Below, piece after piece: positions 1 to 64,000 of a stretch of DNA of 64,000 nucleotides. How positions within the stretch are numbered: the stretch's first letter is position 1; each line of letters begins with the position of its first letter. The DNA lies in contig JAOZHX010000022.1 in the NCBI GenBank assembly GCA_026014665.1, forward strand, positions 124,001 to 188,000, given 5' to 3'. The stretch is from Candidatus Bathyarchaeota archaeon. Lineage in GTDB: Archaea; Thermoproteota; Bathyarchaeia; Bathyarchaeales; Bathycorpusculaceae. A program made the translations under genes and the position numbers. Below the pieces are notes generated by a model that worked only from the letters and a program-made list of their open reading frames with translations, searched no databases and was not told the origin of the DNA.

Positions 1-699
1 TGAGTACCCAGCGTTTTCGATTGCTTTGGTCAGACAATCTAACGCTTCAGAAGTGTAAGTCATGTTTGGCGCATATCCGCCTTCGTCACCAACGTTCTTA
101 GCGCTTACACCGTAGCGTTCCTTGACGATGTTCCCCAATTCATGATAAGTCTCAGATGCCATCCGAAGGGCTTCCCTAAAGTTGGAAGCACCGATTGGCA
201 TTATCATAAACTCCTGAGGAGAAAGCTTAGTGCCAGCATGCTTTCCACCGTTAAGAACGTTGAGCATCGGAACTGGCAAAAGAGCAGCGTTTGGGTTGAG
301 ACTTAGGTAAAGTGGCAGGTTCTTGCATGAAGCCGCGCATTTTGCGACTGCCATGGATGTTGCTACGGTAGCGTTGGCGCCCAAGTTTGCTTTGTTGCTG
401 GTTCCATCGAGTTCAATGAGAGTCTGGTCTATTTCTTTCTGCAGCGTGCAGTCCAAACCGGCAAGCGCCTTAGCAATTTTCACATTAACGTTGTCGATGG
501 CTTTAAGCACACCTCTGCCGCCATATCGTCGCGGGTCGCCGTCCCGAAGTTCCAATGCTTCATGAACGCCGGTGCTCGCGCCTGAAGGTGCGATGGCACG
601 TCCCATGTTGTTACCTGCGTAAACTTCCACTTCTATTGTTGGGTTTCCTCGAGAATCAAGTACTTCCCGCGCTTTGACAGCTGTTATTCTGTTAACCAT
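1..699 (-). CDS. eno: Enolase, N-terminal part (runs off the window)
   Basis: Enolase (2-phosphoglycerate to phosphoenolpyruvate, cytosolic, Mg-dependent). About 233 codons are visible, and the C-terminal half lies beyond position 1. The reading begins MVNRITAVKAREVLDSRGNP, the classic enolase start with the DSRGNPT motif, followed by the mobile-loop segment APSGASTG, then NVLNGGKHAG and NVGDEGGYAP. The start is the ATG whose complement ends at 699. It lies 27 bases downstream of the end of the MutS-like pair on the same strand, so co-transcription is possible. Identity is certain from these motifs; only the truncation by the window edge limits the call. Confidence 0.96.
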   Translation of the reverse strand, partial: MVNRITAVKAREVLDSRGNPTIEVEVYAGNNMGRAIAPSGASTGVHEALELRDGDPRRYGGRGVLKAIDNVNVKIAKALAGLDCTLQKEIDQTLIELDGTSNKANLGANATVATSMAVAKCAASCKNLPLYLSLNPNAALLPVPMLNVLNGGKHAGTKLSPQEFMIMPIGASNFREALRMASETYHELGNIVKERYGVSAKNVGDEGGYAPNMTYTSEALDCLTKAIENAGYS

Positions 700-725
700 T
701 TCTTCACTACCCTGTTCAGTGTTAC

Positions 726-2270
726 CTATTCTGCAATATTAGTTTTCGCACTTTTAAAAAACAGGCTACTTTCCGACGTTTTGGGCTCAACGAATATTTG
801 TTTATACAAATCTTCGCCATAACTGGTTGGAAGAGGTTCGCCTTCCACCATTTTAAAGGTCCTTCGTCCATCCTCCAGTCGTTCTGCTCTAAGAAACAGG
901 GCAAAATCCAAATTACGCTGATAGAATCCCGCAGCTAAGTCAAACATGTGGGTAACGAACAAGACCTTTATGTCCGAATCTAACATTGCACAGACGATTT
1001 GCCGGGCAATCTCTGAACCTTCCCTTTCATTAGTGGATGCGAACGACTCGTTACAAAGCAGGACGCATTTTGGTTTTATCTCATCGGCAATTTTGCTCAT
1101 CCTGCTTAATTCTTCATCAAGCTTACCGCTCTTCATGGTAACATCCTCTTCACGTTTGAAATGAGTAAAAATGCCCAATGAGACGTTAGCTGAGAAACGT
1201 TCGGCAGCTACAAACATGCCGCACTGCATCATCAGATAGGCTAAGCCTACACTTCTAAGAAATGTTGATTTGCCGCCTTGGTTGGCTCCCGTTACAAAAA
1301 TGAGTTCTTTGTCATCCGCAGAAAGATCATTTGCAATGATTCTGCTTTCTAATCTGAGAGATAGGCAAATGTCGTATAGTTCCTTGGCTGAAAGTGCGGT
1401 CTTATCCACTGCCAAAGCGTCAGGGATACATGTTGGCTCACCCTTGCTTACAAGTTGTTCATGCAAGTTAAGGCAAGCAATGTAAAAGCCTAATTCATTA
1501 CGCAGCATCGTAAAGAAGTTGAGAATGTGATCAGCCGATTGCGCCAGCGCGTTAGCTACTGCGTTTATGCCTCGTTCCCTTAGCTCTGAAATCGCCCGTA
1601 TGCCGCCTTCATCTCGGTCAGCAATTTCAAAGTACAGCGGCTTTTCTCTGCTTAAGAGACGTTGCCGCCAGTTTTTCTTTTGCTCGAAGGGCTTACGAAG
1701 AGTGTAGTTGCTTCCCTTGTTGCCCTTCCCCAGTTGAGCGCTTATGAGGGTTCCGTTTGGAAACCTCAGTTGAGTCAGGTGGTCTTGGATGGTGTTTAGG
1801 TATTCGTCATCTAATTCTTCAATGATCATTTTGAAAAAGCGAACAAAGCCCTCTGAATGGAATTCGGTAGCATGCAAATCTGCAACTTGCCTTAGCTTTT
1901 TTAGAAACGGGAAAAATACTTCAAGCACTGAAATGGAGCTAGAAAGTATTGAATCAGGTGACCTAAGCATGAAGCGCCAAACGGATTTTTCAGCTTGTAT
2001 GGCTTCTAACGCTAGTGAATAGAGTTCTTTGACAACATTAGAGTGTTCTAAGCAGTCTATGAGAATTTTCTGACGATATTTAATCGCCTCTGGGTCAGTT
2101 AATGTTAACAGTATAGCCTTTTGGGAGACGTCGAATAACAACTTGTCATCGTGAGCCATTGCATTCAGGAGGGTGTTAAGTTCTAAGTCTTGTATTAGGT
2201 CTGAGGCATTGGGCGGTAACTCGGCTTCGAGATTAAAGTCCTGATTTCTGTACATGAGATAAGCTTTCAT
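726..2270 (-). CDS. MutS-like ATPase, second of a tandem pair
   Basis: 514 aa. The C-terminal half is a MutS domain V ABC-type ATPase: Walker A GANQGGKST, then FTHFKREED and SGKLDEELSRM, a Walker B-like LLCNESFAST and a downstream VTHMFDL. The N-terminal half looks like MutS core/lever helices. There is no N-terminal mismatch-recognition domain, and 514 aa is far shorter than MutS (about 800-900). The Walker B segment reads NE where MutS has DE, and the partner protein shares this. The start overlaps the partner stop by 4 bases (ATGA), so the pair is translationally coupled and probably forms a heterodimer (inference). DNA repair or recombination is a family-level guess; the substrate is unknown. 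Confidence 0.8.
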   Translation of the reverse strand: MKAYLMYRNQDFNLEAELPPNASDLIQDLELNTLLNAMAHDDKLLFDVSQKAILLTLTDPEAIKYRQKILIDCLEHSNVVKELYSLALEAIQAEKSVWRFMLRSPDSILSSSISVLEVFFPFLKKLRQVADLHATEFHSEGFVRFFKMIIEELDDEYLNTIQDHLTQLRFPNGTLISAQLGKGNKGSNYTLRKPFEQKKNWRQRLLSREKPLYFEIADRDEGGIRAISELRERGINAVANALAQSADHILNFFTMLRNELGFYIACLNLHEQLVSKGEPTCIPDALAVDKTALSAKELYDICLSLRLESRIIANDLSADDKELIFVTGANQGGKSTFLRSVGLAYLMMQCGMFVAAERFSANVSLGIFTHFKREEDVTMKSGKLDEELSRMSKIADEIKPKCVLLCNESFASTNEREGSEIARQIVCAMLDSDIKVLFVTHMFDLAAGFYQRNLDFALFLRAERLEDGRRTFKMVEGEPLPTSYGEDLYKQIFVEPKTSESSLFFKSAKTNIAE

Positions 2271-3802
2271 TTCGTTATCCTCCGTGTCAACGTTTTCTGG
2301 GTTAACCCATATTTTTGGGCAATAGCTATCGCATAAGCTAAGCCGTCTGCAGGTTTTCTCACTATCTTGTAGGTTCTTAAAGCAGGGTTTTCGGGAACTA
2401 TTGTGCTTACCAAGCTCACAGTCTTTTTGCTTAAAGTAGATAGCTCATCGATGAATGTCACGTAGACACAAAGTGCATCCAGTTCAGTGATGCGATTAAG
2501 TACTTCTTTGCCGAGAAAAATGGCGTCTTTCAACATTGCGGAAGTAAAGCTCTCGTTCACAATTATGATACTACTGCCAGTCGCTTGCTCCAAAATCGCA
2601 TGTATTCTGATAAGTTCATCCTGGAGCTTACCGCTTAGGTTCTCAAGGCTTTCTTCCCTTTCAAAATGAGTAAACAAATGATCAAACAAAAATAACTTTG
2701 CTTCCCTGCCTGGCACAGGGTAACCCAGTTTGGCTAAATAATGCAATTGTCCAAACATGCGAGCAAACGTGGTTTTACCCCCTTGGTTAGGGCCTGATAC
2801 AACGAATATCCGTTCAGGATTTTTTAGGAAGAAGTCGTTAGTCACTATGTTTGAGTGCTCATCGACGAGTTTGTTGGCTAAGGCAAGGTCAAACGTTTCA
2901 GCAGCAGAAACCTCCTTTGATTGGTCGGTCACTTGAGGATAGCAAAAATTCAGACCATCAGACTTCATCTTGTTGATAAATCCTAAATAAGCTAAGTAGA
3001 ATTGAATTTCTCTCTCAAACCTGCCAATCACAGGGTCAACATAATCCTTGTGGCGAGCGTAATAGTTCCTCAAACCAGAAAAAATATCAGGGTACAGTTG
3101 AGCGACCAAACCGAGGATTTGCTCCTCAACATGATCCATGCTGATTCGGTCATAGAAATCAACTTTATAGTCTTTAACTGCCGCCTGTTCGAATTTCTGA
3201 AATGTCCTCAAAACTTCCGCGCCATAATCTGTTTCGCCTCGGTATTCGGTTACCGTTATACGTCTTCCGTCGATGTGAATACAGTATTTTACGCTCGATA
3301 GAGAACTTTTAAGACTCTTGGTCTCATCAACCAACCATTTAAAACTATCCGATTTCACGTAAGACGAAAGGTAGTCGCGGAAAGCTAGAAAACCCTTAGA
3401 CTCTACTGCCTCATTCGAAAGCATGTTATCCAAGCGGCTGACGGCATCACAATAGATTTCCACTGCGTCTAAAAACCAGCTTTCTTTTTGGTATTCATAG
3501 GAGAGTTTGTCTGCCTGTATCAGATGCTGGCGCATTACCCTCATGTCCTCAGCGAAGGATTCGACGGCGTTTAACAACGTTTGTTTTTCGAGGTCCCGAA
3601 ATACATTATGGCGGTAGGCGATACCTTCAACATCCCTCAGCGGCATGGAAAAGAAGGGATACAGATTGTATTGTTCTCGCTTTTCGGTTATGGAAGAGAA
3701 AACTTGATTTAAATTTAAATCTCGAAAGAAGGGCGGTTCTTCCAGTTCGGTTGATTCAACGTAGCTTTGGGGCTTATCAAAAAGGATACTTTGGAAAGAC
3801 AT
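2267..3802 (-). CDS. MutS-like ATPase, first of a tandem pair
   Basis: 511 aa, paralogous in architecture to the next gene. It has Walker A GPNQGGKTT, FTHFEREE, SGKLQDELIRI and the Walker B-like IIVNESFTS, again NE in place of DE. The N-terminal roughly 300 residues are helical and MutS core-like, with no mismatch-binding domain. The ATG at 3802 is preceded by a strong ribosome binding site (GGAGG, about 10 bases upstream), which supports this start. It is the promoter-proximal gene of a run that continues through the second MutS-like gene into enolase. Short MutS-family ATPases of this kind are annotated as MutS-related proteins. A function in mismatch repair should not be assumed. Confidence 0.8.
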   Translation of the reverse strand: MSFQSILFDKPQSYVESTELEEPPFFRDLNLNQVFSSITEKREQYNLYPFFSMPLRDVEGIAYRHNVFRDLEKQTLLNAVESFAEDMRVMRQHLIQADKLSYEYQKESWFLDAVEIYCDAVSRLDNMLSNEAVESKGFLAFRDYLSSYVKSDSFKWLVDETKSLKSSLSSVKYCIHIDGRRITVTEYRGETDYGAEVLRTFQKFEQAAVKDYKVDFYDRISMDHVEEQILGLVAQLYPDIFSGLRNYYARHKDYVDPVIGRFEREIQFYLAYLGFINKMKSDGLNFCYPQVTDQSKEVSAAETFDLALANKLVDEHSNIVTNDFFLKNPERIFVVSGPNQGGKTTFARMFGQLHYLAKLGYPVPGREAKLFLFDHLFTHFEREESLENLSGKLQDELIRIHAILEQATGSSIIIVNESFTSAMLKDAIFLGKEVLNRITELDALCVYVTFIDELSTLSKKTVSLVSTIVPENPALRTYKIVRKPADGLAYAIAIAQKYGLTQKTLTRRITK

Positions 3803-4225
3803 GATGACCTTAACCTCCTAAGCTGATACTCATGCAGGTATTTGTTTTTGTCCATAGATGAATTCTTTCAGGTTACCGCCTTTTTAGCTGCATCAATTTT
3901 CTAGCCTCCGCTGTGAACAATGGCTAAAAAGCCGTGGTCTGACTGAATTAGTATTTAGTGAATACAGGTTCATCGCCATAGTTTTTTCCCAACCTTTAAT
4001 GTTTCTAGAAGCTGTTGGCTTATCTCAAGTTGGGATAAGCGGTTAAGGCGAGCTTCACCGCCAAACCAATAGCGAATTCAATGTCTTTTTAATTTTTCGG
4101 CTGAAGAGACAGCATAATACACCTAAATTTTTTATCCGTAGCTCAGTTCTTTTATGGCTCGTTCAGTTATTTTTTTTAACGGCGTTTGTTTCCTTTTTTG
4201 ATGTGAGGTTTTAGGCTTCTTCAAC
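3803..4225. other. Intergenic region without a recognisable gene
   Basis: 423 bases between the divergently placed MutS-like genes and the first dispersed-repeat copy. It holds only short open frames and a small palindrome (GGCTAAAAAGCC near 3922-3933). A T-rich run near 4170-4200 precedes the repeat. I see no RNA gene. Confidence 0.4.
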
Positions 4226-4402
4226 ATGCTGCCACACTCACACCACGACTTTTTCAACATAGAGCCATGTTGGACATGTGGAGAAAAAAGGCTATCTCAC
4301 ACACAAACAGACGCAGAAAAACAAACCAACCCAAAAAAGCAACCAAAACCACAAACCACCGTGTGGTAACCAAAAACCAGCCGCACCCACATAAAGATAT
4401 AG
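4226..4402 (+). repeat. Dispersed 57-codon small-ORF repeat, copy A (with in-frame stop)
   Basis: One of four related copies in this window (others at 14807, 18054 and 41050). From the ATG at 4226 the frame reads MLPHSHHDFFNIE, CWTCGEKRLSHTQT, then PKKQPKPQT and ends THIK. It aligns without gaps for 57 codons with copies B and C. Codon 48, a His in the other copies, is TAA at 4367-4369, and the next in-frame stop is TAG at 4400-4402, so this copy is either a 47-residue protein or a decayed one. The cysteine pair CxxC at codons 15 and 18 is shared with B and C. Arg22 is AGG here and CGC in copy C, and Leu23 is CTA here and TTG in C. Such synonymous double changes argue for coding selection. 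Confidence 0.7.
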
Positions 4403-4529
4403 TTCCTAATGGAAAATACAGCCTTTTATGAACTGATGCTATACCTAATTCATGTAAATACAGTAATCTACCTATTTTTGAAGATAATGCTTATATCAAC
4501 TGTAAGCAACCTTCAAAGTCATATTGTTT

Positions 4530-4547
4530 AGGTGATGAAGCTCACCT
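4530..4547. promoter_or_regulatory. Inverted repeat upstream of the P-type ATPase
   Basis: AGGTGA, a 6-base spacer, then TCACCT: a perfect 6-bp inverted repeat about 60 bases upstream of the ATPase start. It could be an operator or a 5'-leader hairpin. Only the symmetry is seen; function is speculative. Confidence 0.25.
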
Positions 4548-4606
4548 TCAACTGCCCGAAACGCGTTCTGGCTGATAGCTTCTGTGACAAGAAAAGTGGA
4601 TGATAA

Positions 4607-6946
4607 ATGGAGCAGAAGACTGATGCAGCGGCGGAAGGATTATCCGAAGCTGAGGCTAGTAAACGCCTTGCCAAATACGGCTACAACGAAATAAAGCAAA
4701 CAAAGACTCATCCCCTTTTAGGCACTCTCAAACGGCTTTGGGGACCAATTCCCTGGATTCTTGAAGCGGCACTCATACTCGAAATCGTTTTAGGCAAAAT
4801 AGTTGAAGCATCCATCATAGCAGGCTTACTGGTCTTCAGCGCCGTAGTGGGTGAAACACAAGAACTCCGAGCCCAGACTGCATTGAACTATCTCCGCAGT
4901 CATCTGCAGGTAACTGCACGAGCTTGCCGTGACCAAAAATGGCGGTTCCTCCCAGCACGAGAGCTAGTTCCAGGAGATATAGTTCACGTTAAAGTCGGCG
5001 ACGTAGTGCCTGCAGACATAAGAATCAGGGAAGGCACGTTGGAAATTGACCAGTCCTTCCTCACCGGCGAATCAGCTGCCGTTTCACGTTCCATTGATGA
5101 GACGATTTATTCAGGTTCAACCATCCGTCGTGGCGAAGCTATCGGAGTAGTAACGGCAACAGGTTCCCAAAGCTATTTCGGGCGGACAGCGGAATTAGTG
5201 AGGACTGCACGGTCGCCAAGCCATCTTGAGCAACTTCTCTTCACAGTCGTACGCTACCTTGCAATCATAGATTTGATTCTTGCCATAATACTTGTTGGGG
5301 CTGCTCTATGGAGTCAAGCTGACCTGCTTCCACTAATTCCGTTTTTGTTGGTGCTGGTTATAGCAACGGTGCCGGTATCGATGCCAGCAAGCTTCACAGT
5401 GGCCAACGCTTATGAAGCCCGTACACTCGCAAAAGACGGCGTGCTCGTAACAGGGTTGTCAGGTATTCAGGAAGCAGCAACGATGGAGGTTCTTTGCGTT
5501 GACAAAACAGGCACACTTACAAAGAATAAGCAGACAATCGCGGCGCTTGTGCCCTTTCCAGGGACATCGGAAAACGAACTCTTAGTATTGGCAGCCGCAA
5601 CTTGTGATGAATCAACAAGGAACCCTCTTGATTTAGCGATACTTCAAGAATTGGATAAGCGCTCCATAAAACCGTTAAGCCGACAGAAATTCATTCCCTT
5701 TGAACCAGCAACCAAACGTTCTGAAGCATACATCAATCAGGACGGCAAAAAAGTTAGAGTTGTGATGGGCTCGCCCATGGTGATTGAACAGCTTGCCAAC
5801 CCTTTGCCTAATTTCATGGTTCATGTTCAAGATCTTTCTTCTTCTGGAGCACGTGTGCTGGCAGTTGCAGCAGGTTCAGACGAGCACATGATACTTCGAG
5901 GATTGGTGGCGCTTGCCGATACGCCTCGTGAAGACGCTGCTGCACTCGTGAAAGCTTTACAGGACCTTGGCATCCGCGTGATTATGATTACGGGAGACAC
6001 GCCTGCGACTGCACGTGCCGTCGGGCAAGCTGTCGGTCTTGGCAATCGAATCGGCAACTCAGACGACAGCCTTAAAAACCCATTGCAATTTGATGGATTC
6101 GCAAACGTTTATCCCGAAGATAAATTCCGCATAGTGCAAGCCCTTCAACGTGCACACATGGTTACTGGCATGACTGGCGACGGCATAAACGATGCCCCTG
6201 CGCTTAAACAGGCAGAAGTCGGGATTGCAGTCAGTTCTGCTTCGGACGTGGCAAAGGCATCAGCAAAAGTTGTCCTAACGCATCCAGGCCTTGAAGACAT
6301 CGTTAAAGTTGTTTCGGGCGGCCGCCGAGTATACCGTCGAATGTTAACTTGGACAATAACCAAAATCGTCAGGACTATCGAGCTTGCTATATTACTGACA
6401 GTCGGTTACATTGCAACCGGAATCTTTGTTACACCATTATTCCTGATTGTCCTGATAGTCGTTATGAACGATCTTGTAACGATTACTCTGGGGACTGACC
6501 GCGCGTGGGTTTCTCCAGTACCTGAACGGTGGAATGTAAAAGGGGTTGCCAAGATCGCAGGCATACTTGCAACAGGTTGGCTAGTCTTGGCATTCGCCAT
6601 TCTCTGGGTATGCCTAAACGTTTTGAACATTCCTGTTCCTCAGGTCCAAACGCTAATGTTCGTTTACCTTATTTTTTCAGCTCAAGCGACAATCTACATG
6701 ACACGTGTAAGAGACCACCTTTGGACCTTTACACCCAGCCGTCCCGTCATAGCCGTCACAATCGGTGACGTTGTAGCAGCATCGATACTTGCAATCGCTG
6801 GAGTAATGATGACGGCTGTTCCGATTATCCTGCTGGTTGGTGTTCTTGCGGTCGTTATTGCAGGAGCGTTATTGCTTGATTACGTGAAAGTCTGGTTCTT
6901 CCAAAAAACACGGATTCTTGGAGAAGATGGAGGACAAACCGGTTGA
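4607..6946 (+). CDS. Plasma-membrane P-type H+-transporting ATPase (type III)
   Basis: 779 aa, in the size range of short PMA-type proton pumps. It has an N-terminal cation-ATPase domain, an actuator segment with LTGESAAV, the phosphorylation site DKTGTLTKN, hinge MTGDGINDAPALKQAEVGIAV and about ten predicted membrane segments. The two segments after PILEAA and the VPVSMPAS segment match proton-pump (type IIIA) ATPases rather than Ca or heavy-metal types. It exports H+ at the expense of ATP to build membrane potential or regulate pH. The start is the ATG at 4607. The gene is monocistronic or shares a transcript with the small downstream gene at 6997. Confidence 0.88.
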   Translation: MEQKTDAAAEGLSEAEASKRLAKYGYNEIKQTKTHPLLGTLKRLWGPIPWILEAALILEIVLGKIVEASIIAGLLVFSAVVGETQELRAQTALNYLRSHLQVTARACRDQKWRFLPARELVPGDIVHVKVGDVVPADIRIREGTLEIDQSFLTGESAAVSRSIDETIYSGSTIRRGEAIGVVTATGSQSYFGRTAELVRTARSPSHLEQLLFTVVRYLAIIDLILAIILVGAALWSQADLLPLIPFLLVLVIATVPVSMPASFTVANAYEARTLAKDGVLVTGLSGIQEAATMEVLCVDKTGTLTKNKQTIAALVPFPGTSENELLVLAAATCDESTRNPLDLAILQELDKRSIKPLSRQKFIPFEPATKRSEAYINQDGKKVRVVMGSPMVIEQLANPLPNFMVHVQDLSSSGARVLAVAAGSDEHMILRGLVALADTPREDAAALVKALQDLGIRVIMITGDTPATARAVGQAVGLGNRIGNSDDSLKNPLQFDGFANVYPEDKFRIVQALQRAHMVTGMTGDGINDAPALKQAEVGIAVSSASDVAKASAKVVLTHPGLEDIVKVVSGGRRVYRRMLTWTITKIVRTIELAILLTVGYIATGIFVTPLFLIVLIVVMNDLVTITLGTDRAWVSPVPERWNVKGVAKIAGILATGWLVLAFAILWVCLNVLNIPVPQVQTLMFVYLIFSAQATIYMTRVRDHLWTFTPSRPVIAVTIGDVVAASILAIAGVMMTAVPIILLVGVLAVVIAGALLLDYVKVWFFQKTRILGEDGGQTG

Positions 6947-6996
6947 GGCTACGCTTAGGGAGTAAGCGGAAATAAAACAAATAAGGGGCAATTTAA

Positions 6997-7440
6997 TTGT
7001 CAAAAGAAAATGGAAGGATTAAAGTTACGGAAATACGGACTTATGTCCCTCTTAGCCATCACTACGCCGATTTACTCGCAAACATGGCAGCTTCAATAGA
7101 ATTATGCTCATCGGTTATCGAGCTTTGGGAAGTTTGGCAGAAGGAACTAAAAGATAAAAATTCAAAGCAACTAGTCGAGCGCATGCTTATTATCACAACA
7201 AGATATCTAAACAACCCTCAAGGACGAGCTTTCAGCCTGTTTCAGCACACAAATAAACGAGAGTTCTACGAAATATCAGAAAAAATTCAAGCTATAAAAG
7301 AGATGTTGGAGAAATTCCAAATAGACCATAACCAAAAAGAGTTGTTGGATATTAAAAACAAGCTTAATCAAATGGCAGAAAACTTTAGACTGGAAATTCA
7401 GCTTTTAGCAAAATCAGAAATCGTTGAGTACACACTTTAG
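6997..7440 (+). CDS. Hypothetical helical protein
   Basis: 147 aa starting at TTG, with an AAGGGGC ribosome binding site about 9 bases upstream. The protein is mostly charged amphipathic helix with no Cys clusters, membrane segments or motifs I recognise. It follows the proton ATPase by 50 bases on the same strand, so it may be co-expressed. No function is assigned. Confidence 0.6.
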   Translation: MSKENGRIKVTEIRTYVPLSHHYADLLANMAASIELCSSVIELWEVWQKELKDKNSKQLVERMLIITTRYLNNPQGRAFSLFQHTNKREFYEISEKIQAIKEMLEKFQIDHNQKELLDIKNKLNQMAENFRLEIQLLAKSEIVEYTL

Positions 7441-7579
7441 AAGAATCAGTTTGTGCAATAAGATACATCTTTTGCCTTCCAATAACGCCTAACCATTCTT
7501 GAATTAAGCTTTTTGCAGAGGGCTAAATAGGATTTTGTAACTTGATCGTTAGGTCGCAAATCGCCTTAGTCATTGCGTG

Positions 7580-7969
7580 TTAAGCAGTTTTTTGGTTTAG
7601 GTTTTCGAACAAGTGGATTTTATGGAGTAGATAATTTGTTATATATCCAAGAAGGAGAAAAACAGCGATTAAAGCTAAGTAACTGCTGATAATGATTGGA
7701 AAGAAGAGTTTTGACCCTGCTACACCCAACATGATTGCCAAAGCCGTTAATCCCCCGTAACTATAAATAAACATTAGTTCAATCCCCGCCAACAAAACAA
7801 ATGTTTTCCTGCCTCCTAAATATTCTATGAGTACGCCTGTTAGGACTGATTGCAAAACCCAGCCTGAGAGCGGTATGTAAACTAAGAAGAAATCAACTGC
7901 GAGAAGTGACATGATGATGCTTGTAAGAGCGACTTTGAAAGCTTTTGATTTTACTGCTGATTTAGACAT
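7580..7969 (-). CDS. Small four-helix membrane protein
   Basis: 129 aa with a short basic N-terminus (MSKSAVKSKAFK) followed by four hydrophobic segments at about residues 13-35, 38-60, 63-85 and 90-115, and a basic/polar tail. The layout suggests an integral membrane protein with the N-terminus inside. I do not recognise the family. It is divergently transcribed from the DUF211 gene. Confidence 0.6.
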   Translation of the reverse strand: MSKSAVKSKAFKVALTSIIMSLLAVDFFLVYIPLSGWVLQSVLTGVLIEYLGGRKTFVLLAGIELMFIYSYGGLTALAIMLGVAGSKLFFPIIISSYLALIAVFLLLGYITNYLLHKIHLFENLNQKTA

Positions 7970-8103
7970 TGTTTAAGGTGATAGAATCAACTTTTATTAA
8001 GGCGTTTAGCCGTTTTAGAAAGAATAAGAAGGTGCGGGAGCAGTTCATTTGCTGCAGAAACCTTTATTGGAATATCAAGTGTTCCGTATTATTCGGTATT
8101 TAT

Positions 8104-8388
8104 ATGAATATCAGAAGACTTGTTCTCGATGTTGATAAAGCCATCAGCAGACCCTCACTTGTCGAGCTTAGCAATGCAATCGAATCCGTCAAAGGCGTTG
8201 AAGGCTTAAACATAACTGTTAACGAAATAGATATCGAAACAGTCGGGATGATTATAACAATAGAAGGAGAACACATGGATTACTCAGCGATAGAAAAAGC
8301 CATAGAAGATGTAGGTTGCGTAGTCCATAGCATAGACCAACTTGCCGCAGGTAACCGAATAGTGGAACACATAAAGAGGGAGCGCTGA
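8104..8388 (+). CDS. DUF211 family protein
   Basis: 94 aa from the ATG at 8104 (MNIRRLVLDVDKA). This fits the usual DUF211 length of about 90-100 residues and its opening. A longer in-frame reading from 7969 adds residues unlike the family, so I reject it. DUF211 proteins are small archaeal ferredoxin-like alpha/beta sandwiches of unknown function that assemble into rings. The gene ends 10 bases before the VIT-like transporter gene, so the two are likely co-transcribed, which suggests a metal- or membrane-linked role (inference). Confidence 0.82.
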   Translation: MNIRRLVLDVDKAISRPSLVELSNAIESVKGVEGLNITVNEIDIETVGMIITIEGEHMDYSAIEKAIEDVGCVVHSIDQLAAGNRIVEHIKRER

Positions 8389-8398
8389 ACCGTAAGCA

Positions 8399-8926
8399 TT
8401 GCCTAATCGTGAATATATTTTTGCAATCATGATGGGGCTTACAGACGGCATTCTTACTGCACTCACGCTCGCTTCAGGCAGAATCCTATATTCGCCAGAA
8501 ACAGCCAATATAAGCCTAGCAATACGCGTCGCTGTTGCATCATCGCTCTCAGGACTCTTCATCTTCTTCGTTGCCCAATACACACGCTTACGTGGAGAAC
8601 TTGTCCGCTCTGAAAAGGAATTAAACCTTACTCCAAAAGGACAGTTAGCGGCGACACGCCTAGGAAGGGCTATCTTAATGGAAACGCTTCGCGGCGCATT
8701 CATTTCAAGCATATTCACTCTGTTGGGTGCATTTCTACCCTTGGCATCTGGATTGTTATTTCCAACTTTTTCTTGGCTAACCATAGTTTTTGCTGTAGGT
8801 AGTCTGGGCTTTCTTGGTGGGGCTGCATCTCGTTTTGCGCATGGCAACCCAGTTGTATGGTCAACCGGACTAGTCCTCATGGGGATTCTTCTAACAATCG
8901 CGGGGATACAATTACAAATAACTTGA
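8399..8926 (+). CDS. VIT1/CCC1-like membrane protein
   Basis: 175 aa from a TTG start 10 bases after the DUF211 stop. The segment MGLTDGILTALTLASG resembles the first helix of VIT1/CCC1 Fe/Mn transporters (GLTDG signature). About five hydrophobic segments follow, with a cytosolic charged loop (RLRGELVRSEKEL) between helices 2 and 3 as in that family. The likely role is divalent-metal movement across the membrane. The match is weak outside the first helix, so a VIT-like protein of unknown substrate is the safest statement. It is close to a ferritin-like gene downstream, which fits iron handling. Confidence 0.65.
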   Translation: MPNREYIFAIMMGLTDGILTALTLASGRILYSPETANISLAIRVAVASSLSGLFIFFVAQYTRLRGELVRSEKELNLTPKGQLAATRLGRAILMETLRGAFISSIFTLLGAFLPLASGLLFPTFSWLTIVFAVGSLGFLGGAASRFAHGNPVVWSTGLVLMGILLTIAGIQLQIT

Positions 8927-9050
8927 ACACCTCATGCTTCTGATGCCGCCTGCTTACCGGTCAATAAAAGGGGAGAGTCATGTGGTAACATTCTGTAATC
9001 ATAAACTCTAATTTAATTGAACAATCATTTTTTTATGGAGGAAGTGTATT

Positions 9051-9359
9051 TTGCCTGATTTTGCGACTGCTTATGGAGTAAAAAGCTTAGACAAGAAGCT
9101 TTCTAAGAATGAACTTATTCGTGCGTTACGATTTAGCGTTGCAGCAGAATACGAAGCAGTTCAGATTTATGAGCAAATAGTAGAAGCCATAGACGACGAT
9201 GGAACTAAAGTGATTATTCAAGACATCATAAGTGAAGAAAAACTGCACGCTGGACAATTTTTAAGCCTTCTTTTCGACCTTGCACCAGACGAGCGAGAAC
9301 CATACGTTAAAGGTGAAGCCGAAAACAAGGAACTCAAACAGGGGATATCAAAAGAATAA
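9051..9359 (+). CDS. Encapsulin-type ferritin-like protein
   Basis: 102 aa, TTG start with a strong GGAGGAAG ribosome binding site 8 bases upstream. It has two helices carrying E-x6-YE (EYEAVQIYEQ) and EEKLHAGQF, the E and ExxH iron ligands of ferritin-like proteins. The sequence closely follows, by memory, the N-terminal ferritin-like domain fused to the encapsulin of Pyrococcus furiosus. Here it stands alone and no encapsulin shell gene is within the window. Likely role: di-iron oxidation or storage, or peroxide protection. Confidence 0.75.
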   Translation: MPDFATAYGVKSLDKKLSKNELIRALRFSVAAEYEAVQIYEQIVEAIDDDGTKVIIQDIISEEKLHAGQFLSLLFDLAPDEREPYVKGEAENKELKQGISKE

Positions 9360-9418
9360 GGAAGATGCTTCCAACTACTCGTCGCTACTGGCTAATGGGG
9401 TCTTCTAAGTTATGTTTT

Positions 9419-9940
9419 TCAATGGGAGTAGTAATCGATTAATTCTTTTATTGTCCATGGTAAGCAGTCTTCGGCTTTGTAACCTAAAAGGTTCGCATAC
9501 TTGTAAATTGTTTCAGCATTTTTAGCCTCTATTTCTAAAAAGGGTGAAATGTAACTATATTTCCCCTGGTAGGTGTCTATGTCAAAATGCACGTCGTTAA
9601 GCTGATAGCTTGTTCGATGTTTTTGCATGCTTGCACTGATTAATAAGCCCACTGATTCAAGTATCATCTTGATCTGCTGGAAATCTGATATGTCAACAGT
9701 GTGTTCCTCAGCCACTTTAGCACCATGCCTGTGGACTACTTTCTTGAAAGTTAGAGTAGCCCTATTGCCTTCTTTTCTTACCCTAAGTACGCTATTTCTT
9801 TTAGCTATCGAGCCATCCTCAAAATCAAAAAATAACGTCTCAATTTTGCCGTCAAAAACTTGTTTTGCACCCAACTTGGCAAAGGTTTCCTTGATTTTAT
9901 GCTTATTCACGTTTAATATTTTAACTTCGATTTCTCTCAT
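9419..9940 (-). CDS. CYTH-domain protein (class IV adenylate cyclase / thiamine triphosphatase family)
   Basis: 173 aa. It opens with MREIEVKI, the ExExK triphosphate-binding signature, followed by alternating basic and acidic strand motifs (LRVRKEG, ATLTFKK, AEEHTV, EIEAKNAE) lining the CYTH tunnel. Archaeal members are usually called class IV adenylate cyclase CyaB, but triphosphatase activity is equally possible. The enzyme binds organic triphosphates with Mg or Mn. Substrate cannot be decided from sequence. It stands alone between convergent neighbours. Confidence 0.85.
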   Translation of the reverse strand: MREIEVKILNVNKHKIKETFAKLGAKQVFDGKIETLFFDFEDGSIAKRNSVLRVRKEGNRATLTFKKVVHRHGAKVAEEHTVDISDFQQIKMILESVGLLISASMQKHRTSYQLNDVHFDIDTYQGKYSYISPFLEIEAKNAETIYKYANLLGYKAEDCLPWTIKELIDYYSH

Positions 9941-10012
9941 AGGGTTCTAACGGGCGAATTATTAAAAAAGCGTTCCGTAGCTGTTCCGGTGCCAAAATCT
10001 CATACAGGAGAG

Positions 10013-10504
10013 TTAATATTTTAAGGTTGCTCTCAGACGCCTTGGATTGAGTAGAAGGTCTAGTCCATCGATGGCAGTTGCAACCTGCATGTCAGCCGCC
10101 AGTAAAGATTCAACAGCGCAACCCTCCTTGCCCAAAACGATTATGCCAAGCCTTGCCGCCTTTAGCATCTTCCGATCGTTCAAACCATTACCGAAAGCAA
10201 CAACCTTATCGAGACCAAGCTTCCTCACGAGCTCCTCCTTTTGAACATCTATCGCTTGTCCTTTGACTATGTGGACCTCACATTTTACATCCTTTAATTC
10301 TTCTTCTGCCTTGCCGAACTCGTCAGCTGTCAAAACAACGATTTTCAAAAAGCCAGCAATTGCATTCAGTTTCTCCTTCACGGCAGGAAGAAGGTTGCCG
10401 TCTAGAGAAATCGTTCCTGTAAAGTCGCAAACTAGGAATTCTAATCTTAACTGACCAAAGCCCGGTATTTCTACCTCAAGCAAACCGCAATATCCTCCGA
10501 ACAT
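10013..10504 (-). CDS. Soluble P-type-ATPase-like HAD phosphatase
   Basis: 163 aa HAD-fold protein. Motif I is CDFTGTIS (DxTGT, the P-type ATPase variant), motif II VVLTADE, a Lys in the linker, and motif III FGNGLNDRKMLKAA with acidic GNGxND. There is no transmembrane segment, which matches the COG4087 soluble P-type ATPase group of archaea. The substrate is unknown; a small phosphoester is expected. The annotated start is the ATG at 10504. The conserved domain begins about 20 residues later, so a shorter start is possible. Confidence 0.75.
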   Translation of the reverse strand: MFGGYCGLLEVEIPGFGQLRLEFLVCDFTGTISLDGNLLPAVKEKLNAIAGFLKIVVLTADEFGKAEEELKDVKCEVHIVKGQAIDVQKEELVRKLGLDKVVAFGNGLNDRKMLKAARLGIIVLGKEGCAVESLLAADMQVATAIDGLDLLLNPRRLRATLKY

Positions 10505-10829
10505 AGTAAGGGGAGGTTCAAGATTACGTTTTCTACGAGATAAAGAATCGAAACAAGCATGATGTACCTGACAGCTAATTCAACTCAACTAATTACGTCG
10601 AAACAACGATACGCGACAGGTAAAAAGAACATTTTTCAAATCTACTTTCCCATCATCAAGATTTGAGGCAAGAAATTGTTATACAAAGAGCACAAAAGTA
10701 AGCATAAAAATTGGGCACGGTTGCAGGTGGCAGGCAAAATCACCAGTTTTTATCAGTTATTCAATATTTCTTCAGCGCTCGGGCAGATTAATTAAGCCAA
10801 AAGAGAATATAATAGAGGAGACTAAGTTA
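10505..10829. other. Intergenic region upstream of the CBS gene
   Basis: About 325 bases with no plausible gene. The A/T-rich stretch before 10830 (AATATAATAGAGGAG) carries the ribosome binding site of the CBS gene and perhaps its TATA element. Nothing else is recognised. Confidence 0.4.
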
Positions 10830-11258
10830 TTGAAAAGCGCACACTCTACATTTTCAAACATGCCTGTTGACTCAATAGCTAGAATGTCGGTTCCAACGGT
10901 TAATCCTTCAACACCTGTCTTTGAGATTGCTGCTCTTATGGTAAAACATAACATTGGTGCAGTGATTGTTGTCAGAGGGATCGAACCCGTGGGCATTGTA
11001 ACCGAGAGAGACATTATACGCAGAGTTATAGTTGCTGGTAGGGATGCTAAAGAGGTTGTTGCTCAGGAAGTAATGACGTCGCCTCTAATCTCAATCTCGC
11101 ATGATCGACTTGTTGATGAAGCGCTTGAAATCATGGATAACAACCATGTAAGAAGACTAGTGGTTCTTAAAGGCGAGAACATGATTGGTTTGTTGACTGA
11201 GAGACGACTGCTACGCGCAAAAATTCCATACAAACCCACCTCGCAAAACAAAAAATAA
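10830..11258 (+). CDS. Tandem CBS-domain protein
   Basis: 142 aa from a TTG start behind a GGAG ribosome binding site. Two CBS domains are visible: about residues 14-75 (VPTVNPSTPVFEIAALM ... GIVTERDIIRRV) and 80-135 (VMTSPLISISHDRLVDEAL ... GLLTERRLLRA). Each ends in the TERD/TERR signature. CBS pairs bind adenine nucleotides or SAM and regulate partner proteins. There is no fused effector domain here, so the target is unknown. Confidence 0.88.
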   Translation: MKSAHSTFSNMPVDSIARMSVPTVNPSTPVFEIAALMVKHNIGAVIVVRGIEPVGIVTERDIIRRVIVAGRDAKEVVAQEVMTSPLISISHDRLVDEALEIMDNNHVRRLVVLKGENMIGLLTERRLLRAKIPYKPTSQNKK

Positions 11259-11580
11259 GAAATCTTAAATTCTTAGACATTTAGACAGATTTTTTGTAAT
11301 AGATATACATAAGCGTGGATAAAGACAAATTTTACTTGGTTAAGAATACATCGTTGTCTTTTTTTGTGTTGACTTAGGGCAGTTTACTCTATAAACCCGG
11401 TCGCACTCACACTCGAATAAGCGTTAGCATTAACCCGTGCTGGCTATTGTTTTTGATATTGCTAGACTTGAAATCAAAATTACAAGAAAAGAACGACACT
11501 GTTACTTTAGCAAAATCTTTAACAGACTCGAAATAGTAATAAGGAACTTCAACATCAAAACAGTCCTAGTCTAGTTTCGG
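11259..11580. other. Intergenic region before tRNA-Gly
   Basis: About 320 bases, no gene seen. Immediately before the tRNA (about 11564-11580) lies a short imperfect copy of the tRNA 5' arm (TAGTCTAGTTT), a partial duplication. The tRNA promoter should lie in the A-rich segment near 11500-11545, but I cannot fix a TATA box. Confidence 0.35.
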
Positions 11581-11688
11581 GCGGTCGTAGTCTAGTTTGG
11601 TCTAGGACATCAAGCCTCCGAGTTCGCCTCGAAGGCGTGAACGCCTGCCACGCTGACGACCCGGGTTCAAATCTCGGCGACCGCACCA
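11581..11688 (+). tRNA. tRNA-Gly(GCC) with a 30-nt intron at position 29/30, CCA encoded
   Basis: Acceptor GCGGTCG pairs with CGACCGC, followed by A73 and an encoded CCA (11686-11688). The D arm is GTCT/GGAC and the T arm CCGGG-TTCAAAT-CTCGG. Read colinearly, the anticodon stem fails. Removing 11613-11642 (30 nt) joins TCA to GC and gives stem TCAGC/GCTGA with loop CTGCCAC, anticodon GCC. Exon 1 is 11581-11612 and exon 2 is 11643-11688. The intron forms a stable inner helix (GCCT/AGGC then CGAG/CTCG). Flanking it is a near-canonical bulge-helix-bulge with 3 of 4 central pairs. The intron site is non-canonical; most archaeal tRNA introns lie at 37/38. Confidence 0.9.
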
Positions 11689-11796
11689 TAAACAAATAAA
11701 ATTTGAGGTTCATTTGTTTGTTCTTTCGAAAAATATAAAATCGTTTATTAGGCTTACTCACGCAGTTTCATCATTATAGTCTTCTTGGTAAACCTC

Positions 11797-13185
11797 ATGA
11801 TAGAGATAAGGAATAAACGGAAATTAATCGAGAATGGAGAAACCTCTCTTATCTGCAGATGCCGCATCTTAGCTCTTGAGTGTCTTGAGCATGCTGTGAC
11901 CGCCGTCGAACCAAGGCAGCTGATAAAGGCCAAAGTGAAGGTGGAGAAGAGCTATCTTCAGTTGGAAGGCTACACGTTTGACTTGCGGAAGTTCAAGCAT
12001 GTTTATGTTGTAGGTGGGGGTAAAGCAGGCAGTAAAATGGCACAGGCTATAGAGGAGTTATTGGGTAAACACGTGACTGCAGGAGCCGTAAACATTCCGT
12101 ACGGCACAAAAATGGAAACGTGCATCATAGGGCTTAACGAGGCCGGTCACCCATTTCCAGATGAAGCTGGAGTAAAAGGTACTGTTCGAATTATGGAGTT
12201 GGCTGAGCAGGCTAAGGAAAACGATTTGGTTATTTGTCTTATTTCAGGGGGCGGCTCAAGCCTCATGCCTCTGCCCAGAGAAGGAATCTCTCTTAAGGAT
12301 AAACAAGCACTAACAAAAGCGCTCCTCAAAAGCGGCGCTGAAATAACTGAAATTAACATTGTTCGAAAACATCTTTCAGCCTTTAAAGGCGGATGGCTAG
12401 CAAAAAAAGCTTACCCTGCAACTGTCCTAAACCTTGTTCTCTCAGATGTCATTGGCGATTCATTATATTCCATAGCTTCTGGTCCAACAGTTGCCGATCC
12501 ATCAACTTTTAGCGATGCCCGAAAGATTCTTGAAAAATATGATTTATGGTCGAATGCGCCGGTTTCTATTCGAAAAATTATTTCTGAGGGGGAAGAAGGT
12601 CTGCTGCAGGAAACTCCTAAACCAGACGATTTAGTTTTTGGAAAGGTTTACAATGTGGTAATCGGTAACAACCAAACAGCTTGTCAAGCCGCCGTTAACT
12701 ACTTGCGCTCCGAGGGATTTAGCACGCTACTTTTGACTGATACGCTGAATGGAGAAGCTAAGGTAGCTGGAGAAGCATTAGCAAAGTTTGCCAACGACAT
12801 TTCTGTATGCAATCCTTCTACGCCTAAACTCATAGGTATTGTTGTTGGCGGAGAAACAACGGTAACTGTCAAAGGAAAGGGATTGGGTGGCAGAAATCAG
12901 GAATTAGCGTTATCCGCCGCATTAAACCTTAATGATGCCGAAGAATGCGTTATTGCTTCTTTTAACACCGATGGGCTAGATGGACCAACGGATTTAGCTG
13001 GAGCAATCGTGGATGGCTATACTTTAAGACGTGCAAGAATATTAGGGTTGAATCCGAAAAAATATCTTGAGAATAATGATTCTTACAATTTCTTCTTTAA
13101 GCTTGGTGACTTAATCAACACTGGAATAACCGGAACCAATGTTAATGATATAGCTGTTATTTTGCGAAAGCAAAGTCTCATTTAG
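11797..13185 (+). CDS. Glycerate 2-kinase (MOFRL/GckA family)
   Basis: 462 aa from the ATG at 11797; a TTG at 11785 would add four residues. The N-terminal GckA domain has VVGGGKAGSKMAQAIEE, the PLI-loop SGGGSSLMPLP and NIVRKHLSAFKGG. The C-terminal MOFRL domain has GVVGGETTVTVKG, GLGGRNQELALSAAL and FNTDGLDGPTD. This class phosphorylates D-glycerate to 2-phosphoglycerate, the substrate of enolase, and functions in non-phosphorylating Entner-Doudoroff or serine/glycerate metabolism. The glycosyltransferase gene follows on the same strand after 140 bases and may act on the same metabolite, glycerate. Confidence 0.92.
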   Translation: MIEIRNKRKLIENGETSLICRCRILALECLEHAVTAVEPRQLIKAKVKVEKSYLQLEGYTFDLRKFKHVYVVGGGKAGSKMAQAIEELLGKHVTAGAVNIPYGTKMETCIIGLNEAGHPFPDEAGVKGTVRIMELAEQAKENDLVICLISGGGSSLMPLPREGISLKDKQALTKALLKSGAEITEINIVRKHLSAFKGGWLAKKAYPATVLNLVLSDVIGDSLYSIASGPTVADPSTFSDARKILEKYDLWSNAPVSIRKIISEGEEGLLQETPKPDDLVFGKVYNVVIGNNQTACQAAVNYLRSEGFSTLLLTDTLNGEAKVAGEALAKFANDISVCNPSTPKLIGIVVGGETTVTVKGKGLGGRNQELALSAALNLNDAEECVIASFNTDGLDGPTDLAGAIVDGYTLRRARILGLNPKKYLENNDSYNFFFKLGDLINTGITGTNVNDIAVILRKQSLI

Positions 13186-13325
13186 TAGGTAGAAATTGAA
13201 TTTTTTAATAAATTCTCCCAGAAAAATGTCTTTAAGAGATATCAACTTTGTAGCCAAACAATGATCTTTAAAGCGAAGGCTTTTTTTACAAATGGAACCA
13301 ATATTTACTAAGAGGGGGATCATAA

Positions 13326-14570
13326 CTGAATAAAAGCGACTCAGCGTTATCGTTGGATGCCCGAGTGTATCTGCATGACATAGAAAAAGCAGATGTCTTA
13401 GTAGGAATCCCATCTTACAACAATGTGCTCACAGCAAGCTACGTTCTCTCTCAAGTAACCAAAGGTTTGGATACTTATTTTCCCAATTTGCGATCTGTAA
13501 TTTTTATCTCCGATGGAAACTCGAAGGACGATACGTTAAGATCTGTTAAGAGGGTTTATTTGCCGTCGGGAGTGAAGTTGATTCCAGCCATCTATTTTGG
13601 ATTGTCTGGAAAAGGAACGGCTGTTAAGGCTATCTTTGAGGCAGCTAGCCAGCTTAAGGTAAAAAGCGTAGCGCTTGTGGATTCAGATTTACGAAGCATA
13701 ACTCCAGAGTGGATGAAGCTATTGATCACTCCAACAATGAACGGAACGGGTTTTGTAACTCCCTATTACGACCGCTTTAAATACGATGGAACGATCACAA
13801 ATTTTTTGTGTTATCCAGTAGTAACTAGCCTTTTCGGGAAGGAGATAAGACAACCGATAGGTGGAGATTTTGGGCTTTCCATAGAACTGGTAGAAGACCT
13901 CTTGGATTCGCCAATGTGGGAACTCCCAGATATTAGTCGTTTCGGTATCGATATTTTTGAAACCTGTACGGCCCTAGCAAAAGGTTACAAAATAAAACAA
14001 GCTCTTCTAGGAGTAAAAAATCATGATGCTAAAGACCCGTCCAGCCAGCTAATTTCGATGTTTCGACAAGTAATGAACACAATGTTCACATGCATAGAGC
14101 AATATGAGCCAGTATGGAAGGAAATTCATGGTGTTTCCAAAACACAGATGTTTGGCGACGCATCGTATGCAGATAGATGCGAAGCTATTGAGGTTTCGTT
14201 GCAAGCAACCATAGAGGCTTTTAAAAGCAAATATCATCAATACACGGATATCTACAATCTAATTTTAGAAACAGATATTCGGCAAAAATTTTTAGAATTG
14301 CACCTTATTGACAAATATGATGTTGATTTTCCTTCAGAAATTTGGGCTAAAACGGTGTATTCTTTCATCGCTGAATTTCATAAAACACCGACATTCTTCA
14401 GAATGAGATTAATAGATGCATTAAGAGCTCTTTGGATTGGAAGAGTAGCAGTCTTCCTAAAAGAAACTTGGGAAAAGAGCCGTGAAGAGGGAGAGGAAAA
14501 AATAGTTGAAGAAGCAAAAGTCTTCGAAAGACTAAAACCATACCTCATCGAAAAATACTATAAAGATTAA
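13326..14570 (+). CDS. Family-2-like glycosyltransferase, glucosyl/mannosylglycerate-synthase type
   Basis: 414 aa if translation begins at CTG 13326. That codon directly follows an in-frame TAA and sits 6-7 bases after the strong GAGGGGGA ribosome binding site (13312-13319). The first TTG is at 13353 and has no such site. GT-A fold motifs are VGIPSYNN, FISDGNSKDDT, SGKGTAVKAIFEAA, VDSDL (DxD metal site) and RQPIGGDFGLS. The last three recall GT81 glucosyl-3-phosphoglycerate synthases and glucosylglycerate synthases. Its neighbour is glycerate kinase, so a compatible-solute role using glycerate as acceptor is plausible but unproven. The C-terminal 120 residues are helical. Confidence 0.75.
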   Translation: MNKSDSALSLDARVYLHDIEKADVLVGIPSYNNVLTASYVLSQVTKGLDTYFPNLRSVIFISDGNSKDDTLRSVKRVYLPSGVKLIPAIYFGLSGKGTAVKAIFEAASQLKVKSVALVDSDLRSITPEWMKLLITPTMNGTGFVTPYYDRFKYDGTITNFLCYPVVTSLFGKEIRQPIGGDFGLSIELVEDLLDSPMWELPDISRFGIDIFETCTALAKGYKIKQALLGVKNHDAKDPSSQLISMFRQVMNTMFTCIEQYEPVWKEIHGVSKTQMFGDASYADRCEAIEVSLQATIEAFKSKYHQYTDIYNLILETDIRQKFLELHLIDKYDVDFPSEIWAKTVYSFIAEFHKTPTFFRMRLIDALRALWIGRVAVFLKETWEKSREEGEEKIVEEAKVFERLKPYLIEKYYKD

Positions 14571-14806
14571 ATTCTTCGTGTTCTGGTTCTAGACTTTTGA
14601 ACGATAACAAATATGATGCATTCTCCTTCAAATATACGGAAAATTATTGAAATCAGATTTAAAGCAAATTTTGAGTCAATATCACGGCGCCAAATACGAT
14701 TTGTATCCAGTTCGTCATGACCATTTTGCTCCCACGAATCGTGTATAAAAATTCTATTGTGGTTTTTACAGATTGGTAGCTCTTGTGGAAAAAAGAAAAC
14801 CTTTAC

Positions 14807-14977
14807 ATGTCTCCACATCCACACCCTGACCCTACCAACATAGAATCATGTAGAGCGTGTGAAGGAAAACATAGATCCCACAACATAGCAGGCGTTGAGA
14901 AACGTTGCAAACCTAAAAAGCAACCACTCCCACAAACCATCTTGTGGCACCCAAAAAACCGCCACACCCACATAAAA
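14807..14977 (+). repeat. Dispersed 57-codon small-ORF repeat, copy B (open)
   Basis: From the ATG at 14807 the frame reads MSPHPHPDPTNIESCRACEG, then HRSHN, PKKQPLPQTILWHPK and THIK at codon 57. It aligns without gaps with copies A and C. The frame stays open to 15127 (114 codons from an upstream start at 14783). The CxxC at codons 15/18 and His25 are shared. Similarity to copy C continues past codon 57 through ATAGCGCAAG. On the opposite strand the DNA can fold a CCACAA/TTGTGG hairpin, so a structured RNA is an alternative. The rest of 14571-15308 holds nothing recognisable. Confidence 0.7.
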
Positions 14978-15308
14978 GGCGAAACAATAGCGCAAGACCT
15001 AAACATTTCCAAATGTGGAAAACAGCTTACTATCAAACCTCAGGCAGAGACCACACCACTTTTAAAATATCATGTGTTTACTGAAATTAGGGGGCTTCCC
15101 ACTTTCGAATTACAAAGTAAGAGATGATCCCTGCGAGCTCACCGTTCACCCAAATATCGACTCCCTCCCGCTCTACTTTTTATGTCCGATGGTCAAGATA
15201 ATGAATTTTAAACATTCAGGAATGCAAAACAGAAACGCTCAATCAAACTAATTTAAACCAAAAATGCTTTCCCAAAAAAGGTGAAAACGGCATAAAATTT
15301 GAAGTCCC

Positions 15309-15647
15309 CTAACCTGCCCGCTTTGGAATAGCGACATCAACGCTTTTCTTTGATGCTGATTCGATTGAGACTGCGGCACCAAAATCCAAACGGAGCAGCC
15401 TATGTTTGCATTTGCTGTCTTTGCAACCATACAATAACAGATTTGGATTGTTATAATTAGCAGTCAATATTTCACAGGTTGATTTACAGTTTTCGCATCG
15501 TTGGGAACGAACCTGATTATCCTGTATAAACCCCTTAACGAGCAAAACACTCCAAGACTTTTCTTTTAAAGCAAACACAAAAAAGCTTCCTAAAAAATCA
15601 CTATACAAACAATACCAGTAACTTTCCACGGTGCAATACGAACCCAA
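15309..15647 (-). CDS. Possible small Cys-rich protein
   Basis: 112 codons. The C-terminal half has CENCKSTC and, about 20 residues later, GCKDSKCKHRLLRLDFG, a spacing compatible with a four-cysteine zinc site. The N-terminal 45 residues are hydrophobic/aromatic and may not be translated, and the true start is unclear. No ribosome binding site is evident. It could be a real zinc-ribbon protein or a chance frame in an accessory region. Confidence 0.3.
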   Translation of the reverse strand: MGSYCTVESYWYCLYSDFLGSFFVFALKEKSWSVLLVKGFIQDNQVRSQRCENCKSTCEILTANYNNPNLLLYGCKDSKCKHRLLRLDFGAAVSIESASKKSVDVAIPKRAG

Positions 15648-15905
15648 GCTTAAATTGATTTGTGACTACAAACAAACAACAACAAAAACAACAAGCAACA
15701 CTATGACAACAAAACAAAAACACTAAAACAAACAATCAACAAACACAAAAATTCTCCTGCACCCCAACACCCCACCATCAAAACAAAAAGATTACACCAC
15801 ATAATTGTTCAGCTCCCCACTACAGATTATAGATACATAGAATGCTTTCATAAGCCAGTTATACCGCCTCAACCACCTAAAGATTTATCACAACGGGAGG
15901 AATGT
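15648..15905. other. G-depleted, A/C-rich intergenic tract
   Basis: The plus strand between 15661 and 15780 contains only five G in 120 bases and is dominated by CAA and AAC runs. No frame looks coding. Such strand asymmetry resembles an unstructured RNA leader or a decayed copy of the nearby A/C-rich repeat family, but no alignment to it holds. The 3' end carries the start region of the 60-aa gene. Confidence 0.4.
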
Positions 15906-16088
15906 GTGACGGAACAACTCGCAACAAAAGATAGAAAAGAATTAGAACTAAAATTAGCAAACGCATTCGACAAAAAAATCAAAGGAATGCCAACAGAATT
16001 GCGCCAAATATTGCTAGACGACATGATCACAGCCTTCGAAAATAGATTAAACGTGTTAAACAACGCCACTATAAAAACCACCAACTAA
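15906..16088 (+). CDS. Small hypothetical protein
   Basis: 60 aa from GTG 15906, with a good GGGAGGA ribosome binding site 7-8 bases upstream. It is a charged helical protein (KELELKLANAFDKKIKGMPTE) without membrane segments. It lies upstream of two small regulator genes on the same strand. The unusually good ribosome binding site is the main support for translation. No function is recognised. Confidence 0.5.
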   Translation: MTEQLATKDRKELELKLANAFDKKIKGMPTELRQILLDDMITAFENRLNVLNNATIKTTN

Positions 16089-16131
16089 CGCCAAAACATG
16101 GTTAATAATATTGATTGCTGATACATAAATG

Positions 16132-16140
16132 ATTTATATT
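16132..16140 (+). promoter_or_regulatory. Putative TATA box of the winged-helix gene at 16179
   Basis: ATTTATATT, 39 bases before the GTG start. This places transcription initiation near 16160, just before the GAGGAG ribosome binding site. Placement is typical for archaeal promoters; it is not confirmed by comparison. Confidence 0.4.
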
Positions 16141-16178
16141 AAGAGGCACGAAATAAAGCAGAAAAGAGGAGTATTGAA

Positions 16179-16472
16179 GTGCGCAGATCAAAACTTGAGA
16201 TGTACGTGGATATCCTTTCTGTGTTGGCTCATCGAGGCCCTTTGAAATTGACGCACGTCATGTATAAGGCGAACGTTAATTGTAGTGTCCTCAAGGAGTA
16301 CTTGGATTTTCTCATAAAGCAAGGTCTGGTGGAGGAACGCACCATAGGTAAACGGCGGGTAGTTTTTGCTGTTACCCAACGCGGCATAACAGTGCTCAAA
16401 TACTTTAAAGAACTAAAACAGGTCTTGCCTATAGTAGAGGAATCAAGGAACCAGGTATTGGTCCCCTACTAA
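16179..16472 (+). CDS. Small winged-helix transcriptional regulator (HTH_45-like)
   Basis: 97 aa, GTG start with a GAGGAG ribosome binding site 8 bases upstream. The order is: helix LEMYVDILSVLAHRG, recognition region CSVLKEYLDFLIKQGLVEER, wing RRVVFAVTQRGITVLKYF. This is the archaeal PF14947-type winged helix, probably a dimeric DNA-binding protein. A paralogue with the same opening (MKRTKLEEYL) lies at 43661. Target genes are unknown; autoregulation or control of the neighbouring HTH-ParA pair is possible. Confidence 0.78.
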   Translation: MRRSKLEMYVDILSVLAHRGPLKLTHVMYKANVNCSVLKEYLDFLIKQGLVEERTIGKRRVVFAVTQRGITVLKYFKELKQVLPIVEESRNQVLVPY

Positions 16473-16630
16473 TCCCAATCTTTTCCGCATTATTTTAACG
16501 GTAAAACAACGGATTTACATGTGAATGGTTAATTGTTTCATTTATTCATAATACATAGCATATCTTCGTAAGACTTAATAAATTAGTAATCATTGTGAAC
16601 TTTGTATATGTATGAATTTGGGGTAGTCGT

Positions 16631-17008
16631 TTGTTTAAGGATGGATTGGTTAGTAAGAAGCCGTTGAGTGTTTTGGATCGGATTGAGGAGAGTCTTGAGA
16701 AGTTGAATGAGAAGATGGAGGTTATGATTGAGATTCAGAAGAATAGTGGTGTTGATCAGAAGTGTTCGCAGGGGCTGTCGGATGTTTCTTTGGATGTTAT
16801 GGCGCTTCTTTCTATGCCTGATCATTTGCGGAAGACTGCTATGACGATTTGTAGGTGTGGTCGGGCGACGGCTGAGGAGGTTTCGGAGCAGACGAATCGT
16901 GCGAGGGCGGTTGAGAGTGCGTATTTGAATCAGCTTGTGATTATGGGTTATATTAAGAAGGAGCGTAAGGGAAGGAAAGCTTATTTTTACATTGATAGGG
17001 AGACTTGA
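16631..17008 (+). CDS. Winged-helix protein paired with a ParA/MinD-like ATPase
   Basis: 125 aa from TTG 16631. The N-terminal 50 residues form a coiled-coil-prone helix (IEESLEKLNEKMEVMIEIQK). The C-terminal part is a winged helix (TAEEVSEQTNRARAVESAYLNQLVIMGYIKKE, then wing RKGRKAYFYI, with key residues around VSEQT and YLNQL). It ends 12 bases before the ATPase start, so this is a two-gene operon. Codons are strikingly G/T-ending and C is scarce in the coding strand, unlike the surrounding genes; this also creates a long spurious frame on the opposite strand. A DNA-binding partner for a ParA-type ATPase is the likely role (inference). Confidence 0.72.
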   Translation: MFKDGLVSKKPLSVLDRIEESLEKLNEKMEVMIEIQKNSGVDQKCSQGLSDVSLDVMALLSMPDHLRKTAMTICRCGRATAEEVSEQTNRARAVESAYLNQLVIMGYIKKERKGRKAYFYIDRET

Positions 17009-17020
17009 GAAGGGGTATAC

Positions 17021-17800
17021 ATGAGTAAGATAATTGCGGTGCATTCGTACAAGGGCGGCACTGGAAAGACGTTGCTTTCTGTGAATTTGGCTGCGACGTT
17101 TGCTAAGAGCGGTAGGAAGGTGGCTGTTTTCGACCTTGATTTTAGGGCGCCGAGTTTATTTGCTATTCTGAAGGCTCAAAGTGAGGAGTTTTGGCTAAAT
17201 GATTACCTTAACAACGCTTGTGAAGTTGATAAGGTTCTAGTTGATTTAAGTAACAGGTTGCCTGGTAGTGGGAGATTTTATGCTGGTTTAGCTAACCCGG
17301 CGACAGAGGCTATTAGGGATATGTCTTCAAAGGATCGGAAATGGGAGATGCGTGCGTTGGGGCGGTTGCTGGCGCTTAGAGAATCTTTGATTAGGGATCA
17401 GAAGTTTGATTATTTGTTATTTGATACCAGCCCTGGCTTGCAGTATTCTTCGATTAATGCTATTGTCTCCGCGGACTTTGTGGTTGTGGCAACGACAGGT
17501 GATCGCTCTGATGTAGATGGAACTAAGCGTATGCTTGCTGAACTCTACAACCTCTTTGAAAAGAAAACTGGCTTAGTGTTAAACAAAGTGCTTGATCCTT
17601 CCGTGACCGCCAAAAAAGCTGAGATGCAAACTAAAATTAAAGAGTCGTATCATGTTCCAATGCTTGGCATAGTGCCCTGCTTCTGCGAAATCCTTCGTGC
17701 TGAAGGTAGCCTTCTGTTCGTTCAAGATAAACCAGATCATCCGTTTACTAAAATTTTAGGCGAGATGGCTAGAAAAATCGAAAACAACGAAGTAAACTAA
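17021..17800 (+). CDS. ParA/MinD-like P-loop ATPase
   Basis: 259 aa with an ATG start. Deviant Walker A motif YKGGTGKT with VNLAATFAKSG, Walker A' VFDLDFRAPS, and Walker B-like YLLFDTSPGLQYSS. It belongs to the ParA/MinD/SIMIBI class, which uses ATP-driven dimerisation on DNA or membranes to position cargo. There is no ParB gene beside it; a ParB-like gene exists at 52113 but is not linked. The partner is the winged-helix protein immediately upstream. The first third shares the G/T-ending codon bias of that gene, while the last third reverts to the usual pattern. Confidence 0.85.
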   Translation: MSKIIAVHSYKGGTGKTLLSVNLAATFAKSGRKVAVFDLDFRAPSLFAILKAQSEEFWLNDYLNNACEVDKVLVDLSNRLPGSGRFYAGLANPATEAIRDMSSKDRKWEMRALGRLLALRESLIRDQKFDYLLFDTSPGLQYSSINAIVSADFVVVATTGDRSDVDGTKRMLAELYNLFEKKTGLVLNKVLDPSVTAKKAEMQTKIKESYHVPMLGIVPCFCEILRAEGSLLFVQDKPDHPFTKILGEMARKIENNEVN

Positions 17801-17883
17801 ACTCATCTTTTTGTTCTTTTTTCGCTGAAAAATCGTAGTAACCATTTTTCATGCCAACTTTAACGGGCACCTTGCGCTATAAG

Positions 17884-18054
17884 TTTTATGTGGGTGTGGT
17901 TGGTTTTGGGGTGCCACAAGATGGTTTGTGGTGGTGGTTGTTTTTTGGGTTTGGGCTGTTTTTCTTTGCCTGTTTCGGTGTGGCACAAGCGAATCACACC
18001 ACATGCGCAACATGCTGCCATGTTGAAACAGTTGCAATGTGAGTGTGAAGCCAT
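17884..18054 (-). repeat. Dispersed 57-codon small-ORF repeat, copy C (open)
   Basis: On the minus strand from the ATG at 18054: MASHSHCNCFNMAACCACG, then RLCHTETGKEKQ, PKKQPPPQTILWHPK and THIK at codon 57, with the frame continuing to a stop at 17860 (64 aa). It is gap-free against copies A and B, with the CxxC at codons 15/18 and His25 kept. The complementary strand contains hairpins CCACAA/TTGTGG and CAACATG/CATGTTG. It lies directly after the ParA-like gene, convergent to it. The following 18055-18357 holds nothing I recognise. Confidence 0.72.
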
Positions 18055-18357
18055 GCAAAGCTTGTATTTATTTTCACATTTCGATGGTAATCTTCCTTTT
18101 AACGTTAAATTCTATGATTTTCTTCATTGCAGATATCTCCTCGGTATGGGCGTCCCCAATTTAACAGTGAGCAGCTGAATGGTTTGTTTAGCGTATTTTA
18201 TTTTTCCTGTGCTACTTGCACATTTTGCCTCAATCAATCCCACAATCCAAACTTACTCGCGAGCAGCCGGCTCAAAGTAATACAACGATGATTAGAAGAA
18301 AGGTGGGTGGGTTATCTTTAGAAAAAATTCTGCCAGAAGGCACTTTAAAGGGTATGG

Positions 18358-18511
18358 TGGTCGGGAGAGCAGGATTTGAACCTGCGACAGCTCGGTATCT
18401 GTGGCCTAGACAGGCTAGAATGAAGCCCACCATGGGTAGACCTCTACAGCATCTCCGTCCGCTGATGTTGCCAACGGGCTCGAGAGCTCTGCCAGGCTGA
18501 GCTACCTCCCG
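18358..18511 (-). tRNA. tRNA-Tyr(GUA) with two introns (30/31 and 37/38), CCA encoded
   Basis: On the minus strand acceptor CGGGAGG pairs with TCTCCCG (C1-G72 is typical of archaeal tRNA-Tyr), A73 follows and CCA is encoded at 18358-18360. The T arm is GCAGG-TTCAAAT-CCTGC. Removing intron 1 (18451-18480, 30 nt) and intron 2 (18397-18443, 47 nt) yields anticodon stem CTCGG/CCGAG and loop CTGTAGA, anticodon GTA. Intron 2 shows an ideal bulge-helix-bulge: CTGT/ACAG between bulges AGA and ATA. Intron 1 shows CTCT/GGAG between bulges CGA and ATG, plus an inner helix of about eight positions with one mismatch. A TATA-like ACATAAAT lies near 18540-18550, about 30 bases upstream. Confidence 0.93.
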
Positions 18512-18633
18512 ACAAGGACGATAAAGACATAGAAAACCAATTTATGTTTTTTGGAAATCTGCTTCTGGTCCACCCATACTAAACGTTTTAATCCCAAAGC
18601 AAGAGTGAAATAAATGGTAAGGAGCACTAACAA

Positions 18634-19599
18634 ATGTCAAAAACAATCGGCATAGTCACCTCAGGTGGAGATGCACCGGGCATGAATGCTGCCATCCGAG
18701 CCGTCACCCGCGTAGCGCATTCGAACGGTTTACAAGTTATCGGTTTTGAACGTGGCTGGGATGGATTATTAACTAACTCCTACAGAAAGCTAACTCCGCG
18801 TAGCGTCGGTGGCATCATCCAGTTAGGTGGCACCATACTCCATACGTTACGATGCCCAGCCTTTGAGGAACCAGGCGGAGTAGAAACAGGAGCCGAAACA
18901 CTGCACGCTAACAATGTCGATGGGTTAGTGGTTATTGGCGGTGACGGGTCGTTTCGCGGAGCCCTCGAGTTAAGCAAGCAAAGCGGCGTTCCAATGATGG
19001 GGATCCCAGCAACTATCGATAATGATGTTTTCGGCACCGATGAAACCATTGGTTTTGATACTGCAGTAAACACGGCAGTGGGTGCCATAGATAAAATCAG
19101 AGATACGGCAATTTCTCATGAACGAATATTCATCGTGGAAGTTATGGGTCGCAAACGCGGTTTTTTAGCGCTTGAAGTGGGAATATGCGTGGGAGCCGAA
19201 GTAATTTTAATCCCGGAGAAACCCCTCGACACATGTGATGTAATAAAAATTATGGAAGAAAACTCGAAAAAGGGAAAACGCGCAGGAATAATCGTTGCTG
19301 CAGAAGGCATCGGCGATACCAGCAAACTAGCTTGGGAAATGCAGCGGCAAACCGAATCAGAAATTCGGTTATCAATCCTTGGTTATGCACAAAGAGGCGG
19401 AAGCCCAACAGCGCGAAGCCGATTACTGGCAAGTTTATTCGCTGAGAAAGCAGTTGAATTGCTCTGTGAAGGAAGGGGCAACTTGGCAATCGGACTACAA
19501 AACGGCGTAATCAAATCCACGGAGCTTGAGAAAGCGGCAAAGACCACAAAGCCACTGGACTTGCGACTGCTTAAAGTTGCGGAGATGCTAGCGATTTAA
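18634..19599 (+). CDS. pfkA: 6-phosphofructokinase, PfkA family
   Basis: 321 aa. GIVTSGGDAPGMNAAIRAV at the N-terminus, VVIGGDGSFRGA (Gly at the position that is Gly in ATP-dependent and Asp in PPi-dependent enzymes), catalytic PATIDNDVFGTDETIGFDTA, EVMGRKRGFLAL and LGYAQRGGSPTARSR. The GGDGS signature favours ATP as phosphoryl donor, although the Ala in PATIDND is neither the usual Gly (ATP) nor Lys (PPi). It converts fructose 6-phosphate to the 1,6-bisphosphate. The length matches bacterial PfkA. Most archaea use ADP-PFK or PfkB types, so gene acquisition from bacteria is possible. Confidence 0.92.
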   Translation: MSKTIGIVTSGGDAPGMNAAIRAVTRVAHSNGLQVIGFERGWDGLLTNSYRKLTPRSVGGIIQLGGTILHTLRCPAFEEPGGVETGAETLHANNVDGLVVIGGDGSFRGALELSKQSGVPMMGIPATIDNDVFGTDETIGFDTAVNTAVGAIDKIRDTAISHERIFIVEVMGRKRGFLALEVGICVGAEVILIPEKPLDTCDVIKIMEENSKKGKRAGIIVAAEGIGDTSKLAWEMQRQTESEIRLSILGYAQRGGSPTARSRLLASLFAEKAVELLCEGRGNLAIGLQNGVIKSTELEKAAKTTKPLDLRLLKVAEMLAI

Positions 19600-19612
19600 C
19601 CTTTCTCTGCAT

Positions 19613-20860
19613 CTAAAGTAATGATTCATAGATGTTGATGGTTTCTTCAGCGACTTTACGCCAAGTGAAATACTCCAGCACCCGTCGCCTGCCGTTTTCC
19701 CCCCAATTTTTGGCTTTAGCGGGGTTCCGAAGAGTTTCTTTGATGCCCCACGCAATGTCGGCAGGGTCTTCACCGTTAATATGAATGCCGTTTTGGTCTA
19801 CGCCACTGTTGACTATTTGTTCTTTGAAGCCCACTACTCCTCGGGCGCCGACTACAACCGGTTTCTCCATAGCCATAGCCTCTAAGCTGACTATCCCGAA
19901 GGGTTCATAGATTGAAGGGAAAACGCATACGTCTGCAGCAGCATAATGCAAGATGCGTTCTTTTTCCGAAACAAAGTCGAATCGATAGATAACGTTGTCT
20001 TTGACGTTTAAACGCTCTGCAGTTTGCACGATATCGGCTTGCTCTTCGCCCTTACCAAGTAAGACGAGTTTTGTATTTGGGTATTCTTTGAGGATAAGCG
20101 GCATTGCCTGCAAGAGGTTGCGAACGCCCTTAACCCAGGTAAGCCTGCCCACGAAGAGCAGCATATTCCAATCGTTTGGGATGCCATATTTCTGTCTAAT
20201 CATGCTGACGTCTTGTTTCTGAACTTTAGCAGGATCATAGCGCTCGGGGTCAACGCCGTTCCACACAACACTGATTTTGCTGGATTGCCAGCCGTGTTTT
20301 ATAAGGTCTTCTTGCATAGCGTAGCTGACCGTTATGATTTTATCTGAGTTTTGCGCCATAGCTCGCTCTATGTGGGATACGACTTCCGAGCCTTCTCCAC
20401 CGCTTCGCCCCCATTCTGTACTATGAGTATGGAAGACAACTGGAATCTTAGTTTCATTCTTAATAACTAAGCCTGCTATGCTGCCCAACCAATCATGGAC
20501 GCACACTACGTCGAAGCTGTAGCCTTCTTTTTTTATTAAGCCGTTGAGGAATTTGGTTGCACTAAGGATGTTGTAGATGAAGATGTCGTTGAAGAGTTTT
20601 ATGTTGGTACCCCATTTTTTGAGGTCATCAACCACAAAGAAAGGCCAGATGTTGCTGGCATCAGCGATTTGTGGTCTGTGGACTTCGACGCCTTTCATTA
20701 TTTCTCTTGTTTTGAGGCCATTATTGTTTAGAGTGAATACGGAAACGTCGTGTCCTAGGTCAACAAACTCATGAGTTATGTTTTCGGCGTATGTGCCTAA
20801 GCCGCCGACAAGTTGAGGGGGATATTCCCAGACAAAGAAGCCGATTCTCATAGAAGACAC
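19613..20860 (-). CDS. GT4-family glycosyltransferase (glycogen-synthase-like)
   Basis: 415 aa with a GT-B fold. N-terminal domain: FVWEYPPQLVGGLGTYAE (the P-P-x-x-x-G-G-L nucleotide-sugar loop of glycogen synthases), VHDWLGSIAG. C-terminal domain: FVGRLTWVKGVRNLLQAM, then the donor-binding EPFGIVSLEAMAMEKPVV. Such proteins transfer glucose to glucan or glycosylate lipids; glycogen synthesis is the most common reading for archaeal members. It is convergent with pfkA (14-base gap). The ATG at 20860 lies about 35 bases after a good TATA box. Confidence 0.85.
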   Translation of the reverse strand: MSSMRIGFFVWEYPPQLVGGLGTYAENITHEFVDLGHDVSVFTLNNNGLKTREIMKGVEVHRPQIADASNIWPFFVVDDLKKWGTNIKLFNDIFIYNILSATKFLNGLIKKEGYSFDVVCVHDWLGSIAGLVIKNETKIPVVFHTHSTEWGRSGGEGSEVVSHIERAMAQNSDKIITVSYAMQEDLIKHGWQSSKISVVWNGVDPERYDPAKVQKQDVSMIRQKYGIPNDWNMLLFVGRLTWVKGVRNLLQAMPLILKEYPNTKLVLLGKGEEQADIVQTAERLNVKDNVIYRFDFVSEKERILHYAAADVCVFPSIYEPFGIVSLEAMAMEKPVVVGARGVVGFKEQIVNSGVDQNGIHINGEDPADIAWGIKETLRNPAKAKNWGENGRRRVLEYFTWRKVAEETINIYESLL

Positions 20861-20891
20861 CTATTACCTGCTACAGTACTTTGGTTCTAAA

Positions 20892-20901
20892 CTATTTATA
20901 C
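20892..20901 (-). promoter_or_regulatory. TATA box for the GT4 gene
   Basis: On the minus strand GTATAAATAG preceded by CTTTAAA, 32-41 bases upstream of the ATG at 20860. It matches the archaeal TATA consensus with an A-rich upstream BRE-like element. Confidence 0.55.
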
Positions 20902-21267
20902 TTTAAAGTCAAAAACTCAATCCCCATAGTCATAGAAGCAAGGTTAGACATAATTTGATGGGCAAGGTTTAAGTGCATCGCATATGCATATTCTCGCAGG
21001 TCAAGGTGAAAATTGAATGCCAACTCACGGTTCACTCTCCAAAGCTGGAAAAGTACGCAATCAAACGCCGAAAATCCAAGCGCAAGAAAGGACAGCTCCC
21101 AGCCCGAAAAACCGAAGCAGACGTAACTATGAAAAACGCGTTCTTCTGCAGCGGAAACCAGGGCAAAACTGGATGTAAACGCACAGCTTTTTTCCAAGTG
21201 GATTTTTCTTTTTGTATTAGTGCGGTTTATTTATTTGTAAATTAAACCTTATTCTGGTACCTTTCAG
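20902..21267. other. Intergenic region between the GT4 gene and elp3
   Basis: About 370 bases. A 90-codon plus-strand frame (20973-21245) has a basic stretch ([11 protein letters not shown]) and two Cys, but no ribosome binding site and a hydrophobic run-off end; I do not count it as a gene. The T-rich TTTATTTAT near 21226-21235 could be the elp3 TATA box. Confidence 0.35.
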
Positions 21268-22866
21268 TTGAACAAAAAAGAAACTGCTCTGTATGAAATC
21301 ATCAGTATACTTCTTTCTATGTCATCGCCTACTCGCGAGGATGTTAACCGCTTAAAAATCAAAACCGCAGGCAAATACCAACTCGAAGAGGTACCGTCAA
21401 ACGCTGACTTAATCAGCATCCTAAACCCTCAGCAGGCGCGGCAGCTTTTGCCCATCCTTAAAAGAAAAGCAACAAGAACAATAAGCGGTGTCACTGTTGT
21501 CGCTGTAATGACTAAGCCTTATCCTTGCCCCCAGCCTGAACCCTGCGCTTACTGCCCCGGTGGACCAGCAACCGGCAGCCCCCAAAGCTACACTGGGCAT
21601 GAGCCAGCAGCCATGCGTGGAAGCCAAAACAGTTTTGACCCCTACCGTCAGGTGCAGAGCCGTATCCGCCAGTTGATGGCGATTGGGCATAAAGTGGACA
21701 AGGTTGAACTCATCGTTATGGGCGGAACCTTCCCAGCCACGCCAATCGAGTACCAGACGTGGTTTATTCAGCGCTGCCTTGACGCCATAACAGAAAAAAC
21801 TAGCGCAAGCCTCGAAATAGCCAAGGCAAACGCTGAAGTCAGCAAGACACGCAACGTGGGCATCACCGTTGAAACCCGCCCTGACTGGTCAAAACAGCCC
21901 CATATCGACGCAATGCTGGACATGGGTGTAACCCGCATAGAACTTGGCGTGCAAAACCCAGACGACCAGATTTACCGGTTTGTGGGCAGGACTCACACGG
22001 TTGCCGACGTCGTTGAAGCCACACAAATCGCGAAGGATTCAGGTTTAAAAATCGTTTACCACATGATGCCTGGAATGCCAGGCTCCTACCCGCAAAAAGA
22101 CCTCGAAGCCTTCCACCGCATCTTTAACGACCCTGCGTTTAAACCTGACATGATAAAAATCTATCCCTGCCTAGCCATCCAAGGCACAAAAGCCCACCAA
22201 TGGCATCAACAAGGCACCTACCAACCCTACACAACCGAGCAAGCCGCAAGCCTCATCGCTGACATCAAAAAAACCATTCCGCCGTGGGTTCGCGTGATGC
22301 GCGTGCAACGCGATATTCCTGCAAGGCTGATTTCGGCTGGGGTGAAGAAGAGCGATTTGCGGGAGCTCGCGCAAAAGAAGCTTAGGGAGCAGGGTTTGCG
22401 TTGCCAGTGCATCCGTTGCCGCGAAGTGGGTCACCGTTTGACTGTTGACGGCGTAAAACCTGACTTGGAGAAGGTTAAGGTCGCCACTCAGCGTTATGAA
22501 GCTTCAGAAGGAACCGAACTGTTCATCTCAGCCGAAGACAAAGAAAACAACGTCCTGCTGGGATATTTGCGCATGCGTGTTCCCTCAACCAAAGCTCACC
22601 GCCCAGAAGTCACCGCTGCTCCCTCAGCAATCGTGCGTGAACTCCACGTTTACGGTCCCCTCGTGCCCGTTGGGAAGCATTCCGCTGACGCTTGGCAGCA
22701 TAAGGGTTTTGGCGCCCACCTGTTAAGGGAGGCTGAACAGATTGCGGCAGGCGAGTTTGGGTTGAAAAAGCTTTTAGTTATAAGTGCGTTAGGAACAAGA
22801 AGGTACTATATGCGTTCGGGTTATGAGCGCGATGGAGTTTACGTTTCAAAGAGGCTACAAGAATGA
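21268..22866 (+). CDS. elp3: tRNA uridine-34 carboxymethylation enzyme Elp3 (radical SAM/GNAT)
   Basis: 532 aa, TTG start. The N-terminal radical-SAM domain carries the iron-sulfur cluster cysteines in YPCPQPEPCAYCPGG and the GPATGSPQSYTGHEPA stretch. The middle has VELIVMGGTFPATP and ETRPDW. The C-terminal GNAT domain has RELHVYGPLVPVG and HKGFGAHLLREAE, the acetyl-CoA loop. Archaeal Elp3 alone forms the cm5U34 modification on wobble uridines. The stop overlaps the gatD start by 4 bases (ATGA), making an operon with gatD-gatE. Confidence 0.96.
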   Translation: MNKKETALYEIISILLSMSSPTREDVNRLKIKTAGKYQLEEVPSNADLISILNPQQARQLLPILKRKATRTISGVTVVAVMTKPYPCPQPEPCAYCPGGPATGSPQSYTGHEPAAMRGSQNSFDPYRQVQSRIRQLMAIGHKVDKVELIVMGGTFPATPIEYQTWFIQRCLDAITEKTSASLEIAKANAEVSKTRNVGITVETRPDWSKQPHIDAMLDMGVTRIELGVQNPDDQIYRFVGRTHTVADVVEATQIAKDSGLKIVYHMMPGMPGSYPQKDLEAFHRIFNDPAFKPDMIKIYPCLAIQGTKAHQWHQQGTYQPYTTEQAASLIADIKKTIPPWVRVMRVQRDIPARLISAGVKKSDLRELAQKKLREQGLRCQCIRCREVGHRLTVDGVKPDLEKVKVATQRYEASEGTELFISAEDKENNVLLGYLRMRVPSTKAHRPEVTAAPSAIVRELHVYGPLVPVGKHSADAWQHKGFGAHLLREAEQIAAGEFGLKKLLVISALGTRRYYMRSGYERDGVYVSKRLQE

Positions 22867-24209
22867 GTGAACTTAAAAATTCAGGCTACAAAGGCGAGGC
22901 ACTGCGCTTGCTAAAACAAGCTAACTGCAGCGTTGGCGACATCATAAAAGTCACCAGCAAAAGCAAAACCTACGAAGGCATCCTTATCCCACGGTTCGGC
23001 GAGGGCACAGACATCATTGTAAAGATGAAAAGCGGCTACAACGTCGGCATCAAAGCCACTGCAGACGTCAAAGTCGAACGCGTCGGCGAAGGCACCAAAC
23101 CCACCTTTGCCAGCCCGCCCATTCCCAAACAGAACCCAAACCTGCCCCACGTGGTCATCATGAGCACTGGAGGCACAATAGCCAGCCGCGTGGACTACCG
23201 CACTGGAGCCGTGCGTTCAGCAATCAGCGCCAGCGACCTCTACGGCGTCGTGCCAGAACTCGGCGACATCGCCAAAGTCGACACAGAAATCGTCTTTAGC
23301 ATCTACAGCGAAAACCTCACCCAGCAAGACTGGACACACCTTGCCAAAAAAGTCGCAGAACGCATCGAGCAAGGCGTAGACGGCGTTGTGGTCGCTCATG
23401 GCACGGATACGATGGCTTACACTTCAGCAGCCCTAAGCTTTGCCCTTCAGAACCTGCCTGTCCCAGTCATCCTCGTAGGCGCCCAACGCTCCAGTGACCG
23501 ACCCAGCAGCGACGCAGCAACCAACCTGATTGGCGCCGTAAAAGCCGCCGGGGAAGCGCCCTTTGCCGAGGTGGGCTTAGCCATGCATGAAACCGTCTCT
23601 GACGATGCCATCGTGGTTCACAGGGGCACCAAAGTCCGCAAGTGCCACACCAGCCGCAGAGACACCTTCAAATCCATCAACGGCACTCCAATCGCCAAAG
23701 TCAGAAACCTAAAAGTCACCATGCAAACCGACCAGTTCCAGCGTCGCGACCCCCAAAGGAAGCTTGTTTTGAAGCCTGATTTTTGCGAGAAGGTGGCGCT
23801 GGTAAAGTTTTATCCTGGGCTTGACCCATCCGTCATCGATTTCCACGTGCAGCGGGGCGCAAGAGGCATTTTGCTTGAGGGGTCAGGTTTGGGGCACGTT
23901 AGCAAGTTCTGCTTTGACGCCATTAAGAACGCGGTGGCGCGGGGCGTGATGGTTGCGTTGGCTTCCCAGTGCATCTGGGGACGCGTGAACATGAACGTCT
24001 ACGACACCGGAAGAGACCTGCTCAGCTTGGGCGTGGTTCCCATGGAAGACATGTTCCCTGAAACCGCGCTTGTTAAGCTCATGTGGACACTGGGGCAAAC
24101 CGATGACCCCCAAGAAGCAATTAAACTCCTAAAAACTAACATTGCAGGCGAATTTTCGCCGCGAACGCTTCCACAGGAAAAGCACTTGCAGTACGAGGAG
24201 GAACCTTAA
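22863..24209 (+). CDS. gatD: Glu-tRNA(Gln) amidotransferase subunit D
   Basis: 448 aa. An N-terminal beta-barrel domain is followed by an asparaginase-type catalytic domain: MSTGGTIASRVDYRTGA (first nucleophile Thr), AHGTDTMAYTSAALSFAL (second Thr and Asp), GAQRSSDRPSSDAATNL. GatD releases ammonia from glutamine and passes it to GatE for conversion of Glu-tRNA(Gln) to Gln-tRNA(Gln); the system is archaeal-specific. The 4-base overlap with elp3 and immediate junction with gatE (24209/24210) support translational coupling. Confidence 0.97.
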   Translation: MSELKNSGYKGEALRLLKQANCSVGDIIKVTSKSKTYEGILIPRFGEGTDIIVKMKSGYNVGIKATADVKVERVGEGTKPTFASPPIPKQNPNLPHVVIMSTGGTIASRVDYRTGAVRSAISASDLYGVVPELGDIAKVDTEIVFSIYSENLTQQDWTHLAKKVAERIEQGVDGVVVAHGTDTMAYTSAALSFALQNLPVPVILVGAQRSSDRPSSDAATNLIGAVKAAGEAPFAEVGLAMHETVSDDAIVVHRGTKVRKCHTSRRDTFKSINGTPIAKVRNLKVTMQTDQFQRRDPQRKLVLKPDFCEKVALVKFYPGLDPSVIDFHVQRGARGILLEGSGLGHVSKFCFDAIKNAVARGVMVALASQCIWGRVNMNVYDTGRDLLSLGVVPMEDMFPETALVKLMWTLGQTDDPQEAIKLLKTNIAGEFSPRTLPQEKHLQYEEEP

Positions 24210-26111
24210 ATGGCATTTGACTACGCAAAAATCGGGTTGAAAGTCGGCTTGGAAATCCACCAGCAGCTCAACGTCAACAGCAAACTCTTCTGCAGTTGCC
24301 CGCCGGAGCTGTTCAAGGAGGACCCAGAAATCACCTTTCTGCGCAGGCTGCGCCCGACCCAGAGCGAGCTTGGACAAATCGACCCTGCCGCGTTTTTTGA
24401 GTTCCAGAAGGGCGTCAGAATCCTCTACGAAGCCAACCGCAAAAGCAGCTGCCTAGTCGAAATGGACGAGGAGCCGCCGCATCCCATCAACTTGGACGCT
24501 GTCAAAGTGGTTTTAACCGCCTCGCTTATGATGAACATGCAACCCGTTGATGAAGTGCACGTTATGCGCAAAACCGTCATCGACGGCTCCAACACCACCG
24601 GGTTCCAGCGCACCTGCATCATAGCTTTGGACGGCTGGATAAAAGTGGGCGATAAAGTCATTCCCATGCAAGCCGCCAGCCTGGAAGAGGATGCGGCGCG
24701 CAAAACGGGCACGCAAGACGAGGGCAAAACCATCCGTTACCGCATCGACCGCCTAGGCATCCCACTGATTGAGGTCGCCACTGCACCAGTCATCTACTCG
24801 CCTCAAGAAGCCCAAGAAGTCGCCCTTGCCATCGGCAGAATCCTCCGCGACACTGGTAAAGTCATGCGGGGGTTAGGCACGATTCGCCAGGACCTTAACG
24901 TTTCCATCCCCAACGGAGCCTTGATTGAAATCAAGGGCGTTCAGGAACTGGAGCTTATCTCTACAGTTGTGGAGTATGAGGTTGCAAGGCAGCTTGGCTT
25001 AATTAGCATCAAAGAAGAGCTTGTCAAACGCGGCGTAACCGCTGATGTTTTGAGACAGGATTTTGTGGACGTTTCAGGAGTGTTTTCGGCGACCAAGTGC
25101 AAGGTTGTCAAAAAAGCAATCGACAAAAACCAAAAAATCTTCGCCGTCAAACTTCCCGGCTTCGCAGGCCTGCTCGGACGCGAACTCATGCCCAACTTCC
25201 GTTTCGGCACTGAGCTTTCTGACCGAGCCAAGTTCTGGGGCAGAGTCGGCGGCATCTTCCACACCGACGAAATGCCAAACTACGGCATAACCATCGAAGA
25301 AGTGGAGGCGCTGCGCAAATCAGTCGGCGCTGGTGAGAGTGACGCAGTGGTTTTTGTGGCTGACACGGCTGAGAACGTTTTAGACGCTTTGCGTGCGGTT
25401 GTGGAGCGGGCGCAGGAAGCGTTGGCCGGTGTTCCAGCGGAGACGCGCACGGCAAAGGATGACGGTACCACGCGCTACATGCGGCCACGACCGGGCGCTG
25501 CAAGAATGTACCCTGAAACCGACATCCCACCCCAAGTCATCACTGATGAGCTAATCGCGAAAATCAGCGCCAACCTGCCCGAGCCAGCTGACAAAAGACA
25601 AGCACGACTAACCAAACAATATAACCTAAACGAAAAACTAGCCAAACAACTAATCGACTCCGAATACATCGCTGTCTTTGAAGAAGCGGCTAAAACAAGC
25701 GGCGTTGCACCATCCACCGTGGCAGCCTTTTTAACCGAAACAGTTAAAGCGCTCCAGCGGGACGGTGTGCACATAGGGCACGTTTCCGACGAGCAAATCC
25801 TCGGCATCTTCAAAGCGGTGGGCGCTGGGGAGCTTGCCAAGGAAGCCATCGCAGATGTTTTCAGCTGGCTGGCAAAAAATGAGGATAAAACCCTGCAGGA
25901 CGCGGTTTCAGCGCTGGGCTTAAAAATGCTGACTGAAGCAGAGCTTGCCTCAATCATCGACCGCATAATTAACGCCAACAAACAGCAAATAGATAAGTTC
26001 GGCAAAAGCGCCTTCGGCATGCTGATGGGCGCAGTCATGAAAGAAGTGCGAGGCAAAGCAACCCCAGAAACAGTAAACAAAATACTGAAACAAAAGCTAG
26101 TTAGCTTTTAA
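24210..26111 (+). CDS. gatE: Glu-tRNA(Gln) amidotransferase subunit E
   Basis: 633 aa, the usual GatE length. It opens with IGLKVGLEIHQQLNVNSKLF, then SSCLVEMDEEPPHP and IDGSNTTGFQRT of the amidotransferase kinase-like cradle. An AspRS-like insertion domain follows at about residues 280-420 (GRVGGIFHTDEMPNYGI), then the YqeY/GatB C-terminal tail. It activates and amidates Glu on tRNA(Gln). Partner GatD is directly upstream. This gene and its two operon mates are visibly richer in G+C than the flanking DNA. Confidence 0.97.
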   Translation: MAFDYAKIGLKVGLEIHQQLNVNSKLFCSCPPELFKEDPEITFLRRLRPTQSELGQIDPAAFFEFQKGVRILYEANRKSSCLVEMDEEPPHPINLDAVKVVLTASLMMNMQPVDEVHVMRKTVIDGSNTTGFQRTCIIALDGWIKVGDKVIPMQAASLEEDAARKTGTQDEGKTIRYRIDRLGIPLIEVATAPVIYSPQEAQEVALAIGRILRDTGKVMRGLGTIRQDLNVSIPNGALIEIKGVQELELISTVVEYEVARQLGLISIKEELVKRGVTADVLRQDFVDVSGVFSATKCKVVKKAIDKNQKIFAVKLPGFAGLLGRELMPNFRFGTELSDRAKFWGRVGGIFHTDEMPNYGITIEEVEALRKSVGAGESDAVVFVADTAENVLDALRAVVERAQEALAGVPAETRTAKDDGTTRYMRPRPGAARMYPETDIPPQVITDELIAKISANLPEPADKRQARLTKQYNLNEKLAKQLIDSEYIAVFEEAAKTSGVAPSTVAAFLTETVKALQRDGVHIGHVSDEQILGIFKAVGAGELAKEAIADVFSWLAKNEDKTLQDAVSALGLKMLTEAELASIIDRIINANKQQIDKFGKSAFGMLMGAVMKEVRGKATPETVNKILKQKLVSF

Positions 26112-26468
26112 AATTTATCGAAACAGGTTGTCACTCGCTAAAAAACTAACATTACTTCACCTACTTTTGTGGCCGCGTTTTGAGCTACATCCCTGTGTTT
26201 TGCCCAAACTTGCTGGTTATTCCAGTGGATATGAATTATGTTCTTGAACTCGTCTAGCGTTTGGACTGTTCTCTGTCACTGCTGATTTATGGAGGAGAAA
26301 GAGACCGCATAAGCGCTGGATTCAATTGTATGGTTAAAACTCAAGTTTTCTTTCAGGGAAAGGCTGAGTTGCTGAAGGCAAAGTTAGCCAGAAATGTGGC
26401 AAAGGGTTTTTAAACAACAACGGAATCTATCAAAAAATACTCCGCTCAGTTATCTTGTGCAGAGTTGC
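26112..26468. other. Intergenic region before tRNA-Lys
   Basis: 357 bases without a gene. TTTTTAAA at 26407-26414, preceded by AAAGGG, is the best candidate TATA box for the tRNA, although at about 55-62 bases it is somewhat far upstream. Confidence 0.35.
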
Positions 26469-26546
26469 GGGCCCGTAGCTCAGTCAGGCCAGAGCGGCGG
26501 ACTCTTAATCCGTAGGTCGCGGGTTCAATTCCCGTCGGGCCCGCCA
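26469..26546 (+). tRNA. tRNA-Lys(CUU), no intron, CCA encoded
   Basis: Acceptor GGGCCCG/CGGGCCC, D arm GCTC/GAGC, anticodon arm GCGGA-CTCTTAA-TCCGT with anticodon CTT, T arm GCGGG-TTCAATT-CCCGT, G73 and an encoded CCA. It is colinear with no intron, unlike the two other tRNA genes here. T-rich runs follow from about 26560 and could terminate transcription. Confidence 0.96.
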
Positions 26547-26669
26547 CATTAGGTACGAATTTATCTTGTTTCTACCTCTTGTCCCTTTTTATATTTTTAG
26601 AAAGCAATTAATTTAGATAATAATATTTGAGATTCATCAAGCGTTCACTTCGCTATAATCAAAAACCGC

Positions 26670-27503
26670 TTATCTTGACAGCGTTCTCAGACGTTTCCAA
26701 AGGTTGCTTATTACTTTCCAGCCTTTTCTTCGCGGTATGTTACCTGAAACTAATATTCTGTTCGAGAAACTTCTTTCACTGACGTCATACAGGCTGATCC
26801 AACCTTCAGTATGAACCATGACGCCGTTCTGAACAGGCTTTAATGTCACTTCAAAGTACTTGGGCGCGGTCAATCCAAGCCCGCTTGGAATTCCCAGACG
26901 CCCCCTGATGAAGTCTTCTCGTTCAATTTCTATCTTTATTGCCTCTTCCCTTACCCAGCTCAATACTTCTGTCCTTACTTCTTGCATACTTCTTCCAGAA
27001 ACAAGAACGTCTTCGACTGTTCTAGGCTGATATTTCTGACAGTCTTTTTGGGGTCTGATCATCCTATAGAAAAAGTAGAGAAAGAGTATGCCAAAGATGT
27101 AGCCAAAAATGCTTCGCACAACCCAAGAGAAATCCAAGAACTCCAAAGAGTACAATGCTAAAGCAACAGCTAATCCGGCAGACTGCAACAGTATAGCCGC
27201 GATCCAGAATCGCCTCCACCATTTTCTTTTCTCTTGAAGCGCATAGTCTGGTTCAGGAAATTCTATCAGCAATCGCGAAGATAGCTTTCCCTTTTCTGTG
27301 AGTACGTAGTGTCCAGTCTCGTTTTTTGCCAAAAGGTCGCCTAACACTTTCAAGTGATAATTTAACGTTCCCGTGCGGACAATTCCCAACATATCCATCA
27401 AATCAGTGTAGCTCAGACTACCTTTTTCATTTAACAAGAGCACAATTTTCCTTCTATTTTCGTCCTTCAATATCTTATGTAAAGAGTCAAGTCCAGAGTT
27501 CAT
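26670..27503 (-). CDS. ArsR-like winged-helix regulator with two membrane segments
   Basis: 277 aa from the ATG at 27503 (MNSGLDSLHKILKDENRRKI). The longer frame from 27698 adds unconvincing sequence, so I chose the internal start where the winged helix begins. Winged helix at residues about 5-85 (KIVLLLNEKGSLSYTDLMD, GTLNYHLKVLGDLL, YVLTEKGK). Then a basic linker and two hydrophobic helices (AAILLQSAGLAVALALYSL and VVRSIFGYIFGILFLYFFY). A soluble C-terminal domain of about 110 residues follows. It is probably a membrane-anchored transcription factor; the signal is unknown. It sits downstream of the hydrogenase operon on the same strand but 115 bases beyond it. Confidence 0.72.
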   Translation of the reverse strand: MNSGLDSLHKILKDENRRKIVLLLNEKGSLSYTDLMDMLGIVRTGTLNYHLKVLGDLLAKNETGHYVLTEKGKLSSRLLIEFPEPDYALQEKRKWWRRFWIAAILLQSAGLAVALALYSLEFLDFSWVVRSIFGYIFGILFLYFFYRMIRPQKDCQKYQPRTVEDVLVSGRSMQEVRTEVLSWVREEAIKIEIEREDFIRGRLGIPSGLGLTAPKYFEVTLKPVQNGVMVHTEGWISLYDVSERSFSNRILVSGNIPRRKGWKVISNLWKRLRTLSR

Positions 27504-27687
27504 GATGACTATGACTGAGCGTTGGGGCATTTTAGGGTTTTTGACTAAAAACTTCGTCAAAACACAAGTCAGTAAGGTTGAAGCCCTCAAAGAAATAATG
27601 TGCGAATGGAGCATGAATCCCGAACAAATCCTAGCCATAGACTCACTAGCGGAAGGTGCAATCACCCACATAAACCAGAAGACATAG
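27502..27687 (+). CDS. Doubtful 61-codon ORF, possible gene remnant
   Basis: It starts with ATG codons at 27502 and 27505, exactly back to back with the regulator start, so there is no room for separate promoters. The peptide (TERWGILGFLTKNF, then KVEALKEIMCEW) looks protein-like in composition but matches no family I know. It may be the tail of a decayed gene or a chance frame. Confidence 0.22.
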   Translation: MMTMTERWGILGFLTKNFVKTQVSKVEALKEIMCEWSMNPEQILAIDSLAEGAITHINQKT

Positions 27688-27818
27688 AAAAACACCAATT
27701 CAACGGGCTAAGCAACCAACTAAAAGAGTTGATCCGAAATGAACCAAGATACATTTAGGTTATTGTTAATGTGAAAGAAACTTGCCGCTCAGAAAAACGA
27801 AAATAAAAGAAACAGAAA

Positions 27819-29264
27819 CTATCTTATTTTGCGGTCAACCAATTTGCCCGATGAATCAACCAGTTGCACGTCCAACGGCATTTGGCCGACGGCATGAGTG
27901 GCGCAGCTTAAGCATGGATCAAACGCACGGATTACTGCTTCTACGCGGTTTAGCATTCCTTCTTGGAGTTCTCGGGCTTTCACGTATTTCTTGGCAACTT
28001 GGGTGATGGCTTTGTTGTAAGCAATGTTGTTGTGTTCGGTTGCGATGATCATGTTGTTCCATGTTATCATGCCTTGAGGGTCAACTTTGTAGTGGTGAAT
28101 TAATGTTCCACGTGGCGCTTCTGCCACACCGACGCCCTCATAATTGTTAACTAGGGCTTTGCTTGTGACATGTTCAGAGAGGATAGCGGGGTCTTCGAGG
28201 AGTCTTTGCGCATTTTCCACACAGAACAGCAATTCGATGAGCCTTGCATAATGATAGTGGAAGGTGCTTTGGACAACGCCGTTCTTGCCCAGTTTCTTAA
28301 ATTCTTTGAATTCTTCATCTGCTAAAGGAGTTCCGCAGTGGGAAGCAACGTTTAGTCTTGCAAGTGGTCCAACACGGTAGGCGCCGCCTGGATAACCCAT
28401 AGATTTAAAGTAGGGGAACTTCATGAAAGACCAAGGTTCGATAGCTTCTCCTATAAAGTCACGGTATTTGGTTGGATCAACACATTCTGCAGCGACGTTG
28501 CCGCACTGATCTTTAATCCGTAAGGTGCCGTCATAGTGTTCGATGCCGCCGTTAGGAGAAACCAAGCCCATATAGTATGAGGGGAAATTACCGAAGTTTT
28601 CAACTTCTTCTTCCAACCCGCCAAGCAAGCCCTTGTAGAGTTCAAGCGTTTTTTGGGCGCTATCGAGGGCTTCAGGCAAAGACGCACGGAGGAAATCAGC
28701 CCGCTCTTTTGTCAGAGGCCATTTGGCGCCGCCCGGCAAGATCCAATCTGCCGAATGGATTTTTTTGCCAGCTACTTTTTCTATGATTTCTTGACCGAAT
28801 TTACGTAGTTTAATGCCACGCATTGCAAGTTCAGGGTCTTTCTCTATTATGCCCATTATGTTGCGTTTGGTTGGGTCGGAATCCATACCTAAGAGCAAAT
28901 CTGGTGAAGATAGGTGGAAGAAGTTGAGTGCATGTGACTGTATCATTTGGCCCATATGCATTAGACGTCTAAGCATGATGGCGGTTTGCGGTGGGTTGAT
29001 GCCGACTATGGCGTCACATGCTTTGGCGCTAGCAAGCAAGTGGCTGACTGGACAGATGCCACAGGCACGGCTGGTTATGGCGGGCATTTCATAGAATGGT
29101 CTGCCTTCAGTGAATTTTTCGAAGCCTCGGAAATCCACAACTTTGAAAAGTGCATCTTTAACGGTATCGTCGTCGTTTAGCAAGATTGTTACTTGAGCAT
29201 GACCTTCGATGCGGGTGACGGGGCTGATGTAGATTTTATTGCCTTCTCTACCTTGTTTAACCAT
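27819..29264 (-). CDS. hoxH: [NiFe]-hydrogenase large subunit HoxH (group 3-like)
   Basis: 481 aa. Ni-binding motif L1 [12 protein letters not shown] near residue 65 and L2 [14 protein letters not shown] near the C-terminus supply the four Ni-Fe cysteines. [12 protein letters not shown] at the start is the usual large-subunit opening. The C-terminus keeps about 20 residues beyond the motif, which in family members may be removed by a maturation protease; no protease gene is in the window. The start overlaps hoxY by 8 bases. With HoxY it forms the H2-activating heterodimer of a cytosolic NAD(P)-linked bidirectional hydrogenase. Confidence 0.92.
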
Positions 29265-29799
29265 ATTTTGATCTTCCCTCCATGATAGGTGTTCTGCCAG
29301 CCAACAACTCAGTCAACACGTAGTTAATGAGGTCGGCAGAAGGAGGACACCCAGGAATGTAATAATCGACCTTAACTACTTCATGTAGTGGACGAGCGTG
29401 AATCAATAGTTTTGGCACGGCGGTAGGAATGGCAGCGTTCAGGTCTGACGGTTCTTTGTAAGCTCGCTCCAGCACCGCTTGGTCGCTGTGATGCCAAGAG
29501 TTACGAAGAGCTGTCACATTGCCAGTTACTGCGCAGTCACCCAGTGAAATGAGAACCTTTGTTCTCTCGCGGGCTTTCTTTAGCATTTGAAGCTGTTCTT
29601 CATTTGCTACTGCCCCTTCAATGAGAGTTACGTTAACGTTTTCAGGAAAATCCTTCACATCAATGATGGGGCTGTAAACGAGCTCAATTTTTTTGGCTAA
29701 ATCAATCAAACGCTCATCCTGATCTAGGAAAGACATGTGGCAACCTGAGCAACCACTAAGCCAGATGGTTGCTACACGGACTTTAGTCGACTCAGTCAT
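29257..29799 (-). CDS. hoxY: [NiFe]-hydrogenase small subunit HoxY
   Basis: 180 aa, the short soluble type without a Tat signal or extra cluster domain. Proximal [4Fe-4S] ligands are seen in LSGCSGCHMSF, then SLGDCAVTGNV and YIPGCPPSADL. It transfers electrons between HoxH and the diaphorase HoxEFU. The ATG overlaps the hoxU stop (ATGA), indicating coupling within the operon. Confidence 0.92.
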   Translation of the reverse strand: MTESTKVRVATIWLSGCSGCHMSFLDQDERLIDLAKKIELVYSPIIDVKDFPENVNVTLIEGAVANEEQLQMLKKARERTKVLISLGDCAVTGNVTALRNSWHHSDQAVLERAYKEPSDLNAAIPTAVPKLLIHARPLHEVVKVDYYIPGCPPSADLINYVLTELLAGRTPIMEGRSKYG

Positions 29800-30503
29800 C
29801 TACGATTCCTCCTATCTCTGATGAAAGCAGCAATTTCCTTGTTCTTGGTGTGCCCTATGGGTTCGCCTTCGATGTATATGGCGCCAACAGGACAAACCTT
29901 GGCGCATTTGCGGCAAGAAGTGCAAGAGCATGAGTTAGCCCAATGCTCGTCAAGGTCCATAATTACTTCGGAGTCTTTGCCTCTGAGTTTGAGGTCGAGC
30001 GTATGGACACCTTCGATTTGATCACATATTCTTATGCAACGGGTGCAGAGGATACAGCGGTTGCGGTCAATGACTAGAAAGTCATGTGTGGAATCAATGG
30101 GTTCTTGAGTGAATTTGCGTTCAAACATTACGTGGTCTACGCCAAGCTGGTTTGCCATGGCTTGTAATTCACAGTGGTCGTTAGCGACGCATACTGAACA
30201 AATATGGGTTCTTTCCGCTAACAACATTTGAACGACCATTTTCCGATATTCTTTTAACCTGTCGGAGTTAGTGGTGATTTCCATATTTGGCCCAACAGGT
30301 GTTATGCAAGCAGGGAAAAGTTTGGGAGAACCGCTGATTTCAACAAGACACAACCTGCAACCGCCATAGGGAGCCAAACCTTCTAGGTTGCATAATGTTG
30401 GGATGATTATTCCATTATCTTTGGCCGCTTTCAAAATCATGGTGCCTTCGGGAACACTGACTTCTACGCCATCAATTTTTAGCTTAAGCAAGTTAACGCT
30501 CAT
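29796..30503 (-). CDS. hoxU: Hydrogenase diaphorase iron-sulfur subunit HoxU
   Basis: 235 aa from the ATG at 30503. It is preceded by a strong GAGGAGGAAG site and overlaps the hoxF stop as ATGA; the longer frame from 30536 is therefore unlikely. N-terminal plant-type [2Fe-2S] domain (IPTLCNLEGL, GGCRLCLVEI, PACITPV), then the His-Cys3 segment THICSVCVANDHCELQ. Two [4Fe-4S] motifs follow (CILCTRCIRICD and CTSCRKCAKVCP). It is homologous to the N-terminal part of NuoG and links HoxF to HoxY. Confidence 0.92.
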   Translation of the reverse strand: MSVNLLKLKIDGVEVSVPEGTMILKAAKDNGIIIPTLCNLEGLAPYGGCRLCLVEISGSPKLFPACITPVGPNMEITTNSDRLKEYRKMVVQMLLAERTHICSVCVANDHCELQAMANQLGVDHVMFERKFTQEPIDSTHDFLVIDRNRCILCTRCIRICDQIEGVHTLDLKLRGKDSEVIMDLDEHWANSCSCTSCRKCAKVCPVGAIYIEGEPIGHTKNKEIAAFIRDRRNRR

Positions 30504-32152
30504 GCCTCTTCCTCCTCGTCGCGGGTTTTGAAGCATTTACCCGCTTCGCACTCTTTTTCTACGATATGCTTGATGTATTCATCTTTGAAGTAACGCAGAG
30601 TAGTTATGACAGGGTTAGGTGCTGTTTGCCCCAAACCGCAAAGACTTGCATCACGTATGAAAACGCTGGATTTTTCCAGTGTTCCGATGTCGCTCATTTC
30701 ACCTTGCCCATGCGTTATCTTATCGAAGATTTCTTTAACTCGCGCTAAACCTGCCCTGCAAGGAGTGCATTTTCCACATGATTCATCCACACAGAATTCA
30801 GTGAAGAATCTGGCCGTGTCAACCATACATGAGTCTTCATCGAGGACTACGATGCCGCCTGAACCCATAATTGCCCCAACCTTTGTAAGTGAATCATAAT
30901 CAATAGGAGATTCAAGCAAGGTCTCTGGTAAGCAGCCACCTGAAGGACCGCCGACTAAGACAGCTTTGAATTTTTTGCCATCTGCAACGCCCCCGCCGAT
31001 GTCAAAAACCACTTCACGCAAAGTTATACCCATTGGAACTTCAATCAATCCTGGATTGTTAACCTTACCAGTAAGCGAGAAACATTTGGTTCCAGTGCAT
31101 TTTGGCGTGCCAGTCTTCGCAAACCATGCACCACCGTTCTGGATTATGAGCGGTATGTTTGCCAAGGTTTCAACGTTTTGAATAAGCGTGGGTTTCTGCC
31201 ATAAGCCAGAGTTGGCGGGGTACGGTGGTCTAGGGCGAGGCATAGCTCTTCGTCCTTCAACAGAGGCAAGAATGGCTGTTTCTTCTCCTGCGACGAATGC
31301 TCCTGCGCCGAAGCGAAGTTCAAGGTCAAATGCAAACGGCGTTTCCAAAACACTGTTGCCGAGCAGACCCATCGATTTTGCTTGGGCTATAGCTTTCTGC
31401 AGGGTTTGAATAGCGAGCGGATATTCGGAGCGAATGTAGATATAACCTTTCTGTGCACCGATTGCATACGCGGCAATTAGCATGCCTTCGATGATTGCAT
31501 GGGGATCAGCCTCTGCAAGTGTACGGTTTGCGAAAACTCCTGGGTCGCCTTCGTCAAGGTTTGCGACGATGTATTTGGGTGAGCTTTGGGCTCTGGCAAC
31601 AAGGCTCCATTTTTGGCCTGTGGGAAACCCTGCGCCTCCGCGTCCTCTCAGCCCGCTTGTCCTGACTTCATAGATTACCCCTTGCGGAGTCATGGTTGCT
31701 AAGCATTTTTCTAGAGCTGAGTAGCCGCCCATGGCAATGTAGTCTTCAATGCGTAAGGGGTCAATTTTGCCTGCATTCCGCAGAACAAGCCTGTGCTGTT
31801 TTTTGAAGTATTCACGGTTTGAGTAGAGCATGTCCTTTACGGGCAAGCCTAATACAATATGGTCACGAACAATATCGCGCACTTTCTCGGGAGTCACACT
31901 TTGATAGAGATAATCACCCGGTTCGATGAGGACGGCTGGACCAACCGAGCACGTGCCAATGCACCCGGTGCGAGCAACTTTGCATTCCCTGTCAACACCG
32001 AACTCTTTCACGGCATCTTCAAAAGCTTTGAGGACTTTTAATGCACCAAATGGAACGCAACCGCTTGAGCAGCATACGTTAATGCGGTATTTGTAGGCAC
32101 GCTGAAAATCTACTTCTTGCTCAGCTATTCTCTGTAAATCATCGATTTTCAG
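30500..32152 (-). CDS. hoxF: Hydrogenase diaphorase flavoprotein HoxF (NuoF-like), CTG start
   Basis: 550 aa if begun at CTG 32152. That codon lies 8 bases after TAGGAGG inside the hoxE tail. The first GTG, at 32011, would remove the CCSSGC half of the N-terminal thioredoxin-like [2Fe-2S] site, whose other half is ARTGCIGTCSVGP; no ATG, GTG or TTG lies between. The core has the NAD/FMN motif GLRGRGGAGFPTGQKW, then GPSGGCLPE. The C-terminal [4Fe-4S] motif is SCGKCTPCRAG. It oxidises or reduces NAD(P)H with FMN. It overlaps hoxE by 14 bases and hoxU by 4. Confidence 0.9.
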   Translation of the reverse strand: MKIDDLQRIAEQEVDFQRAYKYRINVCCSSGCVPFGALKVLKAFEDAVKEFGVDRECKVARTGCIGTCSVGPAVLIEPGDYLYQSVTPEKVRDIVRDHIVLGLPVKDMLYSNREYFKKQHRLVLRNAGKIDPLRIEDYIAMGGYSALEKCLATMTPQGVIYEVRTSGLRGRGGAGFPTGQKWSLVARAQSSPKYIVANLDEGDPGVFANRTLAEADPHAIIEGMLIAAYAIGAQKGYIYIRSEYPLAIQTLQKAIAQAKSMGLLGNSVLETPFAFDLELRFGAGAFVAGEETAILASVEGRRAMPRPRPPYPANSGLWQKPTLIQNVETLANIPLIIQNGGAWFAKTGTPKCTGTKCFSLTGKVNNPGLIEVPMGITLREVVFDIGGGVADGKKFKAVLVGGPSGGCLPETLLESPIDYDSLTKVGAIMGSGGIVVLDEDSCMVDTARFFTEFCVDESCGKCTPCRAGLARVKEIFDKITHGQGEMSDIGTLEKSSVFIRDASLCGLGQTAPNPVITTLRYFKDEYIKHIVEKECEAGKCFKTRDEEEEA

Positions 32153-32630
32153 CTTTATCGCCTCCTAATACATCCTTTATTTTTTGTATAACGATTTCTT
32201 TTGTGGCTTTCCCGATGACTTCGTCATCAACCACGATGGTAGGCGCCATGGCACAGGCTCCGATGCATCGAGTAACCAGCAAGGATAATCTTCCGTCAGG
32301 GGTTGAATGCCCTCGTTTAACGTTAAATTCCTGCTCCACCGCTTCCATGATTTTCTCCACACCCTTAACATAGCAGGCTGTGCCTAAGCATCCAGTCACC
32401 ACATGTTCCCCAGGCTTTCGGAGTTTAAAGAAACTGTAGAATGTCGCGACGCCAAAAACGTGGCTTGGAGGGATGTTAAGCGAACCCGAAATATCCATCA
32501 GTAAATCTTTGTCAAGGTACCCATAGATTTCTTGGGCACGATGCAGGATTTCAAGTAATGCACTTTCTTGGTAGTTATGCTCTTTTAAAACTTTTTCAAG
32601 CATTATGCGCCTTTTATCTTCCTTTGACAA
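32139..32630 (-). CDS. hoxE: Hydrogenase diaphorase subunit HoxE (NuoE-like)
   Basis: 163 aa from TTG 32630, with GGAGGAAG 9 bases upstream; ATG 32603 is the alternative. Thioredoxin-like [2Fe-2S] ferredoxin fold with GVATFYSFF, VTGCLGTACYVKG and VTRCIGACAMAP giving the four cysteines. It is the first gene of the five-gene hydrogenase operon E-F-U-Y-H, the same order as cyanobacterial bidirectional hydrogenases (group 3d). The upstream 195 bases to the next gene hold its promoter, which I cannot fix precisely. Confidence 0.9.
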   Translation of the reverse strand: MSKEDKRRIMLEKVLKEHNYQESALLEILHRAQEIYGYLDKDLLMDISGSLNIPPSHVFGVATFYSFFKLRKPGEHVVTGCLGTACYVKGVEKIMEAVEQEFNVKRGHSTPDGRLSLLVTRCIGACAMAPTIVVDDEVIGKATKEIVIQKIKDVLGGDKAENR

Positions 32631-32824
32631 GCACCTACTTCCTCCAACAGTGTTTTGCTCATCTTAAGCACAATCGTAGCCATACTAAGATTAGAAGTAT
32701 AAAAATATAGAGGCACCTAAATTGATAAAAGATACGAAGAAACGAGAGTACGATAGATCAATTAATACCTTGTTTTACGCTAACCTGGTTGAAAAACAAG
32801 CAAGGGATAAAAAAGGAAAGTAAA

Positions 32825-35638
32825 TTAAGAACTTGCCGCTTCTGGTGATTGCTCCAACGATTTTTTATCTTCAGATTGGAGAAGCGCCTGTTCCACATTC
32901 TCTTGCTGGGTTCCAGGTAGCTTAAGTTTGCAGACAGATTCTATGTCTTCTTCTTTTAAGTTAAGCTCAGCTTTGACTGTGCCGTCGTTTAAGTACTCAA
33001 TGTTAAAGCCCATCTTTTTTGTCAGGCTTAGTGCACGGTAATTGTCAGGCAGCATGATTGCGTATATGCTTTCGAGACCTTTTTCTTTGGCTATATCAAG
33101 TGTATAATCAACCATTTTTGTGCCTAACCCTAAACCCTGCCAGTAATCGCTTACGATAAAAGCCATTTCACCGCTCTTGCCGTCTGGCTCAATGCTAACT
33201 CGACTGACGCCTAAGATTTTTCGTTTTCCATTCTCGACGATTTCTGCGACTAAGGCTATTTCGCGATCATAATCTATGTTGCAGTATCGAACGCGTACTT
33301 CATGCGGTGTGTCTTTAAGCATCTGGAAGAATCGGTAGCGTATGGATTCTTCTGAGAGGCTCTGGAACCATTCAAGCCATAAGGGTTCGTCTTCGGGTTT
33401 TATGGGTCGCAGCAGAACTTCCTGCCCGTTTTTGAGCGACCACAATACTTCGTACTTTTTTGGGTAAGGACTAATCACCATGTGTTCATGAGGCTCAAAT
33501 TTTTTGCAGACTTTCGTTTTATCGATGACTATGCGGGCATCCAATATGAAGGCATCTTTTTCATTAATAAGCAAGGGGTTGATGTCGATTTCTTTTATTT
33601 GCGGAAAGTCAACGAGCAGTTGGGAGAAAAGCAAAATGGTCTCGTCAAGACGTTTGATATCTACAGCGGCTTCCCCACGGTAACCTCTGAGCAGTTGATA
33701 GATTTTGGTTTCTTCCATCATTCGCCGTATAAGCGTAGTATTTAGGGGGGGCAACCCAATAGAGTAGTCCTTGAAGAGTTCAACGCCGATGCCGCCCATG
33801 CCAAAAAGTATCACGGGACCAAAAACAGGGTCAGTTTTGCCGCCGAGGATAAGCTCATAGCCTTTCTTCTGAATCATGGGTTGTACCGTGACGCCTATTA
33901 TTTGTGCATTGGGGTTGTAGCTGGTTGCACGCTGAATCAGAAGCTCGAAAGCTTCGCGGACTTCTTTAGGATTGCGAACGTTAAGAATGACTCCTCCTGC
34001 GTCACTCTTATGCACGATTTGCGGGGACAAAATTTTTAGCACAACCGGAAAGCCCATGTCTTGTGCAAAGGCAATCGCTTCATCAACGTTGTTGGCGACT
34101 GCTGTCCTGACGACTGGAAGGTTGTAGTATTTCAGAATCTTTTTAGCTTCATCTTCAGTTAAGACTTCGCGATCTTCAAACGCAGCATTCCTTAGGATAG
34201 CCATGATGGGTCGTTTTGGAGGTGAAGCATCAACAGGAAGTTCTTCAGGGGTTTCATAGAGAAGTTCGATGTTGCGCTGGTAATTGTACATGTACATGTA
34301 GGTTTTGATGGCTTGTTCAGGAGTCGAGTAAGTTGGGATATTGTGAGTATTTAGAATGTTGTTGGCTTCCTGAACCGCCCCGTAACCCATAAACGACGTC
34401 AAGATGGTCTTAGTATTGTAGGCTTTGTTGCGGACAAGCTCAACGATGCTTTTAGCTATTTCAACCGATTCTGAAACCGCCTGTTGGGTAAAAACAATCA
34501 ATATACCATCGATGTTTTCATCGTTTAAACAAGCTTCAACCGCCGCCTTATAACGCTCTTGGCGAGCATCCCCTAAAACATCTATGGGGTTACCATGACT
34601 CCAAAAAGGAGGCAAAACAGCATCAAGTGAATCAAGCGTTTTTTGGCTGAGTTGCGCCAGCTTGCCGCCTTGCGCGATCAAAGCATCTGTTGCCATCACG
34701 CCTGGGCCACCAGCATTAGTTATGATGGCGAGGCGTGGTCCTTTGGGCAACGGTTGGGTTCCTAAAACTTCAGCAGCATTAAACAAATCCTCAATTTCGT
34801 TTACGCGGACTATACCCGCTCGCTTGAATGCAGCATCGTAAATTCCATCTTCGCCTGAAAGCGAGCCTGTATGCGAAGCGGCGGCTTTTGCGCTTTCTGA
34901 GAACTTGCCTGATTTTACAACTATGATGGGCTTGGTTCTAGCAAAGTGCTTTGCAGCACTCATGAATTTGCGAGCCTCAGTTATCCCCTCCACGTACATG
35001 AGTATGCTCTTAGTTTTTGGATCACCGCCGAAATAATCGATTAAGTCGCCGAAGTCCACATCGATCATAGAGCCAACTGAGACGAAATTGCTAAAACCTA
35101 TGTTTTCATGGATTGCCCAGTCAAGAATGGCTGACCCCAAAGCACCGCTTTGGGAGAGAAACGCAACGTTGCCTGGTTTGGGCATTTTGTCTAGGAAGGT
35201 AGCGTTGAGGTTCTTGCGTGGGCGTATGATTCCGATGCAGTTTGGACCGATTACCCTTATGCCATATTTGCGGGCGACCTCGAGAATTTTTTCCTCCAGA
35301 ACTTTTCCGGCTGCACCAGTTTCTTTGAAACCTGCGGAGACGATGATGACTCCTTTGACTTTTGCTCTTCCACACTCATCGATTACGTCGGGAACGGTTT
35401 TTGCAGGCGTTGCAATCATCGCTAAATCAACGGGCTCGGGAATCTGCAGTATTGAAGGATAGGTTTTGACTCCTAAGATTTCGGGTTTTCGCACGTTTAC
35501 AAAGTAAACTTTGCCTGCATAGCCCATCTGAGTGAAGTTTTTAACTATTGCATAACCAACCGAGCCTTCAACATCGCTGGCTCCGATTATTGCTACGCTT
35601 TGCGGGTTGAAAATTTTATCGAGGTTCGTGGTAACCAT
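32825..35638 (-). CDS. ADP-forming acyl-CoA synthetase fused to GNAT acetyltransferase
   Basis: 937 aa. Alpha-type CoA-binding domain (VAIIGASDVEGSVGYAIVKN, FLSQSGALGSAILDWA, phospho-His in SHTGSLSG). ATP-grasp beta domain from about residue 470 (EDEAKKILKYYNLPVV, HKSDAGGV, FGMGGIGVELFKD). The C-terminal GNAT domain is at about residues 730-890 (GLGLGTKMVDYTLDIA). The acyl-CoA half makes ATP from acetyl-CoA (acetate release) or is used as a sensor, and the GNAT half may be a protein lysine acetyltransferase as in Pat-type proteins. Whether the synthetase half is active cannot be judged here; the His and ATP-grasp motifs look intact. Confidence 0.88.
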   Translation of the reverse strand: MVTTNLDKIFNPQSVAIIGASDVEGSVGYAIVKNFTQMGYAGKVYFVNVRKPEILGVKTYPSILQIPEPVDLAMIATPAKTVPDVIDECGRAKVKGVIIVSAGFKETGAAGKVLEEKILEVARKYGIRVIGPNCIGIIRPRKNLNATFLDKMPKPGNVAFLSQSGALGSAILDWAIHENIGFSNFVSVGSMIDVDFGDLIDYFGGDPKTKSILMYVEGITEARKFMSAAKHFARTKPIIVVKSGKFSESAKAAASHTGSLSGEDGIYDAAFKRAGIVRVNEIEDLFNAAEVLGTQPLPKGPRLAIITNAGGPGVMATDALIAQGGKLAQLSQKTLDSLDAVLPPFWSHGNPIDVLGDARQERYKAAVEACLNDENIDGILIVFTQQAVSESVEIAKSIVELVRNKAYNTKTILTSFMGYGAVQEANNILNTHNIPTYSTPEQAIKTYMYMYNYQRNIELLYETPEELPVDASPPKRPIMAILRNAAFEDREVLTEDEAKKILKYYNLPVVRTAVANNVDEAIAFAQDMGFPVVLKILSPQIVHKSDAGGVILNVRNPKEVREAFELLIQRATSYNPNAQIIGVTVQPMIQKKGYELILGGKTDPVFGPVILFGMGGIGVELFKDYSIGLPPLNTTLIRRMMEETKIYQLLRGYRGEAAVDIKRLDETILLFSQLLVDFPQIKEIDINPLLINEKDAFILDARIVIDKTKVCKKFEPHEHMVISPYPKKYEVLWSLKNGQEVLLRPIKPEDEPLWLEWFQSLSEESIRYRFFQMLKDTPHEVRVRYCNIDYDREIALVAEIVENGKRKILGVSRVSIEPDGKSGEMAFIVSDYWQGLGLGTKMVDYTLDIAKEKGLESIYAIMLPDNYRALSLTKKMGFNIEYLNDGTVKAELNLKEEDIESVCKLKLPGTQQENVEQALLQSEDKKSLEQSPEAASS

Positions 35639-35947
35639 GCTTTTTTCCTTCTGCGTTTATGGCTCGTAATGGAGTAAATTAAAGCTTATTGTCCAAGATT
35701 TTGGTTTTTAAAGAAAATCAATACTTACAGAAGTTATTGTTGCTCTTTAAACTTTGCTTAGAAAGGGGACAGCGATTGGATTTATTTGATGCTTTGCCAA
35801 TAAACCGCATGAACCGCTTTTAGTAGATATATCCTTCTATATCAGCCTCAAATCTGCAAGTTAGTCTCAACAAATCGGCACCTATCAGAAACTCCATATC
35901 ACTTAGAGGGTGGAGTTGCCTTTGAGGGTTTTTCCAAGCTCCAAAAA
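35639..35947. other. Intergenic region, no gene seen
   Basis: About 309 bases between two minus-strand genes. Only short frames and A/T-rich stretches are visible; the promoter of the acyl-CoA synthetase gene should lie in its left part. Nothing else is recognised. Confidence 0.35.
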
Positions 35948-36406
35948 TTAACGTTCATTTAGTTTCTCGTTCATTATTTCGTTGAAACGTTTACCAAAGG
36001 CTTCCCAATCGGCCTTGGAGAAAAAATCCAGTGCAAAAGGCGTTAAATCCTCCTCTTCTTTCAGCCAATGTGCATGCATAATATCGTAAATCGAGGAAAG
36101 CTTATACTTCCAGACCTCGGTATCTACAGAGTCTTTTAAGAGAGCTTCAAAGAGCATCTTCATGTCGGCATGTTCCACCTCAAGCTCAAACGCCATTCCT
36201 CGCAACTCAGGAACCTGCATCATCTTTGGGAAAATCGTTAGTTCTTCAGCCTCATGATGCGCATATATTCTACGCATAATTTCTTTTAGCGCTTTTCTCC
36301 GCATTTGACCATCCTGCGGGGTAGTTTTTGCCATCTTAGCGAAAAACCGCCGATACTCATCATGATCCCGTTTAATTAATTCACCTAAATCCAAAACATA
36401 AACCAC
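35948..36406 (-). CDS. Hemerythrin-like (HHE) domain protein
   Basis: 152 aa four-helix protein with metal-ligand pattern H15 (KRDHDEYRRFF), HHEAEE near residue 52, ELEVEHADMK near 78 and AHWLKEEED near 110. These are the His/Glu ligands of a non-heme di-iron hemerythrin site. Possible roles are O2, NO or iron sensing or storage. There is no fused signalling domain. The start at ATG 36406 follows an A/T-rich region. Confidence 0.82.
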   Translation of the reverse strand: MVYVLDLGELIKRDHDEYRRFFAKMAKTTPQDGQMRRKALKEIMRRIYAHHEAEELTIFPKMMQVPELRGMAFELEVEHADMKMLFEALLKDSVDTEVWKYKLSSIYDIMHAHWLKEEEDLTPFALDFFSKADWEAFGKRFNEIMNEKLNER

Positions 36407-36534
36407 CTAAAATTCATAATTTCACGAGAAAAAATAGGTTGGATAGCTATTTATACAATTGCATGATGCCCTGATATTCAAGTACGCCTGCATGTACTCT
36501 ATACATTCTACAATTTTCAAAAAAATTCGAGAGT

Positions 36535-36852
36535 TCAGGTAGAAGACGAAGGCTGCTTTGCTTGCGATTGCGTTCGACGTTTCCTAAACAGTATAAATAC
36601 GTGACCGCGAACCTCAACCAATGCTGCTTCGGTTTCTTTGGCTGCTTTGGCTGCGATGGATTCAGCAGTTTCAAGTTCCCTCAGTGCCGCTGGCAAAATC
36701 TTGATTTTCACCATCTTGTTCTTTTGCAGTTGCTTCTCGATTTCTGCTACGGATTGGGAGGTTAAGCCGTCTTTTCCGACCCAGATGGTAGGGTTCTCAT
36801 CTTTGAGGACATGCTTAACGTGGCGTTTCATCCGTGTAGTTATTTTACTCAA
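36535..36852 (-). CDS. YhbY/CRS1 (CRM) domain RNA-binding protein
   Basis: 105 aa. MKRHVKHVLKDENPTIWVGKDGLT, IEKQLQKNKMVKIKI and LVEVRGHVFILFRK match the CRM fold with its GxxG-like loop (WVGKDGLT). Family members bind rRNA and associate with the large ribosomal subunit precursor. The gene overlaps the upstream RNase P component gene by 8 bases, consistent with a small RNA-processing operon. Confidence 0.88.
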   Translation of the reverse strand: MSKITTRMKRHVKHVLKDENPTIWVGKDGLTSQSVAEIEKQLQKNKMVKIKILPAALRELETAESIAAKAAKETEAALVEVRGHVFILFRKRRTQSQAKQPSSST

Positions 36853-37174
36853 CTTTTGTTTGCACCTTTTTTTTCAGAATATAGCGGGTTTGGTTTCCGC
36901 AGTTTAAACATGTTACTACGACATGCGGCTCCCTTTTCTGTTTTACCCTAACACGACAACTAACGCCATGCACAAACACCGCATTGCATACCTTGCAAGT
37001 TCTGCGCCGAAACTCAATCGGCAACTGAATTTTAGCTGCCATGGCAATTCGCCTAGCTGAACAAACATATTGAGCAGCAAGCTGGGGGTCAGCTTTTGCT
37101 ATCTTCTCCGCTTCTCTAAACAATACCTCAATGCGTTGCCTAGCTATCTGCTTAATGTTGCCCTGTTTTATCAT
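36845..37174 (-). CDS. rnp4: Ribonuclease P protein component 4 (Rpp21/Rpr2)
   Basis: 109 aa from the ATG at 37174 (MIKQGNIKQIARQRIEVLF); the longer frame adds 12 unrelated residues. Four zinc cysteines are seen as TCKVCNAVF ... SCRVRV ... VTCLNCG, with basic helices upstream. It is the archaeal RNase P subunit that pairs with Rpp29 and activates the specificity domain of the RNA. It overlaps the YhbY gene. Confidence 0.87.
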   Translation of the reverse strand: MIKQGNIKQIARQRIEVLFREAEKIAKADPQLAAQYVCSARRIAMAAKIQLPIEFRRRTCKVCNAVFVHGVSCRVRVKQKREPHVVVTCLNCGNQTRYILKKKVQTKVE

Positions 37175-37237
37175 TATGGTTTCCAAGCAATGCAAAGAGG
37201 TGCTGTTCAATTACATAATACTTACGCTTAGAATACC

Positions 37238-38122
37238 TTATTTTTGGGATAATTCAAGTTTAAGTTTTCCAAGAGCCTCTGCCATACCAAGAGGCTTGCA
37301 CTTAAGCGCCCTCTGTGCTTTCGAAGTGTCAAGCGAGGAGTCCATGGGACGCAATGCTACCCAAGTGAATTGAGAAGATGAAGTCGGATCGATTAAACGC
37401 TTATCCAAACCGAAGGCATCAGCAATTTTTTGGGCAAACTCTAACCTGCTTACTCGAGTGGCACCACACAAATGGTAAATCCCAGTTAAATGTCTCTCGA
37501 TTACCTCAAGGATCATTTCAGCCAAGTTAGTGTTCAAGGTAGGCGAGTTCCATTGGTCAGTAACGATTTTAACGCGCTCGCCTTTCTGCAAGGTCTCAAT
37601 GAGCCAAAGGGCAAAATTGACCTTTCCAGCTGCAGGTGCGGAACCATAAATAACGCTTGGCCGAGCAATAAAGTATTCAGATTGCGCTTTGACGATTTCT
37701 TCTGCCTTGAGTTTGGTTGTTCCGTAATAGTTGATGGGGTGGGGGACGTCGGTTTCTTTGTAGCTGCCCTTTCTACCGCTGAAAACGTAATCAGTCGAAA
37801 TATAGAGTAGAAATGAACCAGTTTCAACGGCTGCTTCAACGATGTTTTTTGTTCCTTCAACGTTTATCTTCCAAGCCAGTTCCTTGTTCATTTCGCATTT
37901 GTCAACGTCAGTAAGCGATGCAGCATGAACAACCACGTCAGGTCGGATGCTTCTAAACGCTTCGTGCACTTTCAACTTTTCAGAAATATCGAGCAAAACA
38001 AATTGACCATAAAATGTACGGCTCTGAATGTCTGCGGAATAAACCTCAAAGTTTCTTGCGAGCGCCATCTGAGCCAGTTTTGAACCGAATAGACCGCTGG
38101 CGCCTGTGATTAAAAGTTTCAG
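37238..38122 (-). CDS. rmlD: dTDP-4-dehydrorhamnose reductase (RmlD), CTG start
   Basis: 294 aa if begun at CTG 38122, which overlaps the rmlB stop as CTGA and sits 6 bases after a GGGGG site. The protein would then open MKLLITGASGLFGSKL, the expected RmlD start. A TTG at 38143 lacks a ribosome binding site and adds seven residues. The Rossmann-type SDR has catalytic STDYVFSGRKGSY, NYYGTTKLKAE (YxxxK) and ARPSVIYG. It performs the last step, reducing dTDP-4-keto-rhamnose to dTDP-L-rhamnose for surface glycans. It is the last gene of the rml operon. Confidence 0.9.
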   Translation of the reverse strand: MKLLITGASGLFGSKLAQMALARNFEVYSADIQSRTFYGQFVLLDISEKLKVHEAFRSIRPDVVVHAASLTDVDKCEMNKELAWKINVEGTKNIVEAAVETGSFLLYISTDYVFSGRKGSYKETDVPHPINYYGTTKLKAEEIVKAQSEYFIARPSVIYGSAPAAGKVNFALWLIETLQKGERVKIVTDQWNSPTLNTNLAEMILEVIERHLTGIYHLCGATRVSRLEFAQKIADAFGLDKRLIDPTSSSQFTWVALRPMDSSLDTSKAQRALKCKPLGMAEALGKLKLELSQK

Positions 38123-39126
38123 TGAAAACCCCCAAGCTTCCAAGGTGTCGGATGCAAAATAACTTCAGTTGCAAACGGCAGCCACCAATGTTCATTTTTA
38201 AGATACCACTTCACTGTCGATTCCAAACATTCCTCAAACTCATATTTCGGCTGCCAACCGAGTTCTGCACGAATCTTTGCAGCATCTAAGCTGTAGCGAG
38301 TATCGTGTCCAGGTCGATCCTCCACAAAGGTAATTAGGCTTTCAGGTTTGCCCAATTGACCGAGTATTTTTTTAACAATTTCAATGTTAGCAATCTCGTT
38401 ACCTGCAGAAACATTGTAGATTTCTCCAGCTTTACCTTTCTCAAGAACTATCCTAAGAGCAGCACAATGGTCTTCAACATAAATCCAATCGCGAACATTG
38501 ATTCCTTTGCCGTAGATCGGAATAGGCAAATCACGCAACGCACGAATAATCGTCTTAGGAATTAGCTTCTCAGGCAACTGGTAAGGACCAAAATTGTTTG
38601 TGCAGCGTGTTATAGACGCATTTAACCCGAAGGTTTTATGGTAGGACAACACAAACATGTCCGCCGCAGCTTTCGAAGCAGAGTAAGGATTAGATGGTTT
38701 AAGCGTCGCATTTTCCGCGAAGGAACCCTCCAAAGCTTCACCGTAAACCTCATCGGTTGAAACCTGTATAAGACGCGCCTTATGATTATGGCGACGTATG
38801 GCTTCTAAAATCGTAAAGGTCCCCAAAGTATTATTCTGCAAAAAAAGGTTGGGGTCAGCGATGCTTCGATCAACATGCGTCTCAGCAGCAATGTTCACCA
38901 CGGCGTCGACTTGATGGATGAGCCGATTCATAAGCTGAGGATTGCAAATGTCTCCTTTGATGAACGTATAGCGCTTGTCATTCTCAATGTCGCGCAAATT
39001 TGCCGGATTAGCGCCTATTCCCATCTTATCAACGTTAATCAACTCATAATCAGAGTGCTCAGCTAGCATGTACCTGCAAAAGTTGCTTCCGATAAACCCT
39101 AAACCACCCGTAACCAACAATTTCAT
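38119..39126 (-). CDS. rmlB: dTDP-glucose 4,6-dehydratase (RmlB)
   Basis: 335 aa from the ATG at 39126 (MKLLVTGGLGFIGSNFCRYM); a GTG at 39135 overlapping the rmlC stop is the alternative. Extended SDR with GGLGFIGS, INVDKMGIGAN, STDEVYGEALEG, YSASKAAADMFV (YxxxK) and NNFGPYQLPEKLIP. It uses bound NAD to convert dTDP-glucose to the 4-keto-6-deoxy sugar. Located between rmlC and rmlD. Confidence 0.95.
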   Translation of the reverse strand: MKLLVTGGLGFIGSNFCRYMLAEHSDYELINVDKMGIGANPANLRDIENDKRYTFIKGDICNPQLMNRLIHQVDAVVNIAAETHVDRSIADPNLFLQNNTLGTFTILEAIRRHNHKARLIQVSTDEVYGEALEGSFAENATLKPSNPYSASKAAADMFVLSYHKTFGLNASITRCTNNFGPYQLPEKLIPKTIIRALRDLPIPIYGKGINVRDWIYVEDHCAALRIVLEKGKAGEIYNVSAGNEIANIEIVKKILGQLGKPESLITFVEDRPGHDTRYSLDAAKIRAELGWQPKYEFEECLESTVKWYLKNEHWWLPFATEVILHPTPWKLGGFH

Positions 39127-39131
39127 GTTTA

Positions 39132-39635
39132 TCACTTATGAGGCTGATAATTCCAATCCCAAGGCTTACCAACACGCATGTCGCTTAAATTGCCGTTTAC
39201 GTTGCTGGGAACGAGGGTTGGGTCATTCCACGGTCGTCGTTCCTCATCTGGAGCAGAATAATCATAGAGTCTGGTGGTGAAATATAGTAGCAGGGCAGGT
39301 TCGTTGCCAACTGCTTTAAACCCATGCCAGTAGTGACCAGGCATACGAATAACTTGAAGGTCTAACCCACTCGAAACGATCTCGTCTAATTCTTTGGTTT
39401 CATCATCGAAGGCGCAGATCTTAATCGTTCCTTTCAACGTCAAAAGAAAATCTGTTTGCCCTCTCGAGTGCTTATGCCAAGCTCGAATAAGATTAGGATA
39501 GGTGAAGGAAAGGTTCGCCTGAACAATCACGTCGTCGCCGAAGAGGTCCATCCAGTCTCTACGCATAACTTCGGAGAAGAATCCTCTCTCGTCAACAAAA
39601 CGTTTTATCGGTCTAATTATTATCCCTTGCAACAT
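39132..39635 (-). CDS. rmlC: dTDP-4-dehydrorhamnose 3,5-epimerase (RmlC)
   Basis: 167 aa cupin. RPIKRFVDERGFFSEV and QANLSFTYPNLIRAWHKH contain the substrate-binding and catalytic His region, with GHYWHGF later. It is somewhat shorter than bacterial RmlC (about 180), and its YxTxxY equivalent is loose, so a related epimerase of archaeal type is possible. The operon context between rmlA and rmlB fixes the role. Confidence 0.88.
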   Translation of the reverse strand: MLQGIIIRPIKRFVDERGFFSEVMRRDWMDLFGDDVIVQANLSFTYPNLIRAWHKHSRGQTDFLLTLKGTIKICAFDDETKELDEIVSSGLDLQVIRMPGHYWHGFKAVGNEPALLLYFTTRLYDYSAPDEERRPWNDPTLVPSNVNGNLSDMRVGKPWDWNYQPHK

Positions 39636-39703
39636 AGCTATTCCTTGTTTGCTTCACAAAGTTAATTCGCCGAAATCTTTATAATGGTTGCCATTTTTCC
39701 GCT

Positions 39704-40762
39704 TTAAACCTCAACTTCCGAGTAATCACCCACATGCAACTTTATCGTCCTGCATCTTTGATTGCGCGAAACCCTTGCGTTTTTCCCGATTAAACTGTCT
39801 TCCATCCGCTCAACGTCAGATAAAACAACGTTTTCTTGCACAACGCAATACTCAAGGTTTGAACGAGAAATTTTCGAGCCGTCTCCAACGCTCGTGTATG
39901 GACCTATAAACGAATTTTCAACAAGCACATTCTTTCCTATGATGCAGGGACCCCTGACTACGCTATTGATTATTTGCGCCTCTGATTCAACTTTTACTCT
40001 GCCATCGACAGTGCTATTTGCCACTACACCGCAGATTTCCCGTTGTATGTATTCGTCTAAAATCTTGGCGTTAGCTGATAATATGTCGTCTTTTTTTCCT
40101 GTGTCAAGCCACCAAGAGTTCAAAATCTCAGCCTTAACGTTAAAGCCCATATTAATCATCTCCTGAATCGCATCCGTAATTTCCAATTCGCCACGCCAGG
40201 AGGGCTGGATGCGCTCGATGGCTTGGTGCACCTTGCTTGAAAACAGGTAAGTTCCAATTATAGCCAAGTTTCCCATTGGCGTTTTTGGCTTCTCAGCAAG
40301 CTTTACAATGTTGCCTTTCTCATCCAATTGAGCGATTCCAAAACTCGAGGGAGTTTCAACTTCTTTTAGAATGATTAACGCATCTAAATGCTCACTCTTA
40401 AAACGCTTTACGAACCCCTCCAAACCTTGGCCCGTCAGGTTATCACCCAAGCACATAACAAAAGAATCTGGACCCAAAAAACCTCGAGCGGTTTTAACAG
40501 CGTGAGCTAAACCAAGCGGTTCCTGAGTAATGTAGGTAACATTAACCCCCCAACTCGATCCATCGGCAACATAATCCTTGACAAACTGCCCCGTCTCAGG
40601 CGCCGTAATAACTCCCACGTCTTCGATCTTGATGGCTGCTACTTGATCAAGAACGTATCCTAAGATAGGCTTGTTTGCAACAGGGATTAACTGTTTGGCA
40701 CAGGTAAAAGTCAGCGGTCTAAGCCGCGTTCCTTTTCCACCGCTTAACACAAGAGCCTTCAT
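39704..40762 (-). CDS. rmlA: Glucose-1-phosphate thymidylyltransferase (RmlA, long type)
   Basis: 352 aa: nucleotidyltransferase domain (MKALVLSGGKGTRLRPLTFT with catalytic GGxGTRLRP and Lys in FTCAKQLIPV). A C-terminal left-handed beta-helix follows from about residue 245 (GVVANSTVDGRVKV, VLVENSFIGPYTSVGDG). This long form is common in archaea and actinobacteria. It makes dTDP-glucose and begins the rml operon A-C-B-D. Confidence 0.93.
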   Translation of the reverse strand: MKALVLSGGKGTRLRPLTFTCAKQLIPVANKPILGYVLDQVAAIKIEDVGVITAPETGQFVKDYVADGSSWGVNVTYITQEPLGLAHAVKTARGFLGPDSFVMCLGDNLTGQGLEGFVKRFKSEHLDALIILKEVETPSSFGIAQLDEKGNIVKLAEKPKTPMGNLAIIGTYLFSSKVHQAIERIQPSWRGELEITDAIQEMINMGFNVKAEILNSWWLDTGKKDDILSANAKILDEYIQREICGVVANSTVDGRVKVESEAQIINSVVRGPCIIGKNVLVENSFIGPYTSVGDGSKISRSNLEYCVVQENVVLSDVERMEDSLIGKNARVSRNQRCRTIKLHVGDYSEVEV

Positions 40763-40884
40763 TTTTCAACCTCAAACTACATGTAATGGTCGTTTGTCAC
40801 TATACCATAGTGATATCTTCTAATATGTTCTTCTAATCGGTAACGTCCCCTAAACTCTCTCAGTCGTCTCTGTCCTGCTTTTTG
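40763..40884. other. Intergenic region before repeat copy D
   Basis: This short stretch holds the rmlA promoter region and is followed by repeat copy D. From 41051 to 41326 there is again no gene; only A/T-rich sequence is seen. Confidence 0.3.
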
Positions 40885-41050
40885 TTTTATGTGAGTGTGG
40901 CGGTTTTATAGCTGCCACAAAAGGGCTGATGAGGGTGAGTGCTTTTTGGGTTCGGGCAGTTTTTCCTTTGCCTGTTTCGATGTGGCACAAACGAAAAACA
41001 CCCAACATGGCTCCATGCCGAAGTTCAATGGCTTGTGGTTGTGGTGACAT
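40885..41050 (-). repeat. Dispersed small-ORF repeat, copy D (frameshifted, degenerate)
   Basis: On the minus strand from ATG 41050 the DNA aligns with copies A-C but carries indels. A 1-base insertion precedes the FGMEPCW segment and an approximately 8-base deletion removes the second Cys region. The later part RLCHIETGKGK returns to the family frame and the ending PPHSHK corresponds to THIK. It is 166 bases versus 171. The segment FGMEPCW, read in the family frame, mirrors FNIEPCW of copy A. I read this as a pseudogene copy. Its plus-strand neighbourhood is otherwise empty. Confidence 0.62.
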
Positions 41051-41326
41051 GTTTGGTAAACAAAAATTGTTGAATGCTAACCAAACTGCAAATCTAAATA
41101 AAAGAGAAGCGAGAATCGTGGAGTGCTTCTAAGGTGCAACCAGTTGGAAATATGGTTGAACATAAAGCGCAACGGAAATTAATGTTTGCTATGATAAAAC
41201 ATGCGTACTTATCTCAACTGGAGAATGCTTCAGCAGTATATCAATCATGTTAATAAACAATGTCAAAATTAAAGCAATGAATATTCAGTTTAGGTGCAAT
41301 CGGAGTTATTTGTGCGGAGAATGAAA

Positions 41327-41563
41327 TTAGATGTAGAATCCACCGATTTTTTCAAAAAGTTGCCTAAATAGCATTTGATGGATACGTTTGGCGACCATAT
41401 CAGCCTGCTTTGAATCCGGTTGATTTTTTCTGTGTTGTTCAATATGACCATCAATTGCACTGCCTACGCTTTTGATGTCCGGTACTACCAGAATTTCAAA
41501 ACCACATTCGCATTTAATCGTCGACGAAGATTGTGGAGTGGTGGAATTTTGCTCGTCAATCAT
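41327..41563 (-). CDS. Small zinc-finger-like protein (CxC ... H-x3-H)
   Basis: 78 aa from ATG 41563 (MIDEQNSTT). TIKCECGFEILVVPDIKSVG with the Cys pair, then DGHIEQHRK providing His ligands spaced for a C2H2-like zinc site. Similar small CxCGxEIxxxPD proteins occur in Thaumarchaeota and relatives (by memory), function unknown. The longer frame from 41614 adds 17 residues that lack support. Confidence 0.6.
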   Translation of the reverse strand: MIDEQNSTTPQSSSTIKCECGFEILVVPDIKSVGSAIDGHIEQHRKNQPDSKQADMVAKRIHQMLFRQLFEKIGGFYI

Positions 41564-41791
41564 TATTAAGCCTCTTTTATGTATGAGGGATTTTAGAAAT
41601 ATAAGGTTTGCCAAATTGGAGCAGAATTGCTTTTTTTGGGCAATTTATCATGTTTTCTTTTTTATCAAGAATTATACTGTTTTTAGATAAATTTAATTAA
41701 TTTTTTTTTGTTTGCTATGCTGTGATGCAATCATGTTGGGGTTCCCATGTCGGGGTTCCTAGTAAGCAAGTTAATAAGGAATAAGTGGTTT

Positions 41792-41801
41792 TCTATAAAA
41801 A
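41792..41801 (+). promoter_or_regulatory. TATA box for the COG4742 regulator
   Basis: TCTATAAAAA, 45 bases before the ATG at 41846. A GGGGG ribosome binding site lies 5 bases before the start. Confidence 0.45.
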
Positions 41802-41845
41802 GATAAATAGCATATGTGTAGTAGTTAATTCCGACGGGGGGCTCA

Positions 41846-42631
41846 ATGGACTACCGAGCACTATTTAGGTCTGCACTCAAACAGAGGATTCTCCTAAGCC
41901 TTATGGAATCTGGGAAAAAGATTGCCGAGTTGAAGGTTGAGTTAGATACCTCTGAAACAACGATTTTGCATGCGTTAAAGGAGTTTGAGAAACTAGACCT
42001 AACAATCAAGAATGAAGGCGTTTACAGTTTATCGTCTTTGGGGTTAATGGAGGCGAAGATTTACCAAGAATACAACGCAGCCATAGAGGTACTTGAAAAA
42101 TTCCGAGATTTCTGGTTAAATCATAACGTTGAACCCATACCCTCATGGCTTATGGTAAAATTGGGTTCACTTCGAAATTCAACGATTGTAAAGAGTGAAA
42201 AAAGTGAATTGGGCAAAGTGCATGAGACGTTCATGAAGGCGTTGCTTGAGTCCAAACGGGTAAAAGGGGCATCACCGATTTTTCATCCCGACTACGTAGA
42301 TGTCTTTAAGAAATTGCTCAGTCAAGGCGGCAGTATCGAGCTAATAATCACCGACTTAGTACTGAGCAAAACGTTGGAAAGCGCTGTTTCCTCAGCTGAT
42401 GCTGAGCTTTTGCAGAATTCTGTGGCTGAGGGGCGGCTTAAAATATACCTGATTGATGACCTCAAAATCGCGTTAACTATTACTGATAGCATTTTTTCGC
42501 TTGGACTCTTCAATTTAACGGGAGATTACGATTATAACATGGATTTAATTTCAAAGGACCCTGCAGCTCTTGGGTGGGGAGAGTTGGCATTCCAAGAGTA
42601 CGTTAAGCGAAGTAGGAGGTTAGAATTTTAG
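41846..42631 (+). CDS. Archaeal transcriptional regulator (winged helix + FilR1-like domain, COG4742)
   Basis: 261 aa. N-terminal winged helix (KQRILLSLMESGKKIAELK, TSETTILHALKEFEKL, VYSLSSLGLMEA). A larger C-terminal DUF1724/FilR1-type domain follows from about residue 120 (FHPDYVDVFKKLLSQGG, IELIITDLVLSK, SLGLFNLTGDYDYN). Family members regulate methanogenesis genes and archaella in other archaea; the target here is unknown. The ubiA gene follows 29 bases later on the same strand and could be controlled or co-transcribed. Confidence 0.8.
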   Translation: MDYRALFRSALKQRILLSLMESGKKIAELKVELDTSETTILHALKEFEKLDLTIKNEGVYSLSSLGLMEAKIYQEYNAAIEVLEKFRDFWLNHNVEPIPSWLMVKLGSLRNSTIVKSEKSELGKVHETFMKALLESKRVKGASPIFHPDYVDVFKKLLSQGGSIELIITDLVLSKTLESAVSSADAELLQNSVAEGRLKIYLIDDLKIALTITDSIFSLGLFNLTGDYDYNMDLISKDPAALGWGELAFQEYVKRSRRLEF

Positions 42632-42660
42632 TCTTTGAATTAGAAATTAGGCGATAGACT

Positions 42661-43491
42661 ATGTTGGGAAGAATTATGAGATTTTTCGTATCGAGTTCGA
42701 TGTTTTTAGCGTTAAATGGAGCTCTTGTTGTTGTTTTTGCTGATTCGCTTTATGGGTACCCAACCTCTTTAGCGATGTTTTTAGCAGCTTTTTTAGCGAC
42801 TTTCTCGGTTTATTGCCTAAATAAAGCGACAGATCAAAAGGAAGATGCGATTAATAAGCCTGAAGTGAAGCTCAAAAATTCGGTTTACTACGTTGTTCCG
42901 TCGGTGACAGCTATGGTCATTAGTTTAGCGTTAGGTCTAACTATAAGCATTTTGACTTTATTAGTGCTTGTTGCACCGTTCATTATTGGTTTTGTCTACA
43001 GTGTTCCAGCCGCCAAGTCTATTCCGAGGCTTAAAGAAATTGTCGGTGTGAAGAGTTTTGTTGTCGCATCAAGCTGGGCAATTACTGGGGCTTTTCTTCC
43101 GGTCACTATGCAGTTGACAAACCCCTACAAGATAATGTTGGTTTTCATCTATATTTTTTGTCAACTTTTTGTAAACACAACGATTTTTGACGTGTTAGAT
43201 ACAAGAGGGGATTCTGTTTCTGGAGTTAAGACTATTCCTGTAGCCATCGGAAAGAGGAAGACACAAGTTCTTGCTTTAATCATGAACAGCACTCTATTGA
43301 TTTGGCTACTTTATTGTTCAGTATACGGTTTTTTCATTAGCTTTTTGCCTGCATTAGCTTTTGGGGTTTTTTATGGTTACTTTATCATCTGGCACTTTTT
43401 TAAGCAAGGTTGCAAGCGACTGCATGCAGAATTGATGGTTGACGGTGAATGGTTACCTATCGTATTTCTTATGAAGATTATTTTGCGTTAG
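42661..43491 (+). CDS. UbiA-family prenyltransferase
   Basis: 276 aa with about eight hydrophobic segments. The first Asp-rich motif is NKATDQKEDAINKPE (NxxxDxxxD-like) and the second DVLDTRGDSVSGVKTIPVAIG. These are the Mg-diphosphate binding sites of UbiA enzymes. Possible roles are digeranylgeranylglyceryl phosphate synthase in archaeal lipid formation or a quinone/heme prenyltransferase; sequence alone does not decide. Preceded by the regulator gene on the same strand. Confidence 0.8.
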   Translation: MLGRIMRFFVSSSMFLALNGALVVVFADSLYGYPTSLAMFLAAFLATFSVYCLNKATDQKEDAINKPEVKLKNSVYYVVPSVTAMVISLALGLTISILTLLVLVAPFIIGFVYSVPAAKSIPRLKEIVGVKSFVVASSWAITGAFLPVTMQLTNPYKIMLVFIYIFCQLFVNTTIFDVLDTRGDSVSGVKTIPVAIGKRKTQVLALIMNSTLLIWLLYCSVYGFFISFLPALAFGVFYGYFIIWHFFKQGCKRLHAELMVDGEWLPIVFLMKIILR

Positions 43492-43660
43492 AAACAATCC
43501 TTCGTTCTATCTGCTACTGAAGGCGATTACATTTTTCTGTAATTATTCCTCTCTGTTGCGGAGGACGATATGGGTGGGTTTATAAGCATTTGTGTAAATT
43601 TTAAGAACAAGTGAACTCTTAATATATATGATGCATCCAATACATAAGAGTGGGGTAACG

Positions 43661-43930
43661 ATGAAACGCACGAAACTCGAAGAATACCTTGCTATCATCG
43701 AGACTCTAATAGTTCATGGTCCGATAGGAACCGCTGAGCTGGCTCAGCTTAGCAGCTTGGACGACGCGAAATTGGGCGAGAATTTGAGTTTCTTGTTTGA
43801 GCAAAACACTATCGAAAAGAGACGTCTTGGAAACTCAGTCACTTACCTTGTTTCGCCTCTGGGTATTAGAATTTTCAAGTATTTTAGCTCTCAGTCCTCG
43901 GAAAAAAACGGCATGCAAACAGGAATTTAG
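43661..43930 (+). CDS. Small winged-helix regulator, paralogue of the gene at 16179
   Basis: 89 aa from ATG 43661 (MKRTKLEEYLAIIETLIVHG). A longer reading from 43628 is rejected because the aligned paralogue at 16179 starts MRRSKLEMYVDIL and an AATATATAT TATA-like element occupies 43621-43629. Winged helix with GTAELAQLSSLDDAKLGENL, YLVSPLGIRIFKYF at the wing. The PF14947-like domain is the whole protein. Target unknown. Confidence 0.72.
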   Translation: MKRTKLEEYLAIIETLIVHGPIGTAELAQLSSLDDAKLGENLSFLFEQNTIEKRRLGNSVTYLVSPLGIRIFKYFSSQSSEKNGMQTGI

Positions 43931-43997
43931 CTGGAAAGACAAAGTATTGTTGTATTCAGGATATTAAGTTTGATGGGAAACAAAGGGAAAGCGACGT

Positions 43998-45290
43998 TTA
44001 GTCGCTGGGTTCCTTTGCTTTTCCACGTTTGCCAAACCTAAATTTCGCAGTTAGTATCTTTTCGGTTGCAAACAATCTTGAGGCAGCGTACATGATTACG
44101 ATTGTAAAGGCTGCGACGTAGACGATTCCAAGAATTACGGTAAGATAGTCTCCGGTTACGACTGCTTTGGAGGCGATGATTGGATGACTATAGGGGATAG
44201 CGAAAAAGATTGCCTGAACTGCAAGCGGCATGGAAGTCACATCAAGATAGATGAGTGCCATTGCCGGCAGGAAAATCAAGGGGTAAATGTAGCCAACCAT
44301 GGCTTGAGCGCCTCGAACGTTTTCGCTAAACGCCGACATGACAACTGCCAACGCCAAAGCCGATAACAAAGTGAAGAATAAGCTTATGCCAAGCAAGGTG
44401 TAGCCCCAAACTGAGGGTACAAGGCCTAAAGCAACCATGTCTATGCTGCTGCCTATGTTGCCTGCAATTCCCCCTGTGATTGAGCCCAGCATGTAGTTGT
44501 AGCCTATGAGAACGGTTATGGATGCGACGCCAGCAACGATGATTGTACTTGAGACTTTACCCATCAAAATCGCGAATCGGTCAACTGGAACGGTTAACAG
44601 GGTTTCAAGTGTTTTTTCCTCTTTCTCCATAGCTACGCTTGTTGCAGCAATCTGCATAGCATACGTAAGCATAATCATTATAGTTATTGGCAAAGCAATA
44701 GATTGGGACAGCATTAAACTGGACAGCACGCTGGCATCGACACCTTCTTGAATTTGCCCCTTAATGATGCTGGATTGATAAACAGAAACTACATCTGGAG
44801 CCACTGCTCGGTTAAAACCTGTAGCGATGCTGCTGACTACGGCTCCGCCGAAACCGCTGAAGATACTGCCGGCGCCGCTGAAAACACTGTAAACGTTTAT
44901 CGTGCCCGTTATGTTTAATTCTCCGGCAGAATGCCTGCTTAGGTTAGCGCTAAACCCTGCGGGTATCTCCACCAGCGTTGTGCTGTTGTAGTGTTGGAGC
45001 AAGCCTTCCGCGACCGCTGTTTGAGGGGTCGTCTGGTTGAGAATTATGGCATTCATGCTGTTGTTTACATAGCGTACAAAAAGAGTGCTCCAGTTGCCGT
45101 TATCATTATCAACCACGAGTAGGGTGGCTTTTTGCGCCTGTTCCTGCGCTGATTGCACCGCATAGCCCATCACTAACCCTAAAACAGGAAACATTATCAG
45201 CGGCAAAACAATCATGCCAACCAAAATCTTGGGGTCCCGCATCAACTCTTTGAGCTCTTTTACGAGAATTGTCGTGAAGCCTTTAAGCAT
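43998..45290 (-). CDS. ABC-2 type permease
   Basis: 430 aa with one N-terminal membrane segment, a large extracellular loop (about residues 40-180) and five C-terminal segments: LPITIMIMLTYAMQIAATSV, then VGYNYMLGSITGG and MVGYIYPLIFLPAMALIYL. KELKELMRDPKIL at the start is typical of NatB-like exporters. The start overlaps the ATPase stop by 8 bases. Pumps Na+, drugs or lipids in known members; substrate here unknown. Confidence 0.82.
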   Translation of the reverse strand: MLKGFTTILVKELKELMRDPKILVGMIVLPLIMFPVLGLVMGYAVQSAQEQAQKATLLVVDNDNGNWSTLFVRYVNNSMNAIILNQTTPQTAVAEGLLQHYNSTTLVEIPAGFSANLSRHSAGELNITGTINVYSVFSGAGSIFSGFGGAVVSSIATGFNRAVAPDVVSVYQSSIIKGQIQEGVDASVLSSLMLSQSIALPITIMIMLTYAMQIAATSVAMEKEEKTLETLLTVPVDRFAILMGKVSSTIIVAGVASITVLIGYNYMLGSITGGIAGNIGSSIDMVALGLVPSVWGYTLLGISLFFTLLSALALAVVMSAFSENVRGAQAMVGYIYPLIFLPAMALIYLDVTSMPLAVQAIFFAIPYSHPIIASKAVVTGDYLTVILGIVYVAAFTIVIMYAASRLFATEKILTAKFRFGKRGKAKEPSD

Positions 45291-46014
45291 AACCGACCAC
45301 CTTTGCGAAAACCTCTTCTAAATTTTCGCTGTTAAAACGTGTCTTGAGCGCTTTGGGTTCTCCCTCAACCACCAGCTTGCCCTTGTTTATTAGCGCCACT
45401 CGGTTGCAGAGGTATTCAACTTCAAGCATGTTATGACTGCTCAGCAGCACAGTGACGCCGTGCTCTTTGACATAGCGCTTAACTATCTCTCGAATATGGT
45501 AAGCATGCAAGACATCTAGGCCACTTGCAGGTTCATCAAGCACGGCCAACTTCGGTCTAGTCATCAGCGCTCGCGCAACCAGCAAACGCCGTTTCATGCC
45601 TTTACTGTAGGTTTTGGCTCGGTCTTTTAATCGGTCACCTAAACCGCAGATTTGTGCCGCCTCATCTATAACCGCTTTTATGTTAGTTTCAGGTGTACTC
45701 TGCAATTTAGCCATAAACTCAAGGTATTCCCACCCTGTAAGGTTCGGGTATGCGCCTGACTCTTCAGGGAGATAACTAATGATTTGCCGCGTTTTCTCAG
45801 GCTGCTTAGTTGCGTCTTGACCAAAAATGTTTATGGAGCCTGAAGTAGGCTTGATTAAGGTGCAGATTATGCGCAGAGTGGTGGTTTTTCCTGCGCCGTT
45901 GGGTCCGATTAAGCCGTAAATTTCGCCCGGGTTAATGTTGAAGCTTACGCCATCAAGAGCCTTTATTTGGCCGAATTGCTTGGTTAATGATGATGCTTCT
46001 ACGGCTAAAGTCAC
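45283..46014 (-). CDS. ABC transporter ATP-binding protein (NatA-like)
   Basis: 243 aa. Walker A GPNGAGKTTTLRI, Q-loop ISYLPEESGAYPNL, signature YSKGMKRRLLVARAL, Walker B KLAVLDEPASGLD, and H-loop LSSHNMLEVEYL. It energises the permease encoded downstream. The first gene of a two-gene operon with an 8-base overlap. Confidence 0.92.
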   Translation of the reverse strand: MTLAVEASSLTKQFGQIKALDGVSFNINPGEIYGLIGPNGAGKTTTLRIICTLIKPTSGSINIFGQDATKQPEKTRQIISYLPEESGAYPNLTGWEYLEFMAKLQSTPETNIKAVIDEAAQICGLGDRLKDRAKTYSKGMKRRLLVARALMTRPKLAVLDEPASGLDVLHAYHIREIVKRYVKEHGVTVLLSSHNMLEVEYLCNRVALINKGKLVVEGEPKALKTRFNSENLEEVFAKVVGYA

Positions 46015-46287
46015 CGTTCTCCCTCTCTCTTGAACCCTTGAAAATAAACTAATTAGTTATTTAAGTTTATCAAGAGCTATTTAGTTTTAAACGATTGATG
46101 TCTAGCTTTTCTTGAGCGACACGACAGGGTTGGTTGAGGCATTTGAAGAATTTGATTCGACTAGCACTTGAAAGAGCATCCACGGTTTAAACATGCTTTT
46201 CCTTCTACAGCTATAGAATTTATTTGACTTGCAGCACCACGTAAACATTGTAAATTTTGGATTTGGCGCTTTGAAACGGCTGTGGTA

Positions 46288-46533
46288 TCATTCGCCGAGT
46301 TTCTCTAAATAGTCGATAAACTTTGCCAGCTCTTCCTTGTCCATATGCAAAATCGCTGAGCGTTCTGCCCGAACGTATTTACGGAAAGATTCTAAGCATT
46401 GGCTTGAACTGACGTTTTCCTTGAATGTTTTTATCTGGTCTCGCTCGATCTTTATGCGGTAAAGAGTTGCAATGAAAGTTGCAAAAACGACTAGTGTGTT
46501 GCTTACAATGACGATTAGGGAAATGTCAATCAT
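46288..46533 (-). CDS. Small single-pass membrane protein
   Basis: 81 aa. MIDISLIVIVSNTLVVFATF is a single hydrophobic helix at the N-terminus, followed by a charged cytosolic tail (KIERDQIKTFKEN, LDKEELAKFIDYL-like). No family is recognised. The 274 bases on the other side (46015-46287) hold nothing visible. Confidence 0.5.
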   Translation of the reverse strand: MIDISLIVIVSNTLVVFATFIATLYRIKIERDQIKTFKENVSSSQCLESFRKYVRAERSAILHMDKEELAKFIDYLEKLGE

Positions 46534-46591
46534 GCAGGTCCACCCTTACCTTGTCAATAAAAGAAAGAAGATAGAGTTATTTTGCCTTTCG

Positions 46592-47821
46592 CTAGCATCG
46601 TCCATTGTTTTCTGGCAGTATATGCAAGATCCGAAGGATTTTTTTGAATTCTTCTTCTTTTAGGGACGCTCGGCGGCCGTTCGCATAGATATCCTTGACT
46701 TTATCAACAACTTTAGCTACCGTTTCATCGTCTGGGACGTTGCCTGCTAACTCAGTGATTTTGTGTTTAATTATGCCCTTACCCGACTGTTTCCCGATGG
46801 TTAAGCGGCGTGTGTTGCCAACCAGTTCGGGGGGATATGGCTCATACGTCCACGGATCATTCAAAACGCCATGAGTATGAATCCCTGATTCATGCGCAAA
46901 TCCATAATCACCAACTATTGCTTTGTTTGGCGGGACCACGTAACCAGTGGCTTTGCCGATGAAATCTGCAGTTGCCTTGAGTTCGCGCGTTTTTCCTTCA
47001 AACTTCATAACGCCATAATGCAAATACAGGTTCAGCAGGACTTTCTCTGTTTCAGCGTTGCCTGCACGTTCGCCTATACCCAGATATGTTGTGCTGGCGT
47101 AGACTTTGTCCCATACGCCTGAAGCTGCCTTAATTGCGGCCATGGTGTTCTCTACTGCGTTGCCGAAGTCGTCGTGTGCATGAATTTCAATGGCGCCGAT
47201 GTGTGTTTCCTTCTTTATAGCCACAACCTTCGCGGGTATGCCGTTTGGAAGTAGCGCAGCAGGGTCAGATAAACCGATACCGACTGTATCACATATACGG
47301 TAACATTCTGCACCAGCATCCGCTATAGCGTTAATGAAGCGCTTTTCAAACTCCCAATCCGCACGGGTACTGTCTTCGCCGTGAACGAAAGTTCTCAAGC
47401 CACAGGTTTTAGATGCATATTCTGTAACGTCGACAACGTTGGCTAGGATTTGCTCCTTTGTTTTGTCAGGCCACTTTGCTTTAAAGTGTAATTCAGAAAC
47501 CGGATGAGAAATTCCAACCTCTTTGAAGCCACAAGCGACTGCACTGTCTATATCTTCCTTAACCGCTCTGCACCAGCCGGCAACCCTCAAGTTCAAATTT
47601 AAGTCTTTTATGAGCTTGGCTGCTTTTTTATCGGGTTCCTGATAATGAAATAGCTCGATGCGTTCAACCCCTATGTCGCTTAGTAACTGAGCAATCCTCG
47701 CAGCGTCTTTGGGTCCAGCCGCTAAACCTGGCATCTGGATACCGTCACGAAGCGTAGTGTCATCTATTATGGGCTCCGTTTTAAGAGGCGGCATCTTGAA
47801 ATAGTAGTCTTTTATGTCCAT
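46592..47821 (-). CDS. Homocitrate/isopropylmalate synthase family enzyme
   Basis: 409 aa HMGL-like TIM barrel. IDDTTLRDGIQMPGLA carries the acetyl-CoA aldolase signature, RTFVHGEDSTRADWEF and EIHAHDDFGNAVENT give the metal His ligands HAHDD, GIGERAGNAE follows, and FAHESGIHTHG contains further catalytic His. It condenses acetyl-CoA with a 2-oxo acid. Candidates are 2-isopropylmalate, homocitrate, citramalate or Re-citrate synthase. There is no leucine or lysine operon nearby, so the substrate is open. It lacks the C-terminal leucine-regulatory domain of LeuA (409 versus about 500 aa). Confidence 0.83.
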   Translation of the reverse strand: MDIKDYYFKMPPLKTEPIIDDTTLRDGIQMPGLAAGPKDAARIAQLLSDIGVERIELFHYQEPDKKAAKLIKDLNLNLRVAGWCRAVKEDIDSAVACGFKEVGISHPVSELHFKAKWPDKTKEQILANVVDVTEYASKTCGLRTFVHGEDSTRADWEFEKRFINAIADAGAECYRICDTVGIGLSDPAALLPNGIPAKVVAIKKETHIGAIEIHAHDDFGNAVENTMAAIKAASGVWDKVYASTTYLGIGERAGNAETEKVLLNLYLHYGVMKFEGKTRELKATADFIGKATGYVVPPNKAIVGDYGFAHESGIHTHGVLNDPWTYEPYPPELVGNTRRLTIGKQSGKGIIKHKITELAGNVPDDETVAKVVDKVKDIYANGRRASLKEEEFKKILRILHILPENNGRC

Positions 47822-48276
47822 TTTTATCTCTTCTCCGTCTAGTTTTGCGCTTCTGCTAACGCATTTTTGTATTGCTAAAGTACGCTAATATGCAATTGAT
47901 AAATGTTTCTGTACACAAACTGCATGATTGTTCAAGCTATTACATGACTTAAATTCAATATGTATTGACTTAAGTATAAACAAATCTTTACATATAAACT
48001 CTTGAAAATAAAAGAACACTTTCAAACGACCATAAACAAAACCACCATAAGACAAACCAAGCTCAAACTCCACAACCCCAAGGTGATGACCAAAAGTGTA
48101 TTTAAAAGGGGGGATAGAGTCGCTGCAAAGCAACAAAAATAGGCCACCGAACCACCCAAAACTAACAAACCCCGATAATATTGAAGACAAAAACTGAGTA
48201 TCCGGAAGCCAGAGAAGAAAAAATTTTATTTAAAGGTTTTAAGGCTGTTTAAACCTATCTTTAATGGCGGTTCCGC
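47822..48276. other. Intergenic region upstream of polB
   Basis: 455 bases without a convincing gene. The plus strand around 48000-48060 and 48120-48175 is A/C-rich. A 101-codon minus-strand frame (47885-48190) exists but its peptide is low-complexity, aromatic and unlike any family. Partial similarity of base composition to the dispersed small-ORF repeat was noticed but no alignment held. TATTTAAAGG near 48230 may be the polB promoter. Confidence 0.35.
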
Positions 48277-50652
48277 ATGAAAGTCGTATTTTGGCTTCTT
48301 GACCTTAACCCTAAAATCGAACCAGACAGAACCGAGCTGTGGCTTTGGGGAATCGATTCAGTTGGCAACCGCTTGCTCGTTATTGACAGGAACTTTACTG
48401 CTTACTTCTATGCTGTGCTGCAGCAAGGAGCAGATGCCTCGAAAGTTGTAGAATCAATCATCAGCAAATATGGGTGCTCAATTGTGAAGGCGGATGTTGT
48501 TCCGCGACGCTTTTTCGGCAAGCCAGTGACAGCAATAAAAGTATACTGTAGAGATTCAACCCAAACTGGCAAGATTGCAAAACAACTTCGAAGCATCGAA
48601 GGAGTTCAAGACTGCCTCGAAGACGACATTCGCGTCGTAATGCGCTACCTCATTGACAACAATCTTTCTCCGTGCAGTTGGATGGAGGCACAAGTAACCG
48701 AAGAAGAGGTGCCTAAGTGGGTGAGGGTTACCCATGTGTATGCTGTTTCAGAGCCTCCCAAAATGCTAGACGATGTCTCAGTGCCAGCGCTGCGAACTTT
48801 GGGTTTCTCTTTGATTTGCTATAGCCGTGAAGGTTCGCCAAAGCCTGACCGAAACCCGATCCTGATTATTTCGACTGTTTCCAGTGGTGGAAAAGAAAAA
48901 CAATTCATCGTAGATGAAGCTAAAAATGACGAACCAGTCATTGAAAAATTCATTCGATACATTCGAGATTTTGATCCAGACGTCATAACAAGCTACGGCG
49001 CAAACATGGTGAACTGGCCATATTTACGTGGCAGAGCCGCCAAATTTGGAATGGCACTCGATTTAGATAGGGCGCATACGGAACCGCACACAAGTGTATA
49101 CGGTCACGTTTCAATCACGGGTCTTGTCAACCTGGATTTGATGGATTTTATGGATGTGTTTCCAGAAGTTAAAGTGCAGACACTTTGGAATTTGGCAAGT
49201 TATTTGGGTACAGCGGATAAGAACAAGGGTTTTATCGACGATGTCTTGTTTGCTGATTACTGGGATGACCCGCAAAAACGCGGAGAGCTGAAACGGTTCG
49301 GTTTGGAAAGCGCCCGTAAAGCCCACGAAACCGCAAGCTTGCTTTTAGATTTTGCCATGCAACTATCCAGCCTAGTCAGTTTGCCGTTGGACCATGTTAT
49401 GACTGCCGCGACGGGTTTCCGAGTGGAATGGTTCTTGATTAAGCGGACACAAGAAATCGGAGAACTCATCCCCAAACGCCTTGAGCAACCGTATATACCT
49501 TATGCTGGTGGTCTTGTGCTTTCGCCTAAACCTGGCTTGCATGAAAACATAGCGGTTCTAGATTTCAAATCTATGTACCCAAGCATTATGATTGCATACA
49601 ATCTCTCACCCGACACTTACATCGCTCCAGATGAGCCAGAACCAACCAGCGGTGTCTACGAGGCACCAGAGGTCCACCACAAATTCCGCAAAGAACCACC
49701 AGGATTCTACACTGAAGCACTCACCTACCTAATCAACGTACGCAATTCTATACGGAAAAGAATGAACTCGCTTAACCACAAAACAATTGATTACCGAGTG
49801 TTAGACGCAAGACAGAAAGCCGTCAAAATCATAACGAATGCCACATATGGTTATGCAGGTTGGACAGGCGCAAGATGGTACATCAAACCCGTCGCCGAAG
49901 CAGCCTCAGCGTGGGGTAGGCTCACAATCCAAACTGCCATGCAGATGGCACATGACATGGAAATTGGCGTCGTGTACGGGGACACAGACAGCTTATTCAT
50001 CAACTATGACCAACGTAAGGCACAGCAACTCCAAGATAACATCAGACTTAAACTCAAATTAGAAGTTGAATTGGGCGATGTTTATCAACGCATTTTCTTT
50101 ACTGAAGCAAAAAAACGCTATGCTGGGTTACGGCAAGACGGCAGCCTCGACATTGTGGGGTTGGAAGTTATCCGCGGCGACTGGGCAGAGGTTGCTAAAA
50201 AAGTGCAGGAGCAAGTGCTCGAGATTGTCCTCAAAGAACAGTCGCCCAAGAAAGCAGTTGACTACGTTCACACTATTATTCGTGAACTGAGGAAACGGAA
50301 AATTCCCTTCACTGACTTTATCATTTGGAAAACATTAACTAAGCCACCAGAAGATTATGCCATAAAGGCTCCGCATGTGGAAGCAGCAAAAATGCTTAAA
50401 GAAAAAGGTTGGCGCTTGACTGGCGGTGACAAAGTCGGCTATGTTGTGTTGGCTGGAAAAGGACGTTTGTACAATCGTGTGAAACCTTACGTTTTCGCTA
50501 ACCCAAACGAAGTAGACGTTGATTATTACGTGACCAATCAGGTTTTGCCAGCCGCTGCTCGCATCCTGATCTTCTTTGATGTGACGGAAGCAGAACTGCT
50601 CGAAGAAACAGGAGAAACACAGGAAATTAGAAGTCTGATGGATTACCTTTAA
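48277..50652 (+). CDS. polB: Family-B DNA polymerase with disabled exonuclease domain
   Basis: 791 aa. The polymerase domain is intact: motif A DFKSMYPSIM (Asp429), motif B KIITNATYGYAG, motif C YGDTDSLF (Asp569 and Asp571). The N-terminal exonuclease domain keeps its fold landmarks but lacks all key acids. Exo I is LGFSLICYS, with Ser178/Ile180 where DxE is expected. Exo II is SYGANMVNWPYL, with Asn246 for Asp. Exo III is RFGLESARKA, with Ser345 for Asp and Phe341 for Tyr. Proofreading should therefore be absent, suggesting a repair or translesion role like inactivated PolB2-type enzymes, not the main replicase (inference). Its stop overlaps that of dnaG. Confidence 0.92.
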   Translation: MKVVFWLLDLNPKIEPDRTELWLWGIDSVGNRLLVIDRNFTAYFYAVLQQGADASKVVESIISKYGCSIVKADVVPRRFFGKPVTAIKVYCRDSTQTGKIAKQLRSIEGVQDCLEDDIRVVMRYLIDNNLSPCSWMEAQVTEEEVPKWVRVTHVYAVSEPPKMLDDVSVPALRTLGFSLICYSREGSPKPDRNPILIISTVSSGGKEKQFIVDEAKNDEPVIEKFIRYIRDFDPDVITSYGANMVNWPYLRGRAAKFGMALDLDRAHTEPHTSVYGHVSITGLVNLDLMDFMDVFPEVKVQTLWNLASYLGTADKNKGFIDDVLFADYWDDPQKRGELKRFGLESARKAHETASLLLDFAMQLSSLVSLPLDHVMTAATGFRVEWFLIKRTQEIGELIPKRLEQPYIPYAGGLVLSPKPGLHENIAVLDFKSMYPSIMIAYNLSPDTYIAPDEPEPTSGVYEAPEVHHKFRKEPPGFYTEALTYLINVRNSIRKRMNSLNHKTIDYRVLDARQKAVKIITNATYGYAGWTGARWYIKPVAEAASAWGRLTIQTAMQMAHDMEIGVVYGDTDSLFINYDQRKAQQLQDNIRLKLKLEVELGDVYQRIFFTEAKKRYAGLRQDGSLDIVGLEVIRGDWAEVAKKVQEQVLEIVLKEQSPKKAVDYVHTIIRELRKRKIPFTDFIIWKTLTKPPEDYAIKAPHVEAAKMLKEKGWRLTGGDKVGYVVLAGKGRLYNRVKPYVFANPNEVDVDYYVTNQVLPAAARILIFFDVTEAELLEETGETQEIRSLMDYL

Positions 50653-51791
50653 GCTGCTGGAATCGCATCTTGAAAAGTTACCAGTTCAACGTTTAGGGCT
50701 GGTTTGACTGCTTCTGATATGCGTGAGGCAACGATGCGTCGGATGTTCTTTTCGCCTGCGATGTCTACGATTCGCTGTGTGATTATGCCGTCGAATACTA
50801 CTGTATCAACGCCGCCCATTTGCTGTAGCCTCTCGGCTAATTGGCTTACAGGCAACTTCTCGATTAATTCTAGTTTGTCATTGAACAGGACGGCTTCAAG
50901 TGTACCGACCAACGCCTTTGCTGCTTGACCAATCTGCTCTGGCACTTCAACTTTTACTCGTTCAGGAACTTTTTTTGCTGGCGCAGGTGGTTTACCGATA
51001 ATTTCAGATATTGGAACTTTGTTTTCTAAAGCTTCAGCGATTTCTTTGCAATTGCATTCTTCGATCTCCTTGCCCCTTGGAGCTCGTCCGACAAACTTTA
51101 TGCTCGTGACTTGGAGAAGTTCTTTGAGAATTAGGTCGCCGCCTCGGTCGCCATCAAGCAGGGCAGTGGCTGTTTTCTCTTTGGTAATCTTTTTTATTGA
51201 GTCAGGGACTTTGGCGCCTTCCAAAGCGATGGTGTTGAATATGCCACATCGCATGAGATTTATGATGTCTGCGCGTCCTTCCACAACGATTATTTCTTTA
51301 GCAGCCTCTAAACCCGGACCAGCAGGCAAATCCTCAGGTCCATATTTTTCCACTTTCCCAACTTTCATGGTATCGCTTATTTCCTTGTAAACCTCGTCTA
51401 CGCTGGGCATGGATTCGACGTTCCATTTGTGCAAGATTTCTTTGGCGCGATCAATGATTACTTTTCGCCTAGATTCACGGATGTCTTCGATTTTGTCTAG
51501 GTTTACTTTTGCTGAGCAAGGTCCGACACGGTTTATGCTTTCTACGCTTGCAGCTATGAGCGCTGTAGAAACGCGATCAAGGCTCGTTGGGATGGTAATC
51601 GAACCGTTTGTTCGGTCGTTCTTAGAATGTAGGTCGATTTCTATTCTGCCGATGCGCCCGGTTTTCTGCAGTTCTCGTAGATCAAGTTCAGGTCCAAAAA
51701 GTCCTTCTGTTTGCCCGAAAACTGCACCTATCACATCGGGTTTTTCTACTACTCCGTCTATTTCAAATCTAGCATGTACAACGTACTTTAT
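50649..51791 (-). CDS. dnaG: Archaeal DnaG primase-like protein
   Basis: 380 aa from codon ATA 51791, where the expected archaeal opening KYVVHARFEIDGVVEKPDV begins. The frame is open back to TTG 51965 but that extension is unlike DnaG and a TATA-like AAATATAAT (about 51838-51846) lies inside it, so I give the start low certainty. Toprim motifs IVVEGRADIINLMRCG and ATALLDGDRGGDLIL are intact; VVFDGIITQRIVD closes the protein. Archaeal DnaG associates with the exosome and shows limited primase activity. It converges on polB with a 4-base overlap of stops. Confidence 0.87.
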   Translation of the reverse strand: MKYVVHARFEIDGVVEKPDVIGAVFGQTEGLFGPELDLRELQKTGRIGRIEIDLHSKNDRTNGSITIPTSLDRVSTALIAASVESINRVGPCSAKVNLDKIEDIRESRRKVIIDRAKEILHKWNVESMPSVDEVYKEISDTMKVGKVEKYGPEDLPAGPGLEAAKEIIVVEGRADIINLMRCGIFNTIALEGAKVPDSIKKITKEKTATALLDGDRGGDLILKELLQVTSIKFVGRAPRGKEIEECNCKEIAEALENKVPISEIIGKPPAPAKKVPERVKVEVPEQIGQAAKALVGTLEAVLFNDKLELIEKLPVSQLAERLQQMGGVDTVVFDGIITQRIVDIAGEKNIRRIVASRISEAVKPALNVELVTFQDAIPAA

Positions 51792-52112
51792 CGTAAAGGT
51801 TTGGGATGCTCCCGTAAATATGCAACTCCTGAAATTATATTTGATTATGTTAATCGCACTTATGCGAGGGTTTCTCGCAATGATGAGATTGATTATTACT
51901 GATTTAGAATTTAGGTGCACGCCTTCTAATATTACTTGTGGTCTACCGCTCCATTGACTCTTCAATATCCAAGAATTTTTTTCTAAAAAATATTTTTGGA
52001 AGAAACCTTATTTTTTGTTTAATCATTCACAAAAATAAAAAAAATACCGACTAAACGCTTCAAGACCCTCCAACCTTAAATAACAAAACACACCACTCTT
52101 GACACGGTGCAG
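51792..52112. other. Divergent region between dnaG and the ParB-like gene
   Basis: About 320 bases. It holds a perfect stem-loop TGCGAG-loop-CTCGCA at 51863-51879 and a run of A/T tracts at about 51970-52060 that is notably AT-rich. It should contain promoters for both flanking genes. If the longer dnaG frame were real, half of this would be coding. Confidence 0.4.
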
Positions 52113-52907
52113 ATGAGTCTTCGTCTTAACCCTCAGTACGAGAAATTGCTTCCTAAAATGTCTGAGCAAGAGTTCGCAGAGCTCAAAGCATCCATAAAAG
52201 CAGAGGGGCAACACTATCCTATAATAGTAAACGAAGACCTAGAAGTACTAGATGGACATCACCGCTTCCGCGCCTGCAGTGAACTCGGAATTGAACCAGA
52301 CTTTGAAGTACGCCGATTCGAAGATAAGCTGCTTGAGAAGAAATTTGTAATTGAAGCAAACCTCAGACGCCGTCACCTAAACAATTTCCAACTCGTAGAA
52401 TTAGCCGTGCCACTGCTTGAAATTGAGAAGGCGTTGGCTAAGAAAAGGCAAATTGAGGGCGGTAAATGTGGGCGTAGTTTGCAATTAGGGTTAGCGCCAG
52501 ATGACGCTGAGCCCGCTGAGCCCATGTTAAAGGCGAAAGCTACAGAGATTGTGGCAAAAAAAGCAGGCGTTTCTACTCGTACTTTCGAGCGGGGAAAAAA
52601 GATTATAGAAACAGCAAGCGAAGACGATAAGCAAAAACTGCGGGAAGGCAAGGTCAGCATCGCCAAGGTTTACCAAGAAATCGTTTCCAGCCAAAAACCA
52701 CGACCAACGGAGGCCGATGAGACAACCATGAAGCAGGAGTCTGCCCGTGACAAGGCCAACCGCGCGGAGTTGCTGACGCTTTTGGAGCGCTTGCGAAATG
52801 CAGAGGTTTTCTGTCCAAAATGTGGCAACATGATGATGGAATGCAGCAAATGTCATAAAACAATAGTTGAACTGCTCGGTGAGTACCGCTTGGAAAATCG
52901 CAAATAA
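52113..52907 (+). CDS. ParB/sulfiredoxin-fold protein with helix-turn-helix and C-terminal zinc ribbon
   Basis: 264 aa from ATG 52113 (GTG 52107 possible). ParB N-domain: LKASIKAEGQHYPIIV, DGHHRFRACSELG (the GHHR CTP/nucleotide motif is DGHHR here) and IEANLRRRHLNNFQLVELA. A helix-turn-helix follows (ATEIVAKKAGVSTRTFERGK). The C-terminus has CPKCGNMMMECSKCH, a four-Cys zinc ribbon. Family relatives act in chromosome partition or as plasmid/phage regulators. It is divergent from dnaG and close to polB; no ParA gene is adjacent. Confidence 0.78.
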   Translation: MSLRLNPQYEKLLPKMSEQEFAELKASIKAEGQHYPIIVNEDLEVLDGHHRFRACSELGIEPDFEVRRFEDKLLEKKFVIEANLRRRHLNNFQLVELAVPLLEIEKALAKKRQIEGGKCGRSLQLGLAPDDAEPAEPMLKAKATEIVAKKAGVSTRTFERGKKIIETASEDDKQKLREGKVSIAKVYQEIVSSQKPRPTEADETTMKQESARDKANRAELLTLLERLRNAEVFCPKCGNMMMECSKCHKTIVELLGEYRLENRK

Positions 52908-52909
52908 GG

Positions 52910-54874
52910 TCAATTTCTTCGTCCTATTTTGATGGCTATGATCAATGCGGAAACAAACAGCAATACTATAATCGGTGTTAAGGGGATTTCTTGGATTTGC
53001 GGCGTCGGGGATGGTTCAGGTGTCTCAAGATCGGTCGGAGGTGCTGATGGACTTGGTTTAGGAGTTATGGACGGGAGTGGGCTAGGAGTGGCTGTTGATG
53101 AAGGAGTTGATGATGATGGTTGCTGGGAGAGGTATTCTGACGGATTTGATGTACTTATGCTGATACAGAAATCGGAGTTCTTATCCTTGACTGTCAGCGT
53201 ATGTTGACCAACAAAATCGTTCGGTACGTCTATTGTGGCTTCTAACTGTCCGTTTTCATCGATAACTACTGAATTTAATAGGGTTGTTCCATCCAAAAGC
53301 AGGGTTGCAATGCCAGGGTTAAACCAGCTACCTCTAATCAATATCGACTGCCCACCTTGAACAGAAACGCTTGAGGTTAAGTCAGTATTGTTACCATACA
53401 ATCCTACGGCGGTTGTGCCACCTATTTGGCTTAAGCCCCGCCGATACTCCATATATGGGACTACCGTTTCAAATGAAGTACCATTACTGTATTGGGCACG
53501 AAAAACAATAGCGTCGAGGGCGGGTTCATTATCGCCTGCTGGATTGTTCTGCAAGAGATCAGGCGCACTTAAAGCATAGGTGAAGGTTGACGTAGAGGTA
53601 ACCGCTACGTTGCTTTCGACTGGAATCCACTCGGACGTGTAGGGATTTAGGTAAGAGATGTTAACAAAACTTCCGCCTGCAAACCCAGCTCCGTTAAGCG
53701 TGACTGCGCCTTCAGGCGGACCAGAAGTAGGAGAGACCTGCAGTATGGTGCCAAATTTGGCGGTCAATGGGCTGCCCAATCCTGTTACCAAGTCATAGCC
53801 GACGGTTGCATTGTAGACTCCGTTGGAACCCGAGGTGATGTCGCGAAAATAAGAAGAATAAGACAATTTTGCTTTCTCATAGAGGTTTGCATTGGAAGCC
53901 GAGAGCCCCAGAGCATGGATTGCTGCCTATTGAGGAGCTCCTGCACTTGTGCCACCGACCTTCTGCCATGTAGAGTTCCAGTAAACCGCAAACCCGTAAG
54001 TTGGATTCGCGTTATAGGAAACGTCGGGAACCGCTCTTTTGGATTCATTAATGCCGAAATTTATTTGGTATGACGGAATAGGTTCATATGCGCTGACTCC
54101 GCCGCCGCTACCCTTCCAAGCAACCTCAGAAATTACCGATCCGTCAGACCTGAGGTTTAGGCTGGTTCCCCCAACAGCAACGACCTTGGCTGAACTTGCT
54201 GGCCAGATGATGCCTGCTCCGTCGTCTCCTGACGCAGCAAAGAAAGCGGTGCCGTATTTGCTGGTAAATCTGTTGTTGTAGAAGGATGGGTTGGATGGTT
54301 CCTCGCCGCCCCAACTTATGGAGATTGAAACGACGTCTGGGCGACTTCTAGCATAGTCAACGGCTGAGAGCAAGTCCACCCTGTTTGGAGTAACTGCTTC
54401 AACAAGCAGAATTTTTGAATCTGGAGCGATGGCGTGAGCCCATTCAACGTCCAAACAGGCTTCCACTGACCAATTTCGGTCTATGGCAATGTTGCTTGCC
54501 ATTTTGTGAACTTCAAAGTTGCCATCATTTGGAAGCGGCAAACCAAATTGGCTGGAGAAAACCGTTAAATCCTCGCGTATAGTCGGCGTGTCGTAGGCAA
54601 CAATCACCGCAATCGTTTTACCCTCGCCACCCCTGGAGGGTAGATTGTATGCTGTGCGTATCTGCGCCGGTGTGTAGCCTGCTATGCCTACTGGACCTGC
54701 AAACTGGGAAATATGCAAGGGATGAGCTACCCAAGTGTCCTTTGGCTCTACAAGGGTTATCTTGGGCGCCACAAGAACGATGATAAACAGGAGACACACT
54801 GTAAATGCAAGCAACTTGGAGGCTTTTAACAGATTCACCTGTCCATCAACCCATTTTTGGATGAAAGGAAGCAA
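52910..54874 (-). pseudogene. S53 (sedolisin/kumamolisin) peptidase interrupted by one in-frame TAG
   Basis: One reading frame of 655 codons carries a TAG at 53927-53929 (codon 316), right after GGTSAGAPQ, where relatives have Trp (TGG). The frame continues unchanged with AAIHALGLSASN. Upstream part: an N-terminal hydrophobic helix, then the catalytic domain with Glu/Asp in SVEACLDVEWAHAIAPD, oxyanion Asp in AASGDDGAG and Ser in GTSAGAP. Downstream part: DLVTGLGSP (Ca site), a TIG-like beta domain, a Pro/Ser/Thr-rich linker and a C-terminal membrane helix. No pro-domain of usual size precedes the catalytic domain. Could be a recent nonsense mutation, a sequencing error or, less likely, readthrough. 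Confidence 0.82.
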
Positions 54875-55037
54875 TTTTTTGAAGCTTTTTCGTTAATATT
54901 ATTATGTTGCCAATGTAAAAGGGTAGCGGCAATATCGACTAAACTACCTATATTCTAAACGAACCAAACAAGGAAGAATTTTCAAGCGCAAATAATATAG
55001 CCCCATAAAACTCAACAATACACAAAGTGAAACATTC

Positions 55038-56261
55038 ATGCAAAGATCATACACACGCTTGCTAGGCGTAGTTGGCAAGCCAAACACTGGCAAATCTACA
55101 TTCTTCAGCGCTGCCACTTTAGCGGCGGCAGAAATTGCCAACTACCCGTTTACGACCATTAAGCCCAACCGAGGCGTAGGCTACGTCCGAACTCCCTGCG
55201 TTCACCCAGAATTTCATGTACAAGATAACCCAAGAAACAGCCTCTGCCTAGATGGTACACGGCTTGTTCCCATAGAACTAATCGATATAGCAGGCATCGT
55301 GCCGGGCGCTTGGGAAGGACGCGGCTTGGGCAACCAGTTCCTTGACGAAATCCGCCGAGCAGACGCCTTAATCCATATAGTTGACGCTTCTGGCGGCACT
55401 GACTGCGAAGGCAAAACCTGCAAGCTAGGCGAGCACGATCCGGTTGAGGATGTGCAGTTTTTAGAGCGGGAAATAACGATGTGGATGGTAGTGATTCTAA
55501 AGAAGGATTGGGCAAAAATCGCACGTACCGCAGAAGCTGACAAAAAAGGCATAGCCCATCACCTTGAGGACCGCCTAACCGGACTTAGCATTAAACGTCA
55601 ATACGTTAATGAAGCTGTCCGCAGGGCGAATCTGAACCTTGATAAGCCTGCTACTTGGAGCGACGAAGACTTTTACCGCTTTGTAGACCAGTTAAGGCGC
55701 ATATCCAAACCTCTCTTGATCGTCGCCAACAAGATAGATTTGCCCACTGCCAAGGACAATGTTGAACGCATGAAAACACTTGGTTACACCGTTGTTCCCT
55801 GTTCAGCTGAAGCAGAATTAGCGTTGCGACGTGCCGCAGAGAAACAATTGATTGATTACAAGCCAGGCGACAACGACTTTAAGATAACTCAGCCTGAAAA
55901 GTTGACAACGGGGCAGATTCGAGCGCTAGAGCAAATAAAAGAAAAAATCCTCAAGACCCACGGTTCAACGGGTGTGCAAGAAGCTATAAACACTGCCTAC
56001 TTTAAACTGTTGAACATGATAACCGTTTACCCTGTAGAAGACATAGAACACCTCTCTGACCATAACGGGCGCGTTCTGCCAGACACATACCTGGTTCCGA
56101 AAGGCACAACCGCCCGTCAGTTCGCCTACATAATCCACACGGAACTGGGCGACGGCTTCCTCTACGCCGTAAATGCGCGAGACAAGCGTAGAATCGGCGA
56201 AGACGCCATCCTAAAAGACCGAGACGTTATCAGCATAATCAGCACCCAAAAAAGAGCATAA
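55038..56261 (+). CDS. ychF: YchF/OLA1-type P-loop NTPase with TGS domain
   Basis: 407 aa. G1 GKPNTGKSTFFSA, G2/G3 FTTIKPN and DIAGIVPGAWEGRGLGNQFL, NKID-type ANKIDLP. A helical insert lies in the middle and a C-terminal TGS domain ends in GRVLPDTYLVPKGTTARQFA. OLA1/YchF proteins prefer ATP and contact the ribosome and stress machinery. Here the G4 motif reads NKID, so GTP is equally possible. Start ATG 55038. It is in an independent transcription unit. Confidence 0.9.
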   Translation: MQRSYTRLLGVVGKPNTGKSTFFSAATLAAAEIANYPFTTIKPNRGVGYVRTPCVHPEFHVQDNPRNSLCLDGTRLVPIELIDIAGIVPGAWEGRGLGNQFLDEIRRADALIHIVDASGGTDCEGKTCKLGEHDPVEDVQFLEREITMWMVVILKKDWAKIARTAEADKKGIAHHLEDRLTGLSIKRQYVNEAVRRANLNLDKPATWSDEDFYRFVDQLRRISKPLLIVANKIDLPTAKDNVERMKTLGYTVVPCSAEAELALRRAAEKQLIDYKPGDNDFKITQPEKLTTGQIRALEQIKEKILKTHGSTGVQEAINTAYFKLLNMITVYPVEDIEHLSDHNGRVLPDTYLVPKGTTARQFAYIIHTELGDGFLYAVNARDKRRIGEDAILKDRDVISIISTQKRA

Positions 56262-56445
56262 TAATCAGATGGTTAAAAGAAGCTCAAAAAAGTTTGTTGA
56301 ATTCCAACTAAAAGATAGACTTCCTTAATGATTATGCACAGCCCGCAACCCAACGCCGAACGCAAACGCAAAAAGCCATTGTAAAGCTCACTAATGAGTG
56401 ATGAATAAGAGCCCCTTTGCCATCTGAACATCGAAAACATGGCGT

Positions 56446-57228
56446 TTATGCGCCGTATCTTCGTTTACGTTTCTGGAAGGTTCGAATGGCCCTGAGCAAA
56501 TCGATGAAGCGGAAGTCTGGCCAATAAACATCTAAAAACGCTAATTCGCTATACGCAGATTGCCAGAGTAGAAAGCCGCTAAGCCGCTCCTCACCTGAGG
56601 TTCGGATGATTAGGTCAGGTTCCTGCTTGGTCATGTGTGACGTATAGAGATATTTCTCGAACGTGCTTTCATGAATATCTTCGGGCTCTAACTCTCCTGC
56701 CTTGACTTTCTCCGCGATAACGCGTGCGGCATCAACGATCTCTGCCCTCCCACCATAGGCAAAAGCAAAATTCAAGAACTGATTATCGTAATCAGCCGTT
56801 GCTTCTTCAACATCACGGATGAGCTGCTGGAGAGCTTCCGGCAACATGTTGGTTCTCCCGATAACTTTTACATGAACTCTGTTGCGATGGATGCGATCAT
56901 CAGTTAGGAGCTTTTGAAATTTCTCTTCAGCAATCTTCATGATCTCCTCAACTTCTTTCTGCGAACGGCTAAAATTCTCAGTTGAAAAAGTGTACAGCGT
57001 AACGAATTTCACGTCGAGTTTTAGGCACCAATCAAGCAAGTTTTCAACGGTTTCGGCGCCCTGCTTGTGCCCAAGCCAGGGGTTAAGCTCGTTTTCTGAT
57101 GCCCAACGTCGGTTGCCGTCCAGAATAATGGCGATGTGTTCAACCTTGACTCCATTCTTGACCTGTTGCCAAAGCCATTTTTCATACATTTTGTATACGC
57201 CAAGGATAGAGAGAAGTCTTTTAAGCAC
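56446..57228 (-). CDS. uppS: cis-Prenyl diphosphate synthase (UppS)
   Basis: 260 aa. The pyrophosphate-binding loop IAIILDGNRRWA, YTFSTENFSR (with Ser and Asn of the TFS motif), and the IIRTSGEERLSGFLLWQ and SAYSELAFLDVYWPDF signatures of Z-type prenyltransferases are all present. It makes the long-chain polyprenyl diphosphate used as glycan carrier, in accord with the rhamnose genes in this window. Start could be GTG 57228 or ATG 57189. Confidence 0.95.
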   Translation of the reverse strand: MLKRLLSILGVYKMYEKWLWQQVKNGVKVEHIAIILDGNRRWASENELNPWLGHKQGAETVENLLDWCLKLDVKFVTLYTFSTENFSRSQKEVEEIMKIAEEKFQKLLTDDRIHRNRVHVKVIGRTNMLPEALQQLIRDVEEATADYDNQFLNFAFAYGGRAEIVDAARVIAEKVKAGELEPEDIHESTFEKYLYTSHMTKQEPDLIIRTSGEERLSGFLLWQSAYSELAFLDVYWPDFRFIDLLRAIRTFQKRKRRYGA

Positions 57229-57340
57229 TCGATGAGCCTCGGTGATTTCTTGTCTTTAATTGCGGTACTAGGGTAAATCCTTGAGGGTTTCAATTAAAGC
57301 TTACTATAATTACCCTCAAATCAATCTGGCTAATTTTATT

Positions 57341-58576
57341 TTAAAGTTCTTCTTCTTTTCCTTCGTTTTTCTTAAAGAAATCCTTTGCTGATCTGTTTAC
57401 AATATAAATAAGTAGAACTGAAGCTATGCCAATCAATATCCCCACGATGATGGTAAAGATAAAGTTCGAGAAGAATTGGTTATCTAACCCAATGACTGTT
57501 GATTCCTTGGTGTAGTAAGAGTAAATCAAGTTTGCCGTACCATCCAGCACCCAACGCGACCAGCCAACGGAAACAATCAGCGCAACATTCCGCAGCAATC
57601 GTGAATCTCTTTCAACATACAACCGTATGCTTCGTCCTAACAAAACAATGCTTATACCAACAATTAACAAATCTTCAACTCCCCAAAGGAAGAAAGTGAT
57701 AATTTTTGGCATGCTTTCGAGCCAAGCGCCGATGCTAGTGGGTAAGGGAGCAGCGCTGATGTTGACGTTTGCTATGCCTAAATAAACACTAATAGCGATA
57801 CATAAGATTCCAGCAATAATGGCGTAGTTTGAGATTTGAACGGGCAAAGGTGGCGGAGTGTATTCTTTTGCCCATTTGTACAAATCGCGGGTTGCTTTGT
57901 CAACACCGAATCCTTTAAGCAGCAGGAAACCGCCTACGACTATGACAATGGCTATGCCGTAGTAGTAGAGGGCACCGGGATAAATTTTTAAATTATCTAT
58001 CGCCCAAAGAACACCAAAAATTAGGACTAAGATGCCAGGTAAACCCAGAGCCATGCGTGCATATTTTGGCTCATCAATTAGAAGGCGAATGTACTTGGTA
58101 AACACTGCAGCAGTTTCTTCAATGGATTCGCTGTGTTTAATGACAATGCGACGAACTGAAGACACTGGCACTCTTGACTCCACAAGCGGCAGGACCGCCT
58201 CATCGGAGAACCCATCTGAAACAAGAATTACTTCATTTGCGCTGAAACTTTCAAGTAGACCGTTGAGTTCAGACACAAGTTTTCGGTCGGCACTAACTCC
58301 ACCTAACTCGGAGCCTGATATGGTTGCCACTTCAAAGATTTCTTCAGGCTGCTTTTCGTCATGAAGGCGGTCGTAAAGCCTCACGGCTTCAAACATGGCG
58401 TTGGCGTCTGGTTCTTCTGGGTCTTTTAGGGCTAAGGAAACTGCAGCATCAAGGTTTGTAGTGCGTCCTAGAAGCGGCGTTTTTATGCCGGCTTTAACTT
58501 CCAGATCGCCGTCTCTGTCAACGCATAAAATTAGGATACGCTTTTGCGTTTGCTGTTGCGTTTCCTTCTTAGCCAT
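57341..58576 (-). CDS. DUF373 family membrane protein
   Basis: 411 aa from ATG 58576 (MAKKETQQQTQ); GTG 58606 would add ten residues. The soluble N-domain begins RILILCVDRDGDLEVKAG, with SDGFSDEAVLPLV. At least seven hydrophobic segments follow in the C-terminal 230 residues (LALPGILVLIFGVLWAI-like runs). DUF373 (COG2237) is archaeal-specific and of unknown function. It lies 43 bases downstream of the coiled-coil gene on the same strand and is likely co-transcribed. Confidence 0.85.
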   Translation of the reverse strand: MAKKETQQQTQKRILILCVDRDGDLEVKAGIKTPLLGRTTNLDAAVSLALKDPEEPDANAMFEAVRLYDRLHDEKQPEEIFEVATISGSELGGVSADRKLVSELNGLLESFSANEVILVSDGFSDEAVLPLVESRVPVSSVRRIVIKHSESIEETAAVFTKYIRLLIDEPKYARMALGLPGILVLIFGVLWAIDNLKIYPGALYYYGIAIVIVVGGFLLLKGFGVDKATRDLYKWAKEYTPPPLPVQISNYAIIAGILCIAISVYLGIANVNISAAPLPTSIGAWLESMPKIITFFLWGVEDLLIVGISIVLLGRSIRLYVERDSRLLRNVALIVSVGWSRWVLDGTANLIYSYYTKESTVIGLDNQFFSNFIFTIIVGILIGIASVLLIYIVNRSAKDFFKKNEGKEEEL

Positions 58577-58618
58577 CCGTATCTCATATTCCTTTATAAT
58601 TGCCACTTAACTTTAAGC

Positions 58619-59560
58619 TTACGATTCCGCCTCATCTTCAGTATTTTCACTGTACATCAGTTGAAGCTCATCCCAGCTAACTTCTTCACCGCGTTGGAGC
58701 CTTTCCTTTGCTTGGGAGCCAATTTTCTCTTTAATCTCTTTCTCTTTGGCTGCTTTTTGTGCTTGTTCTTCTTTGCGTTTGGCTAATTCCTCTTTTCTTT
58801 TTGCGTCTTCTTCTCTCCAGCGAGCTTGGTTTTGCTCTCGAATAGCAACCTTTATCCCAGCGGATTGATCGTAGAGCAACCTTAATTGGGCGTAGAGAAG
58901 GTTGTTTTGCTCTTTGGTTTTTATGAACGCTTGATGAAGGCTGTCAGCTTCAGCTCGATCCTTTTTTAAGGCTTCCATTTTCTGCATCATCATGGCATGA
59001 AGGTCTTGGCTTTTCTTAGCTAAATCCGTTAATTCTTGATGATAAGCGTCGGCTTGGGTGTCGAAGTTTTTTCGATGCTCAAGCAATTCATTGATTTTTT
59101 TGCGTTGTGCATCAATTTTTTTGTACCCGCTTAGCTGAATTTCGAGCGCTTTGACCTGTTCGATGAGTTCCTTTTCTTCCTTGAGGTCAAGGGATGTTGT
59201 GGATATTTTCCATTCGATAGAGTCGAGTTCTTCTTTAAGTTGACGTTGGCTTACCCGCGGCAGGTTCTTCTTTAATGCCTCGATTTTATCTTGAAGCGTT
59301 TTAATCTCATCCATTATTGGATCGGTGTTGGCTCTCACGGCGTCTCTTTGCTGTTTGAGTAACTTTACGCGCTCATTTAAGGCATCGCGTTCAGCTTTGA
59401 TTTTGTTGATTTCTTCGCGGGATTGCTTTACCTGCTGGTGCAGCATGTTTCTTTTTTCAATGTATTTCTTGATTGATTCGTTGCCTTCGCTGATTTGCTT
59501 TTTTATCTTATCGATTTGCAGGTTTATGTTGGTGATCTGAGTTGTTTTTTGCTCGGTCAA
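58619..59560 (-). CDS. Long coiled-coil protein
   Basis: 313 aa, almost entirely heptad-repeat helix (KKQISEGNESIKKYIEKRN, EEINKIKAERDALNERVKL), matching COG1340-like archaeal coiled-coil proteins. The C-terminal 60 residues are basic and acidic charged. Possibly SMC-like in appearance but without any ATPase motif. Its upstream neighbour (divergent) is aIF2-beta, and the DUF373 gene follows. Function unknown. Confidence 0.72.
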   Translation of the reverse strand: MTEQKTTQITNINLQIDKIKKQISEGNESIKKYIEKRNMLHQQVKQSREEINKIKAERDALNERVKLLKQQRDAVRANTDPIMDEIKTLQDKIEALKKNLPRVSQRQLKEELDSIEWKISTTSLDLKEEKELIEQVKALEIQLSGYKKIDAQRKKINELLEHRKNFDTQADAYHQELTDLAKKSQDLHAMMMQKMEALKKDRAEADSLHQAFIKTKEQNNLLYAQLRLLYDQSAGIKVAIREQNQARWREEDAKRKEELAKRKEEQAQKAAKEKEIKEKIGSQAKERLQRGEEVSWDELQLMYSENTEDEAES

Positions 59561-59618
59561 GAGTTAGCCTCTTGGATGTTTTGATTTATACATAGGTTGT
59601 GGCTTCGAAATTTATATT

Positions 59619-59650
59619 GGTTTACGTATAAATCGGTTGACGTACAAATC
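59619..59650. repeat. Tandem imperfect 16-bp repeat between divergent genes
   Basis: GGTTTACGTATAAATC followed directly by GGTTGACGTACAAATC; 14 of 16 bases match. It lies between the divergent coiled-coil and aIF2-beta genes, about 60 and 80 bases from their starts. TACGTATA inside the first copy is itself near-palindromic. Could be a binding site for a dimeric regulator. Confidence 0.4.
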
Positions 59651-59726
59651 AAACATTACTGCGAAACTCGGTTTTGTGTAATAATCTTAAATACTGTGCT
59701 CGTGCATGTTTGTGTGAAGTGAAAAC

Positions 59727-60137
59727 ATGACCTTCAACTATGATGAGCTGCTAAAGCGAGCATGCACTCAAATGCCAGAAATCTCAGCGAAGCGTGAACG
59801 ATTAGAGTTACCAAGGATTATTATTCAAACAGTCGGTATGCGAACCATAATCTCAAACTTTAAGGAAATCGCAGATGCACTTGACCGTGACCCACAACAC
59901 ATTTTAAAATTTCTTACAAGAGAGATGGCTACTGCTGCAACTTTTCAAGATTCACGAGCAATATTCCAAGGTAAATTCCAGCGGGATAGTTTCGAGCGAC
60001 TGTTGCAACGGTATATGGAAGGCTATGTTATCTGTCCAGTTTGCAAGCGACCTGATACCCGAATTGTTAAGGAAAAACGTTTATCTTTTCTTGTTTGTAA
60101 TGCCTGTGGAGCAAAGTCGTCTATCAAGCAGCTATGA
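59727..60137 (+). CDS. Translation initiation factor aIF2, beta subunit
   Basis: 136 aa. Central domain FNYDELLKRACTQMP, RIIIQTVGMRT, then DRDPQHILKFLTREMAT. The C-terminal zinc ribbon is YVICPVCKRPDTR and VCNACGAKS. It belongs to the aIF2 trimer that delivers initiator Met-tRNA. Standard archaeal length. A DUF424 gene follows 10 bases later, a common archaeal pair. Confidence 0.95.
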   Translation: MTFNYDELLKRACTQMPEISAKRERLELPRIIIQTVGMRTIISNFKEIADALDRDPQHILKFLTREMATAATFQDSRAIFQGKFQRDSFERLLQRYMEGYVICPVCKRPDTRIVKEKRLSFLVCNACGAKSSIKQL

Positions 60138-60147
60138 GCGGAAAATC

Positions 60148-60444
60148 ATGGAAGTTTACCTAAATCTCAGAAAAGTTGGGGGTAATGTGTTACTTGCGGT
60201 GTGCGATTGCGATCTTTTAGGCAGAACTCTTCGAGAGGGAAAAATTGTTTTTCGCATAAAAGATGAATTCTACAATGGTCGAAAAGCAACTCTCGATGAG
60301 GCTGTTGGATTAATTGACAATTCTACTGTTGTAAATCTTGTCGGAAAAAACTGTGTGGAGAAAGCCATTGAACAGGGATACGTTCACCCTGAAGCGGTAC
60401 TTAAAATCGAGGGTGTTCCACACGCTCAAATAGTGAAGCTTTAG
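60148..60444 (+). CDS. DUF424 family protein
   Basis: 98 aa from ATG 60148 (MEVYLNLRKVGGNVLLAVCD). A longer frame from 60025 overlaps aIF2-beta in another frame and is rejected. DGKxGRTLREGKIVFRI-like (LLGRTLREGKIVFRIKDEFY) and VNLVGKNCVEKAIEQGY match DUF424. The family commonly follows aIF2-beta in archaea. Its stop overlaps the WbqC stop by 4 bases (convergent). Confidence 0.85.
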   Translation: MEVYLNLRKVGGNVLLAVCDCDLLGRTLREGKIVFRIKDEFYNGRKATLDEAVGLIDNSTVVNLVGKNCVEKAIEQGYVHPEAVLKIEGVPHAQIVKL

Positions 60445-61187
60445 TCTGTTGTAGCGATTAGTGGATTAGGAAGCGTTGGTCTATGTGGGTTTTTTGTCGT
60501 TTTTAGTGTTCCGCCTTTGAGGATTATTTCCTTGGCTTGCGGTCCCATATTGAATAGTAAATCTATAATCGACATGTTGGGTTGGAAGCCTTCAAAGTTT
60601 TGTTTGTAGATTGGATGGTCGTAGTTGTGCCATTGTACCTCGATGTTTGCCTCTGTAAACAAGTCTTCTTTAACATAGGCTCTTCCGCCTGATCCTGAGA
60701 GGTATTGGTCTGCGCCTATAAATTTGCACATTGAGATAAGTTTTTCATTTTTCTCTGTGCCAAAATATGGAAATTCTGAGGAGCGAATCATCTTCGGATT
60801 TATGCCAAGTATTTTAGCGATGGTTTTAATTAGGTGGAGGTCAAGCTCGATTAAGAGTTCGTGATTTGAAGTTAGCACATCTTCTATTATAGGATAATAT
60901 TGTTTAAAGTACGGGGTTTTGCGATAGTTTTGACTGATTAAAGCCAATTGCCTGTTCTGCCATTGGTTTCCTGATATTTTTATATCTTTAATGGTCTGTG
61001 GGTGACCATGGGTTATTGGTACGGTAAGCCATTCCCATCCCTGCTTGGTCCTGATTTTGTTTCTATTGTGAAAACCTCCATGCTGATATTGGGCATCGTC
61101 ATAAATGATGAATGTGTCGCATCTGGCAAGCTTATCGAAGAAGCCAAGCCATGGAATGTATTCTGGCTGGTGAACGAACACTAGCAT
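60441..61187 (-). CDS. WbqC-family protein
   Basis: 248 aa. VFVHQPEYIPWLGFFDKLAR, DTFIIYDDAQYQHGGFHNRN and WLTVPI match the WbqC family, associated with lipopolysaccharide and surface sugar biosynthesis and possibly acting as an aminotransferase or acyltransferase. Substrate unknown. It stands alone here and could serve surface polysaccharide assembly with the rml genes. Confidence 0.88.
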   Translation of the reverse strand: MLVFVHQPEYIPWLGFFDKLARCDTFIIYDDAQYQHGGFHNRNKIRTKQGWEWLTVPITHGHPQTIKDIKISGNQWQNRQLALISQNYRKTPYFKQYYPIIEDVLTSNHELLIELDLHLIKTIAKILGINPKMIRSSEFPYFGTEKNEKLISMCKFIGADQYLSGSGGRAYVKEDLFTEANIEVQWHNYDHPIYKQNFEGFQPNMSIIDLLFNMGPQAKEIILKGGTLKTTKNPHRPTLPNPLIATTD

Positions 61188-61392
61188 ATTTCTTCCTCAA
61201 AGAGGTGCTGTTTATGCTTGATAAAAGGGGACCGATTTCGAATCATTGGGTATGCAGGAGAGGCGGCAACTAAGATTATTCGTATTTACGTTCGCTTAAA
61301 CAAGACAACCTCTATCAACTATTATGAAACAGTTTGTTATATAAGGACTTGTTGTAGGTTGCTGTAACCACAACTATCAATTGAGCGACTGA

Positions 61393-62541
61393 TTACTCTA
61401 AGCAAGCAGCTGCTTCAGAGAGGAGCCTACGTACTGGTAAGCGCTGGGGGCAAATCGCTTCACATTGACCACAATAGATGCAGTTGCTTGCTCGCCTCTC
61501 AGGAGGCACAGTTTTGTGAAATTTTGCTTTAATCCTATCTTGCTGATTTGGTTCTCGTCGTTTAGTTGAATATTCATTTAGGTACGCCAAGTTAAGGGGA
61601 ATGTCGATGTTTTGGGGGCAATGGCTGCAGTAGTGGCATTTAGTACAACCGATGTGCCCGTAATCAAGGAAAAGTTCCCTTGATCGCGCCAGTACCTGCA
61701 TTTCTTTTTGGCTGAGCGTGTTTACGCCTGAGTTACAGGCGCTTTCTACATTATCTTTGACTTGTTTGAGGCTGTTCATACCGCTCAGCGCTAGGGAAAC
61801 TTCCGGTTGATTCCAAACCCACTGCAGAGCCCAATCAGATGCGGAACGGTTGACACCGGCTTTTTGCCATTCCATTTGGATCTCCATAGGTGGATTGACC
61901 GCAAGCAAACCGCCTGCCAGCGGCTCCATAACCACGACACCTAAGCCCTTGGAGGCGGCATACTTCAAACCGCTTTTTCCAGCCTGAAAATCCTCGTCTA
62001 AATAGTTGTATTGGATTTGGCAAAACGTCCAGCCATCATACCCATCGACTATCTCTTTAAAAATCTCTAATTCGTCGTGGAAGCTGAAGCCCAAGTATCC
62101 AAGTTTGCCTTTGGCAATCTGTTTCTCTGCCCATTCGATCATGCCCAACTCTTGCACTCTGTTCCATAATTGTTTAGTGAGGCTGTGGAACAGGTAGAAA
62201 TCAATGAAGTTGGTGCTTAACCGCTTCATCTGCAAATTCAAAATTTCATCGAGTTCAGCTTTATGTTTCACCATGAACACTGGCATTTTTGTTGCGACTT
62301 TGGCTCTACCTCTGTACTTGCCTGAAAGGGCTTTGCCAACGGCGACTTCGCTGTTTCCATCATGATAAGTGAAAGCTGTGTCGATGTAGTTTACGCCTTG
62401 ATCGAGGGCATAACGGATTAGTTTCACAGTTAGAGGCTGGTTGACGTTGGTTTGGTTATCTCCGATGACGGGGAGACGCATGGTACCAAAACCAAGAGCA
62501 GATGGTTTCCAATCGAGCTTTCCGAAGGAACGGAACTTCAC
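61393..62541 (-). CDS. Aldo/keto reductase with C-terminal ferredoxin domain
   Basis: 382 aa. TIM-barrel AKR with YIDTAFTYHDGNSEVAVGKAL (catalytic Asp, Tyr), FYLFHSLTK (the His site), GVVMEPLAGGLLA. The C-terminal part from about residue 285 carries two iron-sulfur motifs, GCTKCHYCSHCPQ and CIYCGQCEAICPQ. Such Fe-S AKRs are common in anaerobes and may pass electrons from ferredoxin to a carbonyl substrate. Substrate unknown. Confidence 0.92.
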   Translation of the reverse strand: MKFRSFGKLDWKPSALGFGTMRLPVIGDNQTNVNQPLTVKLIRYALDQGVNYIDTAFTYHDGNSEVAVGKALSGKYRGRAKVATKMPVFMVKHKAELDEILNLQMKRLSTNFIDFYLFHSLTKQLWNRVQELGMIEWAEKQIAKGKLGYLGFSFHDELEIFKEIVDGYDGWTFCQIQYNYLDEDFQAGKSGLKYAASKGLGVVVMEPLAGGLLAVNPPMEIQMEWQKAGVNRSASDWALQWVWNQPEVSLALSGMNSLKQVKDNVESACNSGVNTLSQKEMQVLARSRELFLDYGHIGCTKCHYCSHCPQNIDIPLNLAYLNEYSTKRREPNQQDRIKAKFHKTVPPERRASNCIYCGQCEAICPQRLPVRRLLSEAAACLE

Positions 62542-62657
62542 TTAAAACCCTGAGTTGACTAGAACTGGATTCAATTAATAGGTTTAGGGTTGTATTAGTA
62601 CAACACTCAACTCATAACTCTGCATGATAAGCGAATAATCAATAAATTTAATTAACG

Positions 62658-64000
62658 ATGCCTCTTACATGGTACTTTAAATCGTCCGAGCCCTACAAAA
62701 TGAGATTTACCATCAAAAAATTGCTGTCTATGCGTACCATCGGAGTTATTCTTGCAGCTTTGCTTGTTCTATCAGCCTTAAATACCTACTTAATTCTAGA
62801 AGGCATACGCTCATCTATGAGCACCAACACCGTCAACTACGATTACGTGCTTTCCCAAGACGGCAGCACATACAAACTAAAAAACATGTTAACAGGCATC
62901 GTGACAAATGTTCCTGCGAGTGCGTCCACAGCCGTCAATTCCGCCTTAGTTGAGGGCAAATCAGTTTACTTAAACCCTGGAACCTACGTTCTAACCGATG
63001 ACATTGTAGTTTCTAATAAACTGAATGCAAAAATCATGAGCGATGGCGCCATCATACTCGGCAACGGACATAGAATAATCATTTATGGTGAAGACCATAC
63101 TGCCTCTCGTTATGCACTCATTTCAGGCTTTACGATAATCAACGCTACCATTAGAGTGGAAAACTCCTTTGCTACGACCATACAGAATGTCGTATTCGAA
63201 AACGTCACAACTGCAATAGAATTTGCTAACACAAAAACTTGGAGCGAATACAACAAGGTGGAAAACTGCCAATTCATCAACTTCACTGAAGGAATCGCCT
63301 TCCGCACCCCGGTTGGCAACGCCACTGGCTCTTATGCTAGCTCCATAATTGAACGCTGCTCCTTTAACCACAAAGATTTTTCAGTTGGTATAAACGTTGA
63401 GCGATTAGCGGAATTTTCAGACAGCCAAATGCAGGATGTCAGGTTTTGGCTGGGAGAAAACGGCCGTGAAAACCAAACAGCGATGTTAGTTGATGGTTCT
63501 ATGTATCAAACTTTGCTTTTGGGCGTGGTGTTCGAATCGTTTACAGATGACCCAGTCTATCTTTTCGCAATCGACTTGGCACAACACTGCGACCCTGCTC
63601 CGATCCTTGATGGAGGCGTTAGTTTTCTGGGCAACTGGACGGCTAAGGTGCATAATCCCTACGCAATTTGGCTTTCAGGGGTTGGTAGCGTTTTTAGTCG
63701 TGAACATGAAAGTGTCCCTGTTGGAACGAACAATCAATATGCAGGTAACTTGACGATTCAGTGCCGTCCACTTAAAGTTTCATATTTTAAGCCTAAGATT
63801 GAGGTGTCAGGTGGCTTTAGCTCGGGTGAAACCGTGACCGTTAGAATCCGCATAGAATACCTCGATAACGTTATTTCAAATGGCATAGTGCGCACTTTTA
63901 CCTCGAGTGAATCGGTTTGGCTCACCGATGATGAGATGTTGGCATTGTATCCTTCCCAGAGCATAATTTGGGCAATTCTTGTTGATGCTAAAACCACTGC
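62658..64000 (+). CDS. Membrane-anchored right-handed beta-helix protein (runs off window)
   Basis: The frame is open to the end at 64000 and was verified by hand from ATG 62658 (alternative ATG 62700, MRFTIKKLLSMRTI). The N-terminus has a hydrophobic helix (IGVILAALLVLSALNTYLIL), then an extracellular region with repeated strand-turn units typical of pectate-lyase-like beta-helices: ISGFTIINATIRVEN, IQNVVFENVTTAIEF, VENCQFINFTEG, IIERCSFNH. Likely surface-exposed, cell-surface polysaccharide binding or cleaving; substrate unknown. N-glycosylation sequons (N-x-T/S) are frequent. Confidence 0.75.
   Translation, partial: MPLTWYFKSSEPYKMRFTIKKLLSMRTIGVILAALLVLSALNTYLILEGIRSSMSTNTVNYDYVLSQDGSTYKLKNMLTGIVTNVPASASTAVNSALVEGKSVYLNPGTYVLTDDIVVSNKLNAKIMSDGAIILGNGHRIIIYGEDHTASRYALISGFTIINATIRVENSFATTIQNVVFENVTTAIEFANTKTWSEYNKVENCQFINFTEGIAFRTPVGNATGSYASSIIERCSFNHKDFSVGINVERLAEFSDSQMQDVRFWLGENGRENQTAMLVDGSMYQTLLLGVVFESFTDDPVYLFAIDLAQHCDPAPILDGGVSFLGNWTAKVHNPYAIWLSGVGSVFSREHESVPVGTNNQYAGNLTIQCRPLKVSYFKPKIEVSGGFSSGETVTVRIRIEYLDNVISNGIVRTFTSSESVWLTDDEMLALYPSQSIIWAILVDAKTT

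Follow-up and report, generated by a model that had tools for sequence, protein, structure and literature searches.

The window analysed here, a 64,000-nucleotide stretch of a contig from Candidatus Bathyarchaeota archaeon, encodes a full-length archaeal PolB3 DNA polymerase from which the acidic residues of all three exonuclease motifs are missing. Among archaeal B-family polymerases PolB3 is the most widespread, and it is regarded as an enzyme that proofreads, acting in replication or repair. We think it likely that this protein is an active PolB3 that has given up proofreading and most uracil sensing, and that it serves repair or translesion synthesis as an accessory polymerase that is dispensable and probably tethered to the clamp. 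The loss of proofreading together with much of the uracil check suggests a split of labour, in which PolD and PolB1 proofread and PolB3 is error-tolerant. The clade of such exonuclease-null (exo-null) PolB3 includes a whole class, the Bathyarchaeia, which are very abundant archaea of sediments.

The polymerase gene and its active sites

The gene lies at 48277..50652 on the + strand, begins with an ATG and specifies 791 amino acids that match the Pfam families DNA_pol_B (2.4e-65) and DNA_pol_B_exo1 (2e-19). The closest solved structure is the PolB3 of P. calidifontis (5MDN; E 2.4e-196), which aligned over the entire length. In a tree of polymerase domains the protein grouped with PolB3 (support 96), with PolB2 (100) and PolB1 standing apart. 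A search for relatives in viral contigs found none.

The N-terminal domain (residues 1-139; 48277..48693, + strand, as are the other parts of the gene given here) carries an eroded uracil-recognition pocket and is followed by an exonuclease-fold domain (residues 140-366, approximate bounds; 48694..49374) whose catalytic acids are gone. In the Exo I region (residues 172-188; 48790..48840) the D and E are replaced by S178 and I180, in the Exo II region (residues 236-252; 48982..49032) the D by N246, and in the Exo III region (residues 338-352; 49288..49332) the Y and D by F341 and S345. Polymerase motif A (AVLDFKSMYPSIM; 49552..49590) retains D429, motif B (RQKAVKIITNATYGYAG; 49810..49860) is intact, and motif C (VVYGDTDSLFINY; 49969..50007) retains D569 and D571. 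The C-terminal tail IRSLMDYL (50608..50649) resembles the PIP-type tails with which other PolB3 bind the clamp, and may tether the protein to PCNA.

A preliminary description of this DNA had named S178, I180, N246 and S345 as replacements of exonuclease acids and D429, D569 and D571 as retained polymerase aspartates; on re-indexing, all seven residues were exact, and the replacement of the Exo III Tyr by F341 adds to them. The gap-free alignment with 5MDN reads FDIEVY against FSLICY in the window protein for Exo I, NSNGFDWPYL against GANMVNWPYL for Exo II, and YVLDDVR against FGLESAR for Exo III. Because 5MDN aligns without gaps through all three motifs, no shift of the alignment recovers the acids. 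The proposed alignment with PolB1, PolB2 and PolB3 gave the same result, with the exonuclease acids absent from the window protein and its polymerase motifs A, B and C intact. The central claim of that description, an intact polymerase site in a protein where a canonical two-metal 3'-5' exonuclease site is impossible, was therefore upheld, and it extends across the class. The identity as PolB3, the clade-wide extent and the proofreading-type PolD and PolB1 of the same cell go beyond what that description stated. We regard it as close to certain that the protein has no canonical exonuclease site, and predict from the sequence that 3'-5' exonuclease activity is absent as well. An AlphaFold model from a 13-row alignment (mean pLDDT 52.6) left the polymerase domain unmodelled and was too poor for inspection of the exonuclease pocket.

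The uracil pocket, defined by Pfu residues 7, 36-37, 90-93, 111-116, 119 and 123 (PMC11676844), has also changed. Relative to Pfu, the window protein carries A42 for P36, S94 for P90, T97 for V93, A101 for R97 and V120 for F116. These pocket residues are strongly conserved in the proofreading PolB3 of Thermoproteota and eroded in the class: the equivalent of Pfu R97 is found in 29/29 proofreading PolB3 and in none from the class, P36 is kept in 47% and F116 in 8% of class members, and V93 has mostly become L, I or T. Stalling at uracil has probably been lost from class PolB3.

Downstream, a Toprim primase homologue, dnaG (50649-51965, - strand), converges on the PolB3 gene and overlaps it by 4 bases, just as the preliminary description had placed it, tail to tail. 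An adjacent convergent dnaG was found in 39/54 class rows (a few genomes are repeated among them, and two rows have no downstream sequence). Since the convergent polB3/dnaG pair is already known in crenarchaea (PMC4104785), its presence here is known PolB3 synteny and carries no special meaning. The window dnaG ORF opens with a TTG, and conserved similarity begins near KYVVHARFEIDG, so that its N-terminus is longer than the alignment suggests; the dnaG copy of a related genome, G024, has stop codons upstream of the KYVVHARFEIDG point, and dnaG probably begins at a start codon inside the TTG ORF. An aRF1-like ORF lies close by in 25 loci, upstream in many of them. We found no conserved damage-response genes around the class PolB3 loci, where the neighbours are housekeeping genes (dnaG and the aRF1-like ORF), and no sign in these loci of a dedicated operon; no small gene beside the window gene fits PPB2.

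Distribution, history and selection of the exonuclease loss

The named records related to the window PolB3 come from Candidatus Bathyarchaeota/Bathyarchaeia, and PolB3 is present in about half of 201 sampled genomes of the class. The class alignment has 89 rows, made up of 76 from numbered genomes and 13 named-record loci, with several genomes duplicated. The Exo I Glu appears in 0/89 rows, the Exo I Asp in 5/89 and the Exo III Asp in 0/89, and D429, D569 and D571 are each present in 89/89. The Exo II Asp is still found in 72/89 rows, where some metal binding could persist; the full set of replacements that includes Exo II, as in the window protein, characterises a minority of the class. Because every sampled class PolB3 is without the Exo I Glu and the Exo III Asp, and the pattern recurs across independent MAGs, we rejected chance or assembly error as the cause of the missing acids. 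In one exo-null PolB3 (L027, G040), motif B is split by an intein that carries a LAGLIDADG domain (Pfam Intein_splicing 4e-19).

Among 41 PolB3 from other Thermoproteota families, 5MDN included, 29 carry all four exonuclease acids. The remaining 12 fall short of the set and belong to families f31, f32, f33, f34, f37, f44, f45, f53 and, with a partial set, f55. The f55 protein (L126, from G354) retains the Exo I DxE, has lost the Exo II and III acids and is sister to proofreading enzymes.

The main tree was built on polymerase-domain columns only, so that the exonuclease trait could not shape its topology. In this tree 35 exo-null PolB3 form one clade (SH-aLRT 98) nested within proofreading PolB3, L126 represents a separate exonuclease loss, and PolB2 and PolB1 branch elsewhere. 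With N-terminal and polymerase columns combined, a branch with support of 100 parts the proofreading PolB3 and the Thermococcales sequence from all nulls except L126, and the PolB1 outgroup attaches inside the exo-null group via a very long branch. We take the loss to be derived because of the polymerase-only tree and because Thermococcales PolB3 group with the proofreading enzymes; a single ancient loss behind the exo-null clade is the simplest reading. Deep branching within this clade is poorly resolved. A topology forcing PolB2 together with the exo-null clade was not rejected (AU p = 0.43), in a test weakened by long branches. That exo-null PolB3 and PolB2 share a proofreading-less ancestor, with the window-type enzyme an intermediate between replicative PolB3 and PolB2, seems to us unlikely.

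The loss was aimed at the catalytic site, because the conserved columns that were lost concentrate in the Exo motifs: of 54 exonuclease-domain columns conserved in proofreading PolB3, 8/14 in the Exo motifs and 3/40 outside them are gone (p = 3e-4). The polymerase domain retains 111/118 conserved columns. Median dN/dS for close pairs is 0.066 in the polymerase domain and 0.15 in the exonuclease domain (Nei-Gojobori, with synonymous sites partly saturated), and purifying selection continues on both domains. Measured against the polymerase domain, the exonuclease domain changes more quickly than it does in proofreading PolB3: the ratio of exonuclease to polymerase distances is 1.5-1.7 in exo-null PolB3 and 1.05-1.4 in the proofreading enzymes. 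The motif-focused loss and low dN/dS therefore argue that the exonuclease domain has been kept as a structure, with its active site gone.

Other polymerases of the genus and the role of PolB3

The genome that holds the window encodes four B-family polymerases, namely a PolB1 (L002) whose exonuclease motifs are intact (DIE / GDDFD / Y..RD), the window PolB3, a PolB2 (L003) and a divergent protein (L004), along with one PolD (DP2 and DP1) and a Y-family polymerase. The translated DP1 retains the DxH, GD, GNHD and GHxH phosphoesterase motifs. L004 (G000:C3) is highly divergent, with exonuclease Asp/Glu present and a motif C of EVDTDGYW, and possibly derives from a mobile element. Several families of the window organism's order also have a B-family polymerase of about 640 aa (L165-L170, in G028, G032, G029, G035, G037 and G030) that is sister to PolB1 in the tree and has intact polymerase motifs (DFESLYPS, YGDTDS) and no recognisable exonuclease domain.

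PolB3 is dispensable in the genus. Among its 32 genomes, PolD and PolB1 are each found in 32, PolB3 in 15 and PolB2 in 11, and mapping on the PolB1 tree gives about four changes of PolB3 state. G024, which is sister to the PolB3 carriers, preserves a remnant (L203, G024:C54:33000-41000) in which PolB3 residues 185-213 directly abut the last 20; this remnant sits beside an intact dnaG, and PolB3 was thus deleted in place. The in-place deletion and the patchy presence together argue that replication in these genomes does not depend on PolB3. PolB3 occurs in 10/11 of the PolB2 genomes of the genus (Fisher p = 5e-4, kinship ignored); counting phylogeny leaves only 3-4 independent contrasts, and we rejected the association as not significant.

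We infer that the window PolB3 polymerises DNA, keeps no residual exonuclease, binds PCNA and acts in repair or translesion synthesis. Such an enzyme would extend primer ends that are mismatched or lie just beyond a lesion, ends that a proofreading polymerase would degrade or at which it would come to a halt, and bulk replication would fall to PolD, with its DP1 nuclease motifs intact, and to PolB1, with its exonuclease motifs intact. An accessory role for a PolB3 has precedent, because the exo-less PolB2 works efficiently as an extender, acting well on mismatches and lesion ends (PMC8764526), and because S. islandicus lives without PolB3, which is non-essential there and whose deletion alters damage sensitivity (PMC8100216). 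Against the accessory role stand the lack of conserved damage-response neighbours and, unlike PolB2, the lack of a special motif C or operon.

The protein could instead still be replicative, for example on the lagging strand, if PolD/DP1 or mismatch repair provided the proofreading in trans. PolB3 is tied to replication elsewhere in archaea (PMC4104785; PMC7544198), many members retain the clamp-type tail, and the gene occupies a core chromosomal site beside dnaG; however, PolB3 has been lost about four times in one genus where PolD and PolB1 never were, and the deletion remnant in G024 points the same way, so we judge a replicative role unlikely. It is improbable, too, that PolB3 is a primer extender like Pol alpha, acting in a low-fidelity hand-off from primase to replicase that makes proofreading unneeded. 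Pol alpha likewise belongs to the B family and has an exonuclease domain that is inactivated (PMC7544198), and dnaG adjoins the window gene, but dnaG is convergent and not co-transcribed, and a proofreading crenarchaeal PolB3 has the same dnaG arrangement (PMC4104785). The 791-aa protein moreover has neither a primase fusion nor a zinc C-terminal domain, and its dispensability in the genus also speaks against this role.

Patchy presence, the deletion remnant in one relative and the faster evolution of the exonuclease domain might be taken for decay, with the loss of the exonuclease acids as a first step towards a pseudogene. The trait is class-wide, however, with the polymerase aspartates at 100% and low dN/dS in both domains, and after one ancient loss the gene has long been conserved, which makes decay very improbable. 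We give hardly any credence to an exonuclease that works through substitute metal ligands, such as E344 or, in relatives, the Exo II Asp. Position 344 is D or E in many members, and the Exo II Asp persists in most rows, but position 344 is not conserved over the class; E344 was rejected as a substitute acid since this position is D, E, Q or A in proofreading enzymes too, beside the invariant D345. The window Exo I also holds no acid at all, and the Exo I Glu never occurs in the class.

Comparison with known polymerases

Among the nearest known counterparts are archaeal PolB3 such as the P. calidifontis PolB3 (5MDN) and crenarchaeal Dpo3, with which the window protein has in common full-length homology, domain order, polymerase motifs, a convergent dnaG and its clade. 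It differs in that the exonuclease acids and uracil-pocket residues, intact in 5MDN and most Thermoproteota PolB3, are replaced, so that it lacks the active 3'-5' exonuclease motifs that are a usual, though not strictly defining, mark of PolB3. Its own PolB1 (L002) shares the intact polymerase motifs, but has intact exonuclease acids, falls in a separate clade and is present in every congener.

PolB2/Dpo2 (PMC8764526) resembles the window protein as an accessory B-family enzyme with an inactivated exonuclease domain and a patchy distribution. PolB2, however, has HxxxD in motif C (HGIVD in L003) where the window protein has YGDTD, has no Exo III where the window protein has an alignable Exo III region in which the acids alone are changed, and sits in a PPB2/iRadA operon, whereas the window protein has a full exonuclease domain and a dnaG neighbourhood. 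Motif C, Exo III and neighbourhood rule out membership of PolB2. At one PolB2 locus (L155:2665-2931), an 88-aa ORF that overlaps the true gene start had no Pfam match and no recognised adjacent inactivated RadA; its size and place suggest PPB2 (arCOG07300).

In the main texts of the freely available papers searched, we found no prior description of an exo-null PolB3, nor any text treating Bathyarchaeota and PolB3 together. The main PolB surveys, in the portions covered here, attribute an inactivated exonuclease to PolB2/G2, Pol alpha, Pol zeta and epsilon-C and to no other polymerase. The exo-null PolB3 would thus be an undescribed variant of a known polymerase family, in which the clade-wide loss is the surprising part and the proposed function follows by standard reasoning. 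Eukaryotic Pol zeta and Pol alpha are likewise B-family enzymes with an intact polymerase and an inactivated exonuclease domain, but unlike the window PolB3 they are multi-subunit enzymes with C-terminal metal-binding domains, and they lost the activity independently. The loss in PolB3 thus has parallels in Pol alpha, Pol zeta and PolB2, where it occurred separately.
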